NCBI GenBank assembly: GCA_024279865.1
Contig: JAJRRC010000081.1
Location: 1 to 64,000 of the forward strand
DNA length: 64,000 bases
Reading direction: 5' to 3'
Source: Planctomycetota bacterium
Lineage (GTDB): Bacteria > Planctomycetota > Phycisphaerae > Phycisphaerales > Phycisphaeraceae
Shown here in pieces: positions 1-64,000 of this stretch. The notes beneath the pieces were generated by a model. It saw only the letters and a list, made by a program, of their open reading frames with translations. It was not told the origin of the DNA and ran no database searches. The position numbers were made by a program, and so were the translations under genes. How positions within the stretch are numbered: the stretch's first letter is position 1; each line of letters opens with the position of its first letter.

Positions 1-498
1 CTTGGCGCGATCGGCGATGACGACAGCTTCACTATTGGAAGTATCGCGCCACTCGGTTCTTCGTCCTGTTTCACCGGTTCCAGCTGACCGTATTCTGCTC
101 AAAGCATAGGAGAAATTGGCCGAGGAGATAATACCCGTGGTCCAAGGGTCTTTTGTTTCTGCGGGGCTAACCACGTAAGCACCGGTAAAGTAGTTGTCAT
201 CAAGCAGTTCCTGGAAACGAGCTTCAACGAGGCTACCACTGCCGATACCAACACCAGGGTCGGCATATCCCGCGACGGTGACCAGCTGCCCCGTGGTGCT
301 ACGACCGGGGAAGTAGGTGTTATTACCCTGTGAAAAAAGAACCATGCCGGTGTGGATACCACGGACCTGCGTGGAGTTTTGCATCTGACGAGCGGTGCGA
401 CGGGCAGCCCCCAGCGCAGGTAACAGAATACCAATAAGCAAAGCAATGATAGAAATTACAACCAGCAATTCAATCAGTGTAAACGCGTGCTTTTTCAT
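1..498 (-). CDS. Prepilin-type N-terminal cleavage/methylation protein, 3' end outside the window
   Basis: The gene reads leftward from an ATG at 498 and runs off the window at base 1, giving 166 codons. The protein starts MKKHAFTLIELLVVISIIAL, a type IV prepilin signal: a short basic leader, peptidase cleavage before the Phe after Ala5, the Glu that follows, then a hydrophobic helix. The visible remainder (FSQGNNTYFPG, then GLVEAR-type sequence) fits the large planctomycete pseudopilin-like families. These are handled by prepilin peptidase and a type II secretion or pilus-like machine in the inner membrane. An AGGAG ribosome site lies 9 bases upstream. A second prepilin gene lies at 5189. 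The exact role is unknown. Confidence 0.85.
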   Translation of the reverse strand, partial: MKKHAFTLIELLVVISIIALLIGILLPALGAARRTARQMQNSTQVRGIHTGMVLFSQGNNTYFPGRSTTGQLVTVAGYADPGVGIGSGSLVEARFQELLDDNYFTGAYVVSPAETKDPWTTGIISSANFSYALSRIRSAGTGETGRRTEWRDTSNSEAVVIADRAK

Positions 499-1134
499 AG
501 AAAAGCTCCTCATAGAAAGGGAAAAATAAAATCGTATCAATAAATTCGCTCGCTTGGAACAGTGCGTTGAGTCATTGATTCATTGAGTCCAAGCCCCCAG
601 TCAAAGCCATCTTATCGGATTGTAGATACACAATTAGTACATGTCAAGGATATTGTATAAAAAAACACAACATCACCAAAAAACATGATATCCAAAGTAT
701 ATTTTTACACATAAAAAAATTTTACAACCCTATCAAAACAGATCAAACTAGCTTATTTTTAAGTATTTATGATTTTAAATTAAAACAAAAAGATATCTTA
801 AGAAAACAATTAGGAATATTCCTTTACTTTATCATATCTCTGTATTTTTTTTGTTTTTTCCCATTTTACGCCTGCGTTGTTTTAATTAAACCTGCAAGCT
901 AAAAAGGGTTTTTCAGATAAAACGCACACCACCGTGCCCCACAGATCATTGAGAAGCCCGATAAAGGGGAAGCTGGCTTGGCATGCCAAGCGATGGCGGG
1001 AATAGGGCCCGCGTCTGGCATCCATGAGCTCATTTGTGGGTCAATGGGAAAAGCGAAGCCGTGTCTTGTCCAATGATGCCAAACGATTTACTTCACTTAA
1101 AAACCAGACCTGTCAGATTCAAAAATAGCCCGAT
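499..1134. other. Intergenic region, AT-rich, no gene seen
   Basis: This stretch separates the divergent 5' side of the prepilin gene from the hcp terminator. Positions 600-900 are strongly AT-rich with A and T runs and no convincing ORF. A perfect 16-bp palindrome, GCTTGGCATGCCAAGC, lies at 976-991, and a GCGGG/CCCGC hairpin follows near 996-1012. These may be protein-binding or RNA structures. No product can be assigned. Confidence 0.5.
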
Positions 1135-1139
1135 GCGCA

Positions 1140-1202
1140 ATAAAAAGCTCGCGGCCAATTCAATCTCAAACGCTAAGTTTGAATTGAACCAGCCGCGAGC
1201 TT
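1140..1202 (-). terminator. Rho-independent terminator of hcp
   Basis: The 11-bp arms AAGCTCGCGGC (1145-1155) and GCCGCGAGCTT (1192-1202) pair perfectly. An inner CAATTCAA/TTGAATTG pairing is also possible. On the minus strand the stem is followed by a T run (1140-1146), 28 bases past the hcp stop. Confidence 0.8.
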
Positions 1203-1230
1203 GCGAGCCAATGGACTTAAAATTTAAATT

Positions 1231-2553
1231 TTAAACGCTAACACCCAGTGCAGCTTTAACGTCTGATTTGGGGTCATCACTAATCACACGCAGATCATAT
1301 TCGTCTTGAAGAATCTGGAAGACGTTTGGAGAGATGAACGCTGGTGGGTTGGGTCCCACGGTAATGCCTTTGACTCCCAGAGCCAATAGCGTCAGCAAGA
1401 CCGCCACTGCTTTCTGTTCAAACCAGCTAATCACCAGCGTCAACGGCAAATCATTAACAGAACATTCAAAAGCTTCCGCCAACGCGACAGCCACTTTGAT
1501 CGCGCCAAATGCATCGTTGCACTGGCCCATGTCCATCAAACGAGGTAGGCCTAGATGTTCGCCATATTCATGGTCACGAATACGGAATTTGCCGCAGCCA
1601 AGGGTCAAGATGAACGAATCGTCAGGCGTGGCCTGTGCATAATCGGAGTAGTAGTTGCGGCCGGGTTCAGCACCATCACAACCACCAATGAGGAAGAAGT
1701 GGCTGATGTTGCCAGCTTTGACAGCCTCGACGATGGTCTGGGCTTTGGAGAGGATCACTGAATGATGGAAGCCCACGGTGGATTCGCCGGTAATGTTTTC
1801 CTCACAAGGAGGCGTGGTTTTCGCCAAGGCGACCACGGCAGAAAAGTCATTGTCGGTGATGCGTGTTCCGCCTGGGACGGCCGTGGCACGGGTGGTGAAC
1901 AAGCGTGATGCGTAGTCATCCTTGGGGATGAGAATGCAGTTGGTCGTTGCAACGATAGGTCCTGGGAAGGCAAGGAATTCACGACGTTGGTTCTGCCATG
2001 CTGTGCCGTAGTTCCCTGCGAGGTTGGGATGGTTCTTCAGGTTGGGGTACATATGTGCGGGTAACATTTCGCCATGGGTGTAGACTTTGATGTCGGTCCC
2101 TTCGCACTGTTTGAGCAGGTCCATGAGGTCCAGCAGATCGTGGCCGGTGATGAGGATGCCGGGGCCTTGCTGGGTTCCTTCAATGACGGTGCCTGCCTGG
2201 GGTTGGCCAAACAGGTCGATATGACCTTCTTCGAGAATTTCCATCACACGGAGATTTTGTTTGCCACATTCAAGGACCAGTTCCAAGAGCGTCGGCACAT
2301 CAAAATTCACATTGGTCATGGTCGCAAAGAGTGCTTCTTCAATAAAGGCACTGACATTTTCATCACTTTTGCCAAGACGTCTGGCATGATGAGCGTAGGC
2401 TGCCATGCCTTTAAGCCCATACAGAAGCATCTGTTGGAGAGATTCGACATCTTTGTCTTTGCCACAAACGCCTGGGGTTCCGTTGATTGTGCAAGCGACG
2501 GCGTGGGAGGTTTGTTCACATTGGTTGCACGACAGGGTAAAACAATCAGACAT
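1231..2553 (-). CDS. hcp: Hydroxylamine reductase / hybrid cluster protein (Hcp)
   Basis: This 440-aa iron-sulfur protein belongs to the Hcp family, cytoplasmic enzymes of nitrosative stress that reduce nitric oxide or hydroxylamine. The N-terminal cysteines C9, C12, C21 and C30 fit the proximal Fe-S cluster. The expected hybrid-cluster ligand regions are present in order: TGHDLLDL (His), THGEMLPAHMYP (Glu), TTNCILIP, GGCDG, LGCGKFR and GQCNDA (Cys), and SWFEQKA (Glu and Lys). At 440 aa it matches the short class rather than the about 550-aa enterobacterial form. The ATG at 2553 has AAAGGA upstream. It diverges from a Crp/Fnr gene, with a perfect FNR-type box in the 179-bp gap, suggesting anaerobic or NO-responsive control. 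Confidence 0.93.
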   Translation of the reverse strand: MSDCFTLSCNQCEQTSHAVACTINGTPGVCGKDKDVESLQQMLLYGLKGMAAYAHHARRLGKSDENVSAFIEEALFATMTNVNFDVPTLLELVLECGKQNLRVMEILEEGHIDLFGQPQAGTVIEGTQQGPGILITGHDLLDLMDLLKQCEGTDIKVYTHGEMLPAHMYPNLKNHPNLAGNYGTAWQNQRREFLAFPGPIVATTNCILIPKDDYASRLFTTRATAVPGGTRITDNDFSAVVALAKTTPPCEENITGESTVGFHHSVILSKAQTIVEAVKAGNISHFFLIGGCDGAEPGRNYYSDYAQATPDDSFILTLGCGKFRIRDHEYGEHLGLPRLMDMGQCNDAFGAIKVAVALAEAFECSVNDLPLTLVISWFEQKAVAVLLTLLALGVKGITVGPNPPAFISPNVFQILQDEYDLRVISDDPKSDVKAALGVSV

Positions 2554-2678
2554 GAGCGGGTTTCCTTTTGGGGAAAAAGTAAAGAGATTCTGTTAAAATT
2601 TCAGTTCGTCAGGGACGATGCTTGAACTTACAGCATCGCGTTTCAAGCTAGATTATGACAACATTAAGAAAAGATTCC

Positions 2679-2692
2679 TTGATTAAGATCAA
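2679..2692. promoter_or_regulatory. FNR/DNR/HcpR-type operator TTGATTAAGATCAA
   Basis: The sequence TTGAT-N4-ATCAA is a perfect match to the FNR consensus half-sites. It sits between hcp (start 2553, minus) and the Crp/Fnr regulator (start 2733, plus), placed to act on both. A looser inverted repeat, GCTTGAA/TTCAAGC, lies at 2624-2649. Confidence 0.75.
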
Positions 2693-2732
2693 TTTGTCTT
2701 TTTAATTTAACTTTTTTCATAGGTAATTTTCA

Positions 2733-3419
2733 GTGTCTGAGCAAATAGAAACCGTTTTAAACCAGTGCCGTATGTTTAAAGGCATCAATGAACAATCGTT
2801 AAAAAAGATGTCGGGTATCGGCCAGATGGTTTCCTATCGTAAGGGAGAGACCATTTTTCAGCAAGATCAATTTTGTCCGGGCCTGTTTATTGTGGCCAGT
2901 GGCATGGTTCGGGTGTACAAGCTAGCCCCGTCGGGCAAGGAGCATATTCTTCATATGCCTGGGCCTGGGGACACTTTTGCGGAGGTAGCGACCATTGGTC
3001 AGTTTGTGTGTCCTGCGGGAGCTGCTGCGTTGGAACCGACGACTTGCGTGCTTTTGCCTGTGGATTTGTTCAACGGGGCATTGGATGAGGATCACCGTCT
3101 TTGTCGGGAGCTGTTGCTGGGTCTTTCGATGCGGGTGAGGCAGTTCGTTGGATTGCTTGAAGACATTGTTTTACGCGATGCCACCGGTCGTCTTGCAGCT
3201 TATCTCATTGACAAAGCAGACGATCAGGGGCGCGTGGATATGCCTAGCTTAAAGCGTTACGTTGCCAATCATTTGAATTTAACCAGTGAAACATTGTCTC
3301 GCACCTTGCGTCGTTTGACTGAGGCAAATCTGATTAAGCCGATCAATCATTTGTGTGTGCAATTACAGGACCGCGAAGCATTGCTCGAGATTGCAGAAGG
3401 CATTTCGATTGCTCTGTAA
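2733..3419 (+). CDS. Crp/Fnr-family transcriptional regulator (HcpR/DNR-like)
   Basis: A 228-aa cyclic-nucleotide-binding-fold regulator. Residues 10-120 form the beta-roll (KGETIFQQDQFCPGLFIVASG, then GPGDTFAEVATIG) and residues 150-225 the winged helix with the recognition segment LTSETLSRTLRRL. The FNR-type N-terminal cysteine cluster is absent, so it is not a classical oxygen-sensing FNR. It more likely resembles DNR or HcpR, which sense NO through heme or other means. GTG is the only good start (2733), with a weak AGGTAA before it. Divergence from hcp across an FNR-type box makes hcp the probable target. The signal sensed is inference. Confidence 0.88.
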   Translation: MSEQIETVLNQCRMFKGINEQSLKKMSGIGQMVSYRKGETIFQQDQFCPGLFIVASGMVRVYKLAPSGKEHILHMPGPGDTFAEVATIGQFVCPAGAAALEPTTCVLLPVDLFNGALDEDHRLCRELLLGLSMRVRQFVGLLEDIVLRDATGRLAAYLIDKADDQGRVDMPSLKRYVANHLNLTSETLSRTLRRLTEANLIKPINHLCVQLQDREALLEIAEGISIAL

Positions 3420-3662
3420 TTTGAAGGGTGGTCATGCTTCTTTGTCTGGCGAGAAACTTTTAGAGCGTTTAACGGTCATTTGTAGCGGCCTTGCAACTGG
3501 GAAAACTGCATGAACGAGGTTGCCAAGGCGATCACGGATCACCAAGCCGCGACCGCTGAGTGTGAGGTGCTCTAGCCATGAGGCGTTTCTTTTTCCCCCT
3601 CAATTTTTCGACAACTTTTTTGAACAATCTGGGGATTTTCACTTGCCCTTAGGTCCGCAAGT

Positions 3663-4804
3663 TTACCCCCCTGCATCACCAGCTATGATGTGTTTGGGTT
3701 CGGTTGATCCGGTGACTTGTACCAATTCAGTTTTGGGATGGTACGCTTGCCATGCAAACCAAAAAGCATGGACCACCTGAGCCTCATCAGGCACCTCAAT
3801 CACACGAACAGCCAAGGGATTTTCCGTGGCTGCCAAACGCACCGTTTGGTCACCGAGACGATCTTCGAGAATACCATCAGGAGCTTTGAGAATCGCTCCA
3901 AAGGTATACGCTTTTGTGATATCGCCAAACTGAACGCCAATAACCGAAATTTTATTAGCCAAACGATCGTCCGACTCATCCACCGGAAACATCAAATCAT
4001 CTGTACGAAAGTAGGATTGATAAGGAGACTGACTGTACTGGCGTCGATAACCGGTTTCGTATGAAACAAACGTTGATTCGGGATGTTCTTCAAGCCAGGC
4101 AGCCTTAGACGTAATCGTCCATTGATCCAGATGTTTGAGGGATTGGCCTACATGGGGGCCGCTAATCGCAGCAAGTTTAACTTGGGACCAGAGTGCTTGG
4201 TCCACCCGGTCGTAGAGAAGGACATTGGAATTGGAGAGCAAGCCGCTGATGCCGAACTCCAATGTTTTGTCGCCGAGACGTCGATCGACCACGCTGACCG
4301 AATCGCACAAAGGACAATAAATCACACACACAGGAACCTGGCCAAGCTCATCATTGATGGCTTCATGCCAATTGAGAATATTGATTGGATAGGCACGGGC
4401 TTGGCCATCAACGACCAGTCCCACCACACGAGCCTCGTCAGGCAGAAAATCTGTTTTATCTGCGGGGACGATTTTAGCGTCATAAGCCCCTTCGTTGGCT
4501 GAAGCAGTGGCCCCGGTTGGCGCATGAGCAGCCTCGGTGCGAAGGGATGGTATCCCATCTCTGGCAGGCCCCCCACTGAGGATTTTTTTCGGTCTAACGT
4601 CAAGCCCGACAGATCAAAATCATTGAGTGGATCATGCTTCTCAAAGGAACTCGTGCTAGCGGTGATCCCTGCGCGGCCGCGATTGGGCGTATAGGAGTCT
4701 TTGTATAACACCCAAAGTGGGATGATTGCTCCGACACTAACAATCAGCAGAGCAAGAACGATTCTTGTGGGAGTCCAGACATATGGTTTGGAAACGGGTG
4801 TCAT
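3663..4804 (-). CDS. DUF3179 domain protein, reading frame split at an A7 slippery run
   Basis: The upstream part (from ATG 4804) has a membrane segment, IVLALLIVSVGAIIPLWVLY, then DFDLSGLTLDRKK. The downstream part (to 3663) carries the DUF3179 core: VVDGQARAYPINILNWHE, YCPLCDSVSV, and SYETGYRRQYSQSPYQSYF. The halves are in different frames. The shift falls at 4583-4589, where the mRNA reads CGA AAA AAA TCC, a perfect A AAA AAA heptamer for -1 slippage. A -1 shift gives DRKKILSGGPARDGIPSL, the expected family sequence through the junction. Either the gene uses ribosomal or RNA-polymerase slippage, or it carries a one-base deletion. An upstream in-frame ATG at 4894 is less likely. DUF3179 function is unknown, and the protein is probably membrane anchored and extracytoplasmic. 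Confidence 0.75.
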
Positions 4805-5188
4805 GAGCAAGGCTCCAGTGCGAGGTCTATCGATTGTGGCGTACCACCAAGCCAACCCGTCAATTGTTAAATTTATTCCCTCCAATACCAACATGTTTAC
4901 TCTATTGCTTATAAAAAGCTGGTGTTTTGAACCGAAGCAGGTTATGATCAGAAAAGTTCCATAGGCAAATTAGGCTACGCGATGTGGCCTGACTGTCGAT
5001 GCCGCCTGAGGGGGTGGTGACCGGCCTATGTATGGAACAGCTCGCAAGCCTTTGGGGTTTGCTATGTTTGTCAGTGCTTTACCTTTAATCCGTGAAATAA
5101 ACGGACCTGTTTTGTTAAATAGAACAGGTGGTAATGTATTGCCACGCATCAATACGAGGCAAAGGTCTGCAAAGACCCAAAAAAAATC
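4805..5188. other. Intergenic region with a perfect inverted repeat
   Basis: The gap lies between the divergent DUF3179 gene and the prepilin/FHA pair. ACCTGTT (5105-5111) and AACAGGT (5123-5129) form a 7-bp stem with an 11-base loop about 60 bases before the prepilin start, a possible operator or RNA hairpin. No credible gene was found; the minus ORF at 4970-5212 has no recognisable features. Confidence 0.45.
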
Positions 5189-5968
5189 GTGATTCAACCG
5201 AAGTTTTCTCATCCGGATCGGGGTTTTAGCCTGATCGAACTATTGGTCAGTCTCTCTATCATTACGATGATGATTGCAATGACCATGCCCGCGTTGCAAG
5301 GCGCTCGGGAGCAGGCACGCAAACAATTCTGCCAAAGTAGCGTGCGCCAACTCGCCATTGCATGGGCGGTTTATCCCAGTGATCACAGCAATAAACTTGT
5401 CTTGAGTTTGCCTGACGACCAAAACGGCTGGGTTCAACGTGGACCTGGCTGGGAGCCCATTGAGCAAGGCAAGCTTTACCCCTACATCCGCACACTGGAT
5501 ATTTGGCATTGCCCGTCCGATGGCACTGGCAATGAACGCAGTTACAGCATTGCAGCGCCTTTGCGTGGCGAACATTGGGACAAGCATTTAACCTCACCAA
5601 GTCATACATGGGCTCAATTCGGCACAGACAAGGTGGACCCCATTATCAATCCATCACAACAAATGCTTGCCTTGGAAGAACTTGATAATCGTGGCTGGAA
5701 CATGGGGTCATGGATCATGTATGTCCGCGATAGCCATAAGTATGACTGGATCGATTACATGGCAACCTTTCACAAACGTGGAACTAATATTTCTTTTGCC
5801 GACGGCCACGTGGACTTCTGGTATTGGCAAGACCCAGACACCTTGTTTGCTTCAGAAAATGGAATTTTCTTTTTGTACGACCCCGGAAATGATGATTGGA
5901 TTCGTGTTCGCAACGCTTACCGTCAATTGCCCGGAGAGACAGATGTTTTACAAACCGTTTCGCATTAG
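5189..5968 (+). CDS. Prepilin-type N-terminal cleavage/methylation protein (FADGH motif)
   Basis: A 259-aa pseudopilin-like protein. Residues 10-35 read DRGFSLIELLVSLSIITMMI: a prepilin peptidase site at G/F, Glu at +5, and a hydrophobic helix. The C-terminal region has CPSDGTGNERSYSI and ISFADGHVDFWYW, the FADGHV motif typical of the abundant planctomycete prepilin-like families. It is expected in the inner membrane with a periplasmic domain. The start is GTG (5189), the only start ahead of the signal, with a poor ribosome site. The FHA gene follows 15 bases downstream, so the two are likely co-transcribed. Confidence 0.85.
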   Translation: MIQPKFSHPDRGFSLIELLVSLSIITMMIAMTMPALQGAREQARKQFCQSSVRQLAIAWAVYPSDHSNKLVLSLPDDQNGWVQRGPGWEPIEQGKLYPYIRTLDIWHCPSDGTGNERSYSIAAPLRGEHWDKHLTSPSHTWAQFGTDKVDPIINPSQQMLALEELDNRGWNMGSWIMYVRDSHKYDWIDYMATFHKRGTNISFADGHVDFWYWQDPDTLFASENGIFFLYDPGNDDWIRVRNAYRQLPGETDVLQTVSH

Positions 5969-5983
5969 ACCCTGAGATGAACC

Positions 5984-7111
5984 ATGCCGATTTTGATCGC
6001 ACAATATAAAAAGAAAAAAGCGGGATTCATCCTCCGCCCCAAGATGATGATCGGCCGCGATAATGGCAATGATATCCCCCTGCCAGTCTCACGCATGTCC
6101 CGCGTGCATGCGTGCATCGACAAAATCGGATCAGGCTGGTACATCCGGGACCTTGGCAGTTCCAACGGGATCTGCGTCAACGGCCTAAAGATTCAAGCAG
6201 CCACCCAACTCTATTCCGGAGACCAATTGTTCTTCGGCGGCATACGAATCAAATTCTACGACCAAGACCAACTCCCCCGAAATATCAAGCGACTCATCGA
6301 ACGCAAAGACCGAACCCCACGCATGCGGTTTGATTGCAAATATTGCAATCAAACACTCAAAGCACGCAGCCGAGACATTGGACGAAAAATCTGCTGTAAA
6401 AGCTGCGAAAAAACCATCGTTATTCCAAGTGTCAAACCCAGACATCCACAAAAAGTTCGCCCGCAAACCACGTCTCCCGCCATTGCTCAAACACCTCAAA
6501 AAACGGCCGACGCACTGGCACTGCTCCAAGAACAGGAGCAGGAAAAACGACTCCTAAAAGGACAACAAATCCTTATCCAACTCATGAGAGATGACCGCTC
6601 TCTTGCTGCTCAATGGCTTGATCGCGCCCGCCAATGGGGCCGCCAATTCAACCTGAAACTCAAACAACCCCAATTCCCCATCAGACGCTGGCACTTGGCG
6701 GCCCCCGCTGGCGTGATGGTTTTAATGCTGAGCTTTAACCTGATGGCCCGAACGGATCAGCCGCCAGCGATCCAACGGGCTGCCTCAAGCTATCCCGCTC
6801 ACTGCTCAAATTGCCAAGCCACCTTTGACATGACCTTGGTGCGTTTTGAAGAACTTTCTTTTTTGATGGCTTATCCCAAAGAGTTTGAACAAAGGTATCC
6901 AGATAGACCTTTGCCCCAACTCTCGGTTTGCTCTCATTGTGATTTACGCCATGTGGAATTTCGGTTTCGTGTGGATAACCAAACCCAACAACGATCTATC
7001 CTTGCTCAAACAGCCACCCCCGGCCCCACCCCAGGCCCCGGAAGTTCCCTTGGAAATGTTCCCAGAAACACACAAGGCATGGCCGTCTCTAAGATACTCA
7101 GTAAAAAATAG
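5984..7111 (+). CDS. FHA domain membrane protein with zinc-ribbon-like cysteine motifs
   Basis: This 375-aa protein starts with an FHA phosphothreonine-binding domain (residues 20-95). The conserved IGRDNGNDI, SRVHACI and DLGSSNGICVNG segments include the usual Arg, Ser, His and Asn. A cysteine module follows at about residues 115-140 (CKYCNQTL...CCKSCEKTI), probably a zinc ribbon. A Gln/Glu-rich linker, a membrane segment near residue 240 (PAGVMVLMLSFNLMA) and a second cysteine module (CSNC...CSHC) come next. The cytoplasmic FHA likely reads a Ser/Thr-kinase phosphorylation mark. The partner is unknown. It lies 15 bases after the prepilin gene, suggesting a shared envelope role. Confidence 0.8.
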   Translation: MPILIAQYKKKKAGFILRPKMMIGRDNGNDIPLPVSRMSRVHACIDKIGSGWYIRDLGSSNGICVNGLKIQAATQLYSGDQLFFGGIRIKFYDQDQLPRNIKRLIERKDRTPRMRFDCKYCNQTLKARSRDIGRKICCKSCEKTIVIPSVKPRHPQKVRPQTTSPAIAQTPQKTADALALLQEQEQEKRLLKGQQILIQLMRDDRSLAAQWLDRARQWGRQFNLKLKQPQFPIRRWHLAAPAGVMVLMLSFNLMARTDQPPAIQRAASSYPAHCSNCQATFDMTLVRFEELSFLMAYPKEFEQRYPDRPLPQLSVCSHCDLRHVEFRFRVDNQTQQRSILAQTATPGPTPGPGSSLGNVPRNTQGMAVSKILSKK

Positions 7112-7204
7112 CTTTGTATTTAAAAATAAAGCACAAAAACCACACGGCTCGCTTGCGGGGTTGATATACTCTCGTCCTGTGATGATGAGAGGTAGGCTGA
7201 TCTA

Positions 7205-8569
7205 TTGAAATTTGTTCTTGGAATTGATTTGGGAACCAGCTATTTCAAGCTGGGATTGTTTGATCGGCAAGGGAACTGTTGCGGCCTTGGCCGTGCCAAA
7301 GTTCACAAACAGACGACTGATTCTCGTTGTGAATTAGCGATTGATTCGTTCTGGACGAGCCTGAATGATGCCCTTCACGAAGCATTGGCCCAAGCCCACG
7401 CATCAGTTTGCGACATTGAAGCATTGGCGTATTCGTCACAGGCCAATAGTTTTGTCTTACTCGATCAAAACAAGCAACCTTTAACGCCTCTGATTCTCTG
7501 GTTGGACAACCGGGTTGGAGAAGACGTAGACCCCCGTTTGGCAGCGTTTTGGGAACATTCAGACTTCATGGGAACCACGGGGCTTGGGATGTCTCCCTCG
7601 ACCTTGGCGATTGCCAAGTGCCGCTGGTTTGAATGCCACGAACCAGAGGTATGGTCAAAAACAGCACATGTCATGACGATCAGCGATTACCTCACCGATA
7701 CACTGACAGGCAAGACCGTGGGCGATCAGGGGACCGCTTCACTTTTGGGGTTGTGGAACTTGCCTCAAGGTCAATGGTGGAACAAGGCCATCAAGGCTTC
7801 AGGCTTATCGCGATCACAACTTTCAACGCCTTTGCCTCCGGGAAGCGTTGCAGGTTCTTTAACGCATCAAGGGGCGGCCAAGCTAGGTCTAAATCCTGGA
7901 ATTCCATTGGCGGTAGGCAGCCTTGATCACCATGTCGCAGCCTTGGGCGCGGGCGTAGGAGCGATTGCTCCAGCGAGTGTCTCCATCGGAACGGTTCTAG
8001 CGTGCTTGCGGTATAGCGATACGTTTAGCCCATTGAAAAATTGTTGCATGGGCCCAGCCCAATCGGGGTTTTATCAGTTGGCTTTTAGCACCAATGGCGC
8101 GAGTGTGTATGAGTGGTATCAACAACAGTATGCCTCCCAATTCAGCGTGTCTGAGCTGGATAGCTTGGCAAGGGAAGTTTCCTGTGAAGGGTTGACCGCC
8201 AAGCCCAATGCCAATCATTATCCCGGCCTTGAGGGGTTTGTCGGGCGTAAGCCAAGTCATGGCCCTGCCCATTTGGGGAGAGCTATTTTAGAATCTGTGA
8301 CTGAGAGTATGGATTTGCTGGTGGATCAACTGTTCGGATCGGATCGCCCAGACCGCATGGTGGCTGTCGGCGGCGGCGCGCGAAGTGATCTATGGATGCA
8401 GATGTTTGCCGACCGCTTGGGGATGTCCATCGTGATCCCCGAACAGATCGATACCGCCTGTCTGGGCAGTGCGATGTTTGCCTCGGTGGCTGCGGGTTGG
8501 CATCCAGATTGCCACGATGCTGCCACTGCCTGGTGTCAGGTTCGTCAAGTGCTACATCCCGCAAAATAA
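7205..8569 (+). CDS. FGGY-family carbohydrate kinase (xylulokinase-like)
   Basis: A 454-aa sugar kinase of the ASKHA fold. The N-terminal phosphate loop GIDLGTSYFKLGLFD and the C-terminal ATP-binding MVAVGGGARSDLWMQMFADRLG are both present, with GSLDHHVAALGAG in the middle. The family phosphorylates pentuloses, glycerol and related polyols. The substrate cannot be fixed from sequence. Being slightly short and close to XylB, xylulose or a related ketose is plausible. The TTG start at 7205 has GAGGTAGG upstream. It converges on the nagA region, so a place in sugar catabolism is reasonable. Confidence 0.85.
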   Translation: MKFVLGIDLGTSYFKLGLFDRQGNCCGLGRAKVHKQTTDSRCELAIDSFWTSLNDALHEALAQAHASVCDIEALAYSSQANSFVLLDQNKQPLTPLILWLDNRVGEDVDPRLAAFWEHSDFMGTTGLGMSPSTLAIAKCRWFECHEPEVWSKTAHVMTISDYLTDTLTGKTVGDQGTASLLGLWNLPQGQWWNKAIKASGLSRSQLSTPLPPGSVAGSLTHQGAAKLGLNPGIPLAVGSLDHHVAALGAGVGAIAPASVSIGTVLACLRYSDTFSPLKNCCMGPAQSGFYQLAFSTNGASVYEWYQQQYASQFSVSELDSLAREVSCEGLTAKPNANHYPGLEGFVGRKPSHGPAHLGRAILESVTESMDLLVDQLFGSDRPDRMVAVGGGARSDLWMQMFADRLGMSIVIPEQIDTACLGSAMFASVAAGWHPDCHDAATAWCQVRQVLHPAK

Positions 8570-8633
8570 CCAGATATACCGATCACGATTAAGTTTTTCC
8601 GCCCCCGGTTTGCTTGCGTACGGGACAGTTTTA

Positions 8634-8723
8634 AGTTGTCAGTAAGAGAAGATAATCAGATACGGTTTGCCTGTTGAATCGGAAGTTCCCATTCTTTATC
8701 TGCTCTGTTTCTTACTGACAACT
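8634..8723. repeat. 14-bp perfect inverted repeat with 62-bp spacer (possible MITE relic)
   Basis: AGTTGTCAGTAAGA (8634-8647) and TCTTACTGACAACT (8710-8723) are perfect inverted copies. They lie in the convergent gap between the kinase and the broken nagB-like gene. There is no ORF between them and no obvious target duplication. This is either a small non-autonomous element or a large hairpin. Confidence 0.4.
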
Positions 8724-8782
8724 GATAGCTGATCGCTTTCAAAACTTCCATCGCGGGAATTCTCATACCCGAAGGGTATAGC

Positions 8783-9328
8783 TCAACGCAACACGGGGAA
8801 CACTTCCGGGGGGGTGAGGTTGTGCGGATAACGACAGTCTTTGGTGAACGGCCAGTGGTTATTTTTGGCAGGATCGTCATTGAAAGAGGTTTGCCCTTGG
8901 AACTTCACCCGAAGGAAGTAAAAATGTCTTCCTAGTGAAACATCTTTGTCCGTCAATTCCAATTCACACTGGTCTTGGCCTACGTCTTATCGATGGACGA
9001 CTTCGTTGCCATCTCGAATGATTTCAACAAACTCGATGGGTTCGGGAGCTTGGACACGAGCGATCATCTGGGTTGGATTTTCCGTTTGGATATCTGAACC
9101 GATGAGGTGGTTATTGATTCTGAAATCAATGGCAATTTTTGTGCCTTGGGTCGCAATGATATCGGTAAACTGAATAAACTCCACCGAGCTATCACGCACA
9201 ATACGAATATTCAATTCCGGGTTCGAATGTTCCGCAAGCTGATCGCGGGTGATCGAACGCGCCTGTTCAAGTATTTTTTTATCACGAAATGGAACGAAAG
9301 GTGCTGGTTCAAAATCAAAAGTTGTCAT
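8783..9328 (-). pseudogene. Broken chimeric gene: NagB-like start joined to an unrelated C-terminal domain, in-frame TAA
   Basis: The ATG at 9328 has a good AGGGG ribosome site just downstream of nagA. The first about 50 residues (PFVPFRDKKILEQAR, DQLAEHSNPELNIRIVRD) resemble the N-terminus of the NagB-like glucosamine-6-phosphate isomerases found beside nagA in planctomycetes and Bacteroidetes. The sequence then changes to what looks like a C-terminal beta-sandwich (NNHLIGSDIQTENP, PIEFVEIIRDGNEVVHR), which I tentatively link to PHP/CehA-like secreted hydrolases. A TAA (8987-8989) interrupts it, and the same frame continues (CELELTDKDVSLGRHFYFLRV) to TGA at 8783. This suggests a deletion fused two genes and a nonsense mutation followed. 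Confidence 0.6.
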
Positions 9329-9358
9329 GTGATGACCCCTGTGAGATTTGCATATCAA

Positions 9359-10552
9359 TTAAATGAAAAAAGATTGAGCAGGGTCCTGCCACACAAGGCG
9401 ACCGCCTACCCAAGTTGCGACCGGACGCGGGGTTGGCTCTGAGTCATCCCATAAAACAAGGTCCGCATCAGCCCCGACAGCCAAAGTTCCCTTGTTGGAT
9501 TGATTGAGAAGCGTTGCCACATTGAGCGTGCCCATGGCCCAGATATCTGCCTTCGGCAAATCGAGCCACTGCATCAAATTGCCAAGGCCCCGAGGCATCG
9601 TCAACGCGCTACCGGCAAGTTGACCAAAATTAGGATGGCCCGCCTGAGCATTGGTCGCACCTTTGCCCGGTGCCACGTGAACAGGAAAACCCCAAGGCGT
9701 GTCATAAACACCTTCAGGTAGCCCGGCCCCGACATTAGAATCAGTAATTAAAATCACCCCCGCAGCACCCTTCGCTGCCACTGCCATGCGAATCGCCACG
9801 GGATGAACATGCACGCCATCAGCAATAAAATCAACCGTGCAACGTGGGTCTGCCAAAATCACTTCCACCGCGCCCACCGGACGAACGCCCGAATCGGCCT
9901 TGCCTGGCACATGAAACACATCGTAAAAATGCGTGGCATGACGGGCTCCTGCGTCCACTGCTTTTTGCGTTTGATCAATATCCGCACGCGTGTGCGTGAT
10001 CAACGGCACAACCCCCGCTTCAACGAGCCGTTCAATCACAGATAAAATGTTTTTCTGCTCAGGACCAATCGACATGACCGCAACCCGGTTGCCCGTGGCA
10101 TCCAGCAATTCGTTGAGCAAACCGACATCACCATCTAGCGTCATCGCCCCCGCACCAGGCAATCCCAAGAACGGCCCCTCCAAATGCAGACCCGGAATAC
10201 AAACATCCGTCACTTGATCAATCGTATTGGCCAGCGTTTGAAGCTTCCCCAGCATTGAGCGATCCATCACCGTGTAAAAAGTGGGACAAACACTGGTGGT
10301 TCCATGACGCGCTAGACAGGCGGTCCCTGCTAAAAACTGTTCGGGACTGACCTCGTAAAGGTATTGTTCAATGCCATGGGTATGAATATCCATGCAGCCT
10401 GGCGTGAGCAAAAAATTCTTGCCATCAACCCTCGTCTGGTCCGAGGCCTGGGCAACAATTTTACCCTCTGAAAAACAGATCGCCCCCTCAAAAATTCCAT
10501 CGCCCGGCTGCAGTAAACGCACGCTTTCAATACAGGTGGCAGTCATGATCAA
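9359..10552 (-). CDS. nagA: N-acetylglucosamine-6-phosphate deacetylase
   Basis: A 397-aa amidohydrolase-superfamily enzyme that removes acetate from GlcNAc-6-phosphate in amino-sugar recycling and catabolism. The metal and catalytic landmarks are in order: DIHTHG (about residues 55-60), HLEGPF (about 123), THTRAD, ATHFYDVFH, FIADGVHVH, and ITDSNVGAGLP with the catalytic Asp. A C-terminal ADLVLWD strand is typical of the family. The cytoplasmic enzyme normally feeds NagB. Here the following gene, which begins like nagB, is broken, so the deaminase must be elsewhere if the pathway works. Confidence 0.87.
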   Translation of the reverse strand: MIMTATCIESVRLLQPGDGIFEGAICFSEGKIVAQASDQTRVDGKNFLLTPGCMDIHTHGIEQYLYEVSPEQFLAGTACLARHGTTSVCPTFYTVMDRSMLGKLQTLANTIDQVTDVCIPGLHLEGPFLGLPGAGAMTLDGDVGLLNELLDATGNRVAVMSIGPEQKNILSVIERLVEAGVVPLITHTRADIDQTQKAVDAGARHATHFYDVFHVPGKADSGVRPVGAVEVILADPRCTVDFIADGVHVHPVAIRMAVAAKGAAGVILITDSNVGAGLPEGVYDTPWGFPVHVAPGKGATNAQAGHPNFGQLAGSALTMPRGLGNLMQWLDLPKADIWAMGTLNVATLLNQSNKGTLAVGADADLVLWDDSEPTPRPVATWVGGRLVWQDPAQSFFI

Positions 10553-10884
10553 ACCCTTTCAAAAGGCAATCCGATGCTGCGCGAAAACTTACCCACACTG
10601 AAAGACAATTGCAAATAGCGGGAGCCTGCCTTGTGATGCCATACCGATGCAAGGCAAACGTTTGTAGCCTTCGTTTCTACCCTTACAATGACATGTCTGA
10701 ATTTCCCTAAATGCCATAAGAGCTTGTCAATTCAGCACCCGTGAGACACAAAAACCAGTTCAAACGCCCGATCAGACTTCTGCAACTTGTCCGATAAAAA
10801 CAAATTAAAAAAAAATCTTTTTTCAATCTTCCAAAAATGACGATTCTTAAAGGTCAGATAGTCCTTTTTCTTGGAGGCCCCCCA
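10553..10884. other. Divergent intergenic region between nagA and the FkbM gene
   Basis: The gap holds the nagA 5' side and the leader of the methyltransferase. A GCCTTG/CAAGGC inverted repeat lies near 10628-10653. Nothing else stands out. The minus ORF at 10732-11136 is antisense to the methyltransferase and is not supported. Confidence 0.4.
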
Positions 10885-11709
10885 TTGAATCCATTTACTT
10901 TCTTTAAAAACAGGCGGGCAAATCAACGATTTGCTCAGGTCATCAACTGTCCTGAGGATATCGCTCATTTTATCCATCTTTGGAAAATTCGTCAGGAACC
11001 TGACATCCAAGATGAAGCCGTCCAGTTGCACATCAAACAGCTTGGTGGACAAGCGGTTTGGGTTCGGCCTGGCACGTCTGATATCCGAGTTCTCTGGGAC
11101 TGTTACTACAAGCAATACCAGTTGCCGCCGATGCATATTCGTGACAATGCCACGATTTTGGACCTTGGTGCCAATGTCGGCTACACCGCAGCCTCACTGG
11201 GCGTTCGATACCCTCAGGCTAAAATCATTGGTGTCGAATTGGACTGTCAAAATGCGGAACTCGCTCGTATCAATACAGAGTTCCTCGGCAAGCGTTGCAC
11301 CATTCTCAATGCAGGCATTTGGCATGAAGAAACCCTTATATCCTATGGCGGCAACACTGAACACGCTCTGCGCATTGATGAAGAAAATACCCAAGAACAA
11401 ACTTACCATGTCCAGACCATGACCATGCAATCACTTTTAGAGCAATTTGACCTTGCTGAAGTTGATTACGTCAAAATGGATATCGAAGGTGCTGAACACA
11501 GCGTGCTTGATCCGACGCGTGATTTAAACTGGCTTCATCAAATCAAAAACATGAATGTCGAAGTCCATCAACCCGCCACCATTGAAGGCATCACCCATGT
11601 CTTAAGCCAGCATGGTTTTGACAATTTAACTCAACCCACACACTGGTCTGCGGTGATTGCATCGCGGCAATCAGAAGCAAATTCAATTCCACTTCGTCAT
11701 GCTGCGTAA
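10885..11709 (+). CDS. FkbM-family SAM-dependent methyltransferase
   Basis: A class I methyltransferase: motif I ILDLGANVGYTAASLG binds SAM, GVELDC is the acidic motif II, and DYVKMDIEGAEHSVL is the FkbM signature. The family O-methylates sugars or polyketides in polysaccharide and glycolipid pathways. I chose TTG at 10885 because GGAGG lies 7 bases before it. The upstream ATG at 10837, which would give 290 aa, has no ribosome site. The gene stands alone and ends 32 bases before a bidirectional terminator shared with the tRNA-Pro locus. The substrate is unknown. Confidence 0.82.
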   Translation: MNPFTFFKNRRANQRFAQVINCPEDIAHFIHLWKIRQEPDIQDEAVQLHIKQLGGQAVWVRPGTSDIRVLWDCYYKQYQLPPMHIRDNATILDLGANVGYTAASLGVRYPQAKIIGVELDCQNAELARINTEFLGKRCTILNAGIWHEETLISYGGNTEHALRIDEENTQEQTYHVQTMTMQSLLEQFDLAEVDYVKMDIEGAEHSVLDPTRDLNWLHQIKNMNVEVHQPATIEGITHVLSQHGFDNLTQPTHWSAVIASRQSEANSIPLRHAA

Positions 11710-11741
11710 CAATGCGATACGGATTGAAATTAAAAAAACAT

Positions 11742-11778
11742 AAAACCCCCTCCAAACTCTTAACTTGAAGGGGGTTTT
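11742..11778. terminator. Bidirectional Rho-independent terminator
   Basis: AAAACCCCCT (11742-11751) and AGGGGGTTTT (11769-11778) pair perfectly over a 17-base loop, with T-rich tails on both strands. On the plus strand it ends the FkbM gene. On the minus strand it is the original terminator of the tRNA-Pro gene that the prophage split. Confidence 0.8.
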
Positions 11779-11779
11779 A

Positions 11780-11829
11780 AAATCGGGGCGACATGATTTG
11801 AACATGCGACTTCCTGTTCCCAAAACAGG
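11780..11829 (-). repeat. attL: attL: 50-bp core, displaced 3' half of tRNA-Pro
   Basis: The sequence is identical to 55812-55861. It covers the anticodon arm, T arm and 3' acceptor strand of tRNA-Pro on the minus strand, and is followed leftward by the native terminator. Bases 11779 and 11830 are the first mismatches. Confidence 0.93.
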
Positions 11830-11887
11830 CAGCCGCATACATACTAAATGCTTTCAGTACATGCACTTGCAGAGAAATAGAAAAACG

Positions 11888-11935
11888 CTTGGGTGCGCCT
11901 AGGGTGCGCTTGGCAACAAGAATCAGGTGTTCTTG
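11888..11935 (+). repeat. Left integrase arm-type repeat (TGGGTGCGCCtAGGGTGCGC)
   Basis: This 48-base stretch matches 55687-55734 at most positions and contains two GGGTGCGC units. It lies 58 bases inside attL in the same orientation as the right copy, the layout expected for arm-binding sites of a tyrosine integrase around attP. The alternative is a relic of a related integrase 3' end. Confidence 0.55.
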
Positions 11936-11945
11936 CATAAAAATA

Positions 11946-12350
11946 GCCATCACTGGCAACCCCTTCTCGGAGAGGGAAACGGCTGAGGCCGATCCGAGAT
12001 GCCACCCCCTTTCAGGCACTGTATGAGAGGGCAGCCATCAACGCTGAATCTGCTCAACCCAGCAATGGGACGCAGAGGCTTGATGACTGATAGCTGCTCT
12101 TTCTCAGGTCGGTCTACCGACGCACTGCCTGAGGCGTCCAGTCCATAAGAGCGGCCCGGCAGGGGTCTGAGTAATCGGATGGCCATGCACGCCGGAACCA
12201 AACAGCATGGCCGGTCTACCTTCCCCGCAAGGGGTCGGTCTGTTCCGAGTATTAGCCAGTGAATACCAGTTAACAGTAGTCTTAGGTCATCCGTTTGATT
12301 CTAGATTAAAAGTATGGCTTATGGTTTACCGTATAAGTCAGTGAGGCTAA
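11946..12350 (+). ncRNA. Candidate large structured non-coding RNA
   Basis: There is no credible protein here, but many nested helices form on the plus strand: TCTCGGA/TCCGAGA (11965/11993) enclosing CGGC-TGAG-GCCG; CCCTTTCA/TGAGAGGG (12007/12024); CATCAA/TTGATG (12036/12080) enclosing TCTGC/GCAGA and CCCA-GCAA-TGGG; CTCAGG/CCTGAG (12103/12128) enclosing TCGGT/ACCGA; GGCCATGC/GCATGGCC (12181/12205); CCCC-GCAA-GGGG (12223); GTATT/AATAC (12249/12262); GGCTTAT/ATAAGTC (12316/12333). Several pairings contain a G-U that would be an A-C mismatch on the other strand, so the plus strand is favoured. Two GCAA loops and a possible GTAA loop (12071) are GNRA tetraloops. It lies outside the late operon, beyond its terminator. 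The phage large ornate RNAs (ROOL, GOLLD) are a possible class, but identity is not shown. Ends are approximate. Confidence 0.5.
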
Positions 12351-12423
12351 GGGAAGCTCTGCCTATATATAATCTCGATAAAAAACTTGGATTAAAATTT
12401 CTAATAGCTAATACTTGGCTCAT

Positions 12424-12458
12424 AAAAAAACACCCTGCTGACGTGAATCAACAGAGTG
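12424..12458 (-). terminator. Rho-independent terminator of the phage late operon
   Basis: On the minus strand CACTCTG and CAGGGTG pair with one G-U, extended by TGA/TCA, and a T7 run follows (12424-12430). It lies 26 bases after the stop of the last late gene. Confidence 0.8.
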
Positions 12459-12483
12459 CTTATGAAGAATGCATTGTGGCAAG

Positions 12484-13092
12484 CTAGCCGAGTGCTTTAA
12501 TCCGGTTCACGGCTGCCCGTCCATCAGGCCCAAGCAGTAGCTTGAGTGTCTTTCGAGTTGCTTCATTGCCAATATCAATTTTACCATCAACCCCCTTGGC
12601 CGCCTCGGTTGCAGTGGCGAATTTCTCCATCCCCGCAACCTTGCCCTTTTTATGGCCAAAGAATCCCGCGATTAAAGCTCCCGCCATCGTCGCAATCATG
12701 CCATACGGCGGAGGTAAGAATCCACCCACCGCACTAATCGTGCCACCTGCAGCCTCTCCCCAGTTGGTCGCGGTTTGAGTTCGGCTCTCAATCTCCACCA
12801 TCACCTGGTTGGCCTTGCTTAAATACACTTGGCCGTCGGCTGCAAACTTGGCGAGCTTCTCTGATGCATTAACCGCCTTTTCTTTGAGCCCCCCCTCCGG
12901 CAACGTTTGGATCAACCGATCCAGTTCAGCCTTGCGGTCCAGAGCATCAGCAACCCCACGTTCAACTTGCTGGCTTGTCTGGCGTATTTGCTGTAGCTGA
13001 GTCTTGGCCTGATCCACATTTTGGGGAAGCCACCCGCAGCCAGAGATAAACAACGCGAGAACCGCGAACAGGGTTAGAGTGATTCGTTTCAT
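12484..13092 (-). CDS. Phage lipoprotein, last gene of the late operon
   Basis: The start at 13092 (MKRITLTLFAVLALFISGCG) has AAGGA upstream and gives a 202-aa protein with a lipoprotein signal peptide and lipobox LFISGC. Next comes a Gln-rich coiled coil (about residues 25-110), then a glycine-rich hydrophobic segment (GMIATMAGALIAGFFG) followed by HKKGK. Its place at the end of the tail genes suggests a role in lysis (outer-membrane spanin-like) or surface modification, but no family is recognised. A longer ORF begins at 13137 but lacks a ribosome site and would hide the signal peptide. Confidence 0.7.
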   Translation of the reverse strand: MKRITLTLFAVLALFISGCGWLPQNVDQAKTQLQQIRQTSQQVERGVADALDRKAELDRLIQTLPEGGLKEKAVNASEKLAKFAADGQVYLSKANQVMVEIESRTQTATNWGEAAGGTISAVGGFLPPPYGMIATMAGALIAGFFGHKKGKVAGMEKFATATEAAKGVDGKIDIGNEATRKTLKLLLGPDGRAAVNRIKALG

Positions 13093-13106
13093 TGAAAATT
13101 CCTTTG

Positions 13107-13715
13107 TTAAGTTGCGGTACCATCTGGCAGAATCCATCCGCTGCCAGTATCGATATTGAGATTGCCGTCGTCAGAGTTAAAAATCATCCGGCCAGCCGTG
13201 GTGGCCACCGGTCGCGTTGCGTCGATATAGACAGGTAATAGGGTGTCAGACAAACCCTCGCCCCGGCGATCGAGGATCAAAGTAATCACCCCAGCAACCA
13301 TGGTGACCTCGGCAAGTTTTACATGGGGCACTGATGGCCATCCCCCGGAAGCAATGCCGGTGCCGATGGTTGCCACCCCTGCCACGCTGTAGAGCCAGAC
13401 GTAGGTTGTGTCGTTGTCTGTGAGGCCATCCAACCCCACGTTGGCATCGGGATCTTCGCCGGCGTAGACCAGCACAGTGCTACCAAAAGCAAAGCGGCCC
13501 GCTCGAACGCCAAGGGCATCGGCATTGTCTTTGATTGGATACACCCGAAAATCGTTCCCCCGCACCGCCATGGCACGCAGGTGGCTGTCCGCACGGTTTC
13601 GAGCAGCAAGCCATGGATCGTCGCTATCACCGGGATAGGGAAGCCCTGTGCTAGCATCGGTTGTGCCAGCAAGCGCGTCAGCGGTGGTGTCATCAAGATG
13701 TAATTCTTCAGCCAA
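13107..13715 (-). CDS. Phage distal tail or fibre-associated protein
   Basis: A 202-aa protein with LPYPGDSDDPWLAARN near the N-terminus, a beta-rich middle (TTYVWLYSVAGVATIGTG) and an end (GRMIFNSDDGNLNIDTGSGW) like the tip domains of tail fibres. The TTG at 13715 overlaps the TGA of the upstream gene and has GGAGC before it. It sits among tail genes. No enzyme motif is seen, and the function is inferred from position only. Confidence 0.65.
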   Translation of the reverse strand: MAEELHLDDTTADALAGTTDASTGLPYPGDSDDPWLAARNRADSHLRAMAVRGNDFRVYPIKDNADALGVRAGRFAFGSTVLVYAGEDPDANVGLDGLTDNDTTYVWLYSVAGVATIGTGIASGGWPSVPHVKLAEVTMVAGVITLILDRRGEGLSDTLLPVYIDATRPVATTAGRMIFNSDDGNLNIDTGSGWILPDGTAT

Positions 13716-14151
13716 TTTGCGGATCGCTCCATGACCAAGTCACCTGACTGGTCTGGGTAGCAATTGCAAGATTGATAGGCGGAGGTGGTGCTGGGCGGTG
13801 TTGCAACGTGGCCGCAGCAGACCACGCTCCAAGGTTGCCCAAAGCGTCCTCGGCCTGAATGCGAACTTGGTAATCACCCGCCACGAATTCCTGACGTGTG
13901 CCGAACTGGACGGAGCCAATGCCGACGCCGTATGGCCCACGCCCGTAAGGACCATTGCCATAGCCGGGGCCGGAACCACCGCCATAGGGGCCACTTCCAT
14001 AAGCCCCATGGCCATATCCGATGGTTTTGCGATCTGAACCCCAGACGCGCGGACGATCTGATTGCAGGACACTATCTACTTCAAGGCGGAGCCGGTCGCT
14101 CTGCAACATTGCCGAGGGTTTGGTCGTTTTGATATTGAGAGATTTTGCCAT
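13708..14151 (-). CDS. Phage tail protein with Gly/Tyr-rich repeats and FN3-like end
   Basis: 147 aa from the ATG at 14151, directly after the upstream stop. A central low-complexity stretch of GPYG-type repeats (YGSGPYGGGSGPGYGNGPYG) is followed by a fibronectin-III-like C-terminus (DYQVRIQAEDALGNLGAWS). Such mixtures are common in receptor-binding tips. The longer ORF from 14256 overlaps the previous gene and is not favoured. No specific family is recognised. Confidence 0.6.
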   Translation of the reverse strand: MAKSLNIKTTKPSAMLQSDRLRLEVDSVLQSDRPRVWGSDRKTIGYGHGAYGSGPYGGGSGPGYGNGPYGRGPYGVGIGSVQFGTRQEFVAGDYQVRIQAEDALGNLGAWSAAATLQHRPAPPPPINLAIATQTSQVTWSWSDPQIG

Positions 14152-14152
14152 G

Positions 14153-15523
14153 TTAATAGTCCGAAACATTTTCCCCAGGCATATGGCCGTGCCCCGGGGC
14201 ATCCAGTACAAGCCTTGAACTGATGAATGGTTTTCCTGGAAATCCATGCGGTGCAATGTCCGTCAGATTTTTTCGCCATACTACATCTGGAAAATTTTCA
14301 TCAATAACCACCCTAGCAATCTCAACTTCGCTTTGATATATGTCTTTTTTCAAATCCATCACGATATCCGTACTTGACACTGCAGCACTTTTGCCAAAAT
14401 GCGTTACGGGATCAGTGAATATAGCCCCCAACGGAACGTGGTACTCCTTCTGCAGCGTACCCGGGTTCAAAATGATAATGGCTTGGTATATTAATCCTCC
14501 ACCAGCGTAATACCGCCTGTCATATGCTAAAATTCTCGCATTTTGCGAGAGTAACATGCCGCCGCCCTCTAAGCCGCCATAAATAGGCAAGGCATAAAGG
14601 GCCGCATGTGCAGCACCGGGACTACTGTCCCGAACGGCGTTTATGCCAGACAGCCCCAGCGCTCCGAAACCATCTGCTGCAATCACGGTCCCTGTTATTG
14701 GGTCTACATATTCAATGTGCTGACCAATGATGCCACCATTGCTGCCATATGTGTTGACAAGATGGCCGAAACTAAATTCTTTGTCTCGCTGTGTATCTAG
14801 CGTAATTGGGTCAATAGCTTGAACACGATTAACGCCGCCTCCGTTGATATGCGCAAAAAGAAGACCATCGGTTTTCCTGATATATCCAAATGGCTGGGTA
14901 TCATTTCTGTCTACAAAGTTGTTAAACCAACCCGGCTCAGATGAATTTGCTGAGTGAAGCGTGGCGACCTTAGCCAAAGACACTGCATCTAATTTTACAA
15001 CCACCATATACACACTACCTGTCGGGTAACCATCTTCGTCTAATCCAAGGTCTTCCGTCACTCTCACAAAACAGTATATAAATTCAGCGTCACCAATAAT
15101 CCCTGCTCTAGGATCATATCGTTTGGCAAGAGCTGCCGATGGGTAATCAGCCTCAACAATGGAGTCTAGGTCAAGGGATGCTAAAAGCGAACCGTCTTCC
15201 TTTGACCTTTTTTCAAGAATTACGGTTGAATTTACCTGCCCAAGAGTCAGTTCCCACCTTAGGCTGTAGTGAGCATTGCTTGTGACTGTGTGGTCCAAAT
15301 AATCCCTTGGCACCTCTTGCTCCCACAGGAGAGTCCCGTCAGCAATATCTACGGCCAGCAAATAGTAATGGTGAACACCATAGTCGTTTTGAGACATTTG
15401 AAAAAATACAAATCTCCCAAACACCCCACCGCTGCCGCCACTGCCGCCACTGCCACACTCATGCACGAGATGTCCGTTTGGCCCATGCAGCAAATGCCCG
15501 TTTGGTCCATGCTTTAGGCTCAT
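14153..15523 (-). CDS. Large phage protein, probable beta-propeller with HGPNGHL repeats
   Basis: 456 aa. The N-terminus has tandem HGPNGHL copies and a (GSGG)n linker, then strands resembling PQQ or propeller blades (LLAVDIADGTLLWEQEVP; VVKLDAVSLAKVATLHS; VQAIDPITLDTQRDKEF). It overlaps the upstream gene by 4 bases (ATGA type). The linked-head architecture suggests a tail-tip or host-surface-binding protein. No catalytic motif is seen. Confidence 0.6.
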   Translation of the reverse strand: MSLKHGPNGHLLHGPNGHLVHECGSGGSGGSGGVFGRFVFFQMSQNDYGVHHYYLLAVDIADGTLLWEQEVPRDYLDHTVTSNAHYSLRWELTLGQVNSTVILEKRSKEDGSLLASLDLDSIVEADYPSAALAKRYDPRAGIIGDAEFIYCFVRVTEDLGLDEDGYPTGSVYMVVVKLDAVSLAKVATLHSANSSEPGWFNNFVDRNDTQPFGYIRKTDGLLFAHINGGGVNRVQAIDPITLDTQRDKEFSFGHLVNTYGSNGGIIGQHIEYVDPITGTVIAADGFGALGLSGINAVRDSSPGAAHAALYALPIYGGLEGGGMLLSQNARILAYDRRYYAGGGLIYQAIIILNPGTLQKEYHVPLGAIFTDPVTHFGKSAAVSSTDIVMDLKKDIYQSEVEIARVVIDENFPDVVWRKNLTDIAPHGFPGKPFISSRLVLDAPGHGHMPGENVSDY

Positions 15524-16203
15524 GGGCAGGCCTCCGTCACGTCCACAGACACCCGTCGTTCAGCACTGACGCCAACCAGCCGGGCATAACTGTCATAGGT
15601 AAAATCACGCACGAAGGCGTAGAGCGTCTTGCTCCCTGCTGCGTTGTAGGCTGAACCTGTCTGGACTGCGACTTTGAACCCGCCGTCACCAATGGTCCAT
15701 CCTGTGTCGGTTGCTGCTGTGTCGGTGTGCTCCCCGGGATAGGAAAGGTCCACGTCGACGGTATCAGAGGCACCTGGCGGAACCACCTCAAGCCACTCGA
15801 TGGGATATTCATCAGCGTCGCGGGGTCCGAAATCGCCAATCACATGAGCGGCAAAGATGGTCTCTCCTTTGGTATACAACTGGCTCAGGGGGAGGCTTTC
15901 GTTTTTGAGAGCAACCGGCACCGGATCGCCGATGGCTTCGCCCCCATCCATTTCAACGCACATCAGGAACGTCCGGTCTGCTGCGGGCGTTGGCGGGTCT
16001 TCGTCTACTTTGAATTGTGCGATTCTGGAAAACTTTTGGTTGTCAGGACGTGTGGGTTTACCACTTGGCTTTTTGAACGTGTTTGCCTCCGGGCCATCAC
16101 CGCCGCCGAACGCGACCTTGATCGCCTCCACCATGATGTTGTGCTGTTTTGCACTGGGCGGGTCACCTGCTTTGACATTGCGTAGTTGATTGACGTTTGC
16201 CAT
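15520..16203 (-). CDS. Phage structural protein, unknown
   Basis: 227 aa beginning MANVNQLRNVKAGDPPSAKQ, with a lysine-rich segment (FKKPSGKPTRPDNQKF) and a beta-rich remainder. It lies in the tail-tip gene run and overlaps the next gene by 4 bases, so it is translationally coupled. No known domain is recognised, and a baseplate or tail-tip component is the likely class. Confidence 0.6.
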   Translation of the reverse strand: MANVNQLRNVKAGDPPSAKQHNIMVEAIKVAFGGGDGPEANTFKKPSGKPTRPDNQKFSRIAQFKVDEDPPTPAADRTFLMCVEMDGGEAIGDPVPVALKNESLPLSQLYTKGETIFAAHVIGDFGPRDADEYPIEWLEVVPPGASDTVDVDLSYPGEHTDTAATDTGWTIGDGGFKVAVQTGSAYNAAGSKTLYAFVRDFTYDSYARLVGVSAERRVSVDVTEACP

Positions 16204-16223
16204 GTGATGTTATTGTCCGATTC

Positions 16224-16252
16224 TTCCCACGGGTGGAGACGGGCGGTATGAT
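16224..16252 (+). promoter_or_regulatory. Probable promoter of the plus-strand moron
   Basis: TTCCCA (16224-16229) and TATGAT (16247-16252) are 17 bases apart, with the gene start at 16277. It opposes late transcription, as expected for a gene expressed in the lysogen. Confidence 0.5.
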
Positions 16253-16276
16253 AAAGTGAAACGATCAAGGGGATTC

Positions 16277-16927
16277 ATGAACACGAAACAACTATCACGG
16301 ACGACGACGGCACTGATCTTGGCTGTACTGCTTTGCAGCTGCCTGCTGCATGCCGAGGAGCCTCCGGCTACTCAAGCTGCTGTGCCGCAACTCTCCGGCC
16401 AACACCCCCGCACCCAACGGGCTTTCAAGAAGCACGCCAAGAATTGGGTTCGCATTGGGGAAGTTCTTTGGTCCATCGAGGTTAAAAATTTCTCCAAGAG
16501 GAAGCTCAAGGGTAGCGCCAAAGCACGGGCACCTTACGAAGCGGACAACGCTCCTTTTTACTACGATCCAATCACGGGCAAAGCCTTTAAGCAGGCTCCC
16601 GTTGCCCCAAAAAAAACAAGCCGATCTCGCAATACTTCGCCTAAAATTCATGGGGGCTTTTATGTTGATCCGGGACGAAAACCCAAGGCCAAGGAAACCA
16701 TCGAAAAGAAGGCTGTCCCTGAGGGTGAACCGGCTCTTCAACCAGCCACCGCCCAGGAACTCTTTGCCTACTTCTTAGAGCACGATCTTCAGTCGTTTCC
16801 CATCCTTCGACCAAAGATGAAGGTCATAAAAATGGATGTACATGTAAAAAAACGCGGGTATAAAATGATGAATGTACTTACCTTTGACTGGAACAATTAC
16901 CCAGAAAAAGTCCGCTTCACCAAGTAA
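16277..16927 (+). CDS. Secreted protein gene inserted against the late operon (moron)
   Basis: The ATG at 16277 follows AAGGGG and gives 216 aa with a signal peptide (ALILAVLLCSCLLHA, cleavage probable before EE; the cysteines could also form a lipobox). The mature part is Lys/Pro-rich, then LFAYFLEHDLQSFPILRPKMKVIKMDVHVKK. It is the only plus-strand gene within the minus-strand late block, has its own promoter-like site, and converges within 11 bases on the 16939 gene. That is the pattern of a lysogenic-conversion gene. No homologous family is recognised. It is probably exported to the envelope. Confidence 0.65.
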   Translation: MNTKQLSRTTTALILAVLLCSCLLHAEEPPATQAAVPQLSGQHPRTQRAFKKHAKNWVRIGEVLWSIEVKNFSKRKLKGSAKARAPYEADNAPFYYDPITGKAFKQAPVAPKKTSRSRNTSPKIHGGFYVDPGRKPKAKETIEKKAVPEGEPALQPATAQELFAYFLEHDLQSFPILRPKMKVIKMDVHVKKRGYKMMNVLTFDWNNYPEKVRFTK

Positions 16928-16938
16928 CTACCGGGCGA

Positions 16939-17739
16939 TTAAATCACACCCGTAAACGCAGCGGGCTCGTAGGTCTTGAACTGCTCCTTGCCTCCTTTGA
17001 CGTATGTCTTAAAAAAATCGTCTCGCGTTGGGTCATAAAAGTTATTCCAGCCTGTTTCACGCCATGACATTCGCAGCGTCACGTCCCACGCTTGAGCGCC
17101 ATCCGAGGTAATGATTCGCTGAACGGTAGGCGGATTAAACAGCAACGTTTCTGGCTCAAACGTGGCACCCAATGATTTGGACGTCGCTTTGCCAAGGTTG
17201 ACTTTGCCAATTAGACTAAAATACGCGGGAGGGAGATTGGGCACTTGGTGGATTCGGTACACCCATGTAGCACCATGAATGAGCTTGCCTGGGGACGCAG
17301 CATCACCAAGCGGAACACCTTGGTTTTTTCCATCCTTGACCACTCCCTCTGCATGCCAATACAGTTTTCGCCCGGGTATCGTAATAAATTCTGACCATGG
17401 CTCCAGCGATTCGGTCACAAGCTGTTCGGGATCTGGGATATCGTAACCGTCGGGCGTTCGGTACGTCACGGTAATCAATGCGTTTTCGTAGCTGGCCTCA
17501 CGGTCATAGCCCGTAATCTCCCCATCGTGGAATGGAGCAATACTGACTCCAGTGACGCGAGCGGATGAATAAGAGTCGTAACCAATACGGATATTGGCCC
17601 CGACGCCCGCAAATTGCTGTGCGAGCTTGTGAAGATCCGCCCACTTGCACTTGAGCTGTCGGGTCGCGGAAAACCCGCCGATAAAATATTCCTCGTTCGG
17701 TGAGCCTGCAAGTTCTTCAAAGGCAACAGTGACAGCCAT
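16939..17739 (-). CDS. Phage tail protein downstream of the tape measure
   Basis: 266 aa, beta-rich, containing YFIGGFSATRQLKCKW, VTYRTPDGYDIPDPEQLV and a C-terminal WRETGWNNFYDPTRDDFF. Its position directly after the tape-measure gene is where distal tail (Dit) or hub proteins lie. The family was not identified. The start ATG at 17739 has GGAAAGGATC upstream. Confidence 0.6.
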   Translation of the reverse strand: MAVTVAFEELAGSPNEEYFIGGFSATRQLKCKWADLHKLAQQFAGVGANIRIGYDSYSSARVTGVSIAPFHDGEITGYDREASYENALITVTYRTPDGYDIPDPEQLVTESLEPWSEFITIPGRKLYWHAEGVVKDGKNQGVPLGDAASPGKLIHGATWVYRIHQVPNLPPAYFSLIGKVNLGKATSKSLGATFEPETLLFNPPTVQRIITSDGAQAWDVTLRMSWRETGWNNFYDPTRDDFFKTYVKGGKEQFKTYEPAAFTGVI

Positions 17740-17910
17740 GACAGGATCCTTTCCCGTTTGTGGGGGAAAATAGAAAAAAAGGCGAGAAGAGCACCACCTC
17801 GGTACCCCCCTCGCACACGCCTATCACAGCATTCGATTGTTCTGTTTTGAAGATCGGTCAGAAGCATGTGATATTCGTGTATAGAGGTATTGCCCTGCAC
17901 AGACGAAAGT

Positions 17911-18008
17911 GATGCCCGGCGGTGTTGCGTTGAGATTCCTCACTTGCAACGTTGCAAGTGAGAACACCCCTGAGAAGTCATGCAGGGCGAAACACGGCTC
18001 CACCGACA
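17911..18008 (+). repeat. Full copy of the dispersed repeat, including the 24-bp palindrome (copy 1)
   Basis: The perfect palindrome CTCACTTGCAAC/GTTGCAAGTGAG is at 17939-17962. To its left is GATGCCCGGCGGTGTTGCG, as in copies 2 and 3. To its right, bases to about 18008 match the ParB-like gene after its palindrome (AAACACGGCTCCACCG). The 61-aa ORF across it (17824-18009, minus) is probably fortuitous. Confidence 0.8.
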
Positions 18009-20066
18009 CTATGCAACAAACCCGTTAGGTTGTAGTTTGTCCAAGGCATCTTTGAGAATGGCCGTGCCTGATTCAACCGCATCAGTATTCCGCTTGGTTT
18101 CCTCGACAGTACGCTTTGTGTGCTCTGCCGTTTTTACAGCAGCTTCATCCGCTTTGCTTGCAACCGCTCCTTGAATCCTCTTAAACATGTCCTGGAGTCC
18201 CACAAACTGCGGCTTGTCTTTAGATGCTTTTACCGCCACGTCACTTTTGCTTTTATCTTCGTCTTCGATTTTCGATTCATCACGAGCCTTAGCAACGGCA
18301 TCCTGAAACTCTTGCATCACATCGCCAAGGCCAAGTTTGTCTTTGAGTTTGCCGAGCAACACATCCATCTCATCAAGGAACGTAGTGTTCTGGTTCGCCA
18401 GCTTGTCGATGTATTCCTTGTCCCGTTGCTCGCGGATTTTTTGGAGTTGACCTAGCTTGTCAGTTTCTTCTTCGAGACTGGTTTTGATCCGTACTTCAAT
18501 CTCAGCATCTGATTGGCTCACATCCGCTTTCAGCTTCTTTTTGAAAGCGTTGAGTTTTTTATTGCGATCGGCAAGCTCTGCGTCCAAGTTATCATCCAAC
18601 GTCGCATCAATGTGCTGTTGAATTTCTTCGTCCGAGAGGCCTTGAATTTTCCCGAACACCCCCGCAAAGAAGGAAGCAAGCCCACGGGTTGCTGGCTTCA
18701 TGAAGTTTTTAAAATCTTCCCAAACCTCGATCATGCCAAGGAACATCCGCTGCCAGCCTGTTTGAATAAAGCCGAATGCCTTAGCAAAGGTTCGCTCGAG
18801 CCCCCCGGCCATTCTGATCCAACCCCCAAGCATATCTTCGCCAATGGCATCCATAAACCTTGACCAGGTCGCGGCAACGGTGGTGGTGTTTTGAAACACA
18901 CTGCCAATAAATTTGCCGAGCTGACCAAAGCCATCAGCCAGCCGTTCTGTAACGGTCTCGCCTTTGCCCATCAGGAACGCGAAGGCGGCCACTGCCGCAC
19001 CAATAGCACCGATGACAATGCCAATCGGAGACGTCGCCAAGCCAATCAGAGCCAAGCCTACGGACTTCACCACGACAATGAGCCCTGACAATGCTCCTGC
19101 TATTTTGGGGATACCGATAAGCAAGCCACCGATAACGGCCGCCGTTGCCGCCAAACCAGTGATCATGTCCTTGTTCTTTTTAATGAGCTCAGCAATCGTG
19201 CCAACGACTCCGCTGATGGCTGACGCCACCCGCTTCATTACAGAAATAGTCACCGTGGCAAATGGCTTAATTTCTGACCGCATGGACTGGATACTGGAAA
19301 TCCAATCCTTCATGAGGCCCTTGAGGTTTAGCTCCTCTACCAGCACCTGGCCCAATTCACGCAGATTCGCTGACACGTTGTCTTTGAGTGTTGAGAAGAT
19401 GCCAGACGTGGTATTCGACTGCTTCTCCATCAGGCCGGCAAACTTGCCACCCTCGCTGGTCAAGCTTTGGAATGCTTTTTCAAGGTTCTTGAAGTTGACC
19501 TTGCCCGAACTGACCAATCCCCGAACCTCTGAGTCTGCCACACCGAACTGCTTGGCCAGCTCGCCAATGATTGGGATGCCGCGGCCAGTGAGCTGATTGA
19601 TATCCTCCATGAACAGCCGGCCATTCACGCGGGCTTTGCCGTAGAGCTCTGCAATCTCCCCGATTGGCGCACCAATGCCTGCAGACAAGTCACCAATGGC
19701 CTTAAGTTCGCGAGGAATGTCCTGTGCCGTGGATCCAAAGGCCAGCAATTTGCGACCGGCATCAATAATGCCAGGCAACTGAAAAGGTGTGGAGGCAGCA
19801 AAGTCATCTAACTCAGCTAATAGCTTTTTGGCCTCGTCAGCGGATCCGAGCATGACCTCAAAAGCCACTTGGGCTTGTTCCATGTCGGCGGCAAGCTTGA
19901 TGCCTGTGCCAATACCAATGCCCCCTAAGGACGCACCAATCGCGAGGCTAATCGCGGCTAGCGGGGCAATGGCCGAACGCACCATACCGCCCACCCGTCC
20001 CAACGCTTGGGATAGTGGCCGAGTATTAGCTGTTAGGTTGATGGCGGCTTCGCCGAGAATTGGCAC
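18009..20066 (-). CDS. Tail tape measure protein
   Basis: 685 aa with the TP901-type tape-measure core near the N-terminus (KLAADMEQAQVAFEVMLGS; DFAASTPFQLPGIIDAGRKL; FMEDINQLTGRGIPIIGEL). Hydrophobic glycine-rich membrane-like helices follow (about residues 270-380), then a long charged coiled coil. These proteins set tail length and help pass DNA through the inner membrane. The start is GTG at 20066, 3 bases after the frameshifted chaperone ends. The modest length implies a short tail. Confidence 0.9.
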   Translation of the reverse strand: MPILGEAAINLTANTRPLSQALGRVGGMVRSAIAPLAAISLAIGASLGGIGIGTGIKLAADMEQAQVAFEVMLGSADEAKKLLAELDDFAASTPFQLPGIIDAGRKLLAFGSTAQDIPRELKAIGDLSAGIGAPIGEIAELYGKARVNGRLFMEDINQLTGRGIPIIGELAKQFGVADSEVRGLVSSGKVNFKNLEKAFQSLTSEGGKFAGLMEKQSNTTSGIFSTLKDNVSANLRELGQVLVEELNLKGLMKDWISSIQSMRSEIKPFATVTISVMKRVASAISGVVGTIAELIKKNKDMITGLAATAAVIGGLLIGIPKIAGALSGLIVVVKSVGLALIGLATSPIGIVIGAIGAAVAAFAFLMGKGETVTERLADGFGQLGKFIGSVFQNTTTVAATWSRFMDAIGEDMLGGWIRMAGGLERTFAKAFGFIQTGWQRMFLGMIEVWEDFKNFMKPATRGLASFFAGVFGKIQGLSDEEIQQHIDATLDDNLDAELADRNKKLNAFKKKLKADVSQSDAEIEVRIKTSLEEETDKLGQLQKIREQRDKEYIDKLANQNTTFLDEMDVLLGKLKDKLGLGDVMQEFQDAVAKARDESKIEDEDKSKSDVAVKASKDKPQFVGLQDMFKRIQGAVASKADEAAVKTAEHTKRTVEETKRNTDAVESGTAILKDALDKLQPNGFVA

Positions 20067-20069
20067 TGG

Positions 20070-20710
20070 TTACGTTCCTTGCATAGCGGCTTTGGCTGCG
20101 GCAATACTTTTATGCCTTTGCCGACCACCTGTCCGTGTTACTTGTCGCTCGCCTCCGGAGGCATAGATCACGGCTTGTGCAAGGGTGAGGTCGCCGATCT
20201 GCTGAGGGGTCCAGCCATATTCCTGACTCAAAGTCACGAAGAGCTTGGCGATGTCGCCCCGCCCCCCGGAACCACCTCCTGAGGCTTTTCCGCCACCGGA
20301 TCCCCCGACAAACTCGGGGCAGACACTCGCATCAATTGTGTTGCGAGCTCCTGAAACTGCCGAACGCAGGTCAACTTGGAGATCACCTGTTCATGCGTGA
20401 TATCAGGATGATTGTGACGCAACGACAGATAGAGCAGCTGACCTGCACCGTGGATCCCCTGCATCATGCCTTGGGCTTCTGGAGAGTCGTAGGTAATCAC
20501 GCTTGCCGCGCGGACTGCGGCATTGACCAAGTCACGCCGATCACGCCCTTGCAACTCCCTCCCGGCACCCATGGCCATCGTGACAATGCTTCGGCGGGCC
20601 CAGCTCTCAAAATCGCCAAGGTCGGTAAGGGTCAATGGACGCATTTTGTACGTCTGGCCGTCAAGCTGGAATTCTTCAGGTGATGCGGTAAGAGTCGATA
20701 GGTCACTCAT
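20070..20710 (-). CDS. Frameshifted tail assembly chaperone (gpGT-like)
   Basis: The chaperone frame can move to -1 at G GGG GGC (20261-20267, read on minus) and continue RGDIAKLFVTLSQEYGWTPQ, IGDLTLAQAVIYASGG to TAA at 20070-20072. The extension has the usual chaperone extension motif (EYGWTPQQIGDLTLAQ). In lambda-type phages the minor frameshift product bridges the tape measure and the tail tube subunits. The slippery site fits the X XXY YYZ rule exactly. The frameshift is inferred from sequence; its efficiency is unknown. Confidence 0.8.
20234..20710 (-). CDS. Tail assembly chaperone (gpG-like)
   Basis: 158 aa, helical, beginning with a substrate-adaptor-like segment (FQLDGQTYKMRPLTLTDLGDFESWARR) and ending EVVPGGGATSPSSS in frame zero. 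It lies between the tail tube and tape-measure genes, the standard spot for gpG. The product binds the tape measure during tail assembly and is not in the finished particle. The same mRNA also encodes the -1 fusion listed separately. Confidence 0.82.
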   Translation of the reverse strand: MSDLSTLTASPEEFQLDGQTYKMRPLTLTDLGDFESWARRSIVTMAMGAGRELQGRDRRDLVNAAVRAASVITYDSPEAQGMMQGIHGAGQLLYLSLRHNHPDITHEQVISKLTCVRQFQELATQLMRVSAPSLSGDPVAEKPQEVVPGGGATSPSSS

Positions 20711-20759
20711 GGGGGTGGTTCTCCAATTTAGGAATTCCGGAAGTAACTTCCGGGGGTGG

Positions 20760-21062
20760 TTATGGCGTCACGTCTTGAAGCGCACGAACAGTGACGGTTG
20801 CGGCTGCACCGCTGGCGTTGGTGATAAACAAATCAACCACGTCGGCGGTCAGTGGGTTGGCGAAGTAGCCGGTCACAGAATCCCAAATCAGCGGGATGCC
20901 AGCCTTGAGGCTGATCGTGTCAATCGGCGTGCCTGCGTTGTTGGTCTCCACTATCACGTCTTGGTCTGACAGCATGTGCAGAGATTTCAGTGCGGACACA
21001 TCGATATCAGTGTTCACCTGCAAGTCCACGGTCGCATCGGGAACGGCCACTTCGATGGTCAA
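20760..21062 (-). CDS. Phage structural protein, C-terminal part after an in-frame amber stop
   Basis: This 100-aa frame (VDLQVNTDIDVSALKSLHML, TLRALQDVTP-type end) opens with TTG directly after TAG (21063-21065). The same frame upstream codes for MPQHTLTRGWQRGS from an ATG at 21146 with a good ribosome site, so the two pieces look like one about 128-aa protein cut by a stop. TTG itself has no ribosome site and would depend on re-initiation. It lies between the tail tube and the chaperone. The function is unknown. Confidence 0.65.
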   Translation of the reverse strand: MTIEVAVPDATVDLQVNTDIDVSALKSLHMLSDQDVIVETNNAGTPIDTISLKAGIPLIWDSVTGYFANPLTADVVDLFITNASGAAATVTVRALQDVTP

Positions 21063-21146
21063 CTAGCCGTCGGCGGTGAGCACTTGCTTGTGGTCAATGT
21101 TTTCCGATCCACGTTGCCAGCCACGCGTGAGAGTATGTTGAGGCAT
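21063..21146 (-). other. 5' segment of the amber-interrupted structural gene
   Basis: The ATG at 21146 is preceded by GGAG with good spacing. The 27 codons read MPQHTLTRGWQRGSENIDHK and onward to ADG, then TAG. The reading frame continues without a shift into the 20760-21062 gene. Confidence 0.65.
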
Positions 21147-21192
21147 GATAAAATTCTCCGTTCAATGTTTTGTTTTGGTTTGGTCGAGTCAA

Positions 21193-21984
21193 TTAAGCAG
21201 CAGGCCACAGCGTGGTTAGGTCAGGCTTCTTGATGTAACCTTCGACGCCGTCTTGAAAACCATTCTTGGACCATAAAATTGTCCCGCTAACGAGCTCGTC
21301 ATCTTCGATGGACACGTCAACGCCGTCTTCGTCGATCTGCCCCCATTTGATTTCCCAGAAGGTGGTATCGTCGACGTACATTTTGAGAACGGTGTCAGTG
21401 CCTGCATCGGGCACGCTTTCAATATCAGCGTGATAAAACTCCACGCCACCAGACGCATCAAGAGAACCACCGAGACGCCCCTTCCATCCGCCAGAGGTTG
21501 AGCTTGAATAAGCCTTGGTATTGCCGGTCAGGGTCAACGTCATGGACCGCACGTCGGCCAGTTCCACGCTGTCGAGTTCGAGCTTGAGACTGACTGACGA
21601 AGGAGGGTTCGGAATAACGACATCCGATGCAGTGCCAGTCGTCTTACTCAATGGCCCGGCACCCGAGAAATTGACGGTGTATTCCATCAGTCCGCCATCT
21701 TCTTGAGACCAGCGAATTTCCACACTTTCTACCACCGCAGATCCACTCGCCACCTTGGCGCCGTCAAAGCCCGTAAACGTAAAAGCTTCATTGGGCATCA
21801 CAGGCGGAACAACGCCATAACCGAGATAGGAGCCGGACCAATCCTTGGTCCCAGCCTTGCGGCCGGTGCCTTTTTTGGTGTTGGACGCGCGATATTGTTT
21901 ATTGTCAGATGATGTGCGGACATTCCATGATCGCACGGTATGTGCACCATTGACCGCCCCGCCGCTTCCACTCATTACGCCCAT
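21193..21984 (-). CDS. Major tail tube-like protein
   Basis: 263 aa, beta-rich: WNVRTSSDNKQYRASNT, then FTFTGFDGAKVASGSAVVES, TVNFSGAGPLSK and VELADVRSMTLTLTGNTKAY. This is the alternating pattern of tube subunits that form the tail channel. A gene of this size just upstream of the chaperone pair is the expected tube position. The RBS is AAAGGC before the ATG at 21984; a second ATG lies three codons in. Confidence 0.65.
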   Translation of the reverse strand: MGVMSGSGGAVNGAHTVRSWNVRTSSDNKQYRASNTKKGTGRKAGTKDWSGSYLGYGVVPPVMPNEAFTFTGFDGAKVASGSAVVESVEIRWSQEDGGLMEYTVNFSGAGPLSKTTGTASDVVIPNPPSSVSLKLELDSVELADVRSMTLTLTGNTKAYSSSTSGGWKGRLGGSLDASGGVEFYHADIESVPDAGTDTVLKMYVDDTTFWEIKWGQIDEDGVDVSIEDDELVSGTILWSKNGFQDGVEGYIKKPDLTTLWPAA

Positions 21985-22050
21985 GATTTTGCCTTTCGAA
22001 AGCCATCCGTCGTTACATCAAACATCTGTTGAGTTATTTCACCGCCGGAG

Positions 22051-22524
22051 TCAATTCTGTAGCCCGGCGGTGTCAAGCCATATTTCGACATCCACAGCAA
22101 TGGCGGTATGCCAGCCGTTGGATCGTCCGTCGGGGTCGGGGCCCGGTGCAGAACCTTGAACAGCACGCACCGATTTTACGAACGCCAAGCCCGTCAACAC
22201 ATCACCCATTGCAGCAACCGCTCTGATGAGTTCCCACTCAACGGGAAACGCCTGGTCAGTGATCACGACGTCGTCGGTATAAATCTCAAATCGAAACCGC
22301 CGCTTAAACGATGAACCGTTGCTGGTGCGGAATAAATGTGGATCAATCGCGTCAGCAACCAGAGCAACCAGAGGCAAGTCTGCTGCCTGCAGTTGGCCTC
22401 GGAGCTTTCGCCGATCGTCGAACTTGATTCGGTTGCCAGGCTTCACCAAGTCTTTGAACGTTTGGCGTGCTTCGAGCGCCTCCCACAGGGCTGAATAAAT
22501 TTGGCTGAATGGATCAGTGCTCAT
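22051..22524 (-). CDS. Phage tail terminator or connector protein
   Basis: 157 aa (FSQIYSALWEALEARQTFKD; RRFRFEIYTDDVVITDQAFP; IAVDVEIWLDTAG). The size, fold pattern and position between the virion-morphogenesis protein and the tail tube suggest a minor tail or terminator protein, but the family is not certain. It overlaps the upstream gene by 4 bases. The GATG-like CGGCGGTG motif overlaps its last codons. Confidence 0.6.
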   Translation of the reverse strand: MSTDPFSQIYSALWEALEARQTFKDLVKPGNRIKFDDRRKLRGQLQAADLPLVALVADAIDPHLFRTSNGSSFKRRFRFEIYTDDVVITDQAFPVEWELIRAVAAMGDVLTGLAFVKSVRAVQGSAPGPDPDGRSNGWHTAIAVDVEIWLDTAGLQN

Positions 22525-23102
22525 TTGCCATGCTTTCTCAAGAGTCCGTTGATTGCTACCTTCTTGTCCCGGATCATGCCGTTGACGGTTTGCCGATCAG
22601 GGTCAACAATGATTTGCCGTTTGGGCATATGCCCTTTGCCGAAGTTGTGGATGGCAGCAAGCTTGGCAATGGACAGACTGGACGGCTTAATGCCAGTTGA
22701 TGTTCGTGTTTTAGCCTTGCTGTGGCTGAGGAAACCAACCCGAACGCCATTGCGAAGGCGTTTGAAATTCCCGCCAGATCCAACTTCCAAAGCACCCAGC
22801 AGCGTGCCCGTATTTCGCAGGATGGCGACTGCCCCGCCGGTCTTTCGTTTTTTAACACTTGTCGTTTTTGTTCGACCGCTACGACGCCCCCGAACAGTGG
22901 CAGGTTTGAGGCCAGGCCAGTTTCCGCCGCCGCGGCTGTTCTTTACAAATCGCCGCCGGGCAAAACCCAGATAACGGGCCGCCCACTGCTTGTACATGTT
23001 GTTAATCTTGGCCCCGCGGTGTGACTCGATTTCACGAACAAACTTTTTGAGTCGCCTCAGGTCGAGTTTTACCTTGTTGTTGCCAGCATGTTCCATGGTC
23101 AA
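22521..23102 (-). CDS. Phage virion morphogenesis protein (Mu gpG-like)
   Basis: 193 aa and strongly basic: WAARYLGFARRRFVKNSRGGGNWPGLKPATV, then ILRNTGTLLGALEVG, and IAKLAAIHNFGKGHMPKRQI. This order, with W-x-L, the RNTG segment and the G-x-MPxR end, is typical of the phage virion morphogenesis (tail completion) family of Mu gpG. These proteins act at the head-tail junction. It overlaps both neighbours by 4 bases. Confidence 0.8.
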   Translation of the reverse strand: MTMEHAGNNKVKLDLRRLKKFVREIESHRGAKINNMYKQWAARYLGFARRRFVKNSRGGGNWPGLKPATVRGRRSGRTKTTSVKKRKTGGAVAILRNTGTLLGALEVGSGGNFKRLRNGVRVGFLSHSKAKTRTSTGIKPSSLSIAKLAAIHNFGKGHMPKRQIIVDPDRQTVNGMIRDKKVAINGLLRKHGK

Positions 23103-23533
23103 TTCACCACAAAAGGAGCCGTGGTAACTGAGGGAGCTTGCACGGCCTCGATGACATATTGCCCGCCAAGGATTCGATCAATGGTGCTCATCGCGTCACG
23201 CCGCACTGCAGCGTATCGATTGACGGGCCTGCCGTCAGCATCCACTTCGTCCGTCCCACGGCTCTCATACAACCATGCACCGGCAAGACGCGCCACGGTG
23301 TCGACGATCAAGCCAGGCGTTGAGGAATCAGCCTTTGCCAGTGGAACGATATATTTCGAAGGCCTAAACGCAGCGTCGACCACCTCGCCTGCGTGAGCAA
23401 TGGCCAAAGTGATGCGGGTGGTAATCGCGTCTTTGACCGCCTGATCCGCAACATCCCCCGCATTGAGGTTGCCCCATATCTCAACGTTTTCAGAGCCAAA
23501 AACCGCTTCAATATCAGATCGTTCGCAGTACAC
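23099..23533 (-). CDS. Head-tail connector protein, DUF1320 (Mu gp36-like)
   Basis: From GTG at 23533 (AAAGG upstream) the protein reads MYCERSDIEAVFGSENVEIW and is about 144 aa. RITLAIAHAGEVVDAAF and LAGAWLYESRG are family hallmarks of DUF1320, a Mu-like head-completion or adaptor protein. The open frame extends to 23572, but that part overlaps the terminator hairpin and is unlikely to be translated. Confidence 0.8.
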   Translation of the reverse strand: MYCERSDIEAVFGSENVEIWGNLNAGDVADQAVKDAITTRITLAIAHAGEVVDAAFRPSKYIVPLAKADSSTPGLIVDTVARLAGAWLYESRGTDEVDADGRPVNRYAAVRRDAMSTIDRILGGQYVIEAVQAPSVTTAPFVVN

Positions 23534-23552
23534 GATACTAAAACCTTTCAAT

Positions 23553-23587
23553 AAAAAACCGGCCCGTGTCACCCCACACGAGCCGGT
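23553..23587 (-). terminator. Internal terminator downstream of the capsid genes
   Basis: On the minus strand ACCGGCTCGTGT and ACACGGGCCGGT form a 12-bp stem with one G-U and a GGGGTG loop, followed by T6. It separates the abundant capsid genes from the connector and tail genes and could set their ratio. Confidence 0.8.
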
Positions 23588-23613
23588 CCATCCAGAGAAG
23601 CGTCACGGTAGGA

Positions 23614-23769
23614 TCAGCTTTTGGGTTTGTTCTTGGAAGCGTCAGGCTTCCGGGGATGACCGGGTACATTCTTTGGCAGGTCTTCTACCTTGCTGTAGAT
23701 TTTCCCATTCCAATAGGCTTTATTGCCGCCTTGAATCACGGCCACCAAGTATTTGTAGTCAACAATCAT
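23614..23769 (-). CDS. Small phage protein (51 aa)
   Basis: ATG at 23769 with GGAAG upstream; stop TGA at 23614-23616. The product starts MIVDYKYLVAVIQGGNKAYW and continues NGKIYSKVEDLPKNV with a basic, Pro-rich tail. It sits between the major capsid gene and the terminator, where Mu-like phages carry a small gp35-type protein. The function is unknown. The reading frame is uninterrupted and has a good ribosome site. Confidence 0.7.
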   Translation of the reverse strand: MIVDYKYLVAVIQGGNKAYWNGKIYSKVEDLPKNVPGHPRKPDASKNKPKS

Positions 23770-23811
23770 TTGTAGCTTCCGGGGTTAAAGTCCTGGCAGT
23801 TTGTTTGTGGC

Positions 23812-24813
23812 TTAGTTGCTGGTATGACCACGCACAAGCACGCCGGGACGAGTACACATTGGCAGTGGGTTTGCTTCGGTCTTGAGGTCCACGCCACTTC
23901 CGTCAGGACGCACGATCTGTCGAGCGTAGAGGGGTTTGCCAATGGTGTTTGCAGCCTGCATGAAGTTGCCCGGAGCGTTCCACTGCTTGTACAAACTTTG
24001 AACACCGACAGGGAAGAAGCGAGCGTCACCGTCAGCAATAAAATCAACGTTGCCGACCTTGCCTCGATACTCCTCAAAAACAATGCCCGCATATTTAAAC
24101 CCATTACGGTTGTCATCCCGAAGGAAAGACCCGGATTGATGGCGGTCGTAAGCAGCTTTGACCTCGTCATGGCTAATGAGCTTGTCGAAAAAAGATTCAG
24201 AGCAGAAACAATGGACATGATCATAAGTAGCCGAACCGAGCACGCTTTCGACGTGACGTTTCACTTCAAGGCACTTGGTTTTCACCTTTGTGGTGCCGGT
24301 GCCAAGGATAAAATCAACGACCTTTTGCGTAACGCCGAATTCCGTAAACACATCAAACAAAACGGTGGTACCGTCATAATCAAGAATAGCCCCCTTGAGA
24401 GCACCAACTCGAAGATGTTCAATCGTGGCCTCGAGGGAGTCCCGCATTGATGTCAATCGCTCGTTGACCACGCTGGCAACGGCTTCCAGCACACTACCGC
24501 TTCCAAACGCCCGAATATTTTGAATATCATCCGGTTGCACCACATCATCCACAGGAATATGAGGCACGGGGAATGACCGAGCGTTGCGACCGCCACGAGG
24601 CATTTGATTGGCAGCCTCGCCACGGGCCTTGGTGGACAGGAGCGTCAATACCCCATTCTTAAAATCGATGCTTGCGGTTGTCGTTGGAATTCCCGCGGGA
24701 ACGAACAACTTCATCTGACCAATTCGGCGAGGCTGATGCGGGATGATATTGATGGCGGTCGTCATAGAGACAGCGTTGAATGCACTTTGGTTAAAAACGT
24801 CGATGATTTCCAT
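23812..24813 (-). CDS. Major capsid protein (lambda gpE family)
   Basis: 333 aa matching the phage capsid E family: AINIIPHQPRRIGQMKLF, FPVPHIPVDDVVQPDDIQ near residue 85, then LKGAILDYDGTTVLFDVF and the C-terminal AIDxGDARFFPVG-type segment (FIADGDARFFPVGVQSLY). This HK97-fold subunit forms the icosahedral shell. The decoration and protease genes lie immediately upstream, as expected. Confidence 0.9.
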   Translation of the reverse strand: MEIIDVFNQSAFNAVSMTTAINIIPHQPRRIGQMKLFVPAGIPTTTASIDFKNGVLTLLSTKARGEAANQMPRGGRNARSFPVPHIPVDDVVQPDDIQNIRAFGSGSVLEAVASVVNERLTSMRDSLEATIEHLRVGALKGAILDYDGTTVLFDVFTEFGVTQKVVDFILGTGTTKVKTKCLEVKRHVESVLGSATYDHVHCFCSESFFDKLISHDEVKAAYDRHQSGSFLRDDNRNGFKYAGIVFEEYRGKVGNVDFIADGDARFFPVGVQSLYKQWNAPGNFMQAANTIGKPLYARQIVRPDGSGVDLKTEANPLPMCTRPGVLVRGHTSN

Positions 24814-24860
24814 GTTGGAATTCCTTGAAATAGGAGGTTTGTCAGGTTGAAAAACAAAAA

Positions 24861-25559
24861 TTAGTCGCGGGGCAAAATACCCAACGCGACAAGGGCGACA
24901 TCCGCATCAGCAGCAGTTCCGCTGTCGTAAGCAAGCTCGCCCTTCTTCACAACGGCTGGGCCACGGACAAGGCACAGGCAGTTGCGATCAGTATCGGTAG
25001 CCGCAACTTTCTGGAGAGCAATTGCCGAGGCCAAGGCACCGTCACCTGCCACGTTAAGCAGATCCATATTGGCAGTAGCAGCAGTACCAGCCGCCACGCC
25101 TTCGGTCGTGTTGTTGATAGTCAAAGCAACTTGTGCCGAGGTGGCGGTCACTTCGTTATCCACTTCGACGGTGACCGCCTGAGCAGCCAGTCCAGACGCA
25201 AAGGTCAGCGTATAGGTGTCACCAGCAGTACCGGTCACGACCACGTCGCCAGCGGTCACGCCGGCAAGTCCTTCGAGAGCGGTTTGCAAAGCCGAGGTGG
25301 AAACGTTGTAGGCTTGGGCTGCAACGAATTCTCCGTTGAGGCCCACCGAAAACGTGCCGCCGTCGGGCGTGCCACCGAAGTCAACCACAGTCACCTGATC
25401 CGTCGCGGCAACGGCGGTCGTATCCAAATGCAGGACCGTACCGATATCAACTGCAACGGAAGTCTTAATTGGTTTGACTTCGCGGCAATAGGCGTCGCCT
25501 GCCAGTGCTTCGCGTCGCAGAACGTCGCCGAGTCGTTTGTCTTGTGTGAGATTTGCCAT
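24861..25559 (-). CDS. Head decoration protein (gpD-like) with an inserted beta-domain
   Basis: The N-terminus (LGDVLRREALAGDAYCREV, then IGTVLHLDTT) and C-terminus (CLVRGPAVVKKGELAYD, LGILPRD) match capsid decoration proteins. They are separated by an extra domain (about residues 55-165: GGTFSVGLNGE, LQTALEGLAGVTAGDVVVTG, YTLTFASGLAAQ). This resembles beta-sandwich modules common on virion surfaces. The subunit probably trims or stabilises the shell after expansion, and the insertion would project outward. 232 aa versus about 110 for lambda gpD. Confidence 0.78.
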   Translation of the reverse strand: MANLTQDKRLGDVLRREALAGDAYCREVKPIKTSVAVDIGTVLHLDTTAVAATDQVTVVDFGGTPDGGTFSVGLNGEFVAAQAYNVSTSALQTALEGLAGVTAGDVVVTGTAGDTYTLTFASGLAAQAVTVEVDNEVTATSAQVALTINNTTEGVAAGTAATANMDLLNVAGDGALASAIALQKVAATDTDRNCLCLVRGPAVVKKGELAYDSGTAADADVALVALGILPRD

Positions 25560-25629
25560 TTGTTCGATACTCCGTCGTGGTTTTGGTTTTGGTTATGCGG
25601 TCAAGATTGCTTGCATTGCTTACATAAAA

Positions 25630-26766
25630 TCAGGAGGCAGCCTTGGCACGCGACTGAGCGTCAGCCACCAGCACATTGCCAGCAGCGTCGTCGCCGGGAG
25701 TCTGCCGGCTAAGGTTTACGGTTTGGCTGCCAGTCTTTTCGCCCAGCAACGTGGCCAATTCAGCCGCTTTGTTTCCCTTGAGAGCGTCCACGATCACCGA
25801 GAAATTCGGCTGATCACTGCCATCAGGAATGCTGAGCATGATGGGCTTGGATAGTTCAGGAAGGAGCTTGTCACGCACAGCAGGCGTAATGCAGGCAGAT
25901 TCCACGAGAGCATTCAGGTCGGACGACAAAGCTCGTTTGCTCAAGACTTCAACTTCGCGGCTGAGTTTGATCGGCTCACTTTTGAGCTTGAGAGCTTCAA
26001 GGTCGCCGGAGAGTTTCTTGCGGACACCCTCGCTCTCATCGAGCTTGGTCTTGGTTTCCGCAAGCTGGACAGCACTGTCGAGGCTGAGCATGATCTTCTG
26101 GGCGACCTGAGCATCAGTTGCTTTGTCATCGAGACCCAGTGTCTTTTTTGCTTTTACAATTTGTTCTTTGGTCAGCATGTCAGTTGATTCCTCGTTTGGG
26201 GTCTTGTTGTGTGCGGGGGTATTACAGGAAAACATTAGGAGTGGTGGCTGCGTGGTGTTGCTGTCGCCGGAAGTTCGACTGGCAGCAATCCGTTCAAATG
26301 GCTGCTGCCCCGGCACGACGGGTTTTCGGCAGATAGAAATAGCGGTAATGGCTTCGCCGTATTCTCGGCCCTCGCCGTCACGGAAAGCAGGCTCGATCTC
26401 GACGGACACTTCGGGGCATCTAGCCATGAGCGTTTGGGACGCTTCGTCAGCAGGTGTGGCATCGAACATAAGCCGATCACCCACAATGTGCATGCCGGTT
26501 ACCGTGCCTCGCTTGGCTTCGGCTCCGCGCTTGTGGTCGATGGTCAGGTCCACAGAAACACCATTGGTTTTCATTTGGCTAAATGATTCAACCCATTTAG
26601 CTAGACGGTTCGGCGTCACGTCCAACCGAAGATCAGTTCCGTCGATGGGATTTCGTGCGACAAAGCGACCCACCCGGATTGCATCCTTGCGCCAAACGGT
26701 GTTACTGAGTTCAACCGGGGAATCGCCTGAAACTGACAGATAAAACGGGATCACTGGGTCAGACAC
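25630..26766 (-). CDS. Head maturation protease fused to scaffold (Mu gpI-like)
   Basis: The start GTG at 26766 overlaps the stop of the previous gene (GTGTCTGA); the ORF extends further upstream but only in the shadow of that gene. The N-terminal half (LTIDHKRGAEAKRGTVTGMH; ARCPEVSVEIEPAF; EYGEAITAISICRKPVVPG) has the protease layout with His and Ser regions. The C-terminal half is helical and charged (LDESEGVRKKLSGDLEALKL) and ends in a low-complexity tail, like scaffolds. It releases and clears the scaffold during procapsid maturation. Confidence 0.82.
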   Translation of the reverse strand: MSDPVIPFYLSVSGDSPVELSNTVWRKDAIRVGRFVARNPIDGTDLRLDVTPNRLAKWVESFSQMKTNGVSVDLTIDHKRGAEAKRGTVTGMHIVGDRLMFDATPADEASQTLMARCPEVSVEIEPAFRDGEGREYGEAITAISICRKPVVPGQQPFERIAASRTSGDSNTTQPPLLMFSCNTPAHNKTPNEESTDMLTKEQIVKAKKTLGLDDKATDAQVAQKIMLSLDSAVQLAETKTKLDESEGVRKKLSGDLEALKLKSEPIKLSREVEVLSKRALSSDLNALVESACITPAVRDKLLPELSKPIMLSIPDGSDQPNFSVIVDALKGNKAAELATLLGEKTGSQTVNLSRQTPGDDAAGNVLVADAQSRAKAAS

Positions 26767-26995
26767 GCAGCACCTCACTTCCGGGGGCTGTGGTTGGACG
26801 AAACGCGGGGTCTTGCACACGGGCACGGTGCCAGTCGTGGAGAAGGTCCGCCAGTGCTTCGGGCTCAGTTTCACCAATGCCACACACAGACGGCCCCCCG
26901 GAGTTGCCGAAGCTTCCGGGGGCGGGGGTGGAGACAGCCTTCCAGCCCTCTTCGGTTGGCCTGATTTCAATATAAATAGGATCGTTTGGCATCAA
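26759..26995 (-). CDS. Small phage protein (78 aa)
   Basis: MMPNDPIYIEIRPTEEGWKA, with GIGETEPEALADLLHDWHRA. The order resembles the short HicB/UPF-like fold (a beta strand pair and ALxDLL helix), but this is weak. It overlaps the protease start by 8 bases, so the two are coupled. The GATG-CGGCGGTG motif lies about 30 bases upstream. Confidence 0.6.
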   Translation of the reverse strand: MMPNDPIYIEIRPTEEGWKAVSTPAPGSFGNSGGPSVCGIGETEPEALADLLHDWHRARVQDPAFRPTTAPGSEVLRV

Positions 26996-27024
26996 CAGGC
27001 AAATGACCTGTTAATCTAAAAAGT

Positions 27025-27076
27025 GATGCCCGGCGGTGTTGCGTTGGAGTTTCTCACTTGCAACGTTGCAAGTGAG
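27025..27076 (+). repeat. Dispersed repeat with the 24-bp palindrome (copy 2)
   Basis: GATGCCCGGCGGTGTTGCG at 27025 is followed by the perfect palindrome at 27053-27076. It occupies the only gap between 26995 and 27094. Confidence 0.85.
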
Positions 27077-27093
27077 AAATGGGGTAGAGGGTG

Positions 27094-27321
27094 TTATTCA
27101 GCCGCTTCGGACTGGAGTTTTTTTCGCTGCTGCTCTTTAATGTAGCTGTCAGGATCCGCGTTGTAAGCGTCCTCGTCGTCCACGGCTACTACATCACCAC
27201 CGTAGACCGTGGACCGAACGACGTCTTCGGCGGTGTTCCGAGGAATGTCGTTATCTTCCATCACAGCCTTGACCGCGTCGTCAAAGCTCATGTCTAATAA
27301 TTCAAGTTTGGTCCGTTTCAT
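27094..27321 (-). CDS. Small acidic phage protein
   Basis: The ATG at 27321 overlaps the upstream stop (TAATG). 75 aa beginning MKRTKLELLDMSFDDAVKAV, rich in Asp and Glu and ending in KEQQRKKLQSEAAE. It follows the minor head gene. The function is unknown. An upstream ATG at 27333 in the same frame is less likely because it lies inside the previous gene. Confidence 0.6.
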   Translation of the reverse strand: MKRTKLELLDMSFDDAVKAVMEDNDIPRNTAEDVVRSTVYGGDVVAVDDEDAYNADPDSYIKEQQRKKLQSEAAE

Positions 27322-29144
27322 TATCGTGCCCATCCCAGATCGGAAAACATCTTGTCCATCTCATCCATAATCGGCTTATAGTCTTCATCGCTCCACTGCG
27401 TTGAAAGGAACGTGTCCTTTTGCATCTGTTGAAGCTCATTCTTAATTGTACGATCTGAAGACTTTGATGCAATGTATTGTGAGTAACTTCGTGCAAATAA
27501 CTCCTCGTCTTCCATTAGATAATCCAAATGGCGGACCATTTCCTTATTGCCTTTGCGCAAATACTGCTGGCGGTCTTTGGTTAGTTTTTCATACGCATTG
27601 GACTTTTTCAATTTAGCCATCACCGTTTTGGCCTGTTTCCCAGAGGACGATTCGAACTGTCCCTTCGTACCAATGCCGTGATGGTCTAGGTAGTGGCCCA
27701 TTTCGTGCATCATTGTCATTCGCGGATGCGGCCCCTTTGTGGTGAGCCTGAACTCGAAAGGCGCTTTGGTTGTCTCTCCGTAGACGTACTCACCAAGCAC
27801 ACTTTTTCCGTTCGCTTTTACAGAGAGCGACTTCATGTCAACAGGCACGCCATGGATCGCGTTGATTGACTCCATCGCATCATTCACCGCCGCTTCCATC
27901 GAAGCATTGGTCGCCTTGTTAAATCGATTTTTCCTATCGTACTTCGTTAGATTCTTGGGACTTTGGAGTTTTACCACGGCTTTTGAAGGAGCGGCAGGAG
28001 GTGGTACAGCTACGGGCTTCTTCGGCTTAACAGGTTTTGCCGGAGATGTAGCAACCTTCTTTTTCGGAGAAGGCGTAGGCACTTTTGCTGGAGCTGGGCG
28101 GGATGGTGGAAGAGGAGCTTTGGGCTGAGGCCTTGGCTTCCTTCGTGGTGGCTTAATCGTGGGAGTAGGCTTGATCTTTGGAACTGGGTTGGGTTCAGGC
28201 AAGACCAACGGCGGTGTTGTTGGAACGGGCTTGGGTTTCTGAGCCCCAGAGAACAATTGCCCGGGATTAAAATCAAAACCCGGGTCCGCATCTGGATACA
28301 CCGTCGCACCGTCAACCCGCTTGGGCTTGGGTGTGACGATCCGCGACCGCCTTGCCAACGAATCACCCTCAAAGATTTCAATAGCAGCACAGCGGCAACT
28401 ATAGCCATTGGGAGGGAAGAACCGTGACCAGAAAGGATCGTCCTTGGGGAGACGGATGCCGTCCATGGCCACATGGTTTGGCCTAACACGATTGTCACCC
28501 ACCGAGACGTAAGTAAACCCCCAGAGGATCTCGTCAATGGCCGGATCTTCCAACGCCTGCCAGCGGCCGGCAGAGTACGCAATTTGTGTCTGAGTACGGA
28601 AGATATTTTCCAGCGTGTAGCTGTTGGCTGGATCAATGCCTGATCGATGAAAAGCCTCTTTGAGATCAGCAATACCCTCGGCGACATGAGCCTGACGAAT
28701 CGTTAAATCTGTCATGGTGTTCATCAGGCGGCCATCGACGGCATTGGTGAGTTCGCCGAGCACCTTGGCCACATCGTTGCCAAACCGGACCCGTAGTTCG
28801 TCGAGGTCTTCGGGGCGTAACAGTGCCTGCTTGCGAAGGTGTTCAATCACACCGTCATAGGCGGTGGAAAGTTTGATTTTTTGCTGGCGTTGCACCGTCA
28901 ATTCAACACGACGCAGGCCCTTGAGGTACGCAGCGACCATGGCATCAGTCAGCAGATCACGCATGGTGGCCAGTTGTTCTCTGGCAGGCTGCAAGGGATC
29001 ATCCCCACGCTTGAAAGCTCGCAAGGCTGCTAATCGTGTCCGCTGGCCAATCCGTCGAGCGGCTTCAATGCCGATCTTTTCGAGGCCGGCTCGATCACGA
29101 TCAAGAAGGGCCGCTTGAGTTCGCTGGAGTTCCGTGGGTGGCAT
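27321..29144 (-). CDS. MuF-type minor head protein fused to a C-terminal zinc metalloprotease
   Basis: 607 aa in three parts. Residues 1-270 are the SPP1 gp7/Mu gpF minor-head domain, ending PPNGYSCRCAAIEIFEG. Residues 290-400 are a Pro/Lys-rich linker. Residues 400-607 carry HEMGH (480-484), the HExxH zinc and catalytic motif, and a downstream DEELFARSYSQ, where Glu can be the third zinc ligand (gluzincin or ATLF-like). MuF heads with C-terminal enzymes are known as phage-borne polymorphic toxins or effectors. The protease is likely packaged and either acts on capsid components or enters the host with DNA. The substrate is unknown. Confidence 0.85.
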   Translation of the reverse strand: MPPTELQRTQAALLDRDRAGLEKIGIEAARRIGQRTRLAALRAFKRGDDPLQPAREQLATMRDLLTDAMVAAYLKGLRRVELTVQRQQKIKLSTAYDGVIEHLRKQALLRPEDLDELRVRFGNDVAKVLGELTNAVDGRLMNTMTDLTIRQAHVAEGIADLKEAFHRSGIDPANSYTLENIFRTQTQIAYSAGRWQALEDPAIDEILWGFTYVSVGDNRVRPNHVAMDGIRLPKDDPFWSRFFPPNGYSCRCAAIEIFEGDSLARRSRIVTPKPKRVDGATVYPDADPGFDFNPGQLFSGAQKPKPVPTTPPLVLPEPNPVPKIKPTPTIKPPRRKPRPQPKAPLPPSRPAPAKVPTPSPKKKVATSPAKPVKPKKPVAVPPPAAPSKAVVKLQSPKNLTKYDRKNRFNKATNASMEAAVNDAMESINAIHGVPVDMKSLSVKANGKSVLGEYVYGETTKAPFEFRLTTKGPHPRMTMMHEMGHYLDHHGIGTKGQFESSSGKQAKTVMAKLKKSNAYEKLTKDRQQYLRKGNKEMVRHLDYLMEDEELFARSYSQYIASKSSDRTIKNELQQMQKDTFLSTQWSDEDYKPIMDEMDKMFSDLGWAR

Positions 29145-29150
29145 GGATGG

Positions 29151-30497
29151 CTACCCCCTTTGAATGCGGCTCATCAAGTCACGGACTTGTTGGGCTTGAG
29201 GATCTGACGGATCAACGCCCTCCGTAAGTTCGTCGGTATTACGGGGGGTGGATGGATTGTTAATGATGGGAACCTTGGCAAGATCCATGATGGTGTCGAA
29301 ATCCAGATGCAATCGCAGATCTTCACGACCGTCAGGCGATTTCGCCCACTCTTTGATCAATTCCGCAGCCATAGCAGTAGTACTGTCTCGTAACGGAGCA
29401 GGCACAATGTGTACTGCACCGCGTGCAACTTCGCCGAAGTTCAGAACCAAAAGCTGATCGATCACATGCCAGTTGAGGGTGCGAACAATGTCATGATGAA
29501 TGAGTTCCCCATCGGTTAAACCAAGATCGCCATGCGTTTCAGCTTCTGCCTTGGTTCCGCTTTGCCCTTCCAACGCAGAGCGTTCAGGTCGGAGGTAGCC
29601 CCGGAATTTTTGGGAATCTAGGTATCGAAGGCGATCCGAAAAGGTCGGTTGCCGTCCGCCTTTGTCTTCCAACAACTCAATGATCCACTGCCGCCGTTCG
29701 GGGCCGTCACTCTCGTCAAGAGCTTTCTGATAATCATTGGGAGCCGCGATGCCTTTGCCTGCTGCAATGCTTCCAAGAAGCAAAGAGGCAATTTCGTAAT
29801 TGTCACGTTGAACACCGCTTTTGTCGGTAGATTTGCCGGGCGGGTAATGGACCACAGGCATGACGCCTGCGATTTTTCGGTCGTAACGTGCAGCACCGTT
29901 GTTGGCTTGACGCCACCAAGACCATGTTTCCCGAAGGTTTTCAAGTCTCGCACGCCCGTAATAATTATCTCCCTCGCGGTCGTTGGTAAATAGAAGCGAT
30001 TTTTCGACAGGCAGCTCAATCTTTTGCCCACTGGCATCATGCTGTTTGAATCCTGCAAACTGCCCGGTGTCTTTCTCGATCCGGATGTTGGTAATATCGT
30101 GGAGTAATGGTTTGAGTTTGCGGAGAATGATTTTTCCATCACGAAAGTCAAACACCTTTTCAAAGCCAGCCCATCCAAAATCTAAATAACGAATAGCGGC
30201 CGTCACAATATGAGACCGCATGGATTCAAGCTGGCCCTCGATAAATTCAACCCACTCGTCAGGAGCGCCCTCTTGGGCAACAAACGACCAAGTCCCCGCC
30301 ACAATGGGGGACATGGTGACCGCTCGCACAAGGGCAATGGTTGGATCACCCAGCATTTGCCGGTAGGTTTCAAGTGTACCAGCGGGTGCTTGTTCAAGTC
30401 CCGGAAGTTCAACCGAAGTGGTTACAGGGGAAACCGTGGCTTGATACCCCGTTTTCTCTCCAGTTTCAGGTGTTGAGGATTTTATGGGTTCAGGCAT
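29151..30497 (-). CDS. Phage portal protein, DUF935 (Mu gp29-like)
   Basis: 448 aa. PTIALVRAVTMSPIVAGTWS, the loop FGWAGFEKVFDFRDGKI, and KSLLFTNDREGDNYYGRARLE are diagnostic of the Mu portal family, with a C-terminal acidic helix-rich region. The dodecamer forms the DNA channel at one capsid vertex and recruits the terminase. It is followed 6 bases later by the MuF gene, the usual order. Confidence 0.9.
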   Translation of the reverse strand: MPEPIKSSTPETGEKTGYQATVSPVTTSVELPGLEQAPAGTLETYRQMLGDPTIALVRAVTMSPIVAGTWSFVAQEGAPDEWVEFIEGQLESMRSHIVTAAIRYLDFGWAGFEKVFDFRDGKIILRKLKPLLHDITNIRIEKDTGQFAGFKQHDASGQKIELPVEKSLLFTNDREGDNYYGRARLENLRETWSWWRQANNGAARYDRKIAGVMPVVHYPPGKSTDKSGVQRDNYEIASLLLGSIAAGKGIAAPNDYQKALDESDGPERRQWIIELLEDKGGRQPTFSDRLRYLDSQKFRGYLRPERSALEGQSGTKAEAETHGDLGLTDGELIHHDIVRTLNWHVIDQLLVLNFGEVARGAVHIVPAPLRDSTTAMAAELIKEWAKSPDGREDLRLHLDFDTIMDLAKVPIINNPSTPRNTDELTEGVDPSDPQAQQVRDLMSRIQRG

Positions 30498-30735
30498 CGG
30501 TATCCTTTGCTTCTACCCTGGACATGCGACGACGCAGATCCTCGATATCTCGCTTGGCGTTGATGACAAGAGATGCCATTCGCCAAGCGAGGGTGCAGGT
30601 CACAACGACTAAGCCAACAAGCAGCCCCAAAGGCACCAGTGTTTTTTCGTCAACGATTTGCGAAGCAGTTGCGACCGTCGCGGACATCGTTGCCGCAGAC
30701 AAGCAACGTAGGATCAGTGGTTCAATCACGAGCAA
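30490..30735 (-). CDS. Small membrane protein (holin-like or DUF2730-like)
   Basis: 81 aa with an N-terminal hydrophobic stretch, a clear membrane helix (LVPLGLLVGLVVVTCTLAW) and a C-terminal charged coiled coil (AKRDIEDLRRRMSRVEAK). Mu-like phages carry a small membrane/coiled-coil gene near the terminase. A holin role is possible but unproven. It overlaps the portal start by 8 bases. Confidence 0.6.
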   Translation of the reverse strand: MLVIEPLILRCLSAATMSATVATASQIVDEKTLVPLGLLVGLVVVTCTLAWRMASLVINAKRDIEDLRRRMSRVEAKDTDA

Positions 30736-30792
30736 GGTCTCCTTGTGTGATGTATTTGGAGCGAAACGCCTAAGAATGGATGTCTGGCGGTG

Positions 30793-32277
30793 TCAAACGT
30801 TAACCTGATTGGTTCCGGATTTGGTGGGTCGCAGCCGCCGAATACGGTGTACCCGATATCGCTCAGCATCAGACGCATGGGTCAGGGTGAAATCCGTATC
30901 CTTGTCTGGTTTCCCATTCTCGTCAGGCATCACTTCGGTCAAGTCCCGGATCAGCTTTTTACAGCGAGGATGGATCTTCCAATGCACAGACCCCTCAAGG
31001 TCAAGAAGAGCATCATTGACCGACGCGACCGAGTCCAGAATCCCGGGAGCTTTCTTGGGGACACGCCGTGATACGGAGACCCCAATCAGTAGTCCCATGG
31101 CCTTCTGCATGATCTTGTAGCCACTGTCCGAGGTGTAGATTGACTCTGAACGCCCCGCCGAATCACCAAAAATATGGACCTCTGGGAATGCTTCCGAGTC
31201 CGTGTGCTGGGGCCACCAACGGTCGCAGAAGTCTTTCATGACCTGGATGGTGTCCCAGCGGTCGCCGTAGATTTCGTCCACTGTGGTGATCATGTCCGCA
31301 CGTTCATCGTACTGGCCGATGAGCATGTGACTGCCCGGACGCTTATTGAAGTCAATAGCGATATGAAGCGGCAAGCTATAGTCAAGCGACACCTCACCGT
31401 CAACGTTTCTCAGTTCACTAAAGTGGTTGTATAAAGCCGAATCGCCCAGTCCCTGAGGATCTTGCTGGTAGACCGCTGGCCAAATGCCGTCTGATGCCTT
31501 AGATCCCATGAGCGACTCGCGGCTATGTAGTTCAGGGCAGAGCACGCCCCCAACCTTTCGTCCCATCGGATCGTTTTCCTCGGCAATTGCCGGCAACCGG
31601 ATGTGCTGCCAATCGTCGGGGTGTTCCTTGAGCAAGTAGCCGGTCAAATCATCGGGGTGCCACCGGGTGTGCAGCACGATAAACGTGGTGTTTTCTTGCC
31701 GTCGCGTGTAGAAAGCTGAGTCAAACCACTTGCGAACCTTGCGACGGGTGGTAGGAGACCACGCATCAGTCCAGTCCTTGTACGGATCATCAACAAGCCC
31801 AACGTCCACGCTGAAACCACTGATTGCCCCGCCGATGGTCGTGGAATACAGGCCACCGATTCCGTTATCAACCTGCCACCGCCCCACTGCTTTTCGGTCA
31901 GCCTTTAGATTTGTATTGAGCTCATCACGCCCGGCAAACTGATCCCGCACAAAACTTGCATGCTCGAGGATCAGGTCCTTTGAGTAACTCGCCGAGGCCA
32001 CACGCAGGTCAGGCCAATGCTCGAGAATCCAAACGATCAACCAACGGCAAAGTAGCCAACTTTTGCCATGCTGCGGTGGCATATTGATGATCAGCCTGCC
32101 CTTACCCTCCCTGATCGCTTTGGCAATGATTTGAGATATATAGGCGATGTGCTCAAAGACTTGGAACTGCAACGCATCAGAATCGTCTCTGGTAAGCCAA
32201 GCCGCGAACCAGTCAGGACGTGAGCAGGCAACTTCACGGGGAACTTGTGACCAGTCGATCTTAGTCATCGACATCAC
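30793..32277 (-). CDS. Terminase large subunit
   Basis: 494 aa. The ATPase has Walker A MPPQHGKS (residues 66-73) and Walker B GLVDDPYKD, with the coupling segment FIVLHTRWHPDD. The nuclease domain has IAIDFNKRPGS and FGDSAGRSE. It packages DNA through the portal. The start overlaps the small subunit stop (ATGTCGATGAC), and GTG or either ATG is possible. Confidence 0.92.
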   Translation of the reverse strand: MMSMTKIDWSQVPREVACSRPDWFAAWLTRDDSDALQFQVFEHIAYISQIIAKAIREGKGRLIINMPPQHGKSWLLCRWLIVWILEHWPDLRVASASYSKDLILEHASFVRDQFAGRDELNTNLKADRKAVGRWQVDNGIGGLYSTTIGGAISGFSVDVGLVDDPYKDWTDAWSPTTRRKVRKWFDSAFYTRRQENTTFIVLHTRWHPDDLTGYLLKEHPDDWQHIRLPAIAEENDPMGRKVGGVLCPELHSRESLMGSKASDGIWPAVYQQDPQGLGDSALYNHFSELRNVDGEVSLDYSLPLHIAIDFNKRPGSHMLIGQYDERADMITTVDEIYGDRWDTIQVMKDFCDRWWPQHTDSEAFPEVHIFGDSAGRSESIYTSDSGYKIMQKAMGLLIGVSVSRRVPKKAPGILDSVASVNDALLDLEGSVHWKIHPRCKKLIRDLTEVMPDENGKPDKDTDFTLTHASDAERYRVHRIRRLRPTKSGTNQVNV

Positions 32278-32740
32278 CGGTCGGTAGCCCGAGACCTAGC
32301 CCTAGCATCTTGGCAGCTTCGGCCATGTCGGGGTCCTCGGCAATCTTGCGAGCAGCCTCGGGTGAGAGTGTGGATGTCTGGATCGGCTTGCCGCCGGGGC
32401 CTGACAGTTCATGACGGAACGGCGATTCCAGACCAAGCAGTTTATCAATGCGTTCGCGGGCCTTGATTTTTTCCATGCCGTAACTTTCCCCATCATTGAT
32501 CACAGCTTCATAAATATGCAGGGCCTGAAGGACCAAAACTTCCTTGGGTTCGTCCATCTCGGCAATCAACCGTTCCCTTGCGCGAGCAAGATAGTTTTCA
32601 ACGGTTCTTGCAGACACCCCCCACTGATCCTTTGCTTGTTTTTTAATCTCACCCTTTTTTGCACCCTGTACCAATAGCTTGGCAACCGCATCAATGCGGG
32701 TGTCGTATTCTTTTCGGGTTGGTTTATTGCCGGTGCTCAT
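32261..32740 (-). CDS. Terminase small subunit
   Basis: 159 aa with an HTH-like N-terminus (KQAKDQWGVSARTVENYLARARERL) and a helical oligomerisation region. It directly precedes and overlaps the large subunit by 17 bases. Expected to bind the packaging site and regulate the motor. Confidence 0.8.
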   Translation of the reverse strand: MSTGNKPTRKEYDTRIDAVAKLLVQGAKKGEIKKQAKDQWGVSARTVENYLARARERLIAEMDEPKEVLVLQALHIYEAVINDGESYGMEKIKARERIDKLLGLESPFRHELSGPGGKPIQTSTLSPEAARKIAEDPDMAEAAKMLGLGLGLPTGDVDD

Positions 32741-32800
32741 GAGGGGTTATTGACGATCTGATAGAGAGTTCCGTCTCTGTGCGGTGCGGGGTTCCGGGGG

Positions 32801-33946
32801 CTAAACAATGATGCTCGGCGGTGCAGGGCCCAAAGCATCCGCGACCACAGCCGGCACTGAGAACCATGGACTGGCATCGGTTGCGTCTGCCGTGCGAATC
32901 CACAGCCTTACCGTGGTCCCGTCTGTGAACGGCCCCACGTCTGTTTCATGGGTGCTTGATCCCGTGTGGGACACGGTGGCAATGATGCTGCCTGTTGACT
33001 GGTCCTCGATCTCGTAGTTGACCGGATCTCGCATCCATGGCTTAAAGGGTTCGACCAACCATGAAAGATGGATCAGTCCGCCAACTTTGGGGACCGCTCT
33101 GACATCTGAAACCCGTCGCAGGTCTGTCGTCATGTTGCCGAGTGCATCGATCTTGATCTTGATTGAAGCAACCGGTGATTCAGAACCATATTGGTCGACC
33201 CGAGTCATTGTCAGCGACCACAGGCCTTCACCCAAAAGTCGTCCCAGCACGCTGGCATCAATGTCACGGGCATTGTGTGCCGTGATTGTAAGGAGGTTGC
33301 CCGTCGCGGCATTGTAAATCGCAAAGTGTTCTGTTTTTCCATCGAGCAATGGGATCGGGGCAATCGCCACAACGTCGACTGTGGTTGCCAACGGCGTTTG
33401 GGCCACTTCTCCCAGCACCAATACAGGCGGGATCACATCCACGTCCACGGTGTTTACGGGAGCAGTCGTCGGACCGCGAGTCGCTGCGGGGGCAATTACG
33501 TCCACGTCTATGGTGTTTACGGGAGCGGCAATCACTGTCGCGGACAAGCCGGGAGTGGGAGCAGTCACAACCACATCGACTGTCGTTGATCCCGCCGTTG
33601 CTTGGGTGGTCAGTCCTACCGTTGGCGGAATGACATTGACGCTCAGCGTGGGAGCCGGGACAGATATTCGATCACCCAGAATTGGCGTGGGTGCAATGAC
33701 GTCTATACCAAGCGTCGGGACTGGAACCGTCACGACACGCGGAGCAATGACGCCCGGAGGGGTGACAACCACGTCAATGGTAATTCGGGGTGTGGTGCCT
33801 CGATCAAATGGAACGCCGGGAATGGCAGGCAAGCCACCAATGCCCATTGCCGAACGATCAGGAACCGCGTGTGCCGTGCGCGTAAAGGAGGCCGCCGGTG
33901 GTATGCCGGGGATACCGCCGGGTTGTAACGAAGATCGTTCGGTCAT
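32801..33946 (-). CDS. Phage fibre-like protein with about seven tandem beta-repeats
   Basis: 381 aa. Residues 50-200 are repeats of about 20-24 aa built around (T/I)(I/V)DVxVxAPxPxL (ITIDVVVTPPGVIAPRV, LGIDVIAPTPILGDRI, TVDVVVTAPTPGL, TIDVDVIAPAATRG, TVDVDVIPPVLVLGE, TVDVVAIAPIPLL). The second half is FN3-like (HLSWLVEPFKPWMRDPVNYE). A fibre or surface-decoration role is likely. The repeat number could vary between phages. Confidence 0.65.
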   Translation of the reverse strand: MTERSSLQPGGIPGIPPAASFTRTAHAVPDRSAMGIGGLPAIPGVPFDRGTTPRITIDVVVTPPGVIAPRVVTVPVPTLGIDVIAPTPILGDRISVPAPTLSVNVIPPTVGLTTQATAGSTTVDVVVTAPTPGLSATVIAAPVNTIDVDVIAPAATRGPTTAPVNTVDVDVIPPVLVLGEVAQTPLATTVDVVAIAPIPLLDGKTEHFAIYNAATGNLLTITAHNARDIDASVLGRLLGEGLWSLTMTRVDQYGSESPVASIKIKIDALGNMTTDLRRVSDVRAVPKVGGLIHLSWLVEPFKPWMRDPVNYEIEDQSTGSIIATVSHTGSSTHETDVGPFTDGTTVRLWIRTADATDASPWFSVPAVVADALGPAPPSIIV

Positions 33947-33958
33947 AACAAAGTGGGG

Positions 33959-34447
33959 CTATGTCTGGTTGATGTTGAATTGAATATTGCCATTAACTTC
34001 ATCAAAGTCCAAAGTGAAGTCTGATCCGTTGCTGGTGGTATTGGCAATATCGAAGAAGGCGATCAAGCGGCTGTCGGTGTCGGCGGTATTTTCTTTGATG
34101 AGGATGGCACCCGTGATCGTGTCGTTGGAAACACCGCCAATGGCTGTCCACGTGAGGTCGGTAATTTTCACCACTGCCCGATCACTCGCGTCCTGTTTTT
34201 CAATGGTTGCGGTTGCAACCTTGCGTCCGGCCCCGGCAAAAGCCCCGACGTAATTGGTCGCTGAGACTTCGCAAAATGAAGGATCGGTCGCATCGTTGGC
34301 CGCATTGTCAACCACCGTGTGATCCGGGTTTGGCACATAAACTGTATTCGCAGATCCAACGAGCATGATTTTGAGCACATCGGTATCCAGGTCGATAGCA
34401 CCTGTCAGAATATCGGTCAATGCCTGGTTGTACATGAAGCTGGCCAT
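33959..34447 (-). CDS. Phage structural protein, unknown
   Basis: 162 aa with an opening MASFMYNQALTDILTGAIDL and alternating beta strands (LKIMLVGSANTVYVPNPDHT; DFTLDFDEVNGNIQFNIN). It resembles short virion or tail-fibre proteins described in environmental phages. The family name is uncertain. Good ATG start, in a co-directional run. Confidence 0.6.
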   Translation of the reverse strand: MASFMYNQALTDILTGAIDLDTDVLKIMLVGSANTVYVPNPDHTVVDNAANDATDPSFCEVSATNYVGAFAGAGRKVATATIEKQDASDRAVVKITDLTWTAIGGVSNDTITGAILIKENTADTDSRLIAFFDIANTTSNGSDFTLDFDEVNGNIQFNINQT

Positions 34448-34464
34448 GAGATTAAATCCTTAAA

Positions 34465-35085
34465 TTACGCGATGACGATTTTGTCACCAGAGGCTGGTAC
34501 GTTGGTTAGTTGGGTGGTGTTGTCGAGCGTCAGTTTGTATTCATCATTTACCCCGTCATATTGAGCGGCCGTGATGATGCCAACCTGTCCATAAAGCACA
34601 TTCGCCTCGTCATTGAAATACACGCGACGGCCGATGAGAGCATCGTTTTTGGTAATGCTTTGATCGGCCGTGAACGCAAAAAACGTGACCGTAGGCGTGC
34701 TGTTGGCGGTTGCCACGGTGCCGGTGATTTCAGATTTCAGGGCCTCACGGAGCGTATTGGCTGCACCCTCGTGTCCGGCAATTTGCGTAACATTCACGCC
34801 GACGACCGCCGACCAAATGGCCGCCTTACTTGCGATGGCATTGACCGTGGCATTGATGAGCAATTCGCCGATATCGCCCTGTGCCCACGACGATGGAACG
34901 GTGAACGAGGCCGTGTAGTCACCTGTTTTCGCACTGGTCTTGGTGATGGTCACAGTGACGGCGGTATCCGTGCCATTGGCACGAAGAGTCCCCGTAGGTA
35001 AAGCATCCGCATCGGTGATCGCTCCCGTACTGGGATGGTGCGTGAAAAAAGAACGAGTAACGGGCTGGCCGGCAGTGATATTCAT
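34465..35085 (-). CDS. Phage structural protein, unknown
   Basis: 206 aa (MNITAGQPVTRSFFTHHPST; GDYTASFTVPSSWAQGDIGEL; ITAAQYDGVNDEYKLTLDN). Mostly beta, with Thr/Ala-rich segments, typical of fibre or appendage proteins. It overlaps the LamG gene by 4 bases. No specific domain is recognised. Confidence 0.6.
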   Translation of the reverse strand: MNITAGQPVTRSFFTHHPSTGAITDADALPTGTLRANGTDTAVTVTITKTSAKTGDYTASFTVPSSWAQGDIGELLINATVNAIASKAAIWSAVVGVNVTQIAGHEGAANTLREALKSEITGTVATANSTPTVTFFAFTADQSITKNDALIGRRVYFNDEANVLYGQVGIITAAQYDGVNDEYKLTLDNTTQLTNVPASGDKIVIA

Positions 35086-35921
35086 GATGCGACCCTGATA
35101 ATTTTAGAGTTAAAGATTGGAGACCTTAAGACGGAATAGCCGCCACCTGCTGCGGCCTGCGGGGAAGCCATGTTTTGAGATAAATGCCAGCGGTTCAGAA
35201 TACCACCATAGCCTTGACGGCTGAGTTGGTAATATTCCGCGATCTCATTTGAAGATAATGCTCGATTGTAAATACGCACATCGTCTAATTGGCCATCTAA
35301 GTATTCCGGAGCATTTCCTCCGAGAATCCCAGCCCCGATATGGAGCGGATTGGCGTTCGCCACTTGCAAGAACGCAGAACCACCAGAGCTATCAAATACA
35401 CTATCAATATATGCGTTGAAACCACTAGCATCCCCGGTAAACGCGACAAATTGCCATTTATTAAGTGTCATCGCTCCCGAGGTGGTTAAGCCATTTGTTC
35501 CACCTTGGTTTAGTAAACGCAAATTGCCAGCAGGTTCGATTCGAATTCGATACCCATTATTAAAGTTTTTTTCAATGTAATTGCCATATCCCGCGAATGA
35601 CCGAGTTGTTGCCCAAAACATCAATGTGATTTTTGACGGGTTCAAATCGGCATGATGTGGCACAGAGATGTTGTCAAGAGTCCCATCAAAATCCAATGCC
35701 CCCCAGCCACCAGGATGGCCACCGCGAACCCAATCTGTCGCTGGTGACATGTCCGTCAATGTCCCGTCATGTCTGCCCGTTAAATCACGAAAAACACCCC
35801 CGCCCTGAAAGCTCGGTTGATTCAACCACCAACCGACCAGCCCACGATTCAACGGGTGCCGCCAGTTGATAGGTGCCTGCCAGTTTACTGACAAATGAGA
35901 TTGTTCAGCTGCTTTTATCAT
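35082..35921 (-). CDS. LamG/concanavalin-like domain phage protein
   Basis: 279 aa. The LamG jelly-roll is clear: GLVGWWLNQPSF, GALDFDGTLDNISVP, ITLMFWATTRSF, NKWQFVAFTGDASGFNAYIDS, and YLDGQLDDVRIYNRALSSNEI. Such domains bind carbohydrates; here it probably helps recognise the host surface. It is coupled to both neighbours by 4-base overlaps. Confidence 0.82.
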   Translation of the reverse strand: MIKAAEQSHLSVNWQAPINWRHPLNRGLVGWWLNQPSFQGGGVFRDLTGRHDGTLTDMSPATDWVRGGHPGGWGALDFDGTLDNISVPHHADLNPSKITLMFWATTRSFAGYGNYIEKNFNNGYRIRIEPAGNLRLLNQGGTNGLTTSGAMTLNKWQFVAFTGDASGFNAYIDSVFDSSGGSAFLQVANANPLHIGAGILGGNAPEYLDGQLDDVRIYNRALSSNEIAEYYQLSRQGYGGILNRWHLSQNMASPQAAAGGGYSVLRSPIFNSKIIRVAS

Positions 35922-36487
35922 GGGCTTGTGGCATAAAGAAGAGGACTTAAAACGACGTGCATTTTGGTGTCGGCTGAGTGCATGGCCGCGCCGGATTCAT
36001 TTTTGACAACTAGCATTCCGTACTGCTCACTAGGCACCAAAATGCCGACAAAGCCACTCTGTAAACTAGGTGTGGCGATAGCACCCACCCTAAAGTTGCC
36101 GATAAAATCAATCGCCTTCATGACCTCCGCAATGGTGCCTACCCCTGACGGAACGGAACCGTCCACGCCCAACATTCCCATGGGATTGGCATTCGCGGCT
36201 GTAATAATCGGCGACCCTGCGAACCCCAGTTCAACGGCAGTGCCGCTAGTGGGGGTTGCTGCAAATTCAAAGACAGCATCCACGCGATAGGCGACAGCCC
36301 GGTCCACACCGAAGTCAAACTTTGCACTTTCACGAGCAGCCCCATCAGCCACACTTGCCATAGCCAGCTGTACGTTGGTGGTCGTGCCGACGGCCCAGTC
36401 TTGCGTTGTTGATGGCGTAAACCCGCTTGAAAGGTGATCGGCAAAAACAAACCGCGTGCCGTTGGTATTTAAAATGAAGTCGCTCAT
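35918..36487 (-). CDS. Phage structural protein, unknown
   Basis: 189 aa (MSDFILNTNGTRFVFADHLS; AMASVADGAARESAKFDFG; FVGILVPSEQYGMLVVKNES). It is a beta-rich protein in the appendage cluster, overlapping its neighbours by 4 bases on each side. No family is recognised. Confidence 0.6.
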   Translation of the reverse strand: MSDFILNTNGTRFVFADHLSSGFTPSTTQDWAVGTTTNVQLAMASVADGAARESAKFDFGVDRAVAYRVDAVFEFAATPTSGTAVELGFAGSPIITAANANPMGMLGVDGSVPSGVGTIAEVMKAIDFIGNFRVGAIATPSLQSGFVGILVPSEQYGMLVVKNESGAAMHSADTKMHVVLSPLLYATSP

Positions 36488-36936
36488 CGGCGTGCCTCCT
36501 GAACGTGCCCGGGTTTCACAACGCCAAGGCCAAGCTGGCTAGCCCGGCTCACCTTGTCTTCGCCGATAGATTCAAGCTTTGTTCCAATGGCTGCAGTGAT
36601 GGCATTCGCTTGTACAAGTCCACCAATCATTGCTCGTACCATGTCGCTTCCAAATTCAATTCCACCACCCTCGCCATACGAATTGAGAGCGTCATTGGCG
36701 ACTTTGAACGACCGGCTTGTGGCTACCATGGTTTCGACTAAATCCAAGACCGTCGTCCCGTCGGTTTCGCCTAGCACCTTTAGTACCTTGCGTGCCGTGT
36801 GACGCCGCTCATGTGGTTGTGAGATAGTTGCCGCATTAAGACTGTCAACGACATCTTGGTCGGTCGCCATTGCCGAATAGCCCACAGCTAGAGGGTCGTT
36901 CGTCAGTTCATTCCTGATTTTGTCGATAGGTGTCAT
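36484..36936 (-). CDS. Phage protein, unknown, helical
   Basis: From the ATG at 36936 (AAGGAA upstream) 150 aa: MTPIDKIRNELTNDPLAVGY, QDVVDSLNAATISQPHERRH, then LDLVETMVATSRSFKVANDAL. The phrase IRNELTNDPLxxGY is common in a small family of phage proteins of unknown role near appendage genes. The first eight codons of the longer ORF lie in the upstream gene. Confidence 0.65.
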   Translation of the reverse strand: MTPIDKIRNELTNDPLAVGYSAMATDQDVVDSLNAATISQPHERRHTARKVLKVLGETDGTTVLDLVETMVATSRSFKVANDALNSYGEGGGIEFGSDMVRAMIGGLVQANAITAAIGTKLESIGEDKVSRASQLGLGVVKPGHVQEARR

Positions 36937-36947
36937 ACTTAAATTCC

Positions 36948-37553
36948 TTACCTTGCCCAAACAGCCTTTGGTACCCGCGGCTCAAGCCACGCCCGCAGGC
37001 TGTCGATTTTGTCCCGGCTCACGACCAACCGGGTCGAGCGGGTTTGCTCCACCACCACTGCATTCACGCCGGTGATTTGTTCTAGTTGGTATTGGAGGCC
37101 AAGGCGGGTGGACATGGTGCCCGGCGGTGCAGCAAGTGTCAGCGGGCTGCACACCCGAACCCGTGAAAACGCATCAACGAGCCATACCGCTGCCATCTGT
37201 TCCGTAAGCTGCATATCAGACGGAATACTCAATCCTGCATCTGGATACCACCGGTCACATGCAGCCACAAGGAACGGATCATATCGCGTGGAAAACACCA
37301 CCCGCCCCTGCCTGATCGTGTTCAAGCCCCTTGTTCGCAGGTCAATGCCATGTGACGACAACAGGCTGATGAGCCAATACAACGATGGCCAGCACGCCCG
37401 CGAGCGAGATACCGTCAGTCGAGCCAGCCGTGTCTGCCCCCGGTACTGTCCCCTGCCGCGATCAAGCTGGGAACCAAAAAGCATGCACGCATCAAGCAGC
37501 TCGTAATAGTTTCCGAAGACGATGGAGGTGTTGCGTAGTTTCGTTGCGATCAA
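36948..37553 (-). CDS. LAGLIDADG-like protein with eroded catalytic motifs
   Basis: The order of segments follows LAGLIDADG homing endonucleases: ELLDACMLFGSQLDRGRGQY in place of motif 1; RLTVSRSRACWPSLYW; LLSSHGIDLRTRGLNTIRQG; FSTRYDPFLVAACDRWYPD; LTEQMAAVWLVDAFSRVR in place of motif 2. The motif-1 acidic residue (G-D-G) is absent (F-G-S), and motif 2 is altered (W-L-V-D-A-F), so cleavage is doubtful. A DNA-binding or regulatory use is possible. The TTG at 37553 (AAAGG upstream) is the best start, but the frame opens to 37607. It overlaps the 3' part of the sigma-like gene in another frame. Confidence 0.55.
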   Translation of the reverse strand: MIATKLRNTSIVFGNYYELLDACMLFGSQLDRGRGQYRGQTRLARLTVSRSRACWPSLYWLISLLSSHGIDLRTRGLNTIRQGRVVFSTRYDPFLVAACDRWYPDAGLSIPSDMQLTEQMAAVWLVDAFSRVRVCSPLTLAAPPGTMSTRLGLQYQLEQITGVNAVVVEQTRSTRLVVSRDKIDSLRAWLEPRVPKAVWAR

Positions 37554-37683
37554 TGTGAAGTACCTTTGAGATTTGGGGGATGGACATGCCGCCAATGAGA
37601 ACGCCAAGACCGATGAGCCGAAGTGGGTTGCTTAACTGGTCCACGAACGCCAGCACCGCGACCAATTCGTCTCGATGAACGTT
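37492..37683 (-). other. C-terminal (region-4-like) part of the sigma-like gene after an in-frame TAA
   Basis: The frame of the 37684-38049 gene continues past TAA for about 63 codons to TGA (37492-37494). It codes an HTH-like end: AVLAFVDQLSNPLRLIGLGV, then MSIPQISKVLHIDRNETTQH and LHRLRKLLRAA. This resembles a sigma region 4 helix-turn-helix. It has no ribosome site of its own. Confidence 0.55.
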
Positions 37684-38049
37684 TTATAAGTCAGGGGCCG
37701 CGTCACGGTGCATATAATCTGAGCCGACCGAGTTGCTGGGGACATCAAAATCTTCCACCGCAACCCGACCACTATGTGCCAGTCGCTTGGCGCTTCCGGG
37801 AGTGCCGATGATGCGTTGAATTTGACGGCTGGCGGTGCGGATCAACACCGTGGGAGCGAACTCACGGAAAGAGTATCCGCGGCTTGGATCAAATGACTTT
37901 AGAGCAGCGACAAGGCCAAGGCCGGCATACTCCACGCCATCGGATCCAAACCGACGGCGCAAGATAGCTTCAGCCCAAGGCAGGCAGTCACGACAGATAT
38001 CATTTTGTTCTTGAGGTGTGAACGCGGTGCCGCGTAAACCGGATTGCAT
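37684..38049 (-). CDS. Sigma-70-family-like transcription factor, region 2 part
   Basis: 121 aa. AEAILRRRFGSDGVEYAGLG, LVAALKSFDPSRGYSFREFA and PTVLIRTASRQIQRIIG match the order of sigma region 2 (the core-binding and -10 recognition helices around FDPSRG and the tail IR..Q). The protein stops at TAA (37684-37686), but the frame continues into an HTH typical of region 4. As the second gene of the late arm it is a good candidate activator of late genes. Whether it works as a truncated form, by readthrough, or is dead is unknown. Confidence 0.7.
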   Translation of the reverse strand: MQSGLRGTAFTPQEQNDICRDCLPWAEAILRRRFGSDGVEYAGLGLVAALKSFDPSRGYSFREFAPTVLIRTASRQIQRIIGTPGSAKRLAHSGRVAVEDFDVPSNSVGSDYMHRDAAPDL

Positions 38050-38144
38050 GGCATGGCTCGAATTCCCGCCTACCCATACGGGGGAATTGATGCCCGAGTA
38101 TACCTATCGGTGGAGAATTTTCAAAGCAAAAAATATCCGCAAAA

Positions 38145-38196
38145 TGATGTTCGGCGGTGTTGCGTTGGGTTTCTCACTTGCAACGTTGCAAGTGAG
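38145..38196 (+). repeat. Dispersed repeat with the 24-bp palindrome (copy 3)
   Basis: GATGTTCGGCGGTGTTGCG at 38145 precedes the palindrome at 38173-38196. It lies about 100-150 bases upstream of the sigma-like gene start. Confidence 0.85.
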
Positions 38197-38226
38197 GATG
38201 AAGTCGAGGGAGTGCTTTAAATATAA

Positions 38227-38232
38227 ATTATA
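38227..38232 (-). promoter_or_regulatory. -10-like TATAAT ahead of the sigma-like gene
   Basis: TATAAT on the minus strand sits beside an 11-bp palindrome, GAAGATTCTTC (38233-38243). No clear -35 is visible. It is a possible promoter of the late arm. Confidence 0.35.
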
Positions 38233-38271
38233 GAAGAATCTTCAGGAAATTTATAAATACGCAAGGTGGAT

Positions 38272-38577
38272 TCACGCCCAGTCAGCCATGTCGTCTGAGA
38301 GGTCATCTTCGTCGTCGTCAGCCTCTTCCAAGGCAGCTTCAAGGTCCGCCGTCAGGCCGATGTCCAAGTCAGTAACCAGTTGCTTCCACAGTGGGACCAG
38401 CTCGTCGTATTCCGCCTTGAAGGCCGTCCCTCGCATGAGCGATTGATAGTCGTCCGACTGGAGCAATGGCGTGTACTCCGCCTTGAGGGCCGACATGTGT
38501 TCGTCCAGATGGTCGATCCGCTCAATGAGGCGTTGATTGACATCATCACGAAATTTTAGAGCTGCAAGGGTGGGCAA
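38272..38577 (-). CDS. Small acidic coiled-coil phage protein
   Basis: 101 aa from a TTG with GGAGG 6 bases upstream. LIERIDHLDEHMSALKAEYT is a coiled coil, and the C-terminus is a run of Asp and Glu (EEADDDEDDLSDD). It is the first gene of the minus-strand arm. The function is unknown. Acidic C-termini of this kind often contact nucleic-acid-binding proteins, but nothing here proves it. Confidence 0.65.
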   Translation of the reverse strand: MPTLAALKFRDDVNQRLIERIDHLDEHMSALKAEYTPLLQSDDYQSLMRGTAFKAEYDELVPLWKQLVTDLDIGLTADLEAALEEADDDEDDLSDDMADWA

Positions 38578-38807
38578 GATGAACCTCCATGTTTAAATTT
38601 CAGCACCGCAACTTTTTTGGGGAACTCTTGGGCAATGTGGAAATTGTATCGTATGGTTGTAACACATACGCGGGAAATTCCGGCACCTTTTTTTCGCCCG
38701 GGAAACAAAAGACCTTGATGTCTGTTTGGCTTTTGTTAGTATTTTATATACAAATGCTAATTTAAGCCATGGACGGCTGTTTTTGGATCGTTTTCAAGGG
38801 TGGGTCC
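38578..38807. promoter_or_regulatory. Divergent promoter region between the late arm and the accessory island
   Basis: The 230-bp gap has TTGGCT and an AT-rich TATATAC stretch (38729-38755) pointing right, and TTGTATATAAAATAC pointing left. No exact boundaries are claimed. The first ATG (38769) of the next ORF falls here, but without a ribosome site. Confidence 0.4.
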
Positions 38808-39146
38808 ATGGAATTCCGGGTAGGCGGCCATATCTACAGTGTGGAGATAATCGCCGAGCCCAAGATAGACATTGATGGAAGGGAGTTTCGCGGGGAGGTG
38901 TGTACGCAGGACATGAAGATTTACATCTACGCGCCCGGGCGGGATTTCTGGGGCACCCTGCTGCACGAATACTACCACCTATGGCAGATCCACACACCAA
39001 GGACAAAAGACGACGACGAAGCCGAGGCCGATCTCTTTGCAACCGCAGCCAGCTCCCTGATCCGGGATCTGATGAGCCAAGGGTATGATCTTAATGAGTT
39101 GATGGAGGGAAAGGTGGAACGGGAAACAAGAAGTCTTAAGGACTGA
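38808..39146 (+). CDS. ImmA/IrrE-like zinc metallopeptidase
   Basis: The ATG at 38808 follows AAGGGTGGGT and gives 112 aa. The centre reads LLHEYYHLWQI, an HExxH zinc motif, followed by DEAEADLFATAASSLI, where a Glu or Asp can be the third ligand. Small phage and ICE peptidases of this type cleave repressors to induce the element. The XRE repressor at 42846 is a candidate substrate, but this is inference. The extra N-terminal 13 codons from 38769 are unlikely to be used. Confidence 0.75.
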   Translation: MEFRVGGHIYSVEIIAEPKIDIDGREFRGEVCTQDMKIYIYAPGRDFWGTLLHEYYHLWQIHTPRTKDDDEAEADLFATAASSLIRDLMSQGYDLNELMEGKVERETRSLKD

Positions 39147-39170
39147 ACATGCACAGACAATGAAGTTTCA

Positions 39171-39199
39171 TTGGATGTTTGGACGATGAAGTCTACAAT
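39171..39199 (+). promoter_or_regulatory. Promoter of the two-gene PIN locus
   Basis: TTGGAT (39171-39176) and TACAAT (39194-39199) are exactly 17 bases apart, followed by AAAGGA and the ATG at 39223. A private promoter suggests expression in the lysogen. Confidence 0.65.
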
Positions 39200-39222
39200 G
39201 AGAATAGTCCAGAAAGGACAAA

Positions 39223-40059
39223 ATGACCGTCATATCTAAAAAACCAATCCCCGATTTTACCGTTAGGCTCGTCGCCAAAGGCATTCGTCCGTGGGCAGTC
39301 CCTGTTCGCGTTCTCGGACGTGTACTAATCGCCGCTCAGCGTCTTTTTAACGAAAACGAAGATATAGATGACACGTCCAGTGATACTGAGGAAGCAGACG
39401 CCAACGGGCGAGAAAAAACAATGCTTCGGCTTTTAGGTATTACAAGCGGATCGGCGGTCTACCAAGTTTCCTCCACAAAACCATTAGAGGCGGTTAACAG
39501 ACTAACCTTTTTAGAAAAAGAAATTTCCATGCCAGGCCAAGCCGACTGGCAAGCAAATGAACTGTCCTCAATTGAAGAGCTTAGTGGGATAGCAAAATCT
39601 TTTGGATGCATTATTGAGTTTTGCCATCCGAAGAAAAATAAGAGGCAATGGGTTCCTATTGCGACGATTCATCCAGATACATTTAATAAAATTTCTGCCA
39701 CTGCCTTTATTTCTGGCTATACATCTGTTTACGCGAGAATTGAACGTGTGGGTGGTGTTGTACAGAAAAGATGCGGGATTCGCCTCGCCAGCCAACCTAA
39801 CAAAATGATTAGTTGCCGAATCCACAGTGACGAACTAGTTCGAAATCTAGGCCAACACATTTATCAAAATGTAATTGTCGCTGGTAACGCTACATGGCTT
39901 CGCAGGACAAGCGAGCTTTGTAAAATGGAAATCTCATCATTTGAGCCCCCCAAACGCGGGTCAATCAAGGAAATGCTCCAGCGTGTCCATGCTGCGGGTG
40001 GTAACGCGTGGGATGCCATTGATGACCCCGACGCGGTTATTGCGGAGATGCGGAGTTAA
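39223..40059 (+). CDS. Unknown 278-aa partner of a PIN nuclease
   Basis: No known domain is recognised. Notable segments are FTVRLVAKGIRPWAVPVRVL near the N-terminus, LLGITSGSAVYQVSST (residues 69-84), ATAFISGYTSVYARIERVGG (about 160-180), and a C-terminal GNATWLRRTSELCKMEISSF with WDAIDDPDAVIAEMRS. The stop TAA is followed at once by the PIN ATG, so translation is coupled. At 278 aa it is far larger than VapB-type antitoxins. It may be a sensor, inhibitor or targeting subunit. I have seen this pairing pattern in other bacteria but know no described function. Confidence 0.7.
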   Translation: MTVISKKPIPDFTVRLVAKGIRPWAVPVRVLGRVLIAAQRLFNENEDIDDTSSDTEEADANGREKTMLRLLGITSGSAVYQVSSTKPLEAVNRLTFLEKEISMPGQADWQANELSSIEELSGIAKSFGCIIEFCHPKKNKRQWVPIATIHPDTFNKISATAFISGYTSVYARIERVGGVVQKRCGIRLASQPNKMISCRIHSDELVRNLGQHIYQNVIVAGNATWLRRTSELCKMEISSFEPPKRGSIKEMLQRVHAAGGNAWDAIDDPDAVIAEMRS

Positions 40060-40539
40060 ATGGGAAACTTCAAACACGCAATGGTAGCTATCGATTCAAT
40101 GGTTCTTGTATGGGGCATCAGGCAGGATGGTCCCGAAGATAAAAAGAAGAGTGCAAACTGGCTTTTTACTGCTCTCGAAAAAAACAAAATGCAGATCATG
40201 ATTCCATCCATCGTGCTAAGTGAGTATTTAACACCTTTGTCAGAAGAAGAATCATCTTTGGCCTCAGCAGAAATCAGTTCCCTGTGCGTAATTGCGCCCT
40301 TTGATACCAGATGTGCCATGCTTGCGGCCAAATTGTTCAGGCAAGGTAAACAGCATTACCCTTCTGGCGTAAAACATGGACGGGCATGCCTTCGGGCTGA
40401 TTGCATGATAATCGCTACAGCCAAAGCACATGGAGCATCCATATTTTATACGGGCGACAAAAACTGCTTGAAGTTGGCTCAAAACGTAATAACAGCCAAA
40501 GACTTGCCAGACCAACCTGATAATCTGTTTGATTATTAA
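40060..40539 (+). CDS. PIN-domain ribonuclease (VapC-like)
   Basis: 159 aa with the PIN acidic residues in place: D12 (AMVAIDSMVLVW), E55 (PSIVLSEYL), D114 (RADCMIIATA) and D133 (IFYTGDKNC). PIN domains cut RNA in toxin-antitoxin and defence systems. It begins one base after the 278-aa gene ends. Its stop overlaps that of the convergent nuclease gene. The target is unknown. Confidence 0.8.
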   Translation: MGNFKHAMVAIDSMVLVWGIRQDGPEDKKKSANWLFTALEKNKMQIMIPSIVLSEYLTPLSEEESSLASAEISSLCVIAPFDTRCAMLAAKLFRQGKQHYPSGVKHGRACLRADCMIIATAKAHGASIFYTGDKNCLKLAQNVITAKDLPDQPDNLFDY

Positions 40540-42077
40540 GCCCCCACCACCACCCCCGGCATCCCCCCGTCCATCGCCATGCTTTCCCGGTACTGAATTG
40601 CCTCGGCGGCAAGCGTCCACTTAGCCTTCACCCCGAGGTCCGCTACGGCTTGCTTAATCTGGGCAATATTCAGCCGAAAGAACTCCTTGCGGGAGTTGAC
40701 CTTATTGACTTGGTCGTCGCGGAACTCTTGGTGCAACCGGGTTTCCAATGCGGGCGCGTCTTCGCTGTAAATAAAGGAATGCACATCAAAGTGAAACGGC
40801 ACGCTAGCGTCGCCAAGCTCCTTAACCCGCTCTGCCGGCTCGAGCCGACGAGTCATGCCAATTTTATAGACGTTTTCGCCGAATGAGCCGATGTTCGAAA
40901 TCACGTACACATGGCCTCGCTTGGTCTGCTGGGCCATTGAAAGTGCCCGCTGATTCTTTTTCTCAGCTTCATTCCACTTTTGTTCCAGTTCGGCAAGCTG
41001 CTGGACGTACTTGTCACGCTCGCCTGCATGAGCTCCGTCAAGTTCTTTGCGGGCCGCGGCCATGGCCTGTTCCAGCATCTTTTCTTCTTTAAGAGCTTCC
41101 TTTTGAACCTTTTCAAATTCACGGCGGGCTTTTTCTTCCTCCCGCATTTGTGCACGAATCTGGCGTTGCTCTTCTCGTTCCTCGGCTTGCAACACCAAGA
41201 CCCTGGTTCCCCAATCAAGCTCATCTAAACGAGCAGTGAGGTACTCAGGCAAAATCCGAGCCGCTCGAAAAGCTGACCCATTGAGGTTGACCAAATTGTA
41301 GGCATCCTCGATTTTCTTCTTCATCTTGCCGTAGTTGTCATGCCGAATGTCAGACAGGATACTATCCACGGACCCATTAAACGCATCGGTAACAAACGCC
41401 ATGGCAGTGGTCCTGCGGATGTTGTCAGCATAGTCGCAGTCAGCCACACGCCCGAGCGTCGCAAGCTGGCGTGTACGCTCACGAGCCGCCTTGAGCTGTC
41501 GCCCCGCTTCTTTGAAGGAGTATTCCTCAGCCAACTCATCAAGTACGCTGTGACTTGGGATGAGCCATTCATCACCATAACCACGGACCTTGCGTTTCAT
41601 GGCATCCAGCCCATTGGCATACATGCGATAATTCTTTTGAGCATCCAAGGCCTCTTGGCCAACATGCTTGGCCTGGTCATTGGCATTGTCAATGATTGTT
41701 GAGGCGTTTTGCGTTGCTTCGTCCAAGATCACTTTTTTCTCAGCACGAGCCTCGGTCAAGGCTTGGCGAGATTCCTGGGTAAGCGTTTCAATCTCGGCAT
41801 TGATGTTTTTGAGCTTGGATTGATGGCCAGCTTCTTCAACAGTGAACTGACGACGCATGTCATTGAGTTCAAGTGTCAGCTTTTCAGCAGCGACCTGGTT
41901 GGCTCGAATGATCTGTTTTTCTTTTTTGGCGATTTCCGCATCAAGGTTCTTGAGTGGCTCGTATTGGCGAAGTTGCTCGTTCCGTTCAGACAGCTCTTCG
42001 TTTTTTTTATAGAGGTAGCCTGCGAACAATGCGGCCGCAATGAATGCCAGAAAAAATAGAAACGCTGCAAGCCCCAC
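40536..42077 (-). CDS. Membrane-anchored DUF4041 + GIY-YIG nuclease (SNIPE-like anti-phage protein)
   Basis: 513 aa. Residues 1-22 are a membrane helix (LAAFLFFLAFIAAALFAGYL), then a long coiled coil, a DUF4041 region (about 150-310, with MKRKVRGYGDEWLIPSHSVL), a second coiled coil, and a C-terminal T5orf172/GIY-YIG domain (GHVYVISNIGSFGENVYKIG, then AERVKELGDASVPF and LETRLHQEF). This is the architecture of SNIPE, a surface nuclease that cuts incoming phage DNA during injection. In a prophage it would be a superinfection-exclusion gene. The match is by domain order only. Confidence 0.8.
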   Translation of the reverse strand: MGLAAFLFFLAFIAAALFAGYLYKKNEELSERNEQLRQYEPLKNLDAEIAKKEKQIIRANQVAAEKLTLELNDMRRQFTVEEAGHQSKLKNINAEIETLTQESRQALTEARAEKKVILDEATQNASTIIDNANDQAKHVGQEALDAQKNYRMYANGLDAMKRKVRGYGDEWLIPSHSVLDELAEEYSFKEAGRQLKAARERTRQLATLGRVADCDYADNIRRTTAMAFVTDAFNGSVDSILSDIRHDNYGKMKKKIEDAYNLVNLNGSAFRAARILPEYLTARLDELDWGTRVLVLQAEEREEQRQIRAQMREEEKARREFEKVQKEALKEEKMLEQAMAAARKELDGAHAGERDKYVQQLAELEQKWNEAEKKNQRALSMAQQTKRGHVYVISNIGSFGENVYKIGMTRRLEPAERVKELGDASVPFHFDVHSFIYSEDAPALETRLHQEFRDDQVNKVNSRKEFFRLNIAQIKQAVADLGVKAKWTLAAEAIQYRESMAMDGGMPGVVVGA

Positions 42078-42101
42078 AGAATTACCCTTCGGAATGAATG
42101 A

Positions 42102-42440
42102 TTACGTTCGTCGCCTCGGCAGCTTCTTCGCCACCCGCTTGGCTTTGCTGGGTGGCGGATCTGCACGGTGCAGCTTCATCGCCCCATCATCGCCCTGCTC
42201 AGCCCCCTCGGCCATCTTCTCTAGCACCAGGCGTGCGAAGTCTGGCTGCATACTGTCAGGCGTGGCCATCAAGATCGCACCTTGAACATTACGGTCTTGG
42301 CTTGCAATCCAAGTCATCGTTCGTTCAACGATGAGCTTCTGGCTCAAGCCAGACCACGCAATAATCGAATCCACCCCCGCCTTGGCGTGAGGTGTCACTT
42401 CCACGGTTTGTCGTGCTGAGCTAGCCATTTTTACCATCAT
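42102..42440 (-). CDS. Small protein, possible ribbon-helix-helix type
   Basis: 112 aa (or 108 from the ATG at 42428). TVEVTPHAKAGVDSIIAWSG and LIVERTMTWIASQDRN could fold as a strand followed by two helices, as in RHH or Arc-like regulators. The C-terminus is basic (PSKAKRVAKKLPRRRT). It lies upstream of the nuclease gene and may be transcribed with it. The function is unknown. Confidence 0.5.
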   Translation of the reverse strand: MMVKMASSARQTVEVTPHAKAGVDSIIAWSGLSQKLIVERTMTWIASQDRNVQGAILMATPDSMQPDFARLVLEKMAEGAEQGDDGAMKLHRADPPPSKAKRVAKKLPRRRT

Positions 42441-42485
42441 TCATATTTTTTTTTTATTTTTCAAGTCTTTAACACAAAAGAATTT

Positions 42486-42544
42486 ACACCTTTTACGCTA
42501 TATTTAACACTAAAAAAGGTGTTGACTAAACTAAAAAAGGTTTT
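42486..42544. promoter_or_regulatory. Operator-like repeats before the MerR-like gene
   Basis: ACACCTTTT (42486-42494) and AAAAGGTGT (42514-42522) are inverted, and ACTAAAAAAGGT occurs twice as a direct repeat (42509-42520, 42529-42540). The cluster covers a TATATT box and the gap between two divergent genes. Confidence 0.5.
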
Positions 42545-42580
42545 ACCATGTACTCAGCAACCCCATTCAAGGAGCCACCC

Positions 42581-42817
42581 ATGGCAAATCAATTCATGAC
42601 AACCGGCGAAATTGCAGACGAACTTGGCGTGACCCGCGACCGCGTGGAGTACATCGTCAGATCACGCAAGATCGGACCTGTGAGCCGAGCAGGGAACTAC
42701 CGACTGTTCAATGCGGAACAGGTCGAACAGATCCGCCAAGTCAACGCAAACCCAGGTTCCCCCGGCACCCCAGCAGCGCCTACCCACGCTGCCGGAACCG
42801 GGGGAACCACCAACTAG
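42581..42817 (+). CDS. MerR/excisionase-type HTH protein
   Basis: The ATG at 42581 follows a perfect AAGGAG. 78 aa: MTTGEIADELGVTRDRVEYIVRSRKIG is a winged-helix HTH (helix_turn_helix_17 type) with a Gly/Pro/Thr-rich tail. Such small proteins act as excisionases or early regulators. Its place beside the repressor and operator repeats supports a switch role; the exact one is unknown. Confidence 0.7.
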   Translation: MANQFMTTGEIADELGVTRDRVEYIVRSRKIGPVSRAGNYRLFNAEQVEQIRQVNANPGSPGTPAAPTHAAGTGGTTN

Positions 42818-42845
42818 CTAGTTCGGCAAATCAATCTATGACAAA

Positions 42846-43250
42846 TCAATCTATGACATCTTCAATTTCAGAGATTTCCCGCAACACCGCGTCTCGCACA
42901 TGGTTGGGCTGGTTGGCAAGGAACGACACCGCACAATTAACGACTTGTTGCTTACTAACGTTGAATTCCTCTGATAGAAATTCAATCTGGCGACGAATCG
43001 CATCGTTGACCAGCGGATTATCACGCAGGCTGACGGGAGGATCTTTGACCGATGCGGACAAATCTTCCCAATGCTCAAAACCAAGGGCACGAGCAATCGC
43101 AAACAATGTCGAAGCATGTGGATTCCCGGTCTTGCCAGACTCAATGCCTTGGACGCTGACCCTCGACACACTCGCTTCCTGTGCAAGCTTTTCCTGGCTC
43201 ATGCCCGCTTGCCTTCTAGCTTTTTTGATAATTTTCCCAAGTTGTTCCAT
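42846..43250 (-). CDS. XRE-family repressor, probable CI-like lysogeny regulator
   Basis: 134 aa. Residues 5-60 are a classic HTH (LGKIIKKARRQAGMSQEKLA, SVSRVSVQGIESGKTGNPHA). The C-terminal half is helical and has no protease Ser/Lys pair visible, so it is not a LexA-type self-cleaver. This fits cleavage by the ImmA/IrrE-like protease at 38808. It diverges from the small early gene at 43384 across a strong palindrome. Confidence 0.82.
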   Translation of the reverse strand: MEQLGKIIKKARRQAGMSQEKLAQEASVSRVSVQGIESGKTGNPHASTLFAIARALGFEHWEDLSASVKDPPVSLRDNPLVNDAIRRQIEFLSEEFNVSKQQVVNCAVSFLANQPNHVRDAVLREISEIEDVID

Positions 43251-43295
43251 AGCCAGATTTTAGATCAATTTAATGCACTTGGCAGTAAAAAATAA

Positions 43296-43320
43296 GCATA
43301 ATAATTGTATAAAATTATGC
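43296..43320. promoter_or_regulatory. Repressor operator palindrome and divergent promoters
   Basis: GCATAAT (43296) and ATTATGC (43314) flank an AT-rich centre. The leftward promoter TTGCAT-N16-TATGCT overlaps it. The rightward promoter TTGAAT (43329)-N16-TATAAC (43351) lies just beyond. This is the expected layout for autoregulation and silencing of early genes. Confidence 0.65.
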
Positions 43321-43383
43321 AAAAAGCCTTGAATTAGCAAAAAACCATGCTATAACTATACATATTCAAAGGAGACCCTTTCG

Positions 43384-43560
43384 ATGACAAACAATATTGA
43401 AGCCCTTCGCGTAACTGACAAACCAACAATTGCGATTGTTGAGCATTACCAACGTCAAGTCCAAGACAAGCAGGCTGGCCGCACCTTGATGCGTATCGTT
43501 CAAGCATTTCATGCCTCCGGAGGCTGCTTGGCTCCAACCGCTACTGAAACCACCAACTAG
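43384..43560 (+). CDS. Small early protein opposite the repressor (58 aa)
   Basis: ATG at 43384 with AAAGGAG 8 bases ahead; TAG at 43558-43560. MTNNIEALRVTDKPTIAIVE is followed by HYQRQVQDKQAGRTLMRIVQ, then a Thr-rich tail. Its place as first gene right of the operator, ahead of a terminator, is the cro or antirepressor slot, but no HTH is apparent. Confidence 0.6.
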   Translation: MTNNIEALRVTDKPTIAIVEHYQRQVQDKQAGRTLMRIVQAFHASGGCLAPTATETTN

Positions 43561-43576
43561 CCCCCATCAAGCTGGT

Positions 43577-43607
43577 CTGTCGACTTCGGTCGGCAGGCTG
43601 GTTTTTT
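43577..43607 (+). terminator. Early terminator 1 with UUCG loop
   Basis: CTGTCGAC-TTCG-GTCGGCAG (one G-U) is an 8-bp stem with a very stable UUCG tetraloop, followed by GCTGG and T6. Confidence 0.85.
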
Positions 43608-43678
43608 CTCCCCCCGGAAACCCCGGCTCCCCCGGTTCTCACCAAACAACCAGGCCCAATCACCGATGCAAAAGATCG

Positions 43679-43761
43679 CCAACAGTTCGACAAACCAAAC
43701 ACCCGGGACAAGCGTGTCTGGGCAGCCCGCACCCGACGTGGGTCGAACTGTTGGTCTTTTT
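43679..43761 (+). terminator. Early terminator 2, 13-bp perfect stem
   Basis: CCAACAGTTCGAC (43679-43691) pairs with GTCGAACTGTTGG (43742-43754) and is followed by TCTTTTT. The 50-base loop contains further pairing. Confidence 0.7.
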
Positions 43762-43773
43762 CAAAACAACATG

Positions 43774-43855
43774 GCCAGCAGTTCGGCAAGATTAACCCCC
43801 ATGATCGGCGGGCCTTTAAGGCTCGTTTCCAGCCGTCGGGCTGCTGGCTCTTTTC
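43774..43855 (+). terminator. Early terminator 3
   Basis: GCCAGCAG (43774-43781) pairs with CTGCTGGC (43841-43848), followed by TCTTTTCT. The long loop makes it less certain than the first two. Confidence 0.5.
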
Positions 43856-43899
43856 TGTCTCTCGCATGATGCAACCACTGTAAACGAAGGATCGTTCCC

Positions 43900-44598
43900 A
43901 TGGACAAGATTTCAAACACACCATTTCACGCGGATGAAACCATGCAAAAACTTATCACGTCAATCTACAGCCAAGTCAGAGATGCCATCGAAAACGGCGA
44001 CGTGCTGCCCAAGATGCTCTACGCCGGGCCGGGCGTGTCCAGCACCACCGTCGGGCGAATCATGGACCGACACCAGCCCGCCCCGTCGGACATGCACTTA
44101 AGCACGCTGTACCACATGATTGACCGCATGCCTCCGCTCCAGCAGATGGCACTGATCAGCACCCTGCTCAGTGAATGGCCCGTCAAGGTCATCCCGTCCC
44201 AAGCACCAGACATGGACCTCAATCACGACGGTTGTATTGATGCAGCCGATGCACGTGCCGCAGCAACCCAAGTCAATCAATCCGTGGCAGACATCGTGAG
44301 CCACGCGGTGGCGTCCGTCGAAGATGGCCACGTTGACGAAGACGAACGAGCCATGCAGCAGCGATTGCGGACCGTCATCCAGAATCAGGCTGATGTCTTG
44401 ATTGAAATCATCACGAACATCGCCAGTCAGCACGTCCGTCGTCAAGCACGTCCGTCGTCAAGCACGCCCGACCCCCGGAAGTGCCCGCGGGAACGAGCTT
44501 CGTATGGCATCGGCACAGTAATCGAGCACACAAATGAAAAAGCTGCCCAACATCGTAAAAGAAGATTGGTTTGTGAAGAAGCATCCAGACGCCCCTAA
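43900..44598 (+). CDS. Early phage protein with an EF-hand/dockerin-like calcium motif
   Basis: 232 aa; the ATG has AAGGA upstream. The N-terminal third (ITSIYSQVRDAIENGDVLPK) may bind nucleic acid. Residues 107-122 read MDLNHDGCIDAADARA, an EF-hand/dockerin-like loop with Asp at 1, 3 and 5. A helical segment follows. The function is unknown. The last 20 codons overlap the next gene. Confidence 0.55.
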   Translation: MDKISNTPFHADETMQKLITSIYSQVRDAIENGDVLPKMLYAGPGVSSTTVGRIMDRHQPAPSDMHLSTLYHMIDRMPPLQQMALISTLLSEWPVKVIPSQAPDMDLNHDGCIDAADARAAATQVNQSVADIVSHAVASVEDGHVDEDERAMQQRLRTVIQNQADVLIEIITNIASQHVRRQARPSSSTPDPRKCPRERASYGIGTVIEHTNEKAAQHRKRRLVCEEASRRP

Positions 44599-44818
44599 TG
44601 GCTTCTCGCGGATCTGCACAAACTCCAACGCACGCTGGCAAGACCGTGGCCAAATTTGTTTCGCACCGCAAAGCCTCACCCCGATCCTCGCAGCCGCACC
44701 CGCACTCGCAGAGATGATCGAGATGCTAATCACCCACGACCAGGATCGAAACCCAATAAGCACGCACCAAGAAGCAAGAAAACTCCTCCAAAGCATCGGA
44801 TGGGAGATTGATCAATGA
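44534..44818 (+). CDS. Small early phage protein
   Basis: 94 aa (MKKLPNIVKEDWFVKKHPDA; CFAPQSLTPILAAAPALAEM; LLQSIGWEIDQ). It overlaps the previous gene by 65 bases, and the next gene starts at its stop. The pattern of Ala-rich helix and Trp near the end is common in small phage proteins. No function is known. Confidence 0.5.
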   Translation: MKKLPNIVKEDWFVKKHPDAPNGFSRICTNSNARWQDRGQICFAPQSLTPILAAAPALAEMIEMLITHDQDRNPISTHQEARKLLQSIGWEIDQ

Positions 44819-45036
44819 ACACACAAAGCACACATCCCGACACCGTCACATTCAGCCGTGAAGCGATCAAGGCAAGCCGCCCCCGGTCCCGGGTTGCGAA
44901 CGATACGCCGTTGGTCAAAGGTGGCCAAGGGCGATCTGCAGGAGAGGTCGCAGACGCAGCATTGATCATCGCGGCATGTTTTGCCATCGGCAGCATTGTT
45001 GCTGTGTGGATCGCATGGACAGGCGGTGCGTCATGA
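44815..45036 (+). CDS. Small single-pass membrane protein
   Basis: 73 aa with a cytoplasmic basic N-terminus and one membrane helix (ALIIAACFAIGSIVAVWIAW). ATGA overlaps join it to both neighbours. The function is unknown. Confidence 0.6.
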   Translation: MNTQSTHPDTVTFSREAIKASRPRSRVANDTPLVKGGQGRSAGEVADAALIIAACFAIGSIVAVWIAWTGGAS

Positions 45037-45458
45037 AATGCTTAACCATTCAGCAGCCGTGGGCACACGCCATATTCAATCAGGGGAAGGATATGGAAAA
45101 CCGGTCGTGGCGAACAAAATACCGTGGCCCACTACTGATCCATGCGGGAGTGTCCCGTAAAAACTTCACCGCAGCAGGGCAGCTTGCATGGGGCGTGAAA
45201 TATCCAGGCTATGAAACCGATCATGAAAAGAACTGCAAATTCGGAGCCATCATTGGCGTATGCTGCGTTATTGGCTGCGAGCCTAGTTCTTTTTTCAATA
45301 AAAACCTGTGGTCGACCGGAAGTGGTTTTGGTTGGCAGCTTTCAGATGCTTTTGAATTCCTAACCCCCGTCCCGCTTAAAGGAAAGCAAGGGTTATTTAA
45401 CGTCCCCGACGATCTAGTTACAGAGCAGATCAAGGGGTGGCGGAGAAGCATTAAATAA
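45033..45458 (+). CDS. ASCH-domain protein
   Basis: From the ATG at 45033 (overlapping the previous stop) 141 aa: LTIQQPWAHAIFNQGKDMEN, SWRTKYRGPLLIHAG, and GFGWQLSDAF with a Phe/Leu-rich end. The fold is ASCH/PUA-like, which binds RNA or modified nucleic acids; relatives include N4-acetylcytidine hydrolases. The phage role is unknown. The long ORF from 44976 adds a shadow of the previous gene. Confidence 0.72.
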   Translation: MKCLTIQQPWAHAIFNQGKDMENRSWRTKYRGPLLIHAGVSRKNFTAAGQLAWGVKYPGYETDHEKNCKFGAIIGVCCVIGCEPSSFFNKNLWSTGSGFGWQLSDAFEFLTPVPLKGKQGLFNVPDDLVTEQIKGWRRSIK

Positions 45459-45468
45459 CGATCTACCC

Positions 45469-45522
45469 AAGCCCCGGTGCTGTTCCGGCGGCGGTGTGCA
45501 TGTCGGCACCGGGGCTTTTTAA
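45469..45522 (+). terminator. Terminator after the ASCH gene
   Basis: AAGCCCCGGTGC (45469-45480) pairs with GCACCGGGGCTT (45506-45517), then TTTTT. It is an 11-bp GC-rich stem. Confidence 0.85.
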
Positions 45523-45566
45523 CTCGACGCCATTCACAGTCCAAATAAACACCACGGAGAAGCATC

Positions 45567-46796
45567 ATGACACAAACCCCACCCCCACCCACGGAAGTTC
45601 GCCCAGAAGTTTCAGACACACCCCCGGCACCCCCCGCCCTCCCGGGCCCCTCGGCTCCACCGGTTTTCCAAACTCCTGACAAGCAATTCAGCCAGGCACT
45701 CTTTGCCGCACAGAAAGCCATCCAGGCAGTCAGCAAGGACGGACATAATAAGCACGGCGGCTACGACTATGCTTCGGCGGAAAACATGATCGTTCACTGT
45801 CGCCAAGCATTGCACGACAACGGCCTGACAGTTCGGCGTGGTTCATGGTCGATTTCCGAAGCCCGCCCACCGGTCGTGTCTATGAAATTTCAATGCATCC
45901 ACGCGGTGTCAGGCCAAGGCGTTGAAGACACCATTGCTTGGCCTGCCATCGAGCACAAGGGCATGCCAATCGATAAGGCTGTGGCAGCAGCTCTGACCAG
46001 TGCGTACAGCTACTGGCTCCGCGACCTGCTTATGGTGCCTCGCACGGATATCGAAATGGACCAGCGGGACGACAGCAACTATCGGCCGCAACCGCAATCA
46101 CAGAACAGGCCGCCAGCACGCACCGGGAATACTCAGGGCAACCAGCAGGGCCCCGGTGGCGGCAACAACTCGGCAGGTGCTCCCATGGGCAACTCAGGCG
46201 ACTTGTTTGGCATCGAACATATTGAAATCAAAAAGCAAGGCGAGAGCGACAAAGGACCATGGACGATCTGGGCCATCACTCTGGCGGGCGGGGTCAAGGT
46301 CGAAACGTTTGACGATACGCTCACGGGTCAGGCTCGCAAGGCCATGGAAGGTAACTACCTGGTTGTCGTGGCTTGGAGCCAAGGCCAATATGGCAACAAA
46401 CTTGAATCCGTTGAGATTCCCGCCGATCAGCAACCCCAGCAATCACCCCCGGCTACTACCACGGATAACGGGAACACTTCCGCCTCCCCTGCCGCCAGTG
46501 AAACAGAAACCTTCATTGAGCAAATCACGATTCACGAACTGTCAGACCGCAACGCAAAAATCGATGGTGTGCCGAGGAAAGTCTTTTCAGTTGTGACCGC
46601 AGACGCAAAACGTTTCGGCTGCATTAACGCATCCGCCGTCAAGGTTTTGATCCAAGCAAAGTTGGACAACGCGCCTGTGAGCATCACTTGGACACGCGAC
46701 AAGCGTGGCAGCCTGATCGTCGCAGCACAGCCTGTACAAACAAGCAACGGGGGAACCGGCATTCCCGGCATTGACGAAGACGACATGCCGTTTTAA
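45567..46796 (+). CDS. ERF-family single-strand annealing protein with an SSB-like acidic tail
   Basis: 409 aa. A Pro-rich leader is followed by the ERF domain (about residues 40-170; AVSKDGHNKHGGYDYASAEN and TSAYSYWLRDLLMVPRTDID). After a Gln/Pro linker come two repeated OB-like segments (about 210-290 and 310-395). The end reads GIDEDDMPF, very like the SSB C-terminal peptide DDDIPF that recruits DNA-repair proteins. The protein would anneal strands during phage recombination and hold SSB partners. Confidence 0.82.
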   Translation: MTQTPPPPTEVRPEVSDTPPAPPALPGPSAPPVFQTPDKQFSQALFAAQKAIQAVSKDGHNKHGGYDYASAENMIVHCRQALHDNGLTVRRGSWSISEARPPVVSMKFQCIHAVSGQGVEDTIAWPAIEHKGMPIDKAVAAALTSAYSYWLRDLLMVPRTDIEMDQRDDSNYRPQPQSQNRPPARTGNTQGNQQGPGGGNNSAGAPMGNSGDLFGIEHIEIKKQGESDKGPWTIWAITLAGGVKVETFDDTLTGQARKAMEGNYLVVVAWSQGQYGNKLESVEIPADQQPQQSPPATTTDNGNTSASPAASETETFIEQITIHELSDRNAKIDGVPRKVFSVVTADAKRFGCINASAVKVLIQAKLDNAPVSITWTRDKRGSLIVAAQPVQTSNGGTGIPGIDEDDMPF

Positions 46797-46851
46797 CCCA
46801 GCCCCAAAACCGTTCGAGATCAACATCGCTCTTAATTAAGGAACCCACGCC

Positions 46852-47403
46852 ATGACCACCGCAACACTCCCCACAACCCCCAAAAAACGTACGCTCTTGG
46901 ATATCAGCGAGGACCTGATTTCAATAGACGATCTACTCTACGAAGTCGAAGGCGACATCAGCGACAGCGACGCTGCCGAAGCTATTGATGCATGGCTCGA
47001 AGAAGCTGAGGTCAGCCTCAACGACAAAACGGATTCCTACGTCGGACTGATCCGCCAAAAAACGCTCATGGCCGCAGCACGCAAGGAAGAATCCGAACGC
47101 CTTGCACTGATGGCCAAGCAAGACGATGCCTCTGCCAAGTTCCTCAAGGACCGGCTCAAATTCACCCTGATGCGTCTGGGCCGCAAGTCAGCAGGCAACC
47201 TCCGCAAAGCCACGGTCACAGCCAACGGCGGCAAAGTGCCGCTGATCTTCGACAACGAAAAAACGGCTGTGCCAGAAGACTACCAAAAACAAATCGTCAA
47301 GACTGTGCCCGACACCGAACTTATCCGTGAAGCGCTCGAAGCAGGTGCCAATCTAGGATTCGTCCGTTTGGGCGAAAAGGGAACGCATCTTCGTATTAAG
47401 TAA
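46852..47403 (+). CDS. Siphovirus Gp157-family protein
   Basis: 183 aa. LLDISEDLISIDDLLYEVEG at the N-terminus and LKFTLMRLGRKSAGNLRKAT, with VPEDYQKQIVKTVPDTELIR, are typical of the Gp157 family found next to ERF or SSB genes. It is thought to help phage DNA replication. It sits in the early recombination operon. Confidence 0.8.
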   Translation: MTTATLPTTPKKRTLLDISEDLISIDDLLYEVEGDISDSDAAEAIDAWLEEAEVSLNDKTDSYVGLIRQKTLMAAARKEESERLALMAKQDDASAKFLKDRLKFTLMRLGRKSAGNLRKATVTANGGKVPLIFDNEKTAVPEDYQKQIVKTVPDTELIREALEAGANLGFVRLGEKGTHLRIK

Positions 47404-47442
47404 TCTCCTTCGTTTTAATTAACTCATATTTTAGGAAAAACC

Positions 47443-47640
47443 ATGCCACCAGAACCACTTACATCAACTGAACTTTTCGACTTTCAAGAACGAGCCATGG
47501 TCATGATGCGTCAATCGGCCTCACGAGGGGACAAGATCGCCCTGCGAAACCTAGCCGAGTCCTGCGTCAAGCTGCGGGCAAGGCTTGTGGTCTCTGAATA
47601 CGAAGAACAAATGGCAGACGTACCAAGCGAGGGGGAGTGA
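47443..47640 (+). CDS. Small early phage protein
   Basis: 65 aa (TSTELFDFQERAMVMMRQSA). ATGA coupling to the ParB-like gene is seen at the end. Helical and charged, function unknown. Confidence 0.55.
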   Translation: MPPEPLTSTELFDFQERAMVMMRQSASRGDKIALRNLAESCVKLRARLVVSEYEEQMADVPSEGE

Positions 47641-48626
47641 TGACGCTAACAAATAGAATCAGCATAGATGCCATTCGTACAGACGACGGCACGCAAATGC
47701 GATCCAGAATCGACGATAGCGTTGTCGATGAATATGCAGACCTGATAAAAGCAGGAGTCACGCTGCCGCCAGTCCTCTGCGTTTTCAATGATCAGCACCC
47801 TTGGCTCGTTGATGGCTTCCATCGCCTAGCCGCAGCCAAGCTGGCAGGGGAAAAAGACATCGTGGCAATTTGCAACGTCGGCACACAACGCGATGCCATC
47901 CTGATGAGTGTTGGAGCCAATGCAACCCACGGCTTAAGACGGACCCCTTTCGACAAACGCAAGGCTGTCTCCGTCCTACTCAATGACGACGAATGGAACC
48001 AGTGGTCGGACAACGAAATTGCCCGCCGATGCCACGTTTCGCACACCTTTGTTGCCAATGTCCGCAAGAGTCTCACTTGCAACGTTGCAAGTGAGAACCC
48101 CTCTGAGAGGTCATACAAGACGAAACACGGCTCCACCGCCACGATGAACACGGCAAAGATAGGCAACAACAACACACCCGCCGAGCCTCAAAACGCCGGC
48201 GTGGCAGGGTGCGAATTAGAGTCCTATGACCCGCCCGAAGATGCTTCGCCAGAACCGTCACATGCCACGTCCGTGGGGGTGGATGAGGGCGTAAAAGAAC
48301 CCCGTAACCAAGAACTGCCCACCGATAAACAAGGCAACCCGATCGCAAATCCTTGGGTTGCCGCGACGTTTGGACAATCACACAAACTCCGCGAGCAGGT
48401 CCAAGTGATCCGGCAAGTCCGAAAAGACTTCCGCGGTCTCGTGGAATCAGGGGAATCAATCGTCGCCCACCTGCACTATCAACAACTCGAAGCAGCACTG
48501 GCACAGGCAGTGAGAACGATCAACGCAGCCATCCCACACGCCGTGCTGCCAGAATCCGTGACCGATGAAAAGTACCGCAAAATTGGATGGCTCACAAAAG
48601 ATCAATTCGAGAGGTTGCCCAAATGA
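47637..48626 (+). CDS. ParB-like nuclease or DNA-binding protein
   Basis: 329 aa. Residues 1-110 are a ParB/Srx-like N-terminal domain (VVDEYADLIKAGVTLPPVLC, then PWLVDGFHRLAAAKLAGEK). Residues 110-165 contain HTH (DNEIARRCHVSHTFVANVRK) and the KHGSTATMNTAKIG motif seen in related phage proteins. The rest is acidic then helical. The coding sequence contains palindrome copy 4 exactly at the end of the HTH (48072-48095). It may bind DNA and act in segregation or regulation; activity is unknown. Confidence 0.8.
   Translation: MMTLTNRISIDAIRTDDGTQMRSRIDDSVVDEYADLIKAGVTLPPVLCVFNDQHPWLVDGFHRLAAAKLAGEKDIVAICNVGTQRDAILMSVGANATHGLRRTPFDKRKAVSVLLNDDEWNQWSDNEIARRCHVSHTFVANVRKSLTCNVASENPSERSYKTKHGSTATMNTAKIGNNNTPAEPQNAGVAGCELESYDPPEDASPEPSHATSVGVDEGVKEPRNQELPTDKQGNPIANPWVAATFGQSHKLREQVQVIRQVRKDFRGLVESGESIVAHLHYQQLEAALAQAVRTINAAIPHAVLPESVTDEKYRKIGWLTKDQFERLPK
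48072..48150 (+). repeat. Palindrome copy 4 inside the ParB-like gene
   Basis: The perfect 24-bp palindrome is at 48072-48095, and the next about 55 bases match copy 1 to its right. Here it is in frame, coding LTCNVASEN. Confidence 0.85.
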
Positions 48627-49012
48627 GAAGCATCGGAAAAATCATCTACAAAATTGTTTGTCGAGATGGAAAATACCACTGCGTCCGGCGGCGGAGACTG
48701 GGTAAAAACGGATCGTGGTGGGTTGTCGAAGACCTTGACGAACAGGGAAACATCGTCATCAAAAAGATGCTCGGCGGCAGGATTGAAACAAGCAATGAGT
48801 ACGCATCCCTTCGGATGCGCGAGAGCAAAAAAGAGGCGTGGGTAGAGTTTATCAAAACAGCATTTTTCAGATTCCACAGATATGACAAAAACGCTTGTAA
48901 CGCCGTTAGTGAACGTGATTGGGACACACACGATAAGAATCGGGAAAAAGCGATCAAATACAAACGGCAGGCATACCAAGCCCTGAACGACATGTGGGAG
49001 GACACGAAATGA
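48623..49012 (+). CDS. Unknown basic phage protein
   Basis: 129 aa from the ATG at 48623 (ATGA overlap with the ParB-like stop, GAGAGG upstream). MRSIGKIIYKIVCRDGKYHC, with VEDLDEQGNIVIKKMLGG, then a basic helical C-terminus. No family is recognised. Part of the early operon. Confidence 0.6.
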   Translation: MRSIGKIIYKIVCRDGKYHCVRRRRLGKNGSWWVVEDLDEQGNIVIKKMLGGRIETSNEYASLRMRESKKEAWVEFIKTAFFRFHRYDKNACNAVSERDWDTHDKNREKAIKYKRQAYQALNDMWEDTK

Positions 49013-49218
49013 GTTGGAAAGACAACCCAAAAATCAGAGACCTAGAACCCTACGCCACGGTACATAACTACGACATGGTGGTGGTGTTGGGGATCAAGCC
49101 TGATGGCGAAACCTATGAAATCGTGACCTATGGCAAAACCAAGAGTCTATGCAAGCAAGCTGATGGCATTGGGGCAAGGCTAAATCGTGCAGTACAAGCA
49201 GGGATGGTGATCGTATGA
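49009..49218 (+). CDS. Unknown small phage protein
   Basis: 69 aa (MSWKDNPKIRDLEPYATVHN; YDMVVVLGIKPDGETYEIVT). ATGA coupling to both neighbours. A similar short protein often precedes phage methyltransferases, but no function is known. Confidence 0.6.
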   Translation: MSWKDNPKIRDLEPYATVHNYDMVVVLGIKPDGETYEIVTYGKTKSLCKQADGIGARLNRAVQAGMVIV

Positions 49219-49547
49219 GCAAAACGAAACCGGAGTTCTACATCATCAACCACACCGATGCCCCATCCGAGAGAATGATTGCTCAGCGAGTAAGTGAAAC
49301 AAGATCCCAATACATTCATCCTGATCTTCGTGATTGGCATAAAAAAAATGGGCTACTACAAATTACAGGAGAGTCTACTCCTGTCGAAAACTTTGGCGTC
49401 AAAATTGAGGTTTATGGCCGCAGATGTTCGTTTTGTGCAAAGCATTCCAAAAGCGATGCCAAGTATTCTGACGGCACAACACGACGTTGGCAGGGGACAA
49501 ACTTCTTTATCCTTGACCTGCTTGAGCCGCCGGAGGGCCTCGCATGA
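49215..49547 (+). CDS. Unknown small phage protein
   Basis: 110 aa (EFYIINHTDAPSERMIAQRV; YGRRCSFCAKHSKSDAKYS). A CSFC pair may bind metal. It overlaps the methyltransferase start by 4 bases. Confidence 0.6.
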   Translation: MSKTKPEFYIINHTDAPSERMIAQRVSETRSQYIHPDLRDWHKKNGLLQITGESTPVENFGVKIEVYGRRCSFCAKHSKSDAKYSDGTTRRWQGTNFFILDLLEPPEGLA

Positions 49548-51103
49548 TCATGCCTGCCAACCCCATTCCCCGCGTTCGCCACGCTTGCCTGTTCACTGAT
49601 CGGACCGATGGCATCATCGTAGACCTGTTTGCAGGCGGCGGCGGGGCCAGCATCGGCATCGAATCGGCATTCAAAGCTGCTGGCATCGACAAGCATGTGG
49701 ACGTGGCAATCAATCACGACCCGAACGCCATCGCTTGCCACACACGCAATCACCCACTGACCGATCACCTGCAGTCAGATGTATTCGAGGTCTCTCCCTC
49801 GGAGGTGGCTGATGGCCGTCGAGTCCGCCTGCTGTGGGCGTCACCTGACTGCACTGATTTTTCCAAGGCCAAGGGTGGCAAGCCCAACCGCAGCGTCAAA
49901 CGACGTAGCCTTGCATGGGTTGTGATTCGCTGGGCATTCGAGGTCAGCCCCGATGTCATCATGTTGGAAAACGTGGAAGAGTTCGAGCAATGGGGAATGC
50001 TCGATGAAGACGGCATGCCGATCCGCGACGGGTCTTGCTTCGATGCGTGGGTGGATTCGTTGAAGCATCTTGGCTACGAAGTTCAGTGGCGATTGCTGCG
50101 TGCCTGCAATTATGGAGCACCAACCATTCGCCGTCGGTTGTTTGTCGTCGCCCGCCGTGATGGCAGACCGATCACCTGGCCAAAGGAGACCCACGGCAAA
50201 GTAGCTACCAAGCAGCTCAAGCCCTACCGCACAGCAGCCGACATCATCGATTGGGCTGAACCAATGCTCAGCATTTTTGCCACGCCGGAAGAAGCCAAGG
50301 CGTGGGGACTGCAAAACGGCAAGCATTCGCCCCGCCGCCCTCTGGCAGAGAACACGCTCAAGCGAATTGCGACCGGCGTCAAACGCTATGTCCTAGACAG
50401 CACTGATCCATTTATTTTGTCGATAGCGAACTATGGCTCTGATAGAGCACAGATGCGAAGCACCAAGCAACCACTGAGCACTGTCACCGCGTGGCCAAAG
50501 GGCGGCCATCATGCTTTGGTGACGGCATTCATTGCCAAGCATTACACCGGGGTGGTCGGGGCTCCAATTACCACCCCACTGCCGACAACTACCGCAAGTG
50601 GTGCACAAAACCAGCTAGTCGCAGTTCACATGATTCACATGTATGGCAGCAACAAAGCCGCAAGCAATGGCCGCCCGCAAAATCCACTTAAAACAATTAC
50701 TGCCGGTGGACTGCACGCTGGGGTTGTCTCCGCCTTTTTAACCAAATATTACGGTAACGACCAACATGGCCAGCCTCTGGATCAGCCTCTCCACACCATC
50801 CCGACCAAGGAGCGATTTGGCTTGGTCACGGTTCAGGTCGAGGGAGAACCGTGGGCGATCGTCGATATTGCCATGCGAATGCTCACCCCACGTGAACTCG
50901 CAAGAGCTCAGGGCTTTCAAGACGACTACGTCATCGACGAAGGACCTGACGGGGAAAAATTCACCAAGAGCGTGCAAGTTCGATTGATCGGAAACAGTGT
51001 TTGCCCACCGATGAGCCGGGCCTTGGTATCCGCCAATGTGGTGCCGTGTTGGTATGAGTCGACACCACAGGTCTCGACACAGAGAGAGGCGGTGGTGGCA
51101 TGA
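49544..51103 (+). CDS. Orphan C5-cytosine DNA methyltransferase
   Basis: 519 aa. Motif I is IIVDLFAGGGGASIG; motif IV is SPDCTDFSKAKG, where SPDC replaces the canonical PPCQ but keeps the catalytic Cys; motif VI ENVEEF; motif VIII RRRLFVVARR. The second half has repeated segments of target-recognition type (ANYGSDRAQMRSTKQPLSTV; MYGSNKAASNGRPQNPLKTI). No restriction gene is nearby, so it is likely an anti-restriction or regulatory methylase. Confidence 0.88.
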   Translation: MIMPANPIPRVRHACLFTDRTDGIIVDLFAGGGGASIGIESAFKAAGIDKHVDVAINHDPNAIACHTRNHPLTDHLQSDVFEVSPSEVADGRRVRLLWASPDCTDFSKAKGGKPNRSVKRRSLAWVVIRWAFEVSPDVIMLENVEEFEQWGMLDEDGMPIRDGSCFDAWVDSLKHLGYEVQWRLLRACNYGAPTIRRRLFVVARRDGRPITWPKETHGKVATKQLKPYRTAADIIDWAEPMLSIFATPEEAKAWGLQNGKHSPRRPLAENTLKRIATGVKRYVLDSTDPFILSIANYGSDRAQMRSTKQPLSTVTAWPKGGHHALVTAFIAKHYTGVVGAPITTPLPTTTASGAQNQLVAVHMIHMYGSNKAASNGRPQNPLKTITAGGLHAGVVSAFLTKYYGNDQHGQPLDQPLHTIPTKERFGLVTVQVEGEPWAIVDIAMRMLTPRELARAQGFQDDYVIDEGPDGEKFTKSVQVRLIGNSVCPPMSRALVSANVVPCWYESTPQVSTQREAVVA

Positions 51104-51321
51104 GCATTTTACTTTTCATAATTGGCTTGCTGGTCGGATATTTTTTCAAATATCTCAAGGACGAAATAGACGAAATTCTTGAAGATAGATGTAGAACCTG
51201 CAAAAAACCAAAAGTAAACGGAGGTGTTTTTTGCACATGCCACCATTGCTACAAATCATTCTGCTACGACTGTTTTGATTTGGAAACCCACCGGTGCGTA
51301 AGAAAGGGGAAGATTAAATGA
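51100..51321 (+). CDS. Small membrane protein with a Cys-rich zinc-like domain
   Basis: 73 aa. Residues 3-18 form a membrane helix (ILLFIIGLLVGYFFKY), then Cys pairs CRTC...CTCHHC...CYDC, typical of a small zinc finger. Probably an inner-membrane protein of the early operon; function unknown. Confidence 0.65.
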   Translation: MSILLFIIGLLVGYFFKYLKDEIDEILEDRCRTCKKPKVNGGVFCTCHHCYKSFCYDCFDLETHRCVRKGKIK

Positions 51322-53126
51322 GCCAATCGCCCCCTCAACACAGCCTATTCGACCTCACCGACAAAGCTGCCACACCCAAAATGCGTTTACGTCCCTACCA
51401 AGAGGAAGCGGTCGCGGGTGTCCTCAAGTCGTTCAAGCAACACAGCACGACGTTGGGCGTTGCAGCGACGGGTCTTGGCAAGACTATTATCTTTGCCCAC
51501 GTCATCGACCAGATGCCACCCGGACGAACCATGGTCCTTGCCCACCGTGAAGAATTGATCACGCAAGCCGCCCAAAAAATCGAGGCGGTCATTGGCCAGA
51601 AGCCTGAAATAGAGATGGCCAACCAGTGGGCTGACCTCCACTCGATCCTTGGCCACTCCGAAGTGGTCGTCTCCTCCATTCAAACGCAGTGTGCAGGGAA
51701 AAACGGCGGACGCATGACGCGATTCGATCCATCACAATTCAACCTTGTCATCATCGATGAAGCCCATCATGCCACCGCAAAAACCTATCGACGGGTGATT
51801 GACCACTACCGTCAAAATCCTGACCTCAAAGTTTTTGGCGTCACGGCCACACCAGATCGCCGCGACAAATCCGCCCTCGGCCAGGTGTTTGAAAGTGTGG
51901 CATTCGATTTTGGCATTCTGTTCGGCATTAAGAGCGGCTACCTCGTCCCGATCACCCAGCGATCTGTCAACGTTTCAGGCTTGGATTTCTCCAAGGTCCG
52001 CACCACCGCAGGCGACCTCAATCGTAAAGACCTTGCGGCACTGATGGAATATGAACAAAACCTACACGAGATTGCCGCTCCCACCATTGAACTGGCTGCC
52101 GGTCGAAAGACCCTTCTCTTTTGTGCGTCGGTCACACAATCTGAACGCATGTGCGAGATTTTTAACAGGCACAAACTCGACTGTGCACGTTGGATTTGTG
52201 GCGAGACACCTAAGGAAGATCGTCGTCAAATTCTGCGGGACTATGCAGCCAACCGATTTCAGTTCCTTTGCAACGTGGGCGTGTTGACCGAGGGATTTGA
52301 TGATCCATCCATCGAGGTAGTCGCACTGGCCCGCCCGACCAAGAGCCGTTCCTTGTTCGTCCAAATGGTTGGGCGAGGCACGCGCGTGCTGCCCGGCGTG
52401 ATCGAACCGCACAGCACCGACGAAGACCGGTGCGAGGCCATTGCCCTGAGCAGCAAGCCATGCGTGGAGGTGATCGATTTCGTAGGCAATGCAGGCAAGC
52501 ACAAGCTAATCAATTGCACGGATATTCTGGGCGGTGAATACGACGACAACATCATTGAGCGTGCCAAGAAAATGGCAGAAGAAGAAGAATCCAAGGCTGT
52601 GGACCCGATGCAGATGCTCTCCGAAGCGGCTGAGGAACGAATCCGTGAGGAGAAGGAAGCTGAACGTCGAGAACAGGCTCGCCGTGCCGCGGTGCAAGCC
52701 AAGGCTCAGTTCACCACCGACCTGATTGATCCATTCGATGTGCTGGCTATCAAGCCACGTCCTGAAACCGCCAAAAACATGCACCGAAAACCATCAGAAC
52801 GCATGATGGCCATGCTCGAACGCAACGGCATCAAGTGCGACGATGCCAATATGTCATTCACCCAAGCTCAGCAACTCATCGGCACCATCATCAAACGTAA
52901 AGACCACGGATGGTGCACATTCAAGCAGGCCAAGTTCCTCAAAAAACATGGGCACGACCCCAAAGGCATCCGCTTCAACGAAGCCAGTCAAATGATTGAC
53001 CAGATCACCCATGCCCGCGGGGGTTCGGGGGGGAGTTCCGGGAACAAAACTTCCGGGGGGACCGGGGGAACTTCCGGGGGCGGGGGGCAACACCGCCCAG
53101 CACTGGCTGAGTGCGCTTCGTATTAA
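51318..53126 (+). CDS. SF2 DEAD/DEAH-box helicase
   Basis: 602 aa. Walker A is AATGLGKT (about residues 49-56), DEAH is at about 147-150 (IIDEAHHA), motif III VTATP and motif VI QMVGRGTR with LTEGFDDPS between. The C-terminal 150 aa are Glu-rich coiled coil, then Ser/Gly-rich repeats. It unwinds DNA in phage replication or recombination. The close UvrB/RecQ-like core is common in phage early operons. GGGGG-TTCC repeats occur at the end. Confidence 0.88.
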   Translation: MSQSPPQHSLFDLTDKAATPKMRLRPYQEEAVAGVLKSFKQHSTTLGVAATGLGKTIIFAHVIDQMPPGRTMVLAHREELITQAAQKIEAVIGQKPEIEMANQWADLHSILGHSEVVVSSIQTQCAGKNGGRMTRFDPSQFNLVIIDEAHHATAKTYRRVIDHYRQNPDLKVFGVTATPDRRDKSALGQVFESVAFDFGILFGIKSGYLVPITQRSVNVSGLDFSKVRTTAGDLNRKDLAALMEYEQNLHEIAAPTIELAAGRKTLLFCASVTQSERMCEIFNRHKLDCARWICGETPKEDRRQILRDYAANRFQFLCNVGVLTEGFDDPSIEVVALARPTKSRSLFVQMVGRGTRVLPGVIEPHSTDEDRCEAIALSSKPCVEVIDFVGNAGKHKLINCTDILGGEYDDNIIERAKKMAEEEESKAVDPMQMLSEAAEERIREEKEAERREQARRAAVQAKAQFTTDLIDPFDVLAIKPRPETAKNMHRKPSERMMAMLERNGIKCDDANMSFTQAQQLIGTIIKRKDHGWCTFKQAKFLKKHGHDPKGIRFNEASQMIDQITHARGGSGGSSGNKTSGGTGGTSGGGGQHRPALAECASY

Positions 53127-53138
53127 AGGTACATAGAG

Positions 53139-54032
53139 ATGGTTGATCGATTACAAGAAACAATGGCAGGATTCGAACGTGGCTGGGCCTACACCCCGCT
53201 CCATGGCAAGGCACCAATCCTTGACGATTGGCAGAAGATTCCGCCATCTCCGCGGCATTGGATTGATAGTTGGAGTAAAAAGGGAAACGTGGGTCTACGC
53301 ACTGGCCAGGTCAGTGGCGTTGTCGTGATTGATATCGACACCGACAAGGCGGGAGTCACCCCTGAGGACTTCCCTCCCACCGTCACCGTGGACACCGGAA
53401 GTCTTAAAGGTTGGCATCTGTACTATCAAGCTCCCCAAGGGCAACATATCAACAATCGTGCAGGAACACTGCGGGATAAGCAAGGCAACAAAATGCCAGG
53501 CGTGGATCTGCGAGCCGATGCGGGACAGGTGGTAGCTGTTGGTTCGCTTCATCCTGACACCGGCCTGCCGTACATCTGGCATGCGGGACGAGGCCCCGAC
53601 CAAATCTCCATGGCCCACCTGCCGGCATGGCCTTTCAAGGAACCTCCCCGCAGAGTTGCCAATCCCAACAACTACCAGCAGCTAGATCCGTCTGATGCCG
53701 AAAAACGTTGCCTTAAATATCTGGGCAAAGTTCCCATGGCCATCAGTGGCCAAGGCGGTCACGGCCAGACGTTTTACGCTGCCTGTCTTTGTTGGCGGTT
53801 CAATCTTGATGAGGACGCTGTTCATCGTGTGATGGACTGGTTTAATGAATCGAAGTGTGATCCTCCTTGGTCCGAAAAAGACCTGTCACACAAGATCGCA
53901 TCGGCCCGTCAAAAAGTCGACCACATGGGTGAGCGAGGCGTCATGCTCCAAAGCTCACCACCCTCACCCACGCCCAACCACCAGAGAACATCTAACACCC
54001 CGCAGCCTTTACAGGAGGTCGTCGCATACTGA
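53139..54032 (+). CDS. Primase-polymerase (bifunctional AEP)
   Basis: 297 aa. The AEP (Prim-Pol) fold shows GKAPILDDWQ, VVVIDIDTD (DxD metal motif, about residue 70), GWHLYYQAP and VDLRADAGQVVAVGS. The C-terminal part has WCDPP-type residues but no helicase ATPase. It makes RNA/DNA primers for phage replication together with the SF2 helicase upstream. Confidence 0.85.
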   Translation: MVDRLQETMAGFERGWAYTPLHGKAPILDDWQKIPPSPRHWIDSWSKKGNVGLRTGQVSGVVVIDIDTDKAGVTPEDFPPTVTVDTGSLKGWHLYYQAPQGQHINNRAGTLRDKQGNKMPGVDLRADAGQVVAVGSLHPDTGLPYIWHAGRGPDQISMAHLPAWPFKEPPRRVANPNNYQQLDPSDAEKRCLKYLGKVPMAISGQGGHGQTFYAACLCWRFNLDEDAVHRVMDWFNESKCDPPWSEKDLSHKIASARQKVDHMGERGVMLQSSPPSPTPNHQRTSNTPQPLQEVVAY

Positions 54033-54241
54033 TGGCACACACTACCACCCTTACCACTGAACTGACTGATCTAGCAAGCACACGGCTCCTTGAAGCAGGC
54101 CGCGTCATGAACGCCATGGCCGATGTGTACGAACGTGATGCAGCCCGAAAAGGAGAGGCCCGCGAGCTTCGAGAAATTGGCGAACGCTACACCGGCGTTG
54201 GCACACGGTTGCAACGGGAGGCCATGAATGGTGCGAAATAA
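54032..54241 (+). CDS. Small helical early protein
   Basis: 69 aa (TLTTELTDLASTRLLEAGRV, GERYTGVGTRLQREAM). Overlaps both neighbours. Helical; function unknown. Confidence 0.55.
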   Translation: MAHTTTLTTELTDLASTRLLEAGRVMNAMADVYERDAARKGEARELREIGERYTGVGTRLQREAMNGAK

Positions 54242-54611
54242 TAAGTACAGCGTTGCTCCCAAAGAACAGCGAACGTGGAACGGCAAAGCCTATGATTCCA
54301 AGGCCGAGATGGAATACGCCATGGTTCTTGACCTGCTTCTCAAAAGCGGTGAGATCATCGACGTGATCGAGCAGCCCATCGTGCATCTGGGGATCCGAGA
54401 AAATAGGTATCGCCCTGATTTTCTCATCATGCCCGCAGAAAGCACCCCTTACTACGTTGATGTCAAGGGTATGGAAACTACGGCCTTCAAAAAGAACAAG
54501 CGGCTGTGGAAAATCTATGGGCGGATGGATCTTCACCTCGTCAAACGAACCGGACAGGGAAAATTCAAGGTAACCGAAACCGTGCGTGGGAAGGTAATGC
54601 AGGAAATATGA
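54228..54611 (+). CDS. DUF1064 endonuclease (Holliday-junction-resolvase-like)
   Basis: 127 aa. KYSVAPKEQRTWNGKAYDSK, EMEYAMVLDLLLKSGEI, YRPDFLIM and YYVDVKGMETTAFKKNKRLW are the DUF1064 core, with a PD-(D/E)xK nuclease pattern (E, D, DVK). It probably resolves phage DNA junctions, like RusA. Overlaps the integrase start by 4 bases. Confidence 0.82.
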   Translation: MVRNNKYSVAPKEQRTWNGKAYDSKAEMEYAMVLDLLLKSGEIIDVIEQPIVHLGIRENRYRPDFLIMPAESTPYYVDVKGMETTAFKKNKRLWKIYGRMDLHLVKRTGQGKFKVTETVRGKVMQEI

Positions 54612-55765
54612 CCGAAGCTGCAAATACCTCTTGGCCCGAAGTGGTGCGGCACGCTAAATTATATAGCGTGAGCAAGCCCAAATTCCGCCCGGATCGAAAC
54701 AAGTGGTACGTCGTCTACCGGGACCCCATCACAAAAGCACGGCGACAAGCCACTTTTGACAATGAAAGTGATGCTTGGGCTTTCTACATGAGGCACGAAG
54801 ACATCCATGCTCAAATGCGACGAGGGTCTGTCACAGACCGCCAGGTCCTCGTTGGAGAAAAAGGACTGATGCCAATCGAGCAGGTGCTGGCGGAATACCA
54901 CGACGACATGCTCTCCAGATCATTGAGCCCAGCCCACATCAAAGAGGCTCATCGAGTCATCACGAAGTGTATTGAAAAGACGAAATGGAAAAACCCAAAA
55001 GCGTTCAATCGGCAAGGCGTCACTCGATACCTTCGCCCTTTTTCACCACGCACTGGCAATATCTACTTGCGAACGATCAAGGCGTTCTCACGCTGGATGC
55101 ATGCCAATGCGTACCTTGTCGAAGATCCGCTGCAATTCACAAAATTCAAGCGTGAAGGCGATGAAGACCGTCATGCCAGAGCATTGAGTTTTGAAGAGTT
55201 CGAACGCCTCATTGAATGCCCTCAAATTATGGGGTGGAGAAGATTGTGGTATTGGATTGCCGGCCGAGCGGGTTTTCGTCACACAGAAATTGCCCGGCTT
55301 CAATGGCATGATATTGATCTCGAAACAGGCTGGATTTCGATCCCCGCCTCTAAGTCAAAAAACGGGCAAGCAGCAACGGTGCCAATTCCTGACAACCTTT
55401 GCCAAGCTCTACTTGCCGCCCAGGGTGATCCTGTAGACCTGGTCTTTTCGAAAAAACCAAGAGCCCGTGTTTGGCTCAACGATCTCAAGCGAGCCGAGAT
55501 TCCATTTAAAACATCCGCGGGAGCGGCCTACCGACGTAGCTTGCGAAAAACATTTGGTACACATCTGGCGGCACAAGGTGTCCCGCTGGCCACAACGGTA
55601 AAGCTGATGCGGCACTCAGACCCGAAGCTCACAGCGAACCTTTATACCGACCCCGCGTTACTGGATATGAGGGGTGCAGTGAATTCCTTGGGTGCGCCTG
55701 GGGTGCGCGCAGCAACAAAAAGCAGGTGTTCTGTTGGATTTTCGAAGGAGAAAGGCATTGCTTAA
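54608..55765 (+). CDS. int: Tyrosine recombinase (phage integrase)
   Basis: From the ATG at 54608 (overlap with the previous stop) 385 aa. The core-binding part (KWYVVYRDPITKARRQATFD) is followed by a catalytic domain with Arg in FRHTEIARLQW, box II SLRKTFGTHL with Arg, MRHSDPKLTANLYTDP with His and the Tyr nucleophile. The usual first His of HxxR is Arg here. It inserts the phage into tRNA-Pro; the right arm-type repeat overlaps the 3' end of the gene. The 3' end runs to 46 bases before attR. Confidence 0.92.
   Translation: MTEAANTSWPEVVRHAKLYSVSKPKFRPDRNKWYVVYRDPITKARRQATFDNESDAWAFYMRHEDIHAQMRRGSVTDRQVLVGEKGLMPIEQVLAEYHDDMLSRSLSPAHIKEAHRVITKCIEKTKWKNPKAFNRQGVTRYLRPFSPRTGNIYLRTIKAFSRWMHANAYLVEDPLQFTKFKREGDEDRHARALSFEEFERLIECPQIMGWRRLWYWIAGRAGFRHTEIARLQWHDIDLETGWISIPASKSKNGQAATVPIPDNLCQALLAAQGDPVDLVFSKKPRARVWLNDLKRAEIPFKTSAGAAYRRSLRKTFGTHLAAQGVPLATTVKLMRHSDPKLTANLYTDPALLDMRGAVNSLGAPGVRAATKSRCSVGFSKEKGIA
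55687..55734 (+). repeat. Right integrase arm-type repeat
   Basis: Similar to 11888-11935, two GGGTGCGC units in a row. It lies 77 bases left of attR, inside the integrase gene (coding SLGAPGVRAATKSRC). Confidence 0.55.
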
Positions 55766-55811
55766 CGAAACGCCTAAAGAGTTGTCATTGTGCGACTTAC
55801 GTCGTCTTTTT

Positions 55812-55861
55812 AAATCGGGGCGACATGATTTGAACATGCGACTTCCTGTTCCCAAAACAGG
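55812..55861 (-). repeat. attR: attR: 50-bp core within the intact tRNA-Pro
   Basis: Exact copy of attL. The phage end restores the tRNA 3' half here, so the tRNA remains whole. Confidence 0.93.
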
Positions 55862-55888
55862 TGCTCTACCAAGCTGAGCTACGCCCCG
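55815..55888 (-). tRNA. tRNA-Pro (anticodon TGG)
   Basis: The minus strand folds as a standard cloverleaf: acceptor CGGGGCG/CGCCCCG, anticodon loop TTTGGGA (anticodon TGG), T loop TTCAAAT. CCA is not encoded. This is the attachment site of the prophage. Confidence 0.93.
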
Positions 55889-55904
55889 TAGCTTTTTTTT
55901 TAAA

Positions 55905-55988
55905 AGGCCGCGGTGGGATTCGAACCCACGACGGGACAAGCCCAGCGGATTTGCAATCCGCCCCATTAGTCCACTCTGGCACACGGCC
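55905..55988 (-). tRNA. tRNA-Cys (anticodon GCA) with a long variable arm
   Basis: Acceptor GGCCGTG/CGCGGCC, D stem CCA/TGG, anticodon stem GCGGA with loop TTGCAAA, T stem GTGGG/CCCAC. The 15-base variable region TGGGCTTGTCCCGTC can pair GGG/CCC, a class II architecture typical of Ser and Leu tRNAs. The discriminator is U, as required by CysRS. CCA is not encoded. It lies 16 bases upstream of tRNA-Pro in the same transcript. Confidence 0.85.
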
Positions 55989-56002
55989 TGTGCTAAACCA
56001 TT

Positions 56003-56031
56003 ATTGTGACATGGGAAAGCAAAATGGTCAA
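56003..56031 (-). promoter_or_regulatory. Promoter of the tRNA-Cys/tRNA-Pro operon
   Basis: On the minus strand TTGACC and CACAAT are 17 bases apart, about 15 bases upstream of the tRNA-Cys 5' end. Confidence 0.7.
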
Positions 56032-56181
56032 ATCCCTAAGTTCTTCAAATTGGGGGCAATACCAATCTCACAAAAAACTCGTGCGAATGGTTATTCGCCG
56101 AGACTGAATTGAAAAGGCTTTATGAAAGTCTCAACGCACACATAATAAATGCGATGCCTATCAATCACCCGTTGCAATTTT

Positions 56182-56682
56182 TTACGAAGACAATGCCTCA
56201 AGCGCACGCTCAATATAACGTAACGCGTTCAGTTCAATGCGAGCTGCTTTGAGAGATGATGCCTCGGCCCCTTGATCCAAATAGGCTCCAATGGCCTGAA
56301 GATGGTCCTTTTTTTGCTCTTGGGCCCAATTGGCCAGTCGTGTGAGAGTGGGCTGATCTTGGTCTGCCTGGGCTTGCTCGAGTTCTTCACGAATCTCTAT
56401 CATTTCCATCAGAAGCTGAGGCGGCAAGGTTTTTTCCTGTTCGGCTGTGGGACCGCCCAGCAGAACCACCAGTGCATCGGCGCGGGCTTCGGGATCGCGT
56501 AATACCTGATGAGCTTCGTTGAGGGCTGCAGCTTTCTCCGCTGCGTCTGCTTGATCCAGTGGGTCAAGAAAACGATCCGGATGCACACTGGCTGAACGAA
56601 CCAGAAAAGCAGAGGACAACGCTTGTTCATCAAGGTCCATCTGGCGAGGCAAGCCTAATTCTGCAAAAGGATCTTGATTCAT
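56182..56682 (-). CDS. hscB: Fe-S protein assembly co-chaperone HscB
   Basis: 166 aa J-domain protein: FAELGLPRQMDLDEQALSSA, the HPDR motif in SASVHPDRFLD, and NEAHQVLRDPEARADALVVL, then a helical C-terminal domain with YIERALEAL. It delivers IscU to the HscA chaperone in Fe-S cluster assembly. It stands alone here, with a plain ATG. Confidence 0.85.
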   Translation of the reverse strand: MNQDPFAELGLPRQMDLDEQALSSAFLVRSASVHPDRFLDPLDQADAAEKAAALNEAHQVLRDPEARADALVVLLGGPTAEQEKTLPPQLLMEMIEIREELEQAQADQDQPTLTRLANWAQEQKKDHLQAIGAYLDQGAEASSLKAARIELNALRYIERALEALSS

Positions 56683-56801
56683 GGTTCTATATCCAATGTT
56701 CTATTCAAAAAAAGGGAACGCGTCTCCCCCTGCCCCCTGTGGGATGATAGCACTTGTGCCAGAATGCTTCCAAAAGCAACGGGCGTGACAGGGTATGAAA
56801 T

Positions 56802-56830
56802 TTGGGAGAATCCGTACATTTTCGTATGAT
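56802..56830 (+). promoter_or_regulatory. Promoter giving a nearly leaderless ilvN transcript
   Basis: TTGGGA (56802) and TATGAT (56825-56830) are 17 bases apart. The start codon at 56841 lies only 11 bases beyond the -10 box, so the leader would be a few bases. Upstream ATGs fall in the promoter. Confidence 0.65.
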
Positions 56831-56840
56831 GTGGTCCATC

Positions 56841-57422
56841 ATGAGTGAACATTTAATTTATCGTCATGTCATTGCTGCCTTGGTCACCAACGAGCCGGGG
56901 GTTCTGGCCCAGGTCGCAGGCATGTTTGCTGCCCGTGGGTTTAACATTGACAGTCTGGTTGTCGGCCGCACGGAAAACCCTCTGCTCTCACGCATGACCA
57001 TTGTGGTCTGTGGTGACAATGCGGTCCTTGAACAGGTCCGCAAGCAACTGCAAAAACTCATTCCCGTGGTCAAAGTTGTAGATTATAAGGATGCAGCCTT
57101 TGTCGAACGCGATTTGATGCTCGTTCAGATTAGTGCAGACGCCCACAAACGAAGTGAACTGATCGAACTGGCCAGTTTATTCCGCGCCAAAGTGGTGGAT
57201 GTCAGTGATGATCGGATCATGATCGAATTGGCTGGGGCGGAAGATAAAATTGAAGCCTTTGTCCGACTGATTCAGCCTTATGGCATTGTGGAAATGGCCC
57301 GCACTGGGGTCATCGCCATGTCACGAGGCAATACCAACACCGGCAGCAATACTCCTACAGCGGGCAAAGTTGCAGAACCCCAAACCTCTGCGGTCAACTT
57401 AGGTGATTTGCCTCCGGGTTAA
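56841..57422 (+). CDS. ilvN: Acetolactate synthase regulatory (small) subunit
   Basis: 193 aa from the ATG at 56841. The ACT domain (residues 5-80: RHVIAALVTNEPGVLAQVAG, FAARGFNIDSLVVGRTE) is followed by the second domain with ERDLMLVQISADAHKRSELIE and MIELAGAEDKIEAFVRLIQP. It binds valine and stimulates the catalytic subunit in branched-chain amino acid synthesis. The ilvB partner is not in the window. The longer ORF starts within the promoter. Confidence 0.9.
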   Translation: MSEHLIYRHVIAALVTNEPGVLAQVAGMFAARGFNIDSLVVGRTENPLLSRMTIVVCGDNAVLEQVRKQLQKLIPVVKVVDYKDAAFVERDLMLVQISADAHKRSELIELASLFRAKVVDVSDDRIMIELAGAEDKIEAFVRLIQPYGIVEMARTGVIAMSRGNTNTGSNTPTAGKVAEPQTSAVNLGDLPPG

Positions 57423-57446
57423 TCTTTCATTTTAGAAAACGAAACC

Positions 57447-59243
57447 ATGACTACAAAAAAAAATAAGACGACTTCAAAGTCGACCTCCAAGTCCGACTCC
57501 ATGTTTACCCTCGCACATGTGACCCATGAAGCCGTCGAGCAGATCGGCGGCATCGGGACCGTTCTCGAAGGACTCATGATCAGCCCCGAATACCAAAAGC
57601 GGGTCAAACGCTCCATCCTCATCGGCCCGATGATGGGACATGACCAGGTAGACCCTCAATCCCGCCTCGGCGAGCATGGCACGGTCCTCTACAGCAGCGT
57701 GGACAACATCGATGAACTGGGATTGGCAGACAAATTCCGACCCATTGAATGGGCATTTAACGTCGCCATCGTCTATGGCAAACGGACCTACGATCAGCCA
57801 TCTCAAAACCGAAAAGGTGAAGCAGAAGTCATTCTCATCGACGTCTTTCGCGTGAACAAAGATCGACTCAATGTCTTTAAACATCGCCTATGGGAAACGT
57901 TTGGCTTAAACAGTAGTCTCTATGAAAACGCATGGGACTATGAAGAATATACCCGGCTAGCTGAGCCTGCCTATTACGCGTTGCGTAGCTTGCTGACCGA
58001 TGACGATTTGCCTTGCACCCTTTTTAGCCATGAATTTATGGGAATGCCTGCCGCACTCAAAGCAATCATGGATGGTGGAGAAAACTTCCGCACCGTTTAT
58101 CACGCCCATGAATGCCCCACCGCCCGACGCATCGTTGAAGACCACGAAGGCCATGACTCCATGTTCTACAGCGTGATGGATTGTGCGCGAAAGATGAACC
58201 TCTACGTCGAAGATATTTTCGGCCCATTGGATCATAATCTTCGTCATGCGTTAGCAAGCCGAGCCCATTTATGCGATGGCATCATTGCGGTGGGCGACCG
58301 CACACGCGACGAATTGAAATTTCTCAACCATCATTTTGATGACAAGCCGGTCACGCTGGTTTACAACGGCTTGCCAACGCATAAAACGACTCTGAAAATT
58401 CGCAACCACGCCCGTAAACAATTGGCAGCCTACGCCGCCACGCTTGTCGGATTTACGCCTGATGTCTTGATGACCCACGTCACTCGCCCGGTTATCAGCA
58501 AAGCCCTCTGGCGAGACCTCCAGGTCTGTGATGAGCTGGATTCAAGGCTTGGCGCACAAAATAAAAAAGGCGTGCTGTTCATCCTCACCTCAGCTGGTGG
58601 GGTGCGTCGACCTCAAGATATCAATAGCATGGTCAAGCATTACGGCTGGCCTCGGCATCATCGCCATGACTATCCCGATCTTGTGGGGCCTGAAATCGAT
58701 CTCAACAACGATATTCACTCCTTCAATGAAACCCATGCCAATATCCAGGTCATCCTTGTCAATCAGTTCGGATGGGATGCCAAACGACTAGGCCCCAACT
58801 TGCCCGCGGACATGGACTTTGCCTCGCTGCGCAGTGCCACGGACGTGGAATTCGGCATGGCAGTCTACGAGCCCTTCGGCATCAGCCCGCTGGAACCACT
58901 GGCGTGTGGCGCGATCTGCGTCATCTCCAATGTCTGTGGCTGCGAAGGGTTTGTCCGTCATGCCACCGGCAGCAAAGCCACGCCCAACGTCCTCGTCGGC
59001 GACTACACCGAACACAACGGCAACCAGTCGCTTGAACACTTCCGTCAAATTGGCCAACATCAACGCGATGCCATTGAAAAACGCATTGCGGTGGAACTAG
59101 CCGATGCCTTGATTAAAAATCTGCCTAACAATGACAAAGAACGCCAAGCTCTGATCCGTTCAGGTCAGGCGTTGGTCAAGAAAATGGGCTGGGACCAAGT
59201 GGTCATTGAAGGCTTGGCTCCCCTGCTTGAAGATATTCAGTAA
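57447..59243 (+). CDS. Glycogen/starch-synthase-like glycosyltransferase
   Basis: 598 aa of GT-B fold, with a Lys/Thr/Ser-rich leader. The N-terminal lobe has IGGIGTVLEGLMISPEYQ, HEFMGMPAALKAIM and YHAHECPTARRIVEDHEGHD; the C-terminal lobe has EFGMAVYEPFGISPLEPLAC and VCGCEGFVRH, including the nucleotide-sugar Glu. It probably makes or extends glucan from a nucleotide sugar. The KxGG ADP-glucose loop of true glycogen synthase is replaced by GGIGT, so the donor and acceptor are uncertain. Confidence 0.78.
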   Translation: MTTKKNKTTSKSTSKSDSMFTLAHVTHEAVEQIGGIGTVLEGLMISPEYQKRVKRSILIGPMMGHDQVDPQSRLGEHGTVLYSSVDNIDELGLADKFRPIEWAFNVAIVYGKRTYDQPSQNRKGEAEVILIDVFRVNKDRLNVFKHRLWETFGLNSSLYENAWDYEEYTRLAEPAYYALRSLLTDDDLPCTLFSHEFMGMPAALKAIMDGGENFRTVYHAHECPTARRIVEDHEGHDSMFYSVMDCARKMNLYVEDIFGPLDHNLRHALASRAHLCDGIIAVGDRTRDELKFLNHHFDDKPVTLVYNGLPTHKTTLKIRNHARKQLAAYAATLVGFTPDVLMTHVTRPVISKALWRDLQVCDELDSRLGAQNKKGVLFILTSAGGVRRPQDINSMVKHYGWPRHHRHDYPDLVGPEIDLNNDIHSFNETHANIQVILVNQFGWDAKRLGPNLPADMDFASLRSATDVEFGMAVYEPFGISPLEPLACGAICVISNVCGCEGFVRHATGSKATPNVLVGDYTEHNGNQSLEHFRQIGQHQRDAIEKRIAVELADALIKNLPNNDKERQALIRSGQALVKKMGWDQVVIEGLAPLLEDIQ

Positions 59244-59550
59244 TACCAATCCCACGAGTACGCCAGTTGCGCATTATCATCAGGTGCCCTTGCCTTGTCG
59301 TGGCATCGTTTTGCAATGGCTTGATGTCGGCATCGCCAGGCGAACCAAGCTAACGCCAACATCGACAGCGTCCCATGACGATGCCAGCCCGTCTGCGAAC
59401 GCACTTCATTGATGATCGAATCAACACGCTGTTGTTGAAATTCCCCCACAACCGTTGTTGTGACGCCACCGCCATCACGTACGGCTGACCCCGTGATTCC
59501 AAAAAACGCCTTGTTTTACGGCCTGAACTGTATACCGCGTCAGTCAACAC
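59237..59550 (-). pseudogene. Remnant of an IS701-like transposase
   Basis: Two frames give pieces of one transposase: DAVYSSGRKTRRFLESRGQP, YVMAVASQQRLWG, then in another frame EVRSQTGWHRHGTLSMLALA. The middle of the catalytic core is missing. No terminal inverted repeats were found. It lies between the glycosyltransferase and the fucosidase, and explains the 59244-59619 gap. Confidence 0.7.
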
Positions 59551-59619
59551 CCCGCGTGCGAGCCTTGGATTGTGTTGTATTCAATGTAACAAAATCTTTC
59601 TGCAATGATGCTCAGCAGC

Positions 59620-60927
59620 CTAACGTTGGGCCAAAACTTCAGCTAACGCTGCTTCTGGGTCTGCCACACCAATTTCTCGTCTTGCTGCAAGTTGCTTGGG
59701 AGTTTTGGGTTTGATTTTAAGTTTAACCACCGAAGCAATCGGGTCCGGAGATCGAGCGGGCAATCCGCTAATCACATCGCGTGTGGGCTCATGGGTTACT
59801 TGGAGTTTTTCCCCTGTATCTGCCAAGTGGGCTGAGACCACGCGGTAGTCATTGGTCGCGGACAATTCAAATTGACGGCCGGGATAACGCAACATAATCA
59901 TGTTAATCGTATTGCCTTTGCGTGTACTACTCCATGGAGCGAGACCCATATTAAAGGGGCGTTGCCATTCTCCGCTGCAGCCGTAAATACAATCGCCATG
60001 TTTCTGTAACCATTCGCCGACCTGTTCGAGGGTGCGTTGCTGCCAGGCCATCATTGAGCCATCTTCTTTGGGGCCAATATTTAGGAGCATGTTTCCACTG
60101 CGAGCCACACAGTAAGCCAGACGGGTAATGATATTCCGGGCTGTTTTTTGTTCTTTGTCGTAGCGTGAGCCGCCCCAGTAGAATCCCATGGTGTCGCATA
60201 ATTCCCATGGCCTCGCTTCAGGCACAATATCTTTTTCAGGGGTCCCAAAATCCTCTGGCAACAATGAGCGCTTGTTAATCAAAATGCCCGGCTGATGTTT
60301 TCGAACCATCGCGTTGAGCTTTTTACTTTCCCAAATCTCTGCTAATTTTTCATCATTAACTTTAAAGCCCCACGTTTTTTCGTTTTCTCCCCACTGGCCG
60401 TCATACCAGAGCATGTCAATTTTGCCATAACGGCTCATCAGTTCACGTACCTGTGTATGGACAAAATCCAGGAACGTACGCCAGCTAGCGGGATTGTTTT
60501 TCGGGCCATCCCAGTAGGATTGGAATCGCCAATCAAGCAAGGAATAGTACAAGCCCACGCCGAGCCCTTCATCACGAGCCGCTTGCACAAACTCCGCGAT
60601 AAAATCTCGTTTGGGTGTGAGCTTGGTCGAAGAAAATCCAGTTGTGTCTGTATCCCACAAGCAGTAGCCGTCGTGATGGCGGGTTGTCATGACGACATAT
60701 TTAAATCCCACGCGTTTGGCGAAAGCCACCATTTTGCGGGCGTCAAAGTTTTCGCCTGTGAATTTGGGTTCAAACCGTTCCATGTACTCCTGAACGGTGG
60801 TGCCTTGATCGTACATTTTCCAACAATCATGGTGTGATGCGGTGTAAGGGCCCCAGTGGATAAACATGCCGAAACGCGCGTCTTGCCACCACTTCATGGT
60901 TTTTTCTGTTTGTTTGTTCTTTGCCAT
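59620..60927 (-). CDS. Alpha-L-fucosidase (GH29)
   Basis: 435 aa. FGMFIHWGPYTASHHDCWK, YVVMTTRHHDGYCLWDT, GVGLYYSLLDW and IDMLWYDGQWGEN (with the catalytic Asp nucleophile) define GH29. It removes fucose from glycans; no signal peptide is seen, so the site of action may be the cytoplasm or another secretion path. It heads the L-fucose cluster. Confidence 0.9.
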   Translation of the reverse strand: MAKNKQTEKTMKWWQDARFGMFIHWGPYTASHHDCWKMYDQGTTVQEYMERFEPKFTGENFDARKMVAFAKRVGFKYVVMTTRHHDGYCLWDTDTTGFSSTKLTPKRDFIAEFVQAARDEGLGVGLYYSLLDWRFQSYWDGPKNNPASWRTFLDFVHTQVRELMSRYGKIDMLWYDGQWGENEKTWGFKVNDEKLAEIWESKKLNAMVRKHQPGILINKRSLLPEDFGTPEKDIVPEARPWELCDTMGFYWGGSRYDKEQKTARNIITRLAYCVARSGNMLLNIGPKEDGSMMAWQQRTLEQVGEWLQKHGDCIYGCSGEWQRPFNMGLAPWSSTRKGNTINMIMLRYPGRQFELSATNDYRVVSAHLADTGEKLQVTHEPTRDVISGLPARSPDPIASVVKLKIKPKTPKQLAARREIGVADPEAALAEVLAQR

Positions 60928-60939
60928 CTTTTTTGTGTT

Positions 60940-60960
60940 CGATAACGGTATTTGTTATCG
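60940..60960. promoter_or_regulatory. Inverted-repeat operator before the fucosidase gene
   Basis: CGATAAC-N7-GTTATCG is a perfect 7-bp inverted repeat 12 bases upstream of the start codon. The GntR protein at 62179 is a candidate binder. Confidence 0.55.
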
Positions 60961-61070
60961 CCTCCATAGTTAAAATATTGTTGTTTTGTTCCGTTGGGAT
61001 CACGGAATATGGTTGAGTCGGTTCTATCACGATGTACTACATCAAGGTTGATCAATGCGAATTCAAAGGC

Positions 61071-62129
61071 TCAAGGCAAGGGATCAACTCCATGCTCTTT
61101 CGCCAAGACATTCAGGGTTTTAAATAGTTCTAGGCCGAGAGGGACCCCGTACTCGAGACGATGTTTTTGTTCTATGATTTCGGGTTGCCCTGGATATTGA
61201 ACGGGCACATTCGGATCGGCAGGTGCAAGACTGACCCATCGGGAGATCATTTCACTCACCCGCTTTTGGGCGGCCTGACTATCCGTGAAATGGTTCACGC
61301 TAATAGCGCCAATAAGGCCACCAAGTTGGCGATGCTGTGTGGGGTCGCCATACATTTTAGGAATGTCCGGGCCAAAGGGGGTTCCCCCCAGTAAGCAACA
61401 CAACATATCAATCATCAGGCCAAGCCCTGAACCCTTGTAGCCTCCGAAGGGATACAACGCTGCCACGCCTGAAGCATCGGTGGTGTCTTTGCCATCGTGG
61501 TCGACGGCCCACCCTTTGGGAATGGGACCCCCTTCATGTGCGGCATTGGCGACGGTGTTCCAAGGAACGACACTGGTGGCCATATCCAAACACAAGTGTT
61601 CATCACCCTCCCCCGCCACTGCGATGCACAAGGGATTGGTTCCACAAAAAGGTTCTTTAGAGCCGTGAGGCAAGACCATAGGATCGACATGCGTAAAAAC
61701 CAGGGCGATCATGCCTTGCTTGGCAATCTGCAAGCCGTAATGCGCAAGGGCTCCGCAATGACTAGAGTTGCGTACCGCAACCCAGCCGGCCCCTGTTTTT
61801 CGAGCTAGGCGAACTGCCTCGTCGGATGCCTTGGCCATCACCAATTGTCCCAAGCCATGATCGCCATCGACCACCGCACAAGCCTCGGCAACTTGCTGAA
61901 CGGTTATTTGAGGGGTGGATTTAATACTCTGATGTTGAATACGATTGAGATAATGAGGTAAACGCGCAATGCCATGGGAATCAATCCCACGCAAATTGGC
62001 TTCAATCAAAGAGTCTGCTACCAACTGGGCATTCTGCTCTGTTAAGCCGTGCTTGAATAGAATCTGACAGGTCAGTGAAACCAAATGCTTCGCTGCAACC
62101 TGATGAGAATCTGTTTGAATTTGTACCAC
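61071..62129 (-). CDS. Ldh-family NAD(P)-dependent oxidoreductase
   Basis: 352 aa of the malate/L-lactate/ureidoglycolate dehydrogenase fold: LRGIDSHGIARLPHYLNRIQ, VRNSSHCGALAHYGLQIAKQ and GGYKGSGLGLMIDMLCCLLG. It may act on the keto-acid produced from L-fuconate in this cluster. The GTG start at 62129 has AAGGAG upstream. It runs opposite to the GntR gene. Confidence 0.85.
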   Translation of the reverse strand: MVQIQTDSHQVAAKHLVSLTCQILFKHGLTEQNAQLVADSLIEANLRGIDSHGIARLPHYLNRIQHQSIKSTPQITVQQVAEACAVVDGDHGLGQLVMAKASDEAVRLARKTGAGWVAVRNSSHCGALAHYGLQIAKQGMIALVFTHVDPMVLPHGSKEPFCGTNPLCIAVAGEGDEHLCLDMATSVVPWNTVANAAHEGGPIPKGWAVDHDGKDTTDASGVAALYPFGGYKGSGLGLMIDMLCCLLGGTPFGPDIPKMYGDPTQHRQLGGLIGAISVNHFTDSQAAQKRVSEMISRWVSLAPADPNVPVQYPGQPEIIEQKHRLEYGVPLGLELFKTLNVLAKEHGVDPLP

Positions 62130-62178
62130 GAGTTTATTCTCCTTGCTTTTGGATATTATATTATATAAAATATAAATT
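62130..62178. promoter_or_regulatory. Divergent AT-rich promoter region of the Ldh and GntR genes
   Basis: The 49-bp gap contains the AAGGAG for the GTG start and an AT palindrome-like stretch (ATATTATATTATATAAAATAT) that both promoters would share. Confidence 0.5.
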
Positions 62179-62871
62179 ATGAATCAAGTCAATCCTTTAG
62201 AACCACTCGGACACGGCGGATACCGACAAGCAGTCAATCGGCAACTGCTTGTCAAAATGATCCAAAGTCAATTCCCCGCAGGACAGCGGCTCATCCTCAG
62301 CAACCTTGCCAAGCAACTCGAGGTCAGTATCACCCCTGTCCGCGAGGCCATGGTCGATTTGGCAGCCCTAGGCATGGTCGAAATCCGCCCCAACCGTGGA
62401 GCCGTCGCAAAAGCCTTTGGCCCGGCCCAACTATTAGAGATATATCAACTTCGTCGTGTTCTCGAAGTCGAGGCTATACGCGGTGCTTGCGGACAAATCC
62501 CCAAGGACACTCTTCAAGAACTCGAAGCCCAGCTTCAAAAATTACAAAAGAGGGATCAGCCCACCTCATCCCAAATCGCCATTGAGACGGACCTTCTTTT
62601 ACACAAGTTAATTGCGGAAAACTGCGGCAGCCGTCGGTTGTGTGAAGAAATCCAACGCTATGAAATTCTGATGCAAGCAGTGCGGGATGTGCTGGGCAAC
62701 CGAAACCAAGTTCAAAAACGAGCAGCTTATGAACATCTGCAAATTGTTGGGGCCATTTTGAAAAATGCCCCCAAACGTGCCACGAAACTCATGGCAGAAC
62801 ATATTGATCGCACCGGTCAAGAAGTCGCCAAAATTCTTTGGACAAACAAGGAGCCAGCACATGCGAATTGA
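62179..62871 (+). CDS. GntR/FCD-family transcriptional regulator
   Basis: 230 aa. The winged-helix N-terminus (GQRLILSNLAKQLEVSITPV REAMV-type, with TPVREAMVDLAALGM) is followed by an FCD helical ligand domain (YQLRRVLEVEAIRGA, LLLHKLIAENCGSRR). It probably senses a sugar acid of this pathway and controls the divergent and downstream genes. Confidence 0.88.
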   Translation: MNQVNPLEPLGHGGYRQAVNRQLLVKMIQSQFPAGQRLILSNLAKQLEVSITPVREAMVDLAALGMVEIRPNRGAVAKAFGPAQLLEIYQLRRVLEVEAIRGACGQIPKDTLQELEAQLQKLQKRDQPTSSQIAIETDLLLHKLIAENCGSRRLCEEIQRYEILMQAVRDVLGNRNQVQKRAAYEHLQIVGAILKNAPKRATKLMAEHIDRTGQEVAKILWTNKEPAHAN

Positions 62872-63706
62872 TGCCCACCATCATTTTTGGGAGCTGGATC
62901 GCTTTGACTATGTTTGGATGACGCCCCAACTAGAGGTCCTCAATCAAAACTTTGGGCCTCAAGACCTTGCTCCACACCTGCAAGCTCATGCCATCGACCG
63001 CAGCGTGCTGGTCCAAACCGTCAGCAATATCGACGAAACACGCTGGTTTTTACAGTTGTCTGAACAAAACGCCTCAATCGCAGGCGTGGTCGGATGGGTG
63101 GACCTTACCGCCTGTGATGTCGCAAAACAGCTCAAAGAACTCCAAGCCGCTCCGGGACGCCTTGTTGGTATTCGCCATCAGGTTCATGATGAAACTGATA
63201 ACCAATGGCTTTTGCGTGAAGATGTACAGCAAGGCTTGGCTGCGATATCTGATAGCGGACTTTGTTACGACCTCTTGATTCGCCCGGAACATTTTCCTGC
63301 TGCGGTTCAAGTAACAAAACAATTTTCAGACCTGCGTTTTGCCATTGACCACATCGCCAAACCCGCCATTGCCACACACGACAACTGGAACCGATGGGCC
63401 CAGGGAATAGCCCAGCTCGCAGCCTGCCCCAACGTTTCGTGCAAACTGTCAGGCATGATTACCGAAGCGAACTGGGACAATTGGAAACCCTCCGATTTAA
63501 GCCGTTACACCAAATACCTACTGGACTGTTTTGGCCCCCATCGACTCATGTTCGGCAGTGACTGGCCCGTCTGCTTACTCGCAGGAACCTATGACAGCGT
63601 TGTCGATGCCCTCACACAAAACATAACCAATCTCTCTGAAACAGAACAAGCACAAATCTTCGGCAACACTGCCATTGATTTCTATCAACTGGAGCAAACA
63701 TCATGA
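62861..63706 (+). CDS. L-fuconolactonase-like amidohydrolase
   Basis: From the ATG at 62861 (AAGGAG, overlaps the regulator stop by 11 bases) 281 aa. MRIDAHHHFWELDRFDYVWM is the metal-binding opening; FAIDHIAKPAI, CPNVSCKLSGM and LMFGSDWPVC are COG3618 landmarks. It hydrolyses L-fucono-1,5-lactone to L-fuconate. The upstream part of the longer ORF (from 62765) is inside the regulator and is not used. Confidence 0.87.
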   Translation: MRIDAHHHFWELDRFDYVWMTPQLEVLNQNFGPQDLAPHLQAHAIDRSVLVQTVSNIDETRWFLQLSEQNASIAGVVGWVDLTACDVAKQLKELQAAPGRLVGIRHQVHDETDNQWLLREDVQQGLAAISDSGLCYDLLIRPEHFPAAVQVTKQFSDLRFAIDHIAKPAIATHDNWNRWAQGIAQLAACPNVSCKLSGMITEANWDNWKPSDLSRYTKYLLDCFGPHRLMFGSDWPVCLLAGTYDSVVDALTQNITNLSETEQAQIFGNTAIDFYQLEQTS

Positions 63707-64000
63707 AACTTCAAGGCAAAGTCGCCATTATCACCGGCGGAACCAAAGGCATCGGCCTGGGATGCGCCAAAGTCTTCGCCAAATATGGCTGCACCGTGGT
63801 CATCGCTGCACGCGACCCCCAAACTGGAAAACAAGCGGAAGAAAATCTCGTCAGCACCGGCGCAACCGCCCGATTTATCGCTTGCGACGTCTCAGACAAA
63901 ACACAAATGGCCTCGCTTATCGAACAGACCGTTGAAGCATTCGGAAAACTCGACTGCATCGTCAACAACGCAGGTTGGCATCCGCCGGCCATGACCATTG
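63703..64000 (+). CDS. SDR-family dehydrogenase, probable L-fucose dehydrogenase, 3' end outside
   Basis: The start overlaps the lactonase stop (ATGA). The visible 99 residues hold the Rossmann fold: VAIITGGTKGIGLG, then CDVSD and LDCIVNNAG. In this position it would oxidise L-fucose to the lactone for the fuconolactonase, without phosphorylation. The catalytic Ser-Tyr-Lys lies beyond the window. Confidence 0.85.
   Translation, partial: MKLQGKVAIITGGTKGIGLGCAKVFAKYGCTVVIAARDPQTGKQAEENLVSTGATARFIACDVSDKTQMASLIEQTVEAFGKLDCIVNNAGWHPPAMTI

Follow-up and report, generated by a model that had tools for sequence, protein, structure and literature searches.

In phage lambda, int and att are followed by sib. 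The sib element is structured and is carried on the int-sense strand. In the circular genome attP separates it from the end of int, and integration parts the two. Hallmarks of a sib-type retroregulator are int transcripts that read through attP into the element and cleavage by RNase III that lowers int expression. An account in PMC5300877, citing Schindler and Echols 1981, describes lambda int as retroregulated by this downstream element. Two further structured RNAs borne by prophages near tRNA genes are ROOL and GOLLD. ROOL combines many helices with a possible pseudoknot and is marked by homo-oligomeric nanocages. GOLLD has a universally conserved 3' region and is marked by induction in lytic growth. 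Many GOLLD members are longer than 800 nt (PMC12286853).

Here we analyse a candidate structured RNA from a prophage within a 64-kb window (the whole stretch of DNA studied, 64,000 nt). Like ROOL and GOLLD, the candidate is prophage-borne, structured, and close to a tRNA gene, and like ROOL it has many helices and a possible pseudoknot. Unlike either, it gave no match to a covariance model, and its robust fold occupies only ~141 nt, which further separates it from ROOL. It resembles lambda sib in strand, in structure, and in its position relative to int and attP, but is longer and branched.

Results

Genomic setting

The prophage spans approximately 11830-55861 and is inserted in tRNA-Pro (Table 1). 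The host 16S gene looks like that of a planctomycete, probably of the class Phycisphaerae. The late genes of the prophage are transcribed from the minus strand, and an intrinsic terminator closes them. The candidate sits inside the prophage, between this terminator and the arm sites on the attL side. The repeat region containing these sites recurs at 87% identity within the 3' end of int (55687-55732), and each copy carries two GGGTGCGC motifs. Both are probably arm-type sites of the integrase, the second overlapping the coding end of int. Based on the coordinates of int, the attachment cores, and the element, the plus strand of the excised circle would run from int through a weak hairpin, attP, and the arm sites to the structured element. 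The element therefore follows int on the int-sense strand with attP between them, which is the layout of a sib-type element.

Table 1. Features of the prophage ends and of the candidate RNA, in window coordinates.
Feature	Position	Strand	Details
attL core, 3' part of tRNA-Pro	11780-11829	-	own-genome search; 100% over 50 bp vs 55812-55861
Putative arm-type repeat region	11888-11933		two GGGTGCGC direct repeats and a short inverted repeat
Weak promoter-like pair TTGGCA-17-TTGCAT	11910-11938	+	start would fall near 11945; below 9-of-12 threshold
Candidate structured RNA (first-pass annotation)	11946-12350	+
Outer 11-bp closing helix	11946-11957/12337-12347	+	forms in some contexts only
Context-independent branched arm, 141 nt, 50 bp	11998-12138	+	same pairs in 48/48 sequence contexts
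Inner GCAA-capped hairpin of arm	12049-12076	+
GTCGG/CCGAC side hairpin of arm	12108-12121	+
Small hairpin with GTAA loop	12167-12178	+	in 0.83 of contexts
Hairpin GGCCATGC/GCATGGCC, 16-nt loop	12181-12212	+	in 0.75 of contexts
Hairpin CCCC-GCAA-GGGG	12223-12234	+	p 0.76 in 405-nt fold
Intrinsic terminator of late operon	12428-12461	-	15 pairs, then T run
Integrase (int)	54506-55765	+	PHROG 1 integrase, E 1.3e-37
Weak terminator-like hairpin after int	55792-55805	+	5 pairs, 3 GC, CTTTTT tail
tRNA-Pro	55815-55888		overlaps second core copy 55812-55861

Coding potential and transcription signals

The first-pass annotation had described a region free of genes beyond the late terminator, and this description held. 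By a rough gene map, it is the second-largest gene-free stretch of the window. No credible gene was found in 11946-12350. Reading frames are short, those of at least 60 aa lack codon bias, and the codon-usage scores of the 80- and 83-aa ORFs were close to zero or negative. The frames tested in the region also gave no meaningful PHROG or Pfam family match, so a conserved protein, which the first-pass annotation had named as grounds against an RNA, did not emerge. We therefore rejected these small ORFs as a hidden gene.

A sequence scan revealed neither a strong sigma-70-like promoter nor a plus-strand terminator adjoining the element. The predicted start of the weak promoter-like pair would fall close to the beginning of the element as originally delimited.

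Fold strength and strand preference

Over 11946-12350, coordinates originally picked by looking for helices, the plus strand folded at -160.5 kcal/mol (z -4.8), and none of 100 shuffled sequences folded as well. The minus strand reached z -2.4. A second set of shuffles (n = 40) gave z -3.8 for the plus strand and -2.6 for the minus. The two comparisons proposed by the first-pass annotation, with shuffled controls and between strands, thus both came out in favor of a plus-strand structure. When the 64 kb was scanned in 968 windows of 405 nt, the one at 11946 on the plus strand ranked second, with z -4.0 against a background averaging -0.35 (sd 1.1). In a scan with 121-nt windows, position 12012 on the plus strand was the fourth peak of the 64 kb, with a lower score in 0.04% of windows. 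Some of the better 121-nt peaks were plain hairpins or palindromes, and one comparable peak lay within a coding gene. The fold statistic of the candidate is strong but not unique. Its ensemble diversity (77.7 for the 405 nt) was not clearly lower than that of shuffles (94.8, sd 27.7).

Wobble pairs had earlier been taken as a sign of plus-strand sense. The direction agrees with the z values, but the wobbles are a weak sign by themselves, with G-U pairs making up 16 of 137 pairs in the best plus-strand fold and 11 of 134 in the best minus-strand fold.

Other strong folds are scattered across the window. A long palindrome (TTTCTCACTTGCAACGTTGCAAGTGAGAAA) at 27053-27079, between head genes, probably explains why the 405-nt scan of the window gave its top score at 26866 on the plus strand. 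The early region has strong long hairpins at 43727-43847 (plus; z -5.6), within a 649-base gap of the rough gene map, and at 42722-42842 (minus; z -5.9).

Architecture of the element

Folding the element in different sequence contexts identified one solid part, the branched arm at 11998-12138 (z -4.76 plus vs -2.03 minus), with the best core at 12012-12132 (z -5.25 plus vs -3.52 minus). Outside the arm, pairing varied with the choice of ends, and the outer closing helix, like the 3' third, shifted with context. A 12-bp inverted repeat with a wobble at 12245-12256/12407-12418 (CCGAGTATTAGC/GCTAATACTTGG) competes with the outer closing helix. The data do not settle on one overall architecture for the 405 nt. 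The original description of a "large" RNA was correct as to a structured plus-strand sequence but overstated its extent, given that only ~141 nt form a context-independent domain.

All of the named helices that we checked were present (CATCAA/TTGATG, TCTGC/GCAGA, CCCA-GCAA-TGGG, and GGCCATGC/GCATGGCC), and the two GCAA loops and one GTAA loop are real and more common than expected by chance. GCAA loops on perfect 4-bp stems occur at 12062 and 12227 (2 observed vs 0.049 expected; P ~0.001). Adding the GTAA loop at 12171, with a G-U pair allowed, gives 3 GNRA loops against 0.25 expected (P 0.003).

A pseudoknot had also been proposed. CGGAAC at 12193-12198, in the loop of the 12181-12212 hairpin, is exactly complementary to GTTCCG at 12242-12247, although complementarity of 6 bp over such a distance is not unusual (~0.1 by our estimate). 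The pseudoknot could form as one possible pairing, not fixed by the data.

Search for known families and relatives

Membership in ROOL or GOLLD, as suggested in the first-pass annotation, or in another Rfam family found no supporting match. Using cmscan with Rfam 15, no family matched the region at gathering scores, and ROOL and GOLLD gave no match either at gathering scores or at E <=10 with permissive filters. The hits up to E 10 were weak, and nearly all fell outside the element.

BLASTN searches with the region as query returned nothing meaningful from phages, plasmids, or E. coli genomes. Against 51 genomes of the family and 400 of the order it returned two short matches (20 and 25 bases) without the surrounding fold. 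We also built a covariance model, R1, from 11998-12138, the reach of which is limited because it derives from one sequence. Over 400 order and 288 class genomes (partly overlapping sets), R1 matched only itself, and it found nothing in the second prophage of the same genome or in 80 IMG/VR viral contigs with related capsid genes. Pattern searches likewise yielded no relatives. A repeated-motif pattern of GGYCGGTCTACC occurred at 17 genome loci, none matching R1, and by eye these resembled coding sequence or tandem repeats. Five viral loci retrieved with the GCAA hairpin pattern were also rejected, as none matches R1.

The prophage itself seems to be without close relatives in the collections searched, so little can be read into the failure to find the RNA elsewhere. 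The viral contigs contained no relatives of the integrase, the neighboring gene, or a tail-end gene, and phage records gave no match to the integrase or the neighboring gene. The neighboring gene (12484-13137) has a 69% identical homologue in the second phage-like region of the same genome (contig C97), where it is followed by other genes and the candidate RNA region is absent. Separately, a capsid gene with 60% identity is present in another genome of the same family (contig C345, 4.5 kb), with a TGA stop falling inside the match.

Discussion

The observation made in the first-pass annotation is confirmed, and its interpretation is partly supported, namely as to a plus-strand sequence with unusually strong structure, set in a large stretch free of genes where a tRNA-inserted prophage ends. 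The fold is unusual for its composition and stronger on the plus strand, in a stretch lacking a credible gene. Our leading interpretation, held tentatively, is that the prophage encodes here, on its plus strand, a structured non-coding RNA element, a candidate belonging to no described family. This reading is favored by the strand-biased fold and its rank in the window, the core with pairs identical in every context, the excess of GNRA loops, and the gene-free position past the late terminator without a meaningful protein family match. The stable part of such an RNA would be the branched arm followed by two or three small hairpins, with GNRA tetraloops predicted to cap the inner hairpin of the arm and two of the small hairpins. 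Plus-direction transcription may start from the weak promoter near 11910-11938, or int transcripts of the circular phage may run on across attP into the element. The element would then act as RNA, not as coding sequence, during establishment or lytic growth. Counting against this interpretation, no homologue and hence no covariation was found, nor was a strong promoter or an adjoining plus-strand terminator. Plain hairpins and a stretch of coding sequence reach similar z values, the choice of coordinates was guided by helices, and the full-length fold shifts with context.

Two rivals are serious. The nearer is that a GC-rich non-coding remnant, in ordinary spacer at the prophage end, folds well on both strands by chance. 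We rank this second and consider it possible though rather unlikely. Both strands do fold better than shuffles, similar z values exist elsewhere in the 64-kb window, and conservation was not found in the searched collections. A multi-helix arm stable in every context tested is harder to explain this way, as are the GNRA loop excess and the plus-strand bias. Ranked third, and unlikely, is a structured 3' extension of the int mRNA like lambda sib. Read-through int transcripts in the circular phage would carry the element, altering transcript stability, and integration would sever it from int and move it to attL. The order of int, attP, and element in the excised form agrees with this, and the lambda precedent described in PMC5300877 lends it weight. 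However, a terminator-like hairpin stands between int and attP, and the element, which begins ~210 nt past the end of int, branches far more than a simple hairpin for RNase III would.

It is very improbable that the element resembles ROOL or GOLLD but has diverged beyond the reach of the Rfam models. The prophage end at a tRNA gene, the GNRA loops, and the possible pseudoknot would suit such an RNA, but even permissive searches failed to recover either family and the region is shorter than GOLLD. A bolder reading, which we consider doubtful, takes the element as the earliest known example of a new class of structured phage RNAs that is unrelated to ROOL or GOLLD, is encoded on the far side of attP from int, and has a branched core capped by GNRA loops. 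A new class is not established, because no second member was found in the collections searched.

As a single sequence, the element is a lead, not a result. If it proves to be a working RNA, the short list of large structured RNAs from phages would gain an undescribed class, carried by a prophage that has no close relatives among the collections we searched and placed where a direct test of RNA control over integration would be feasible.
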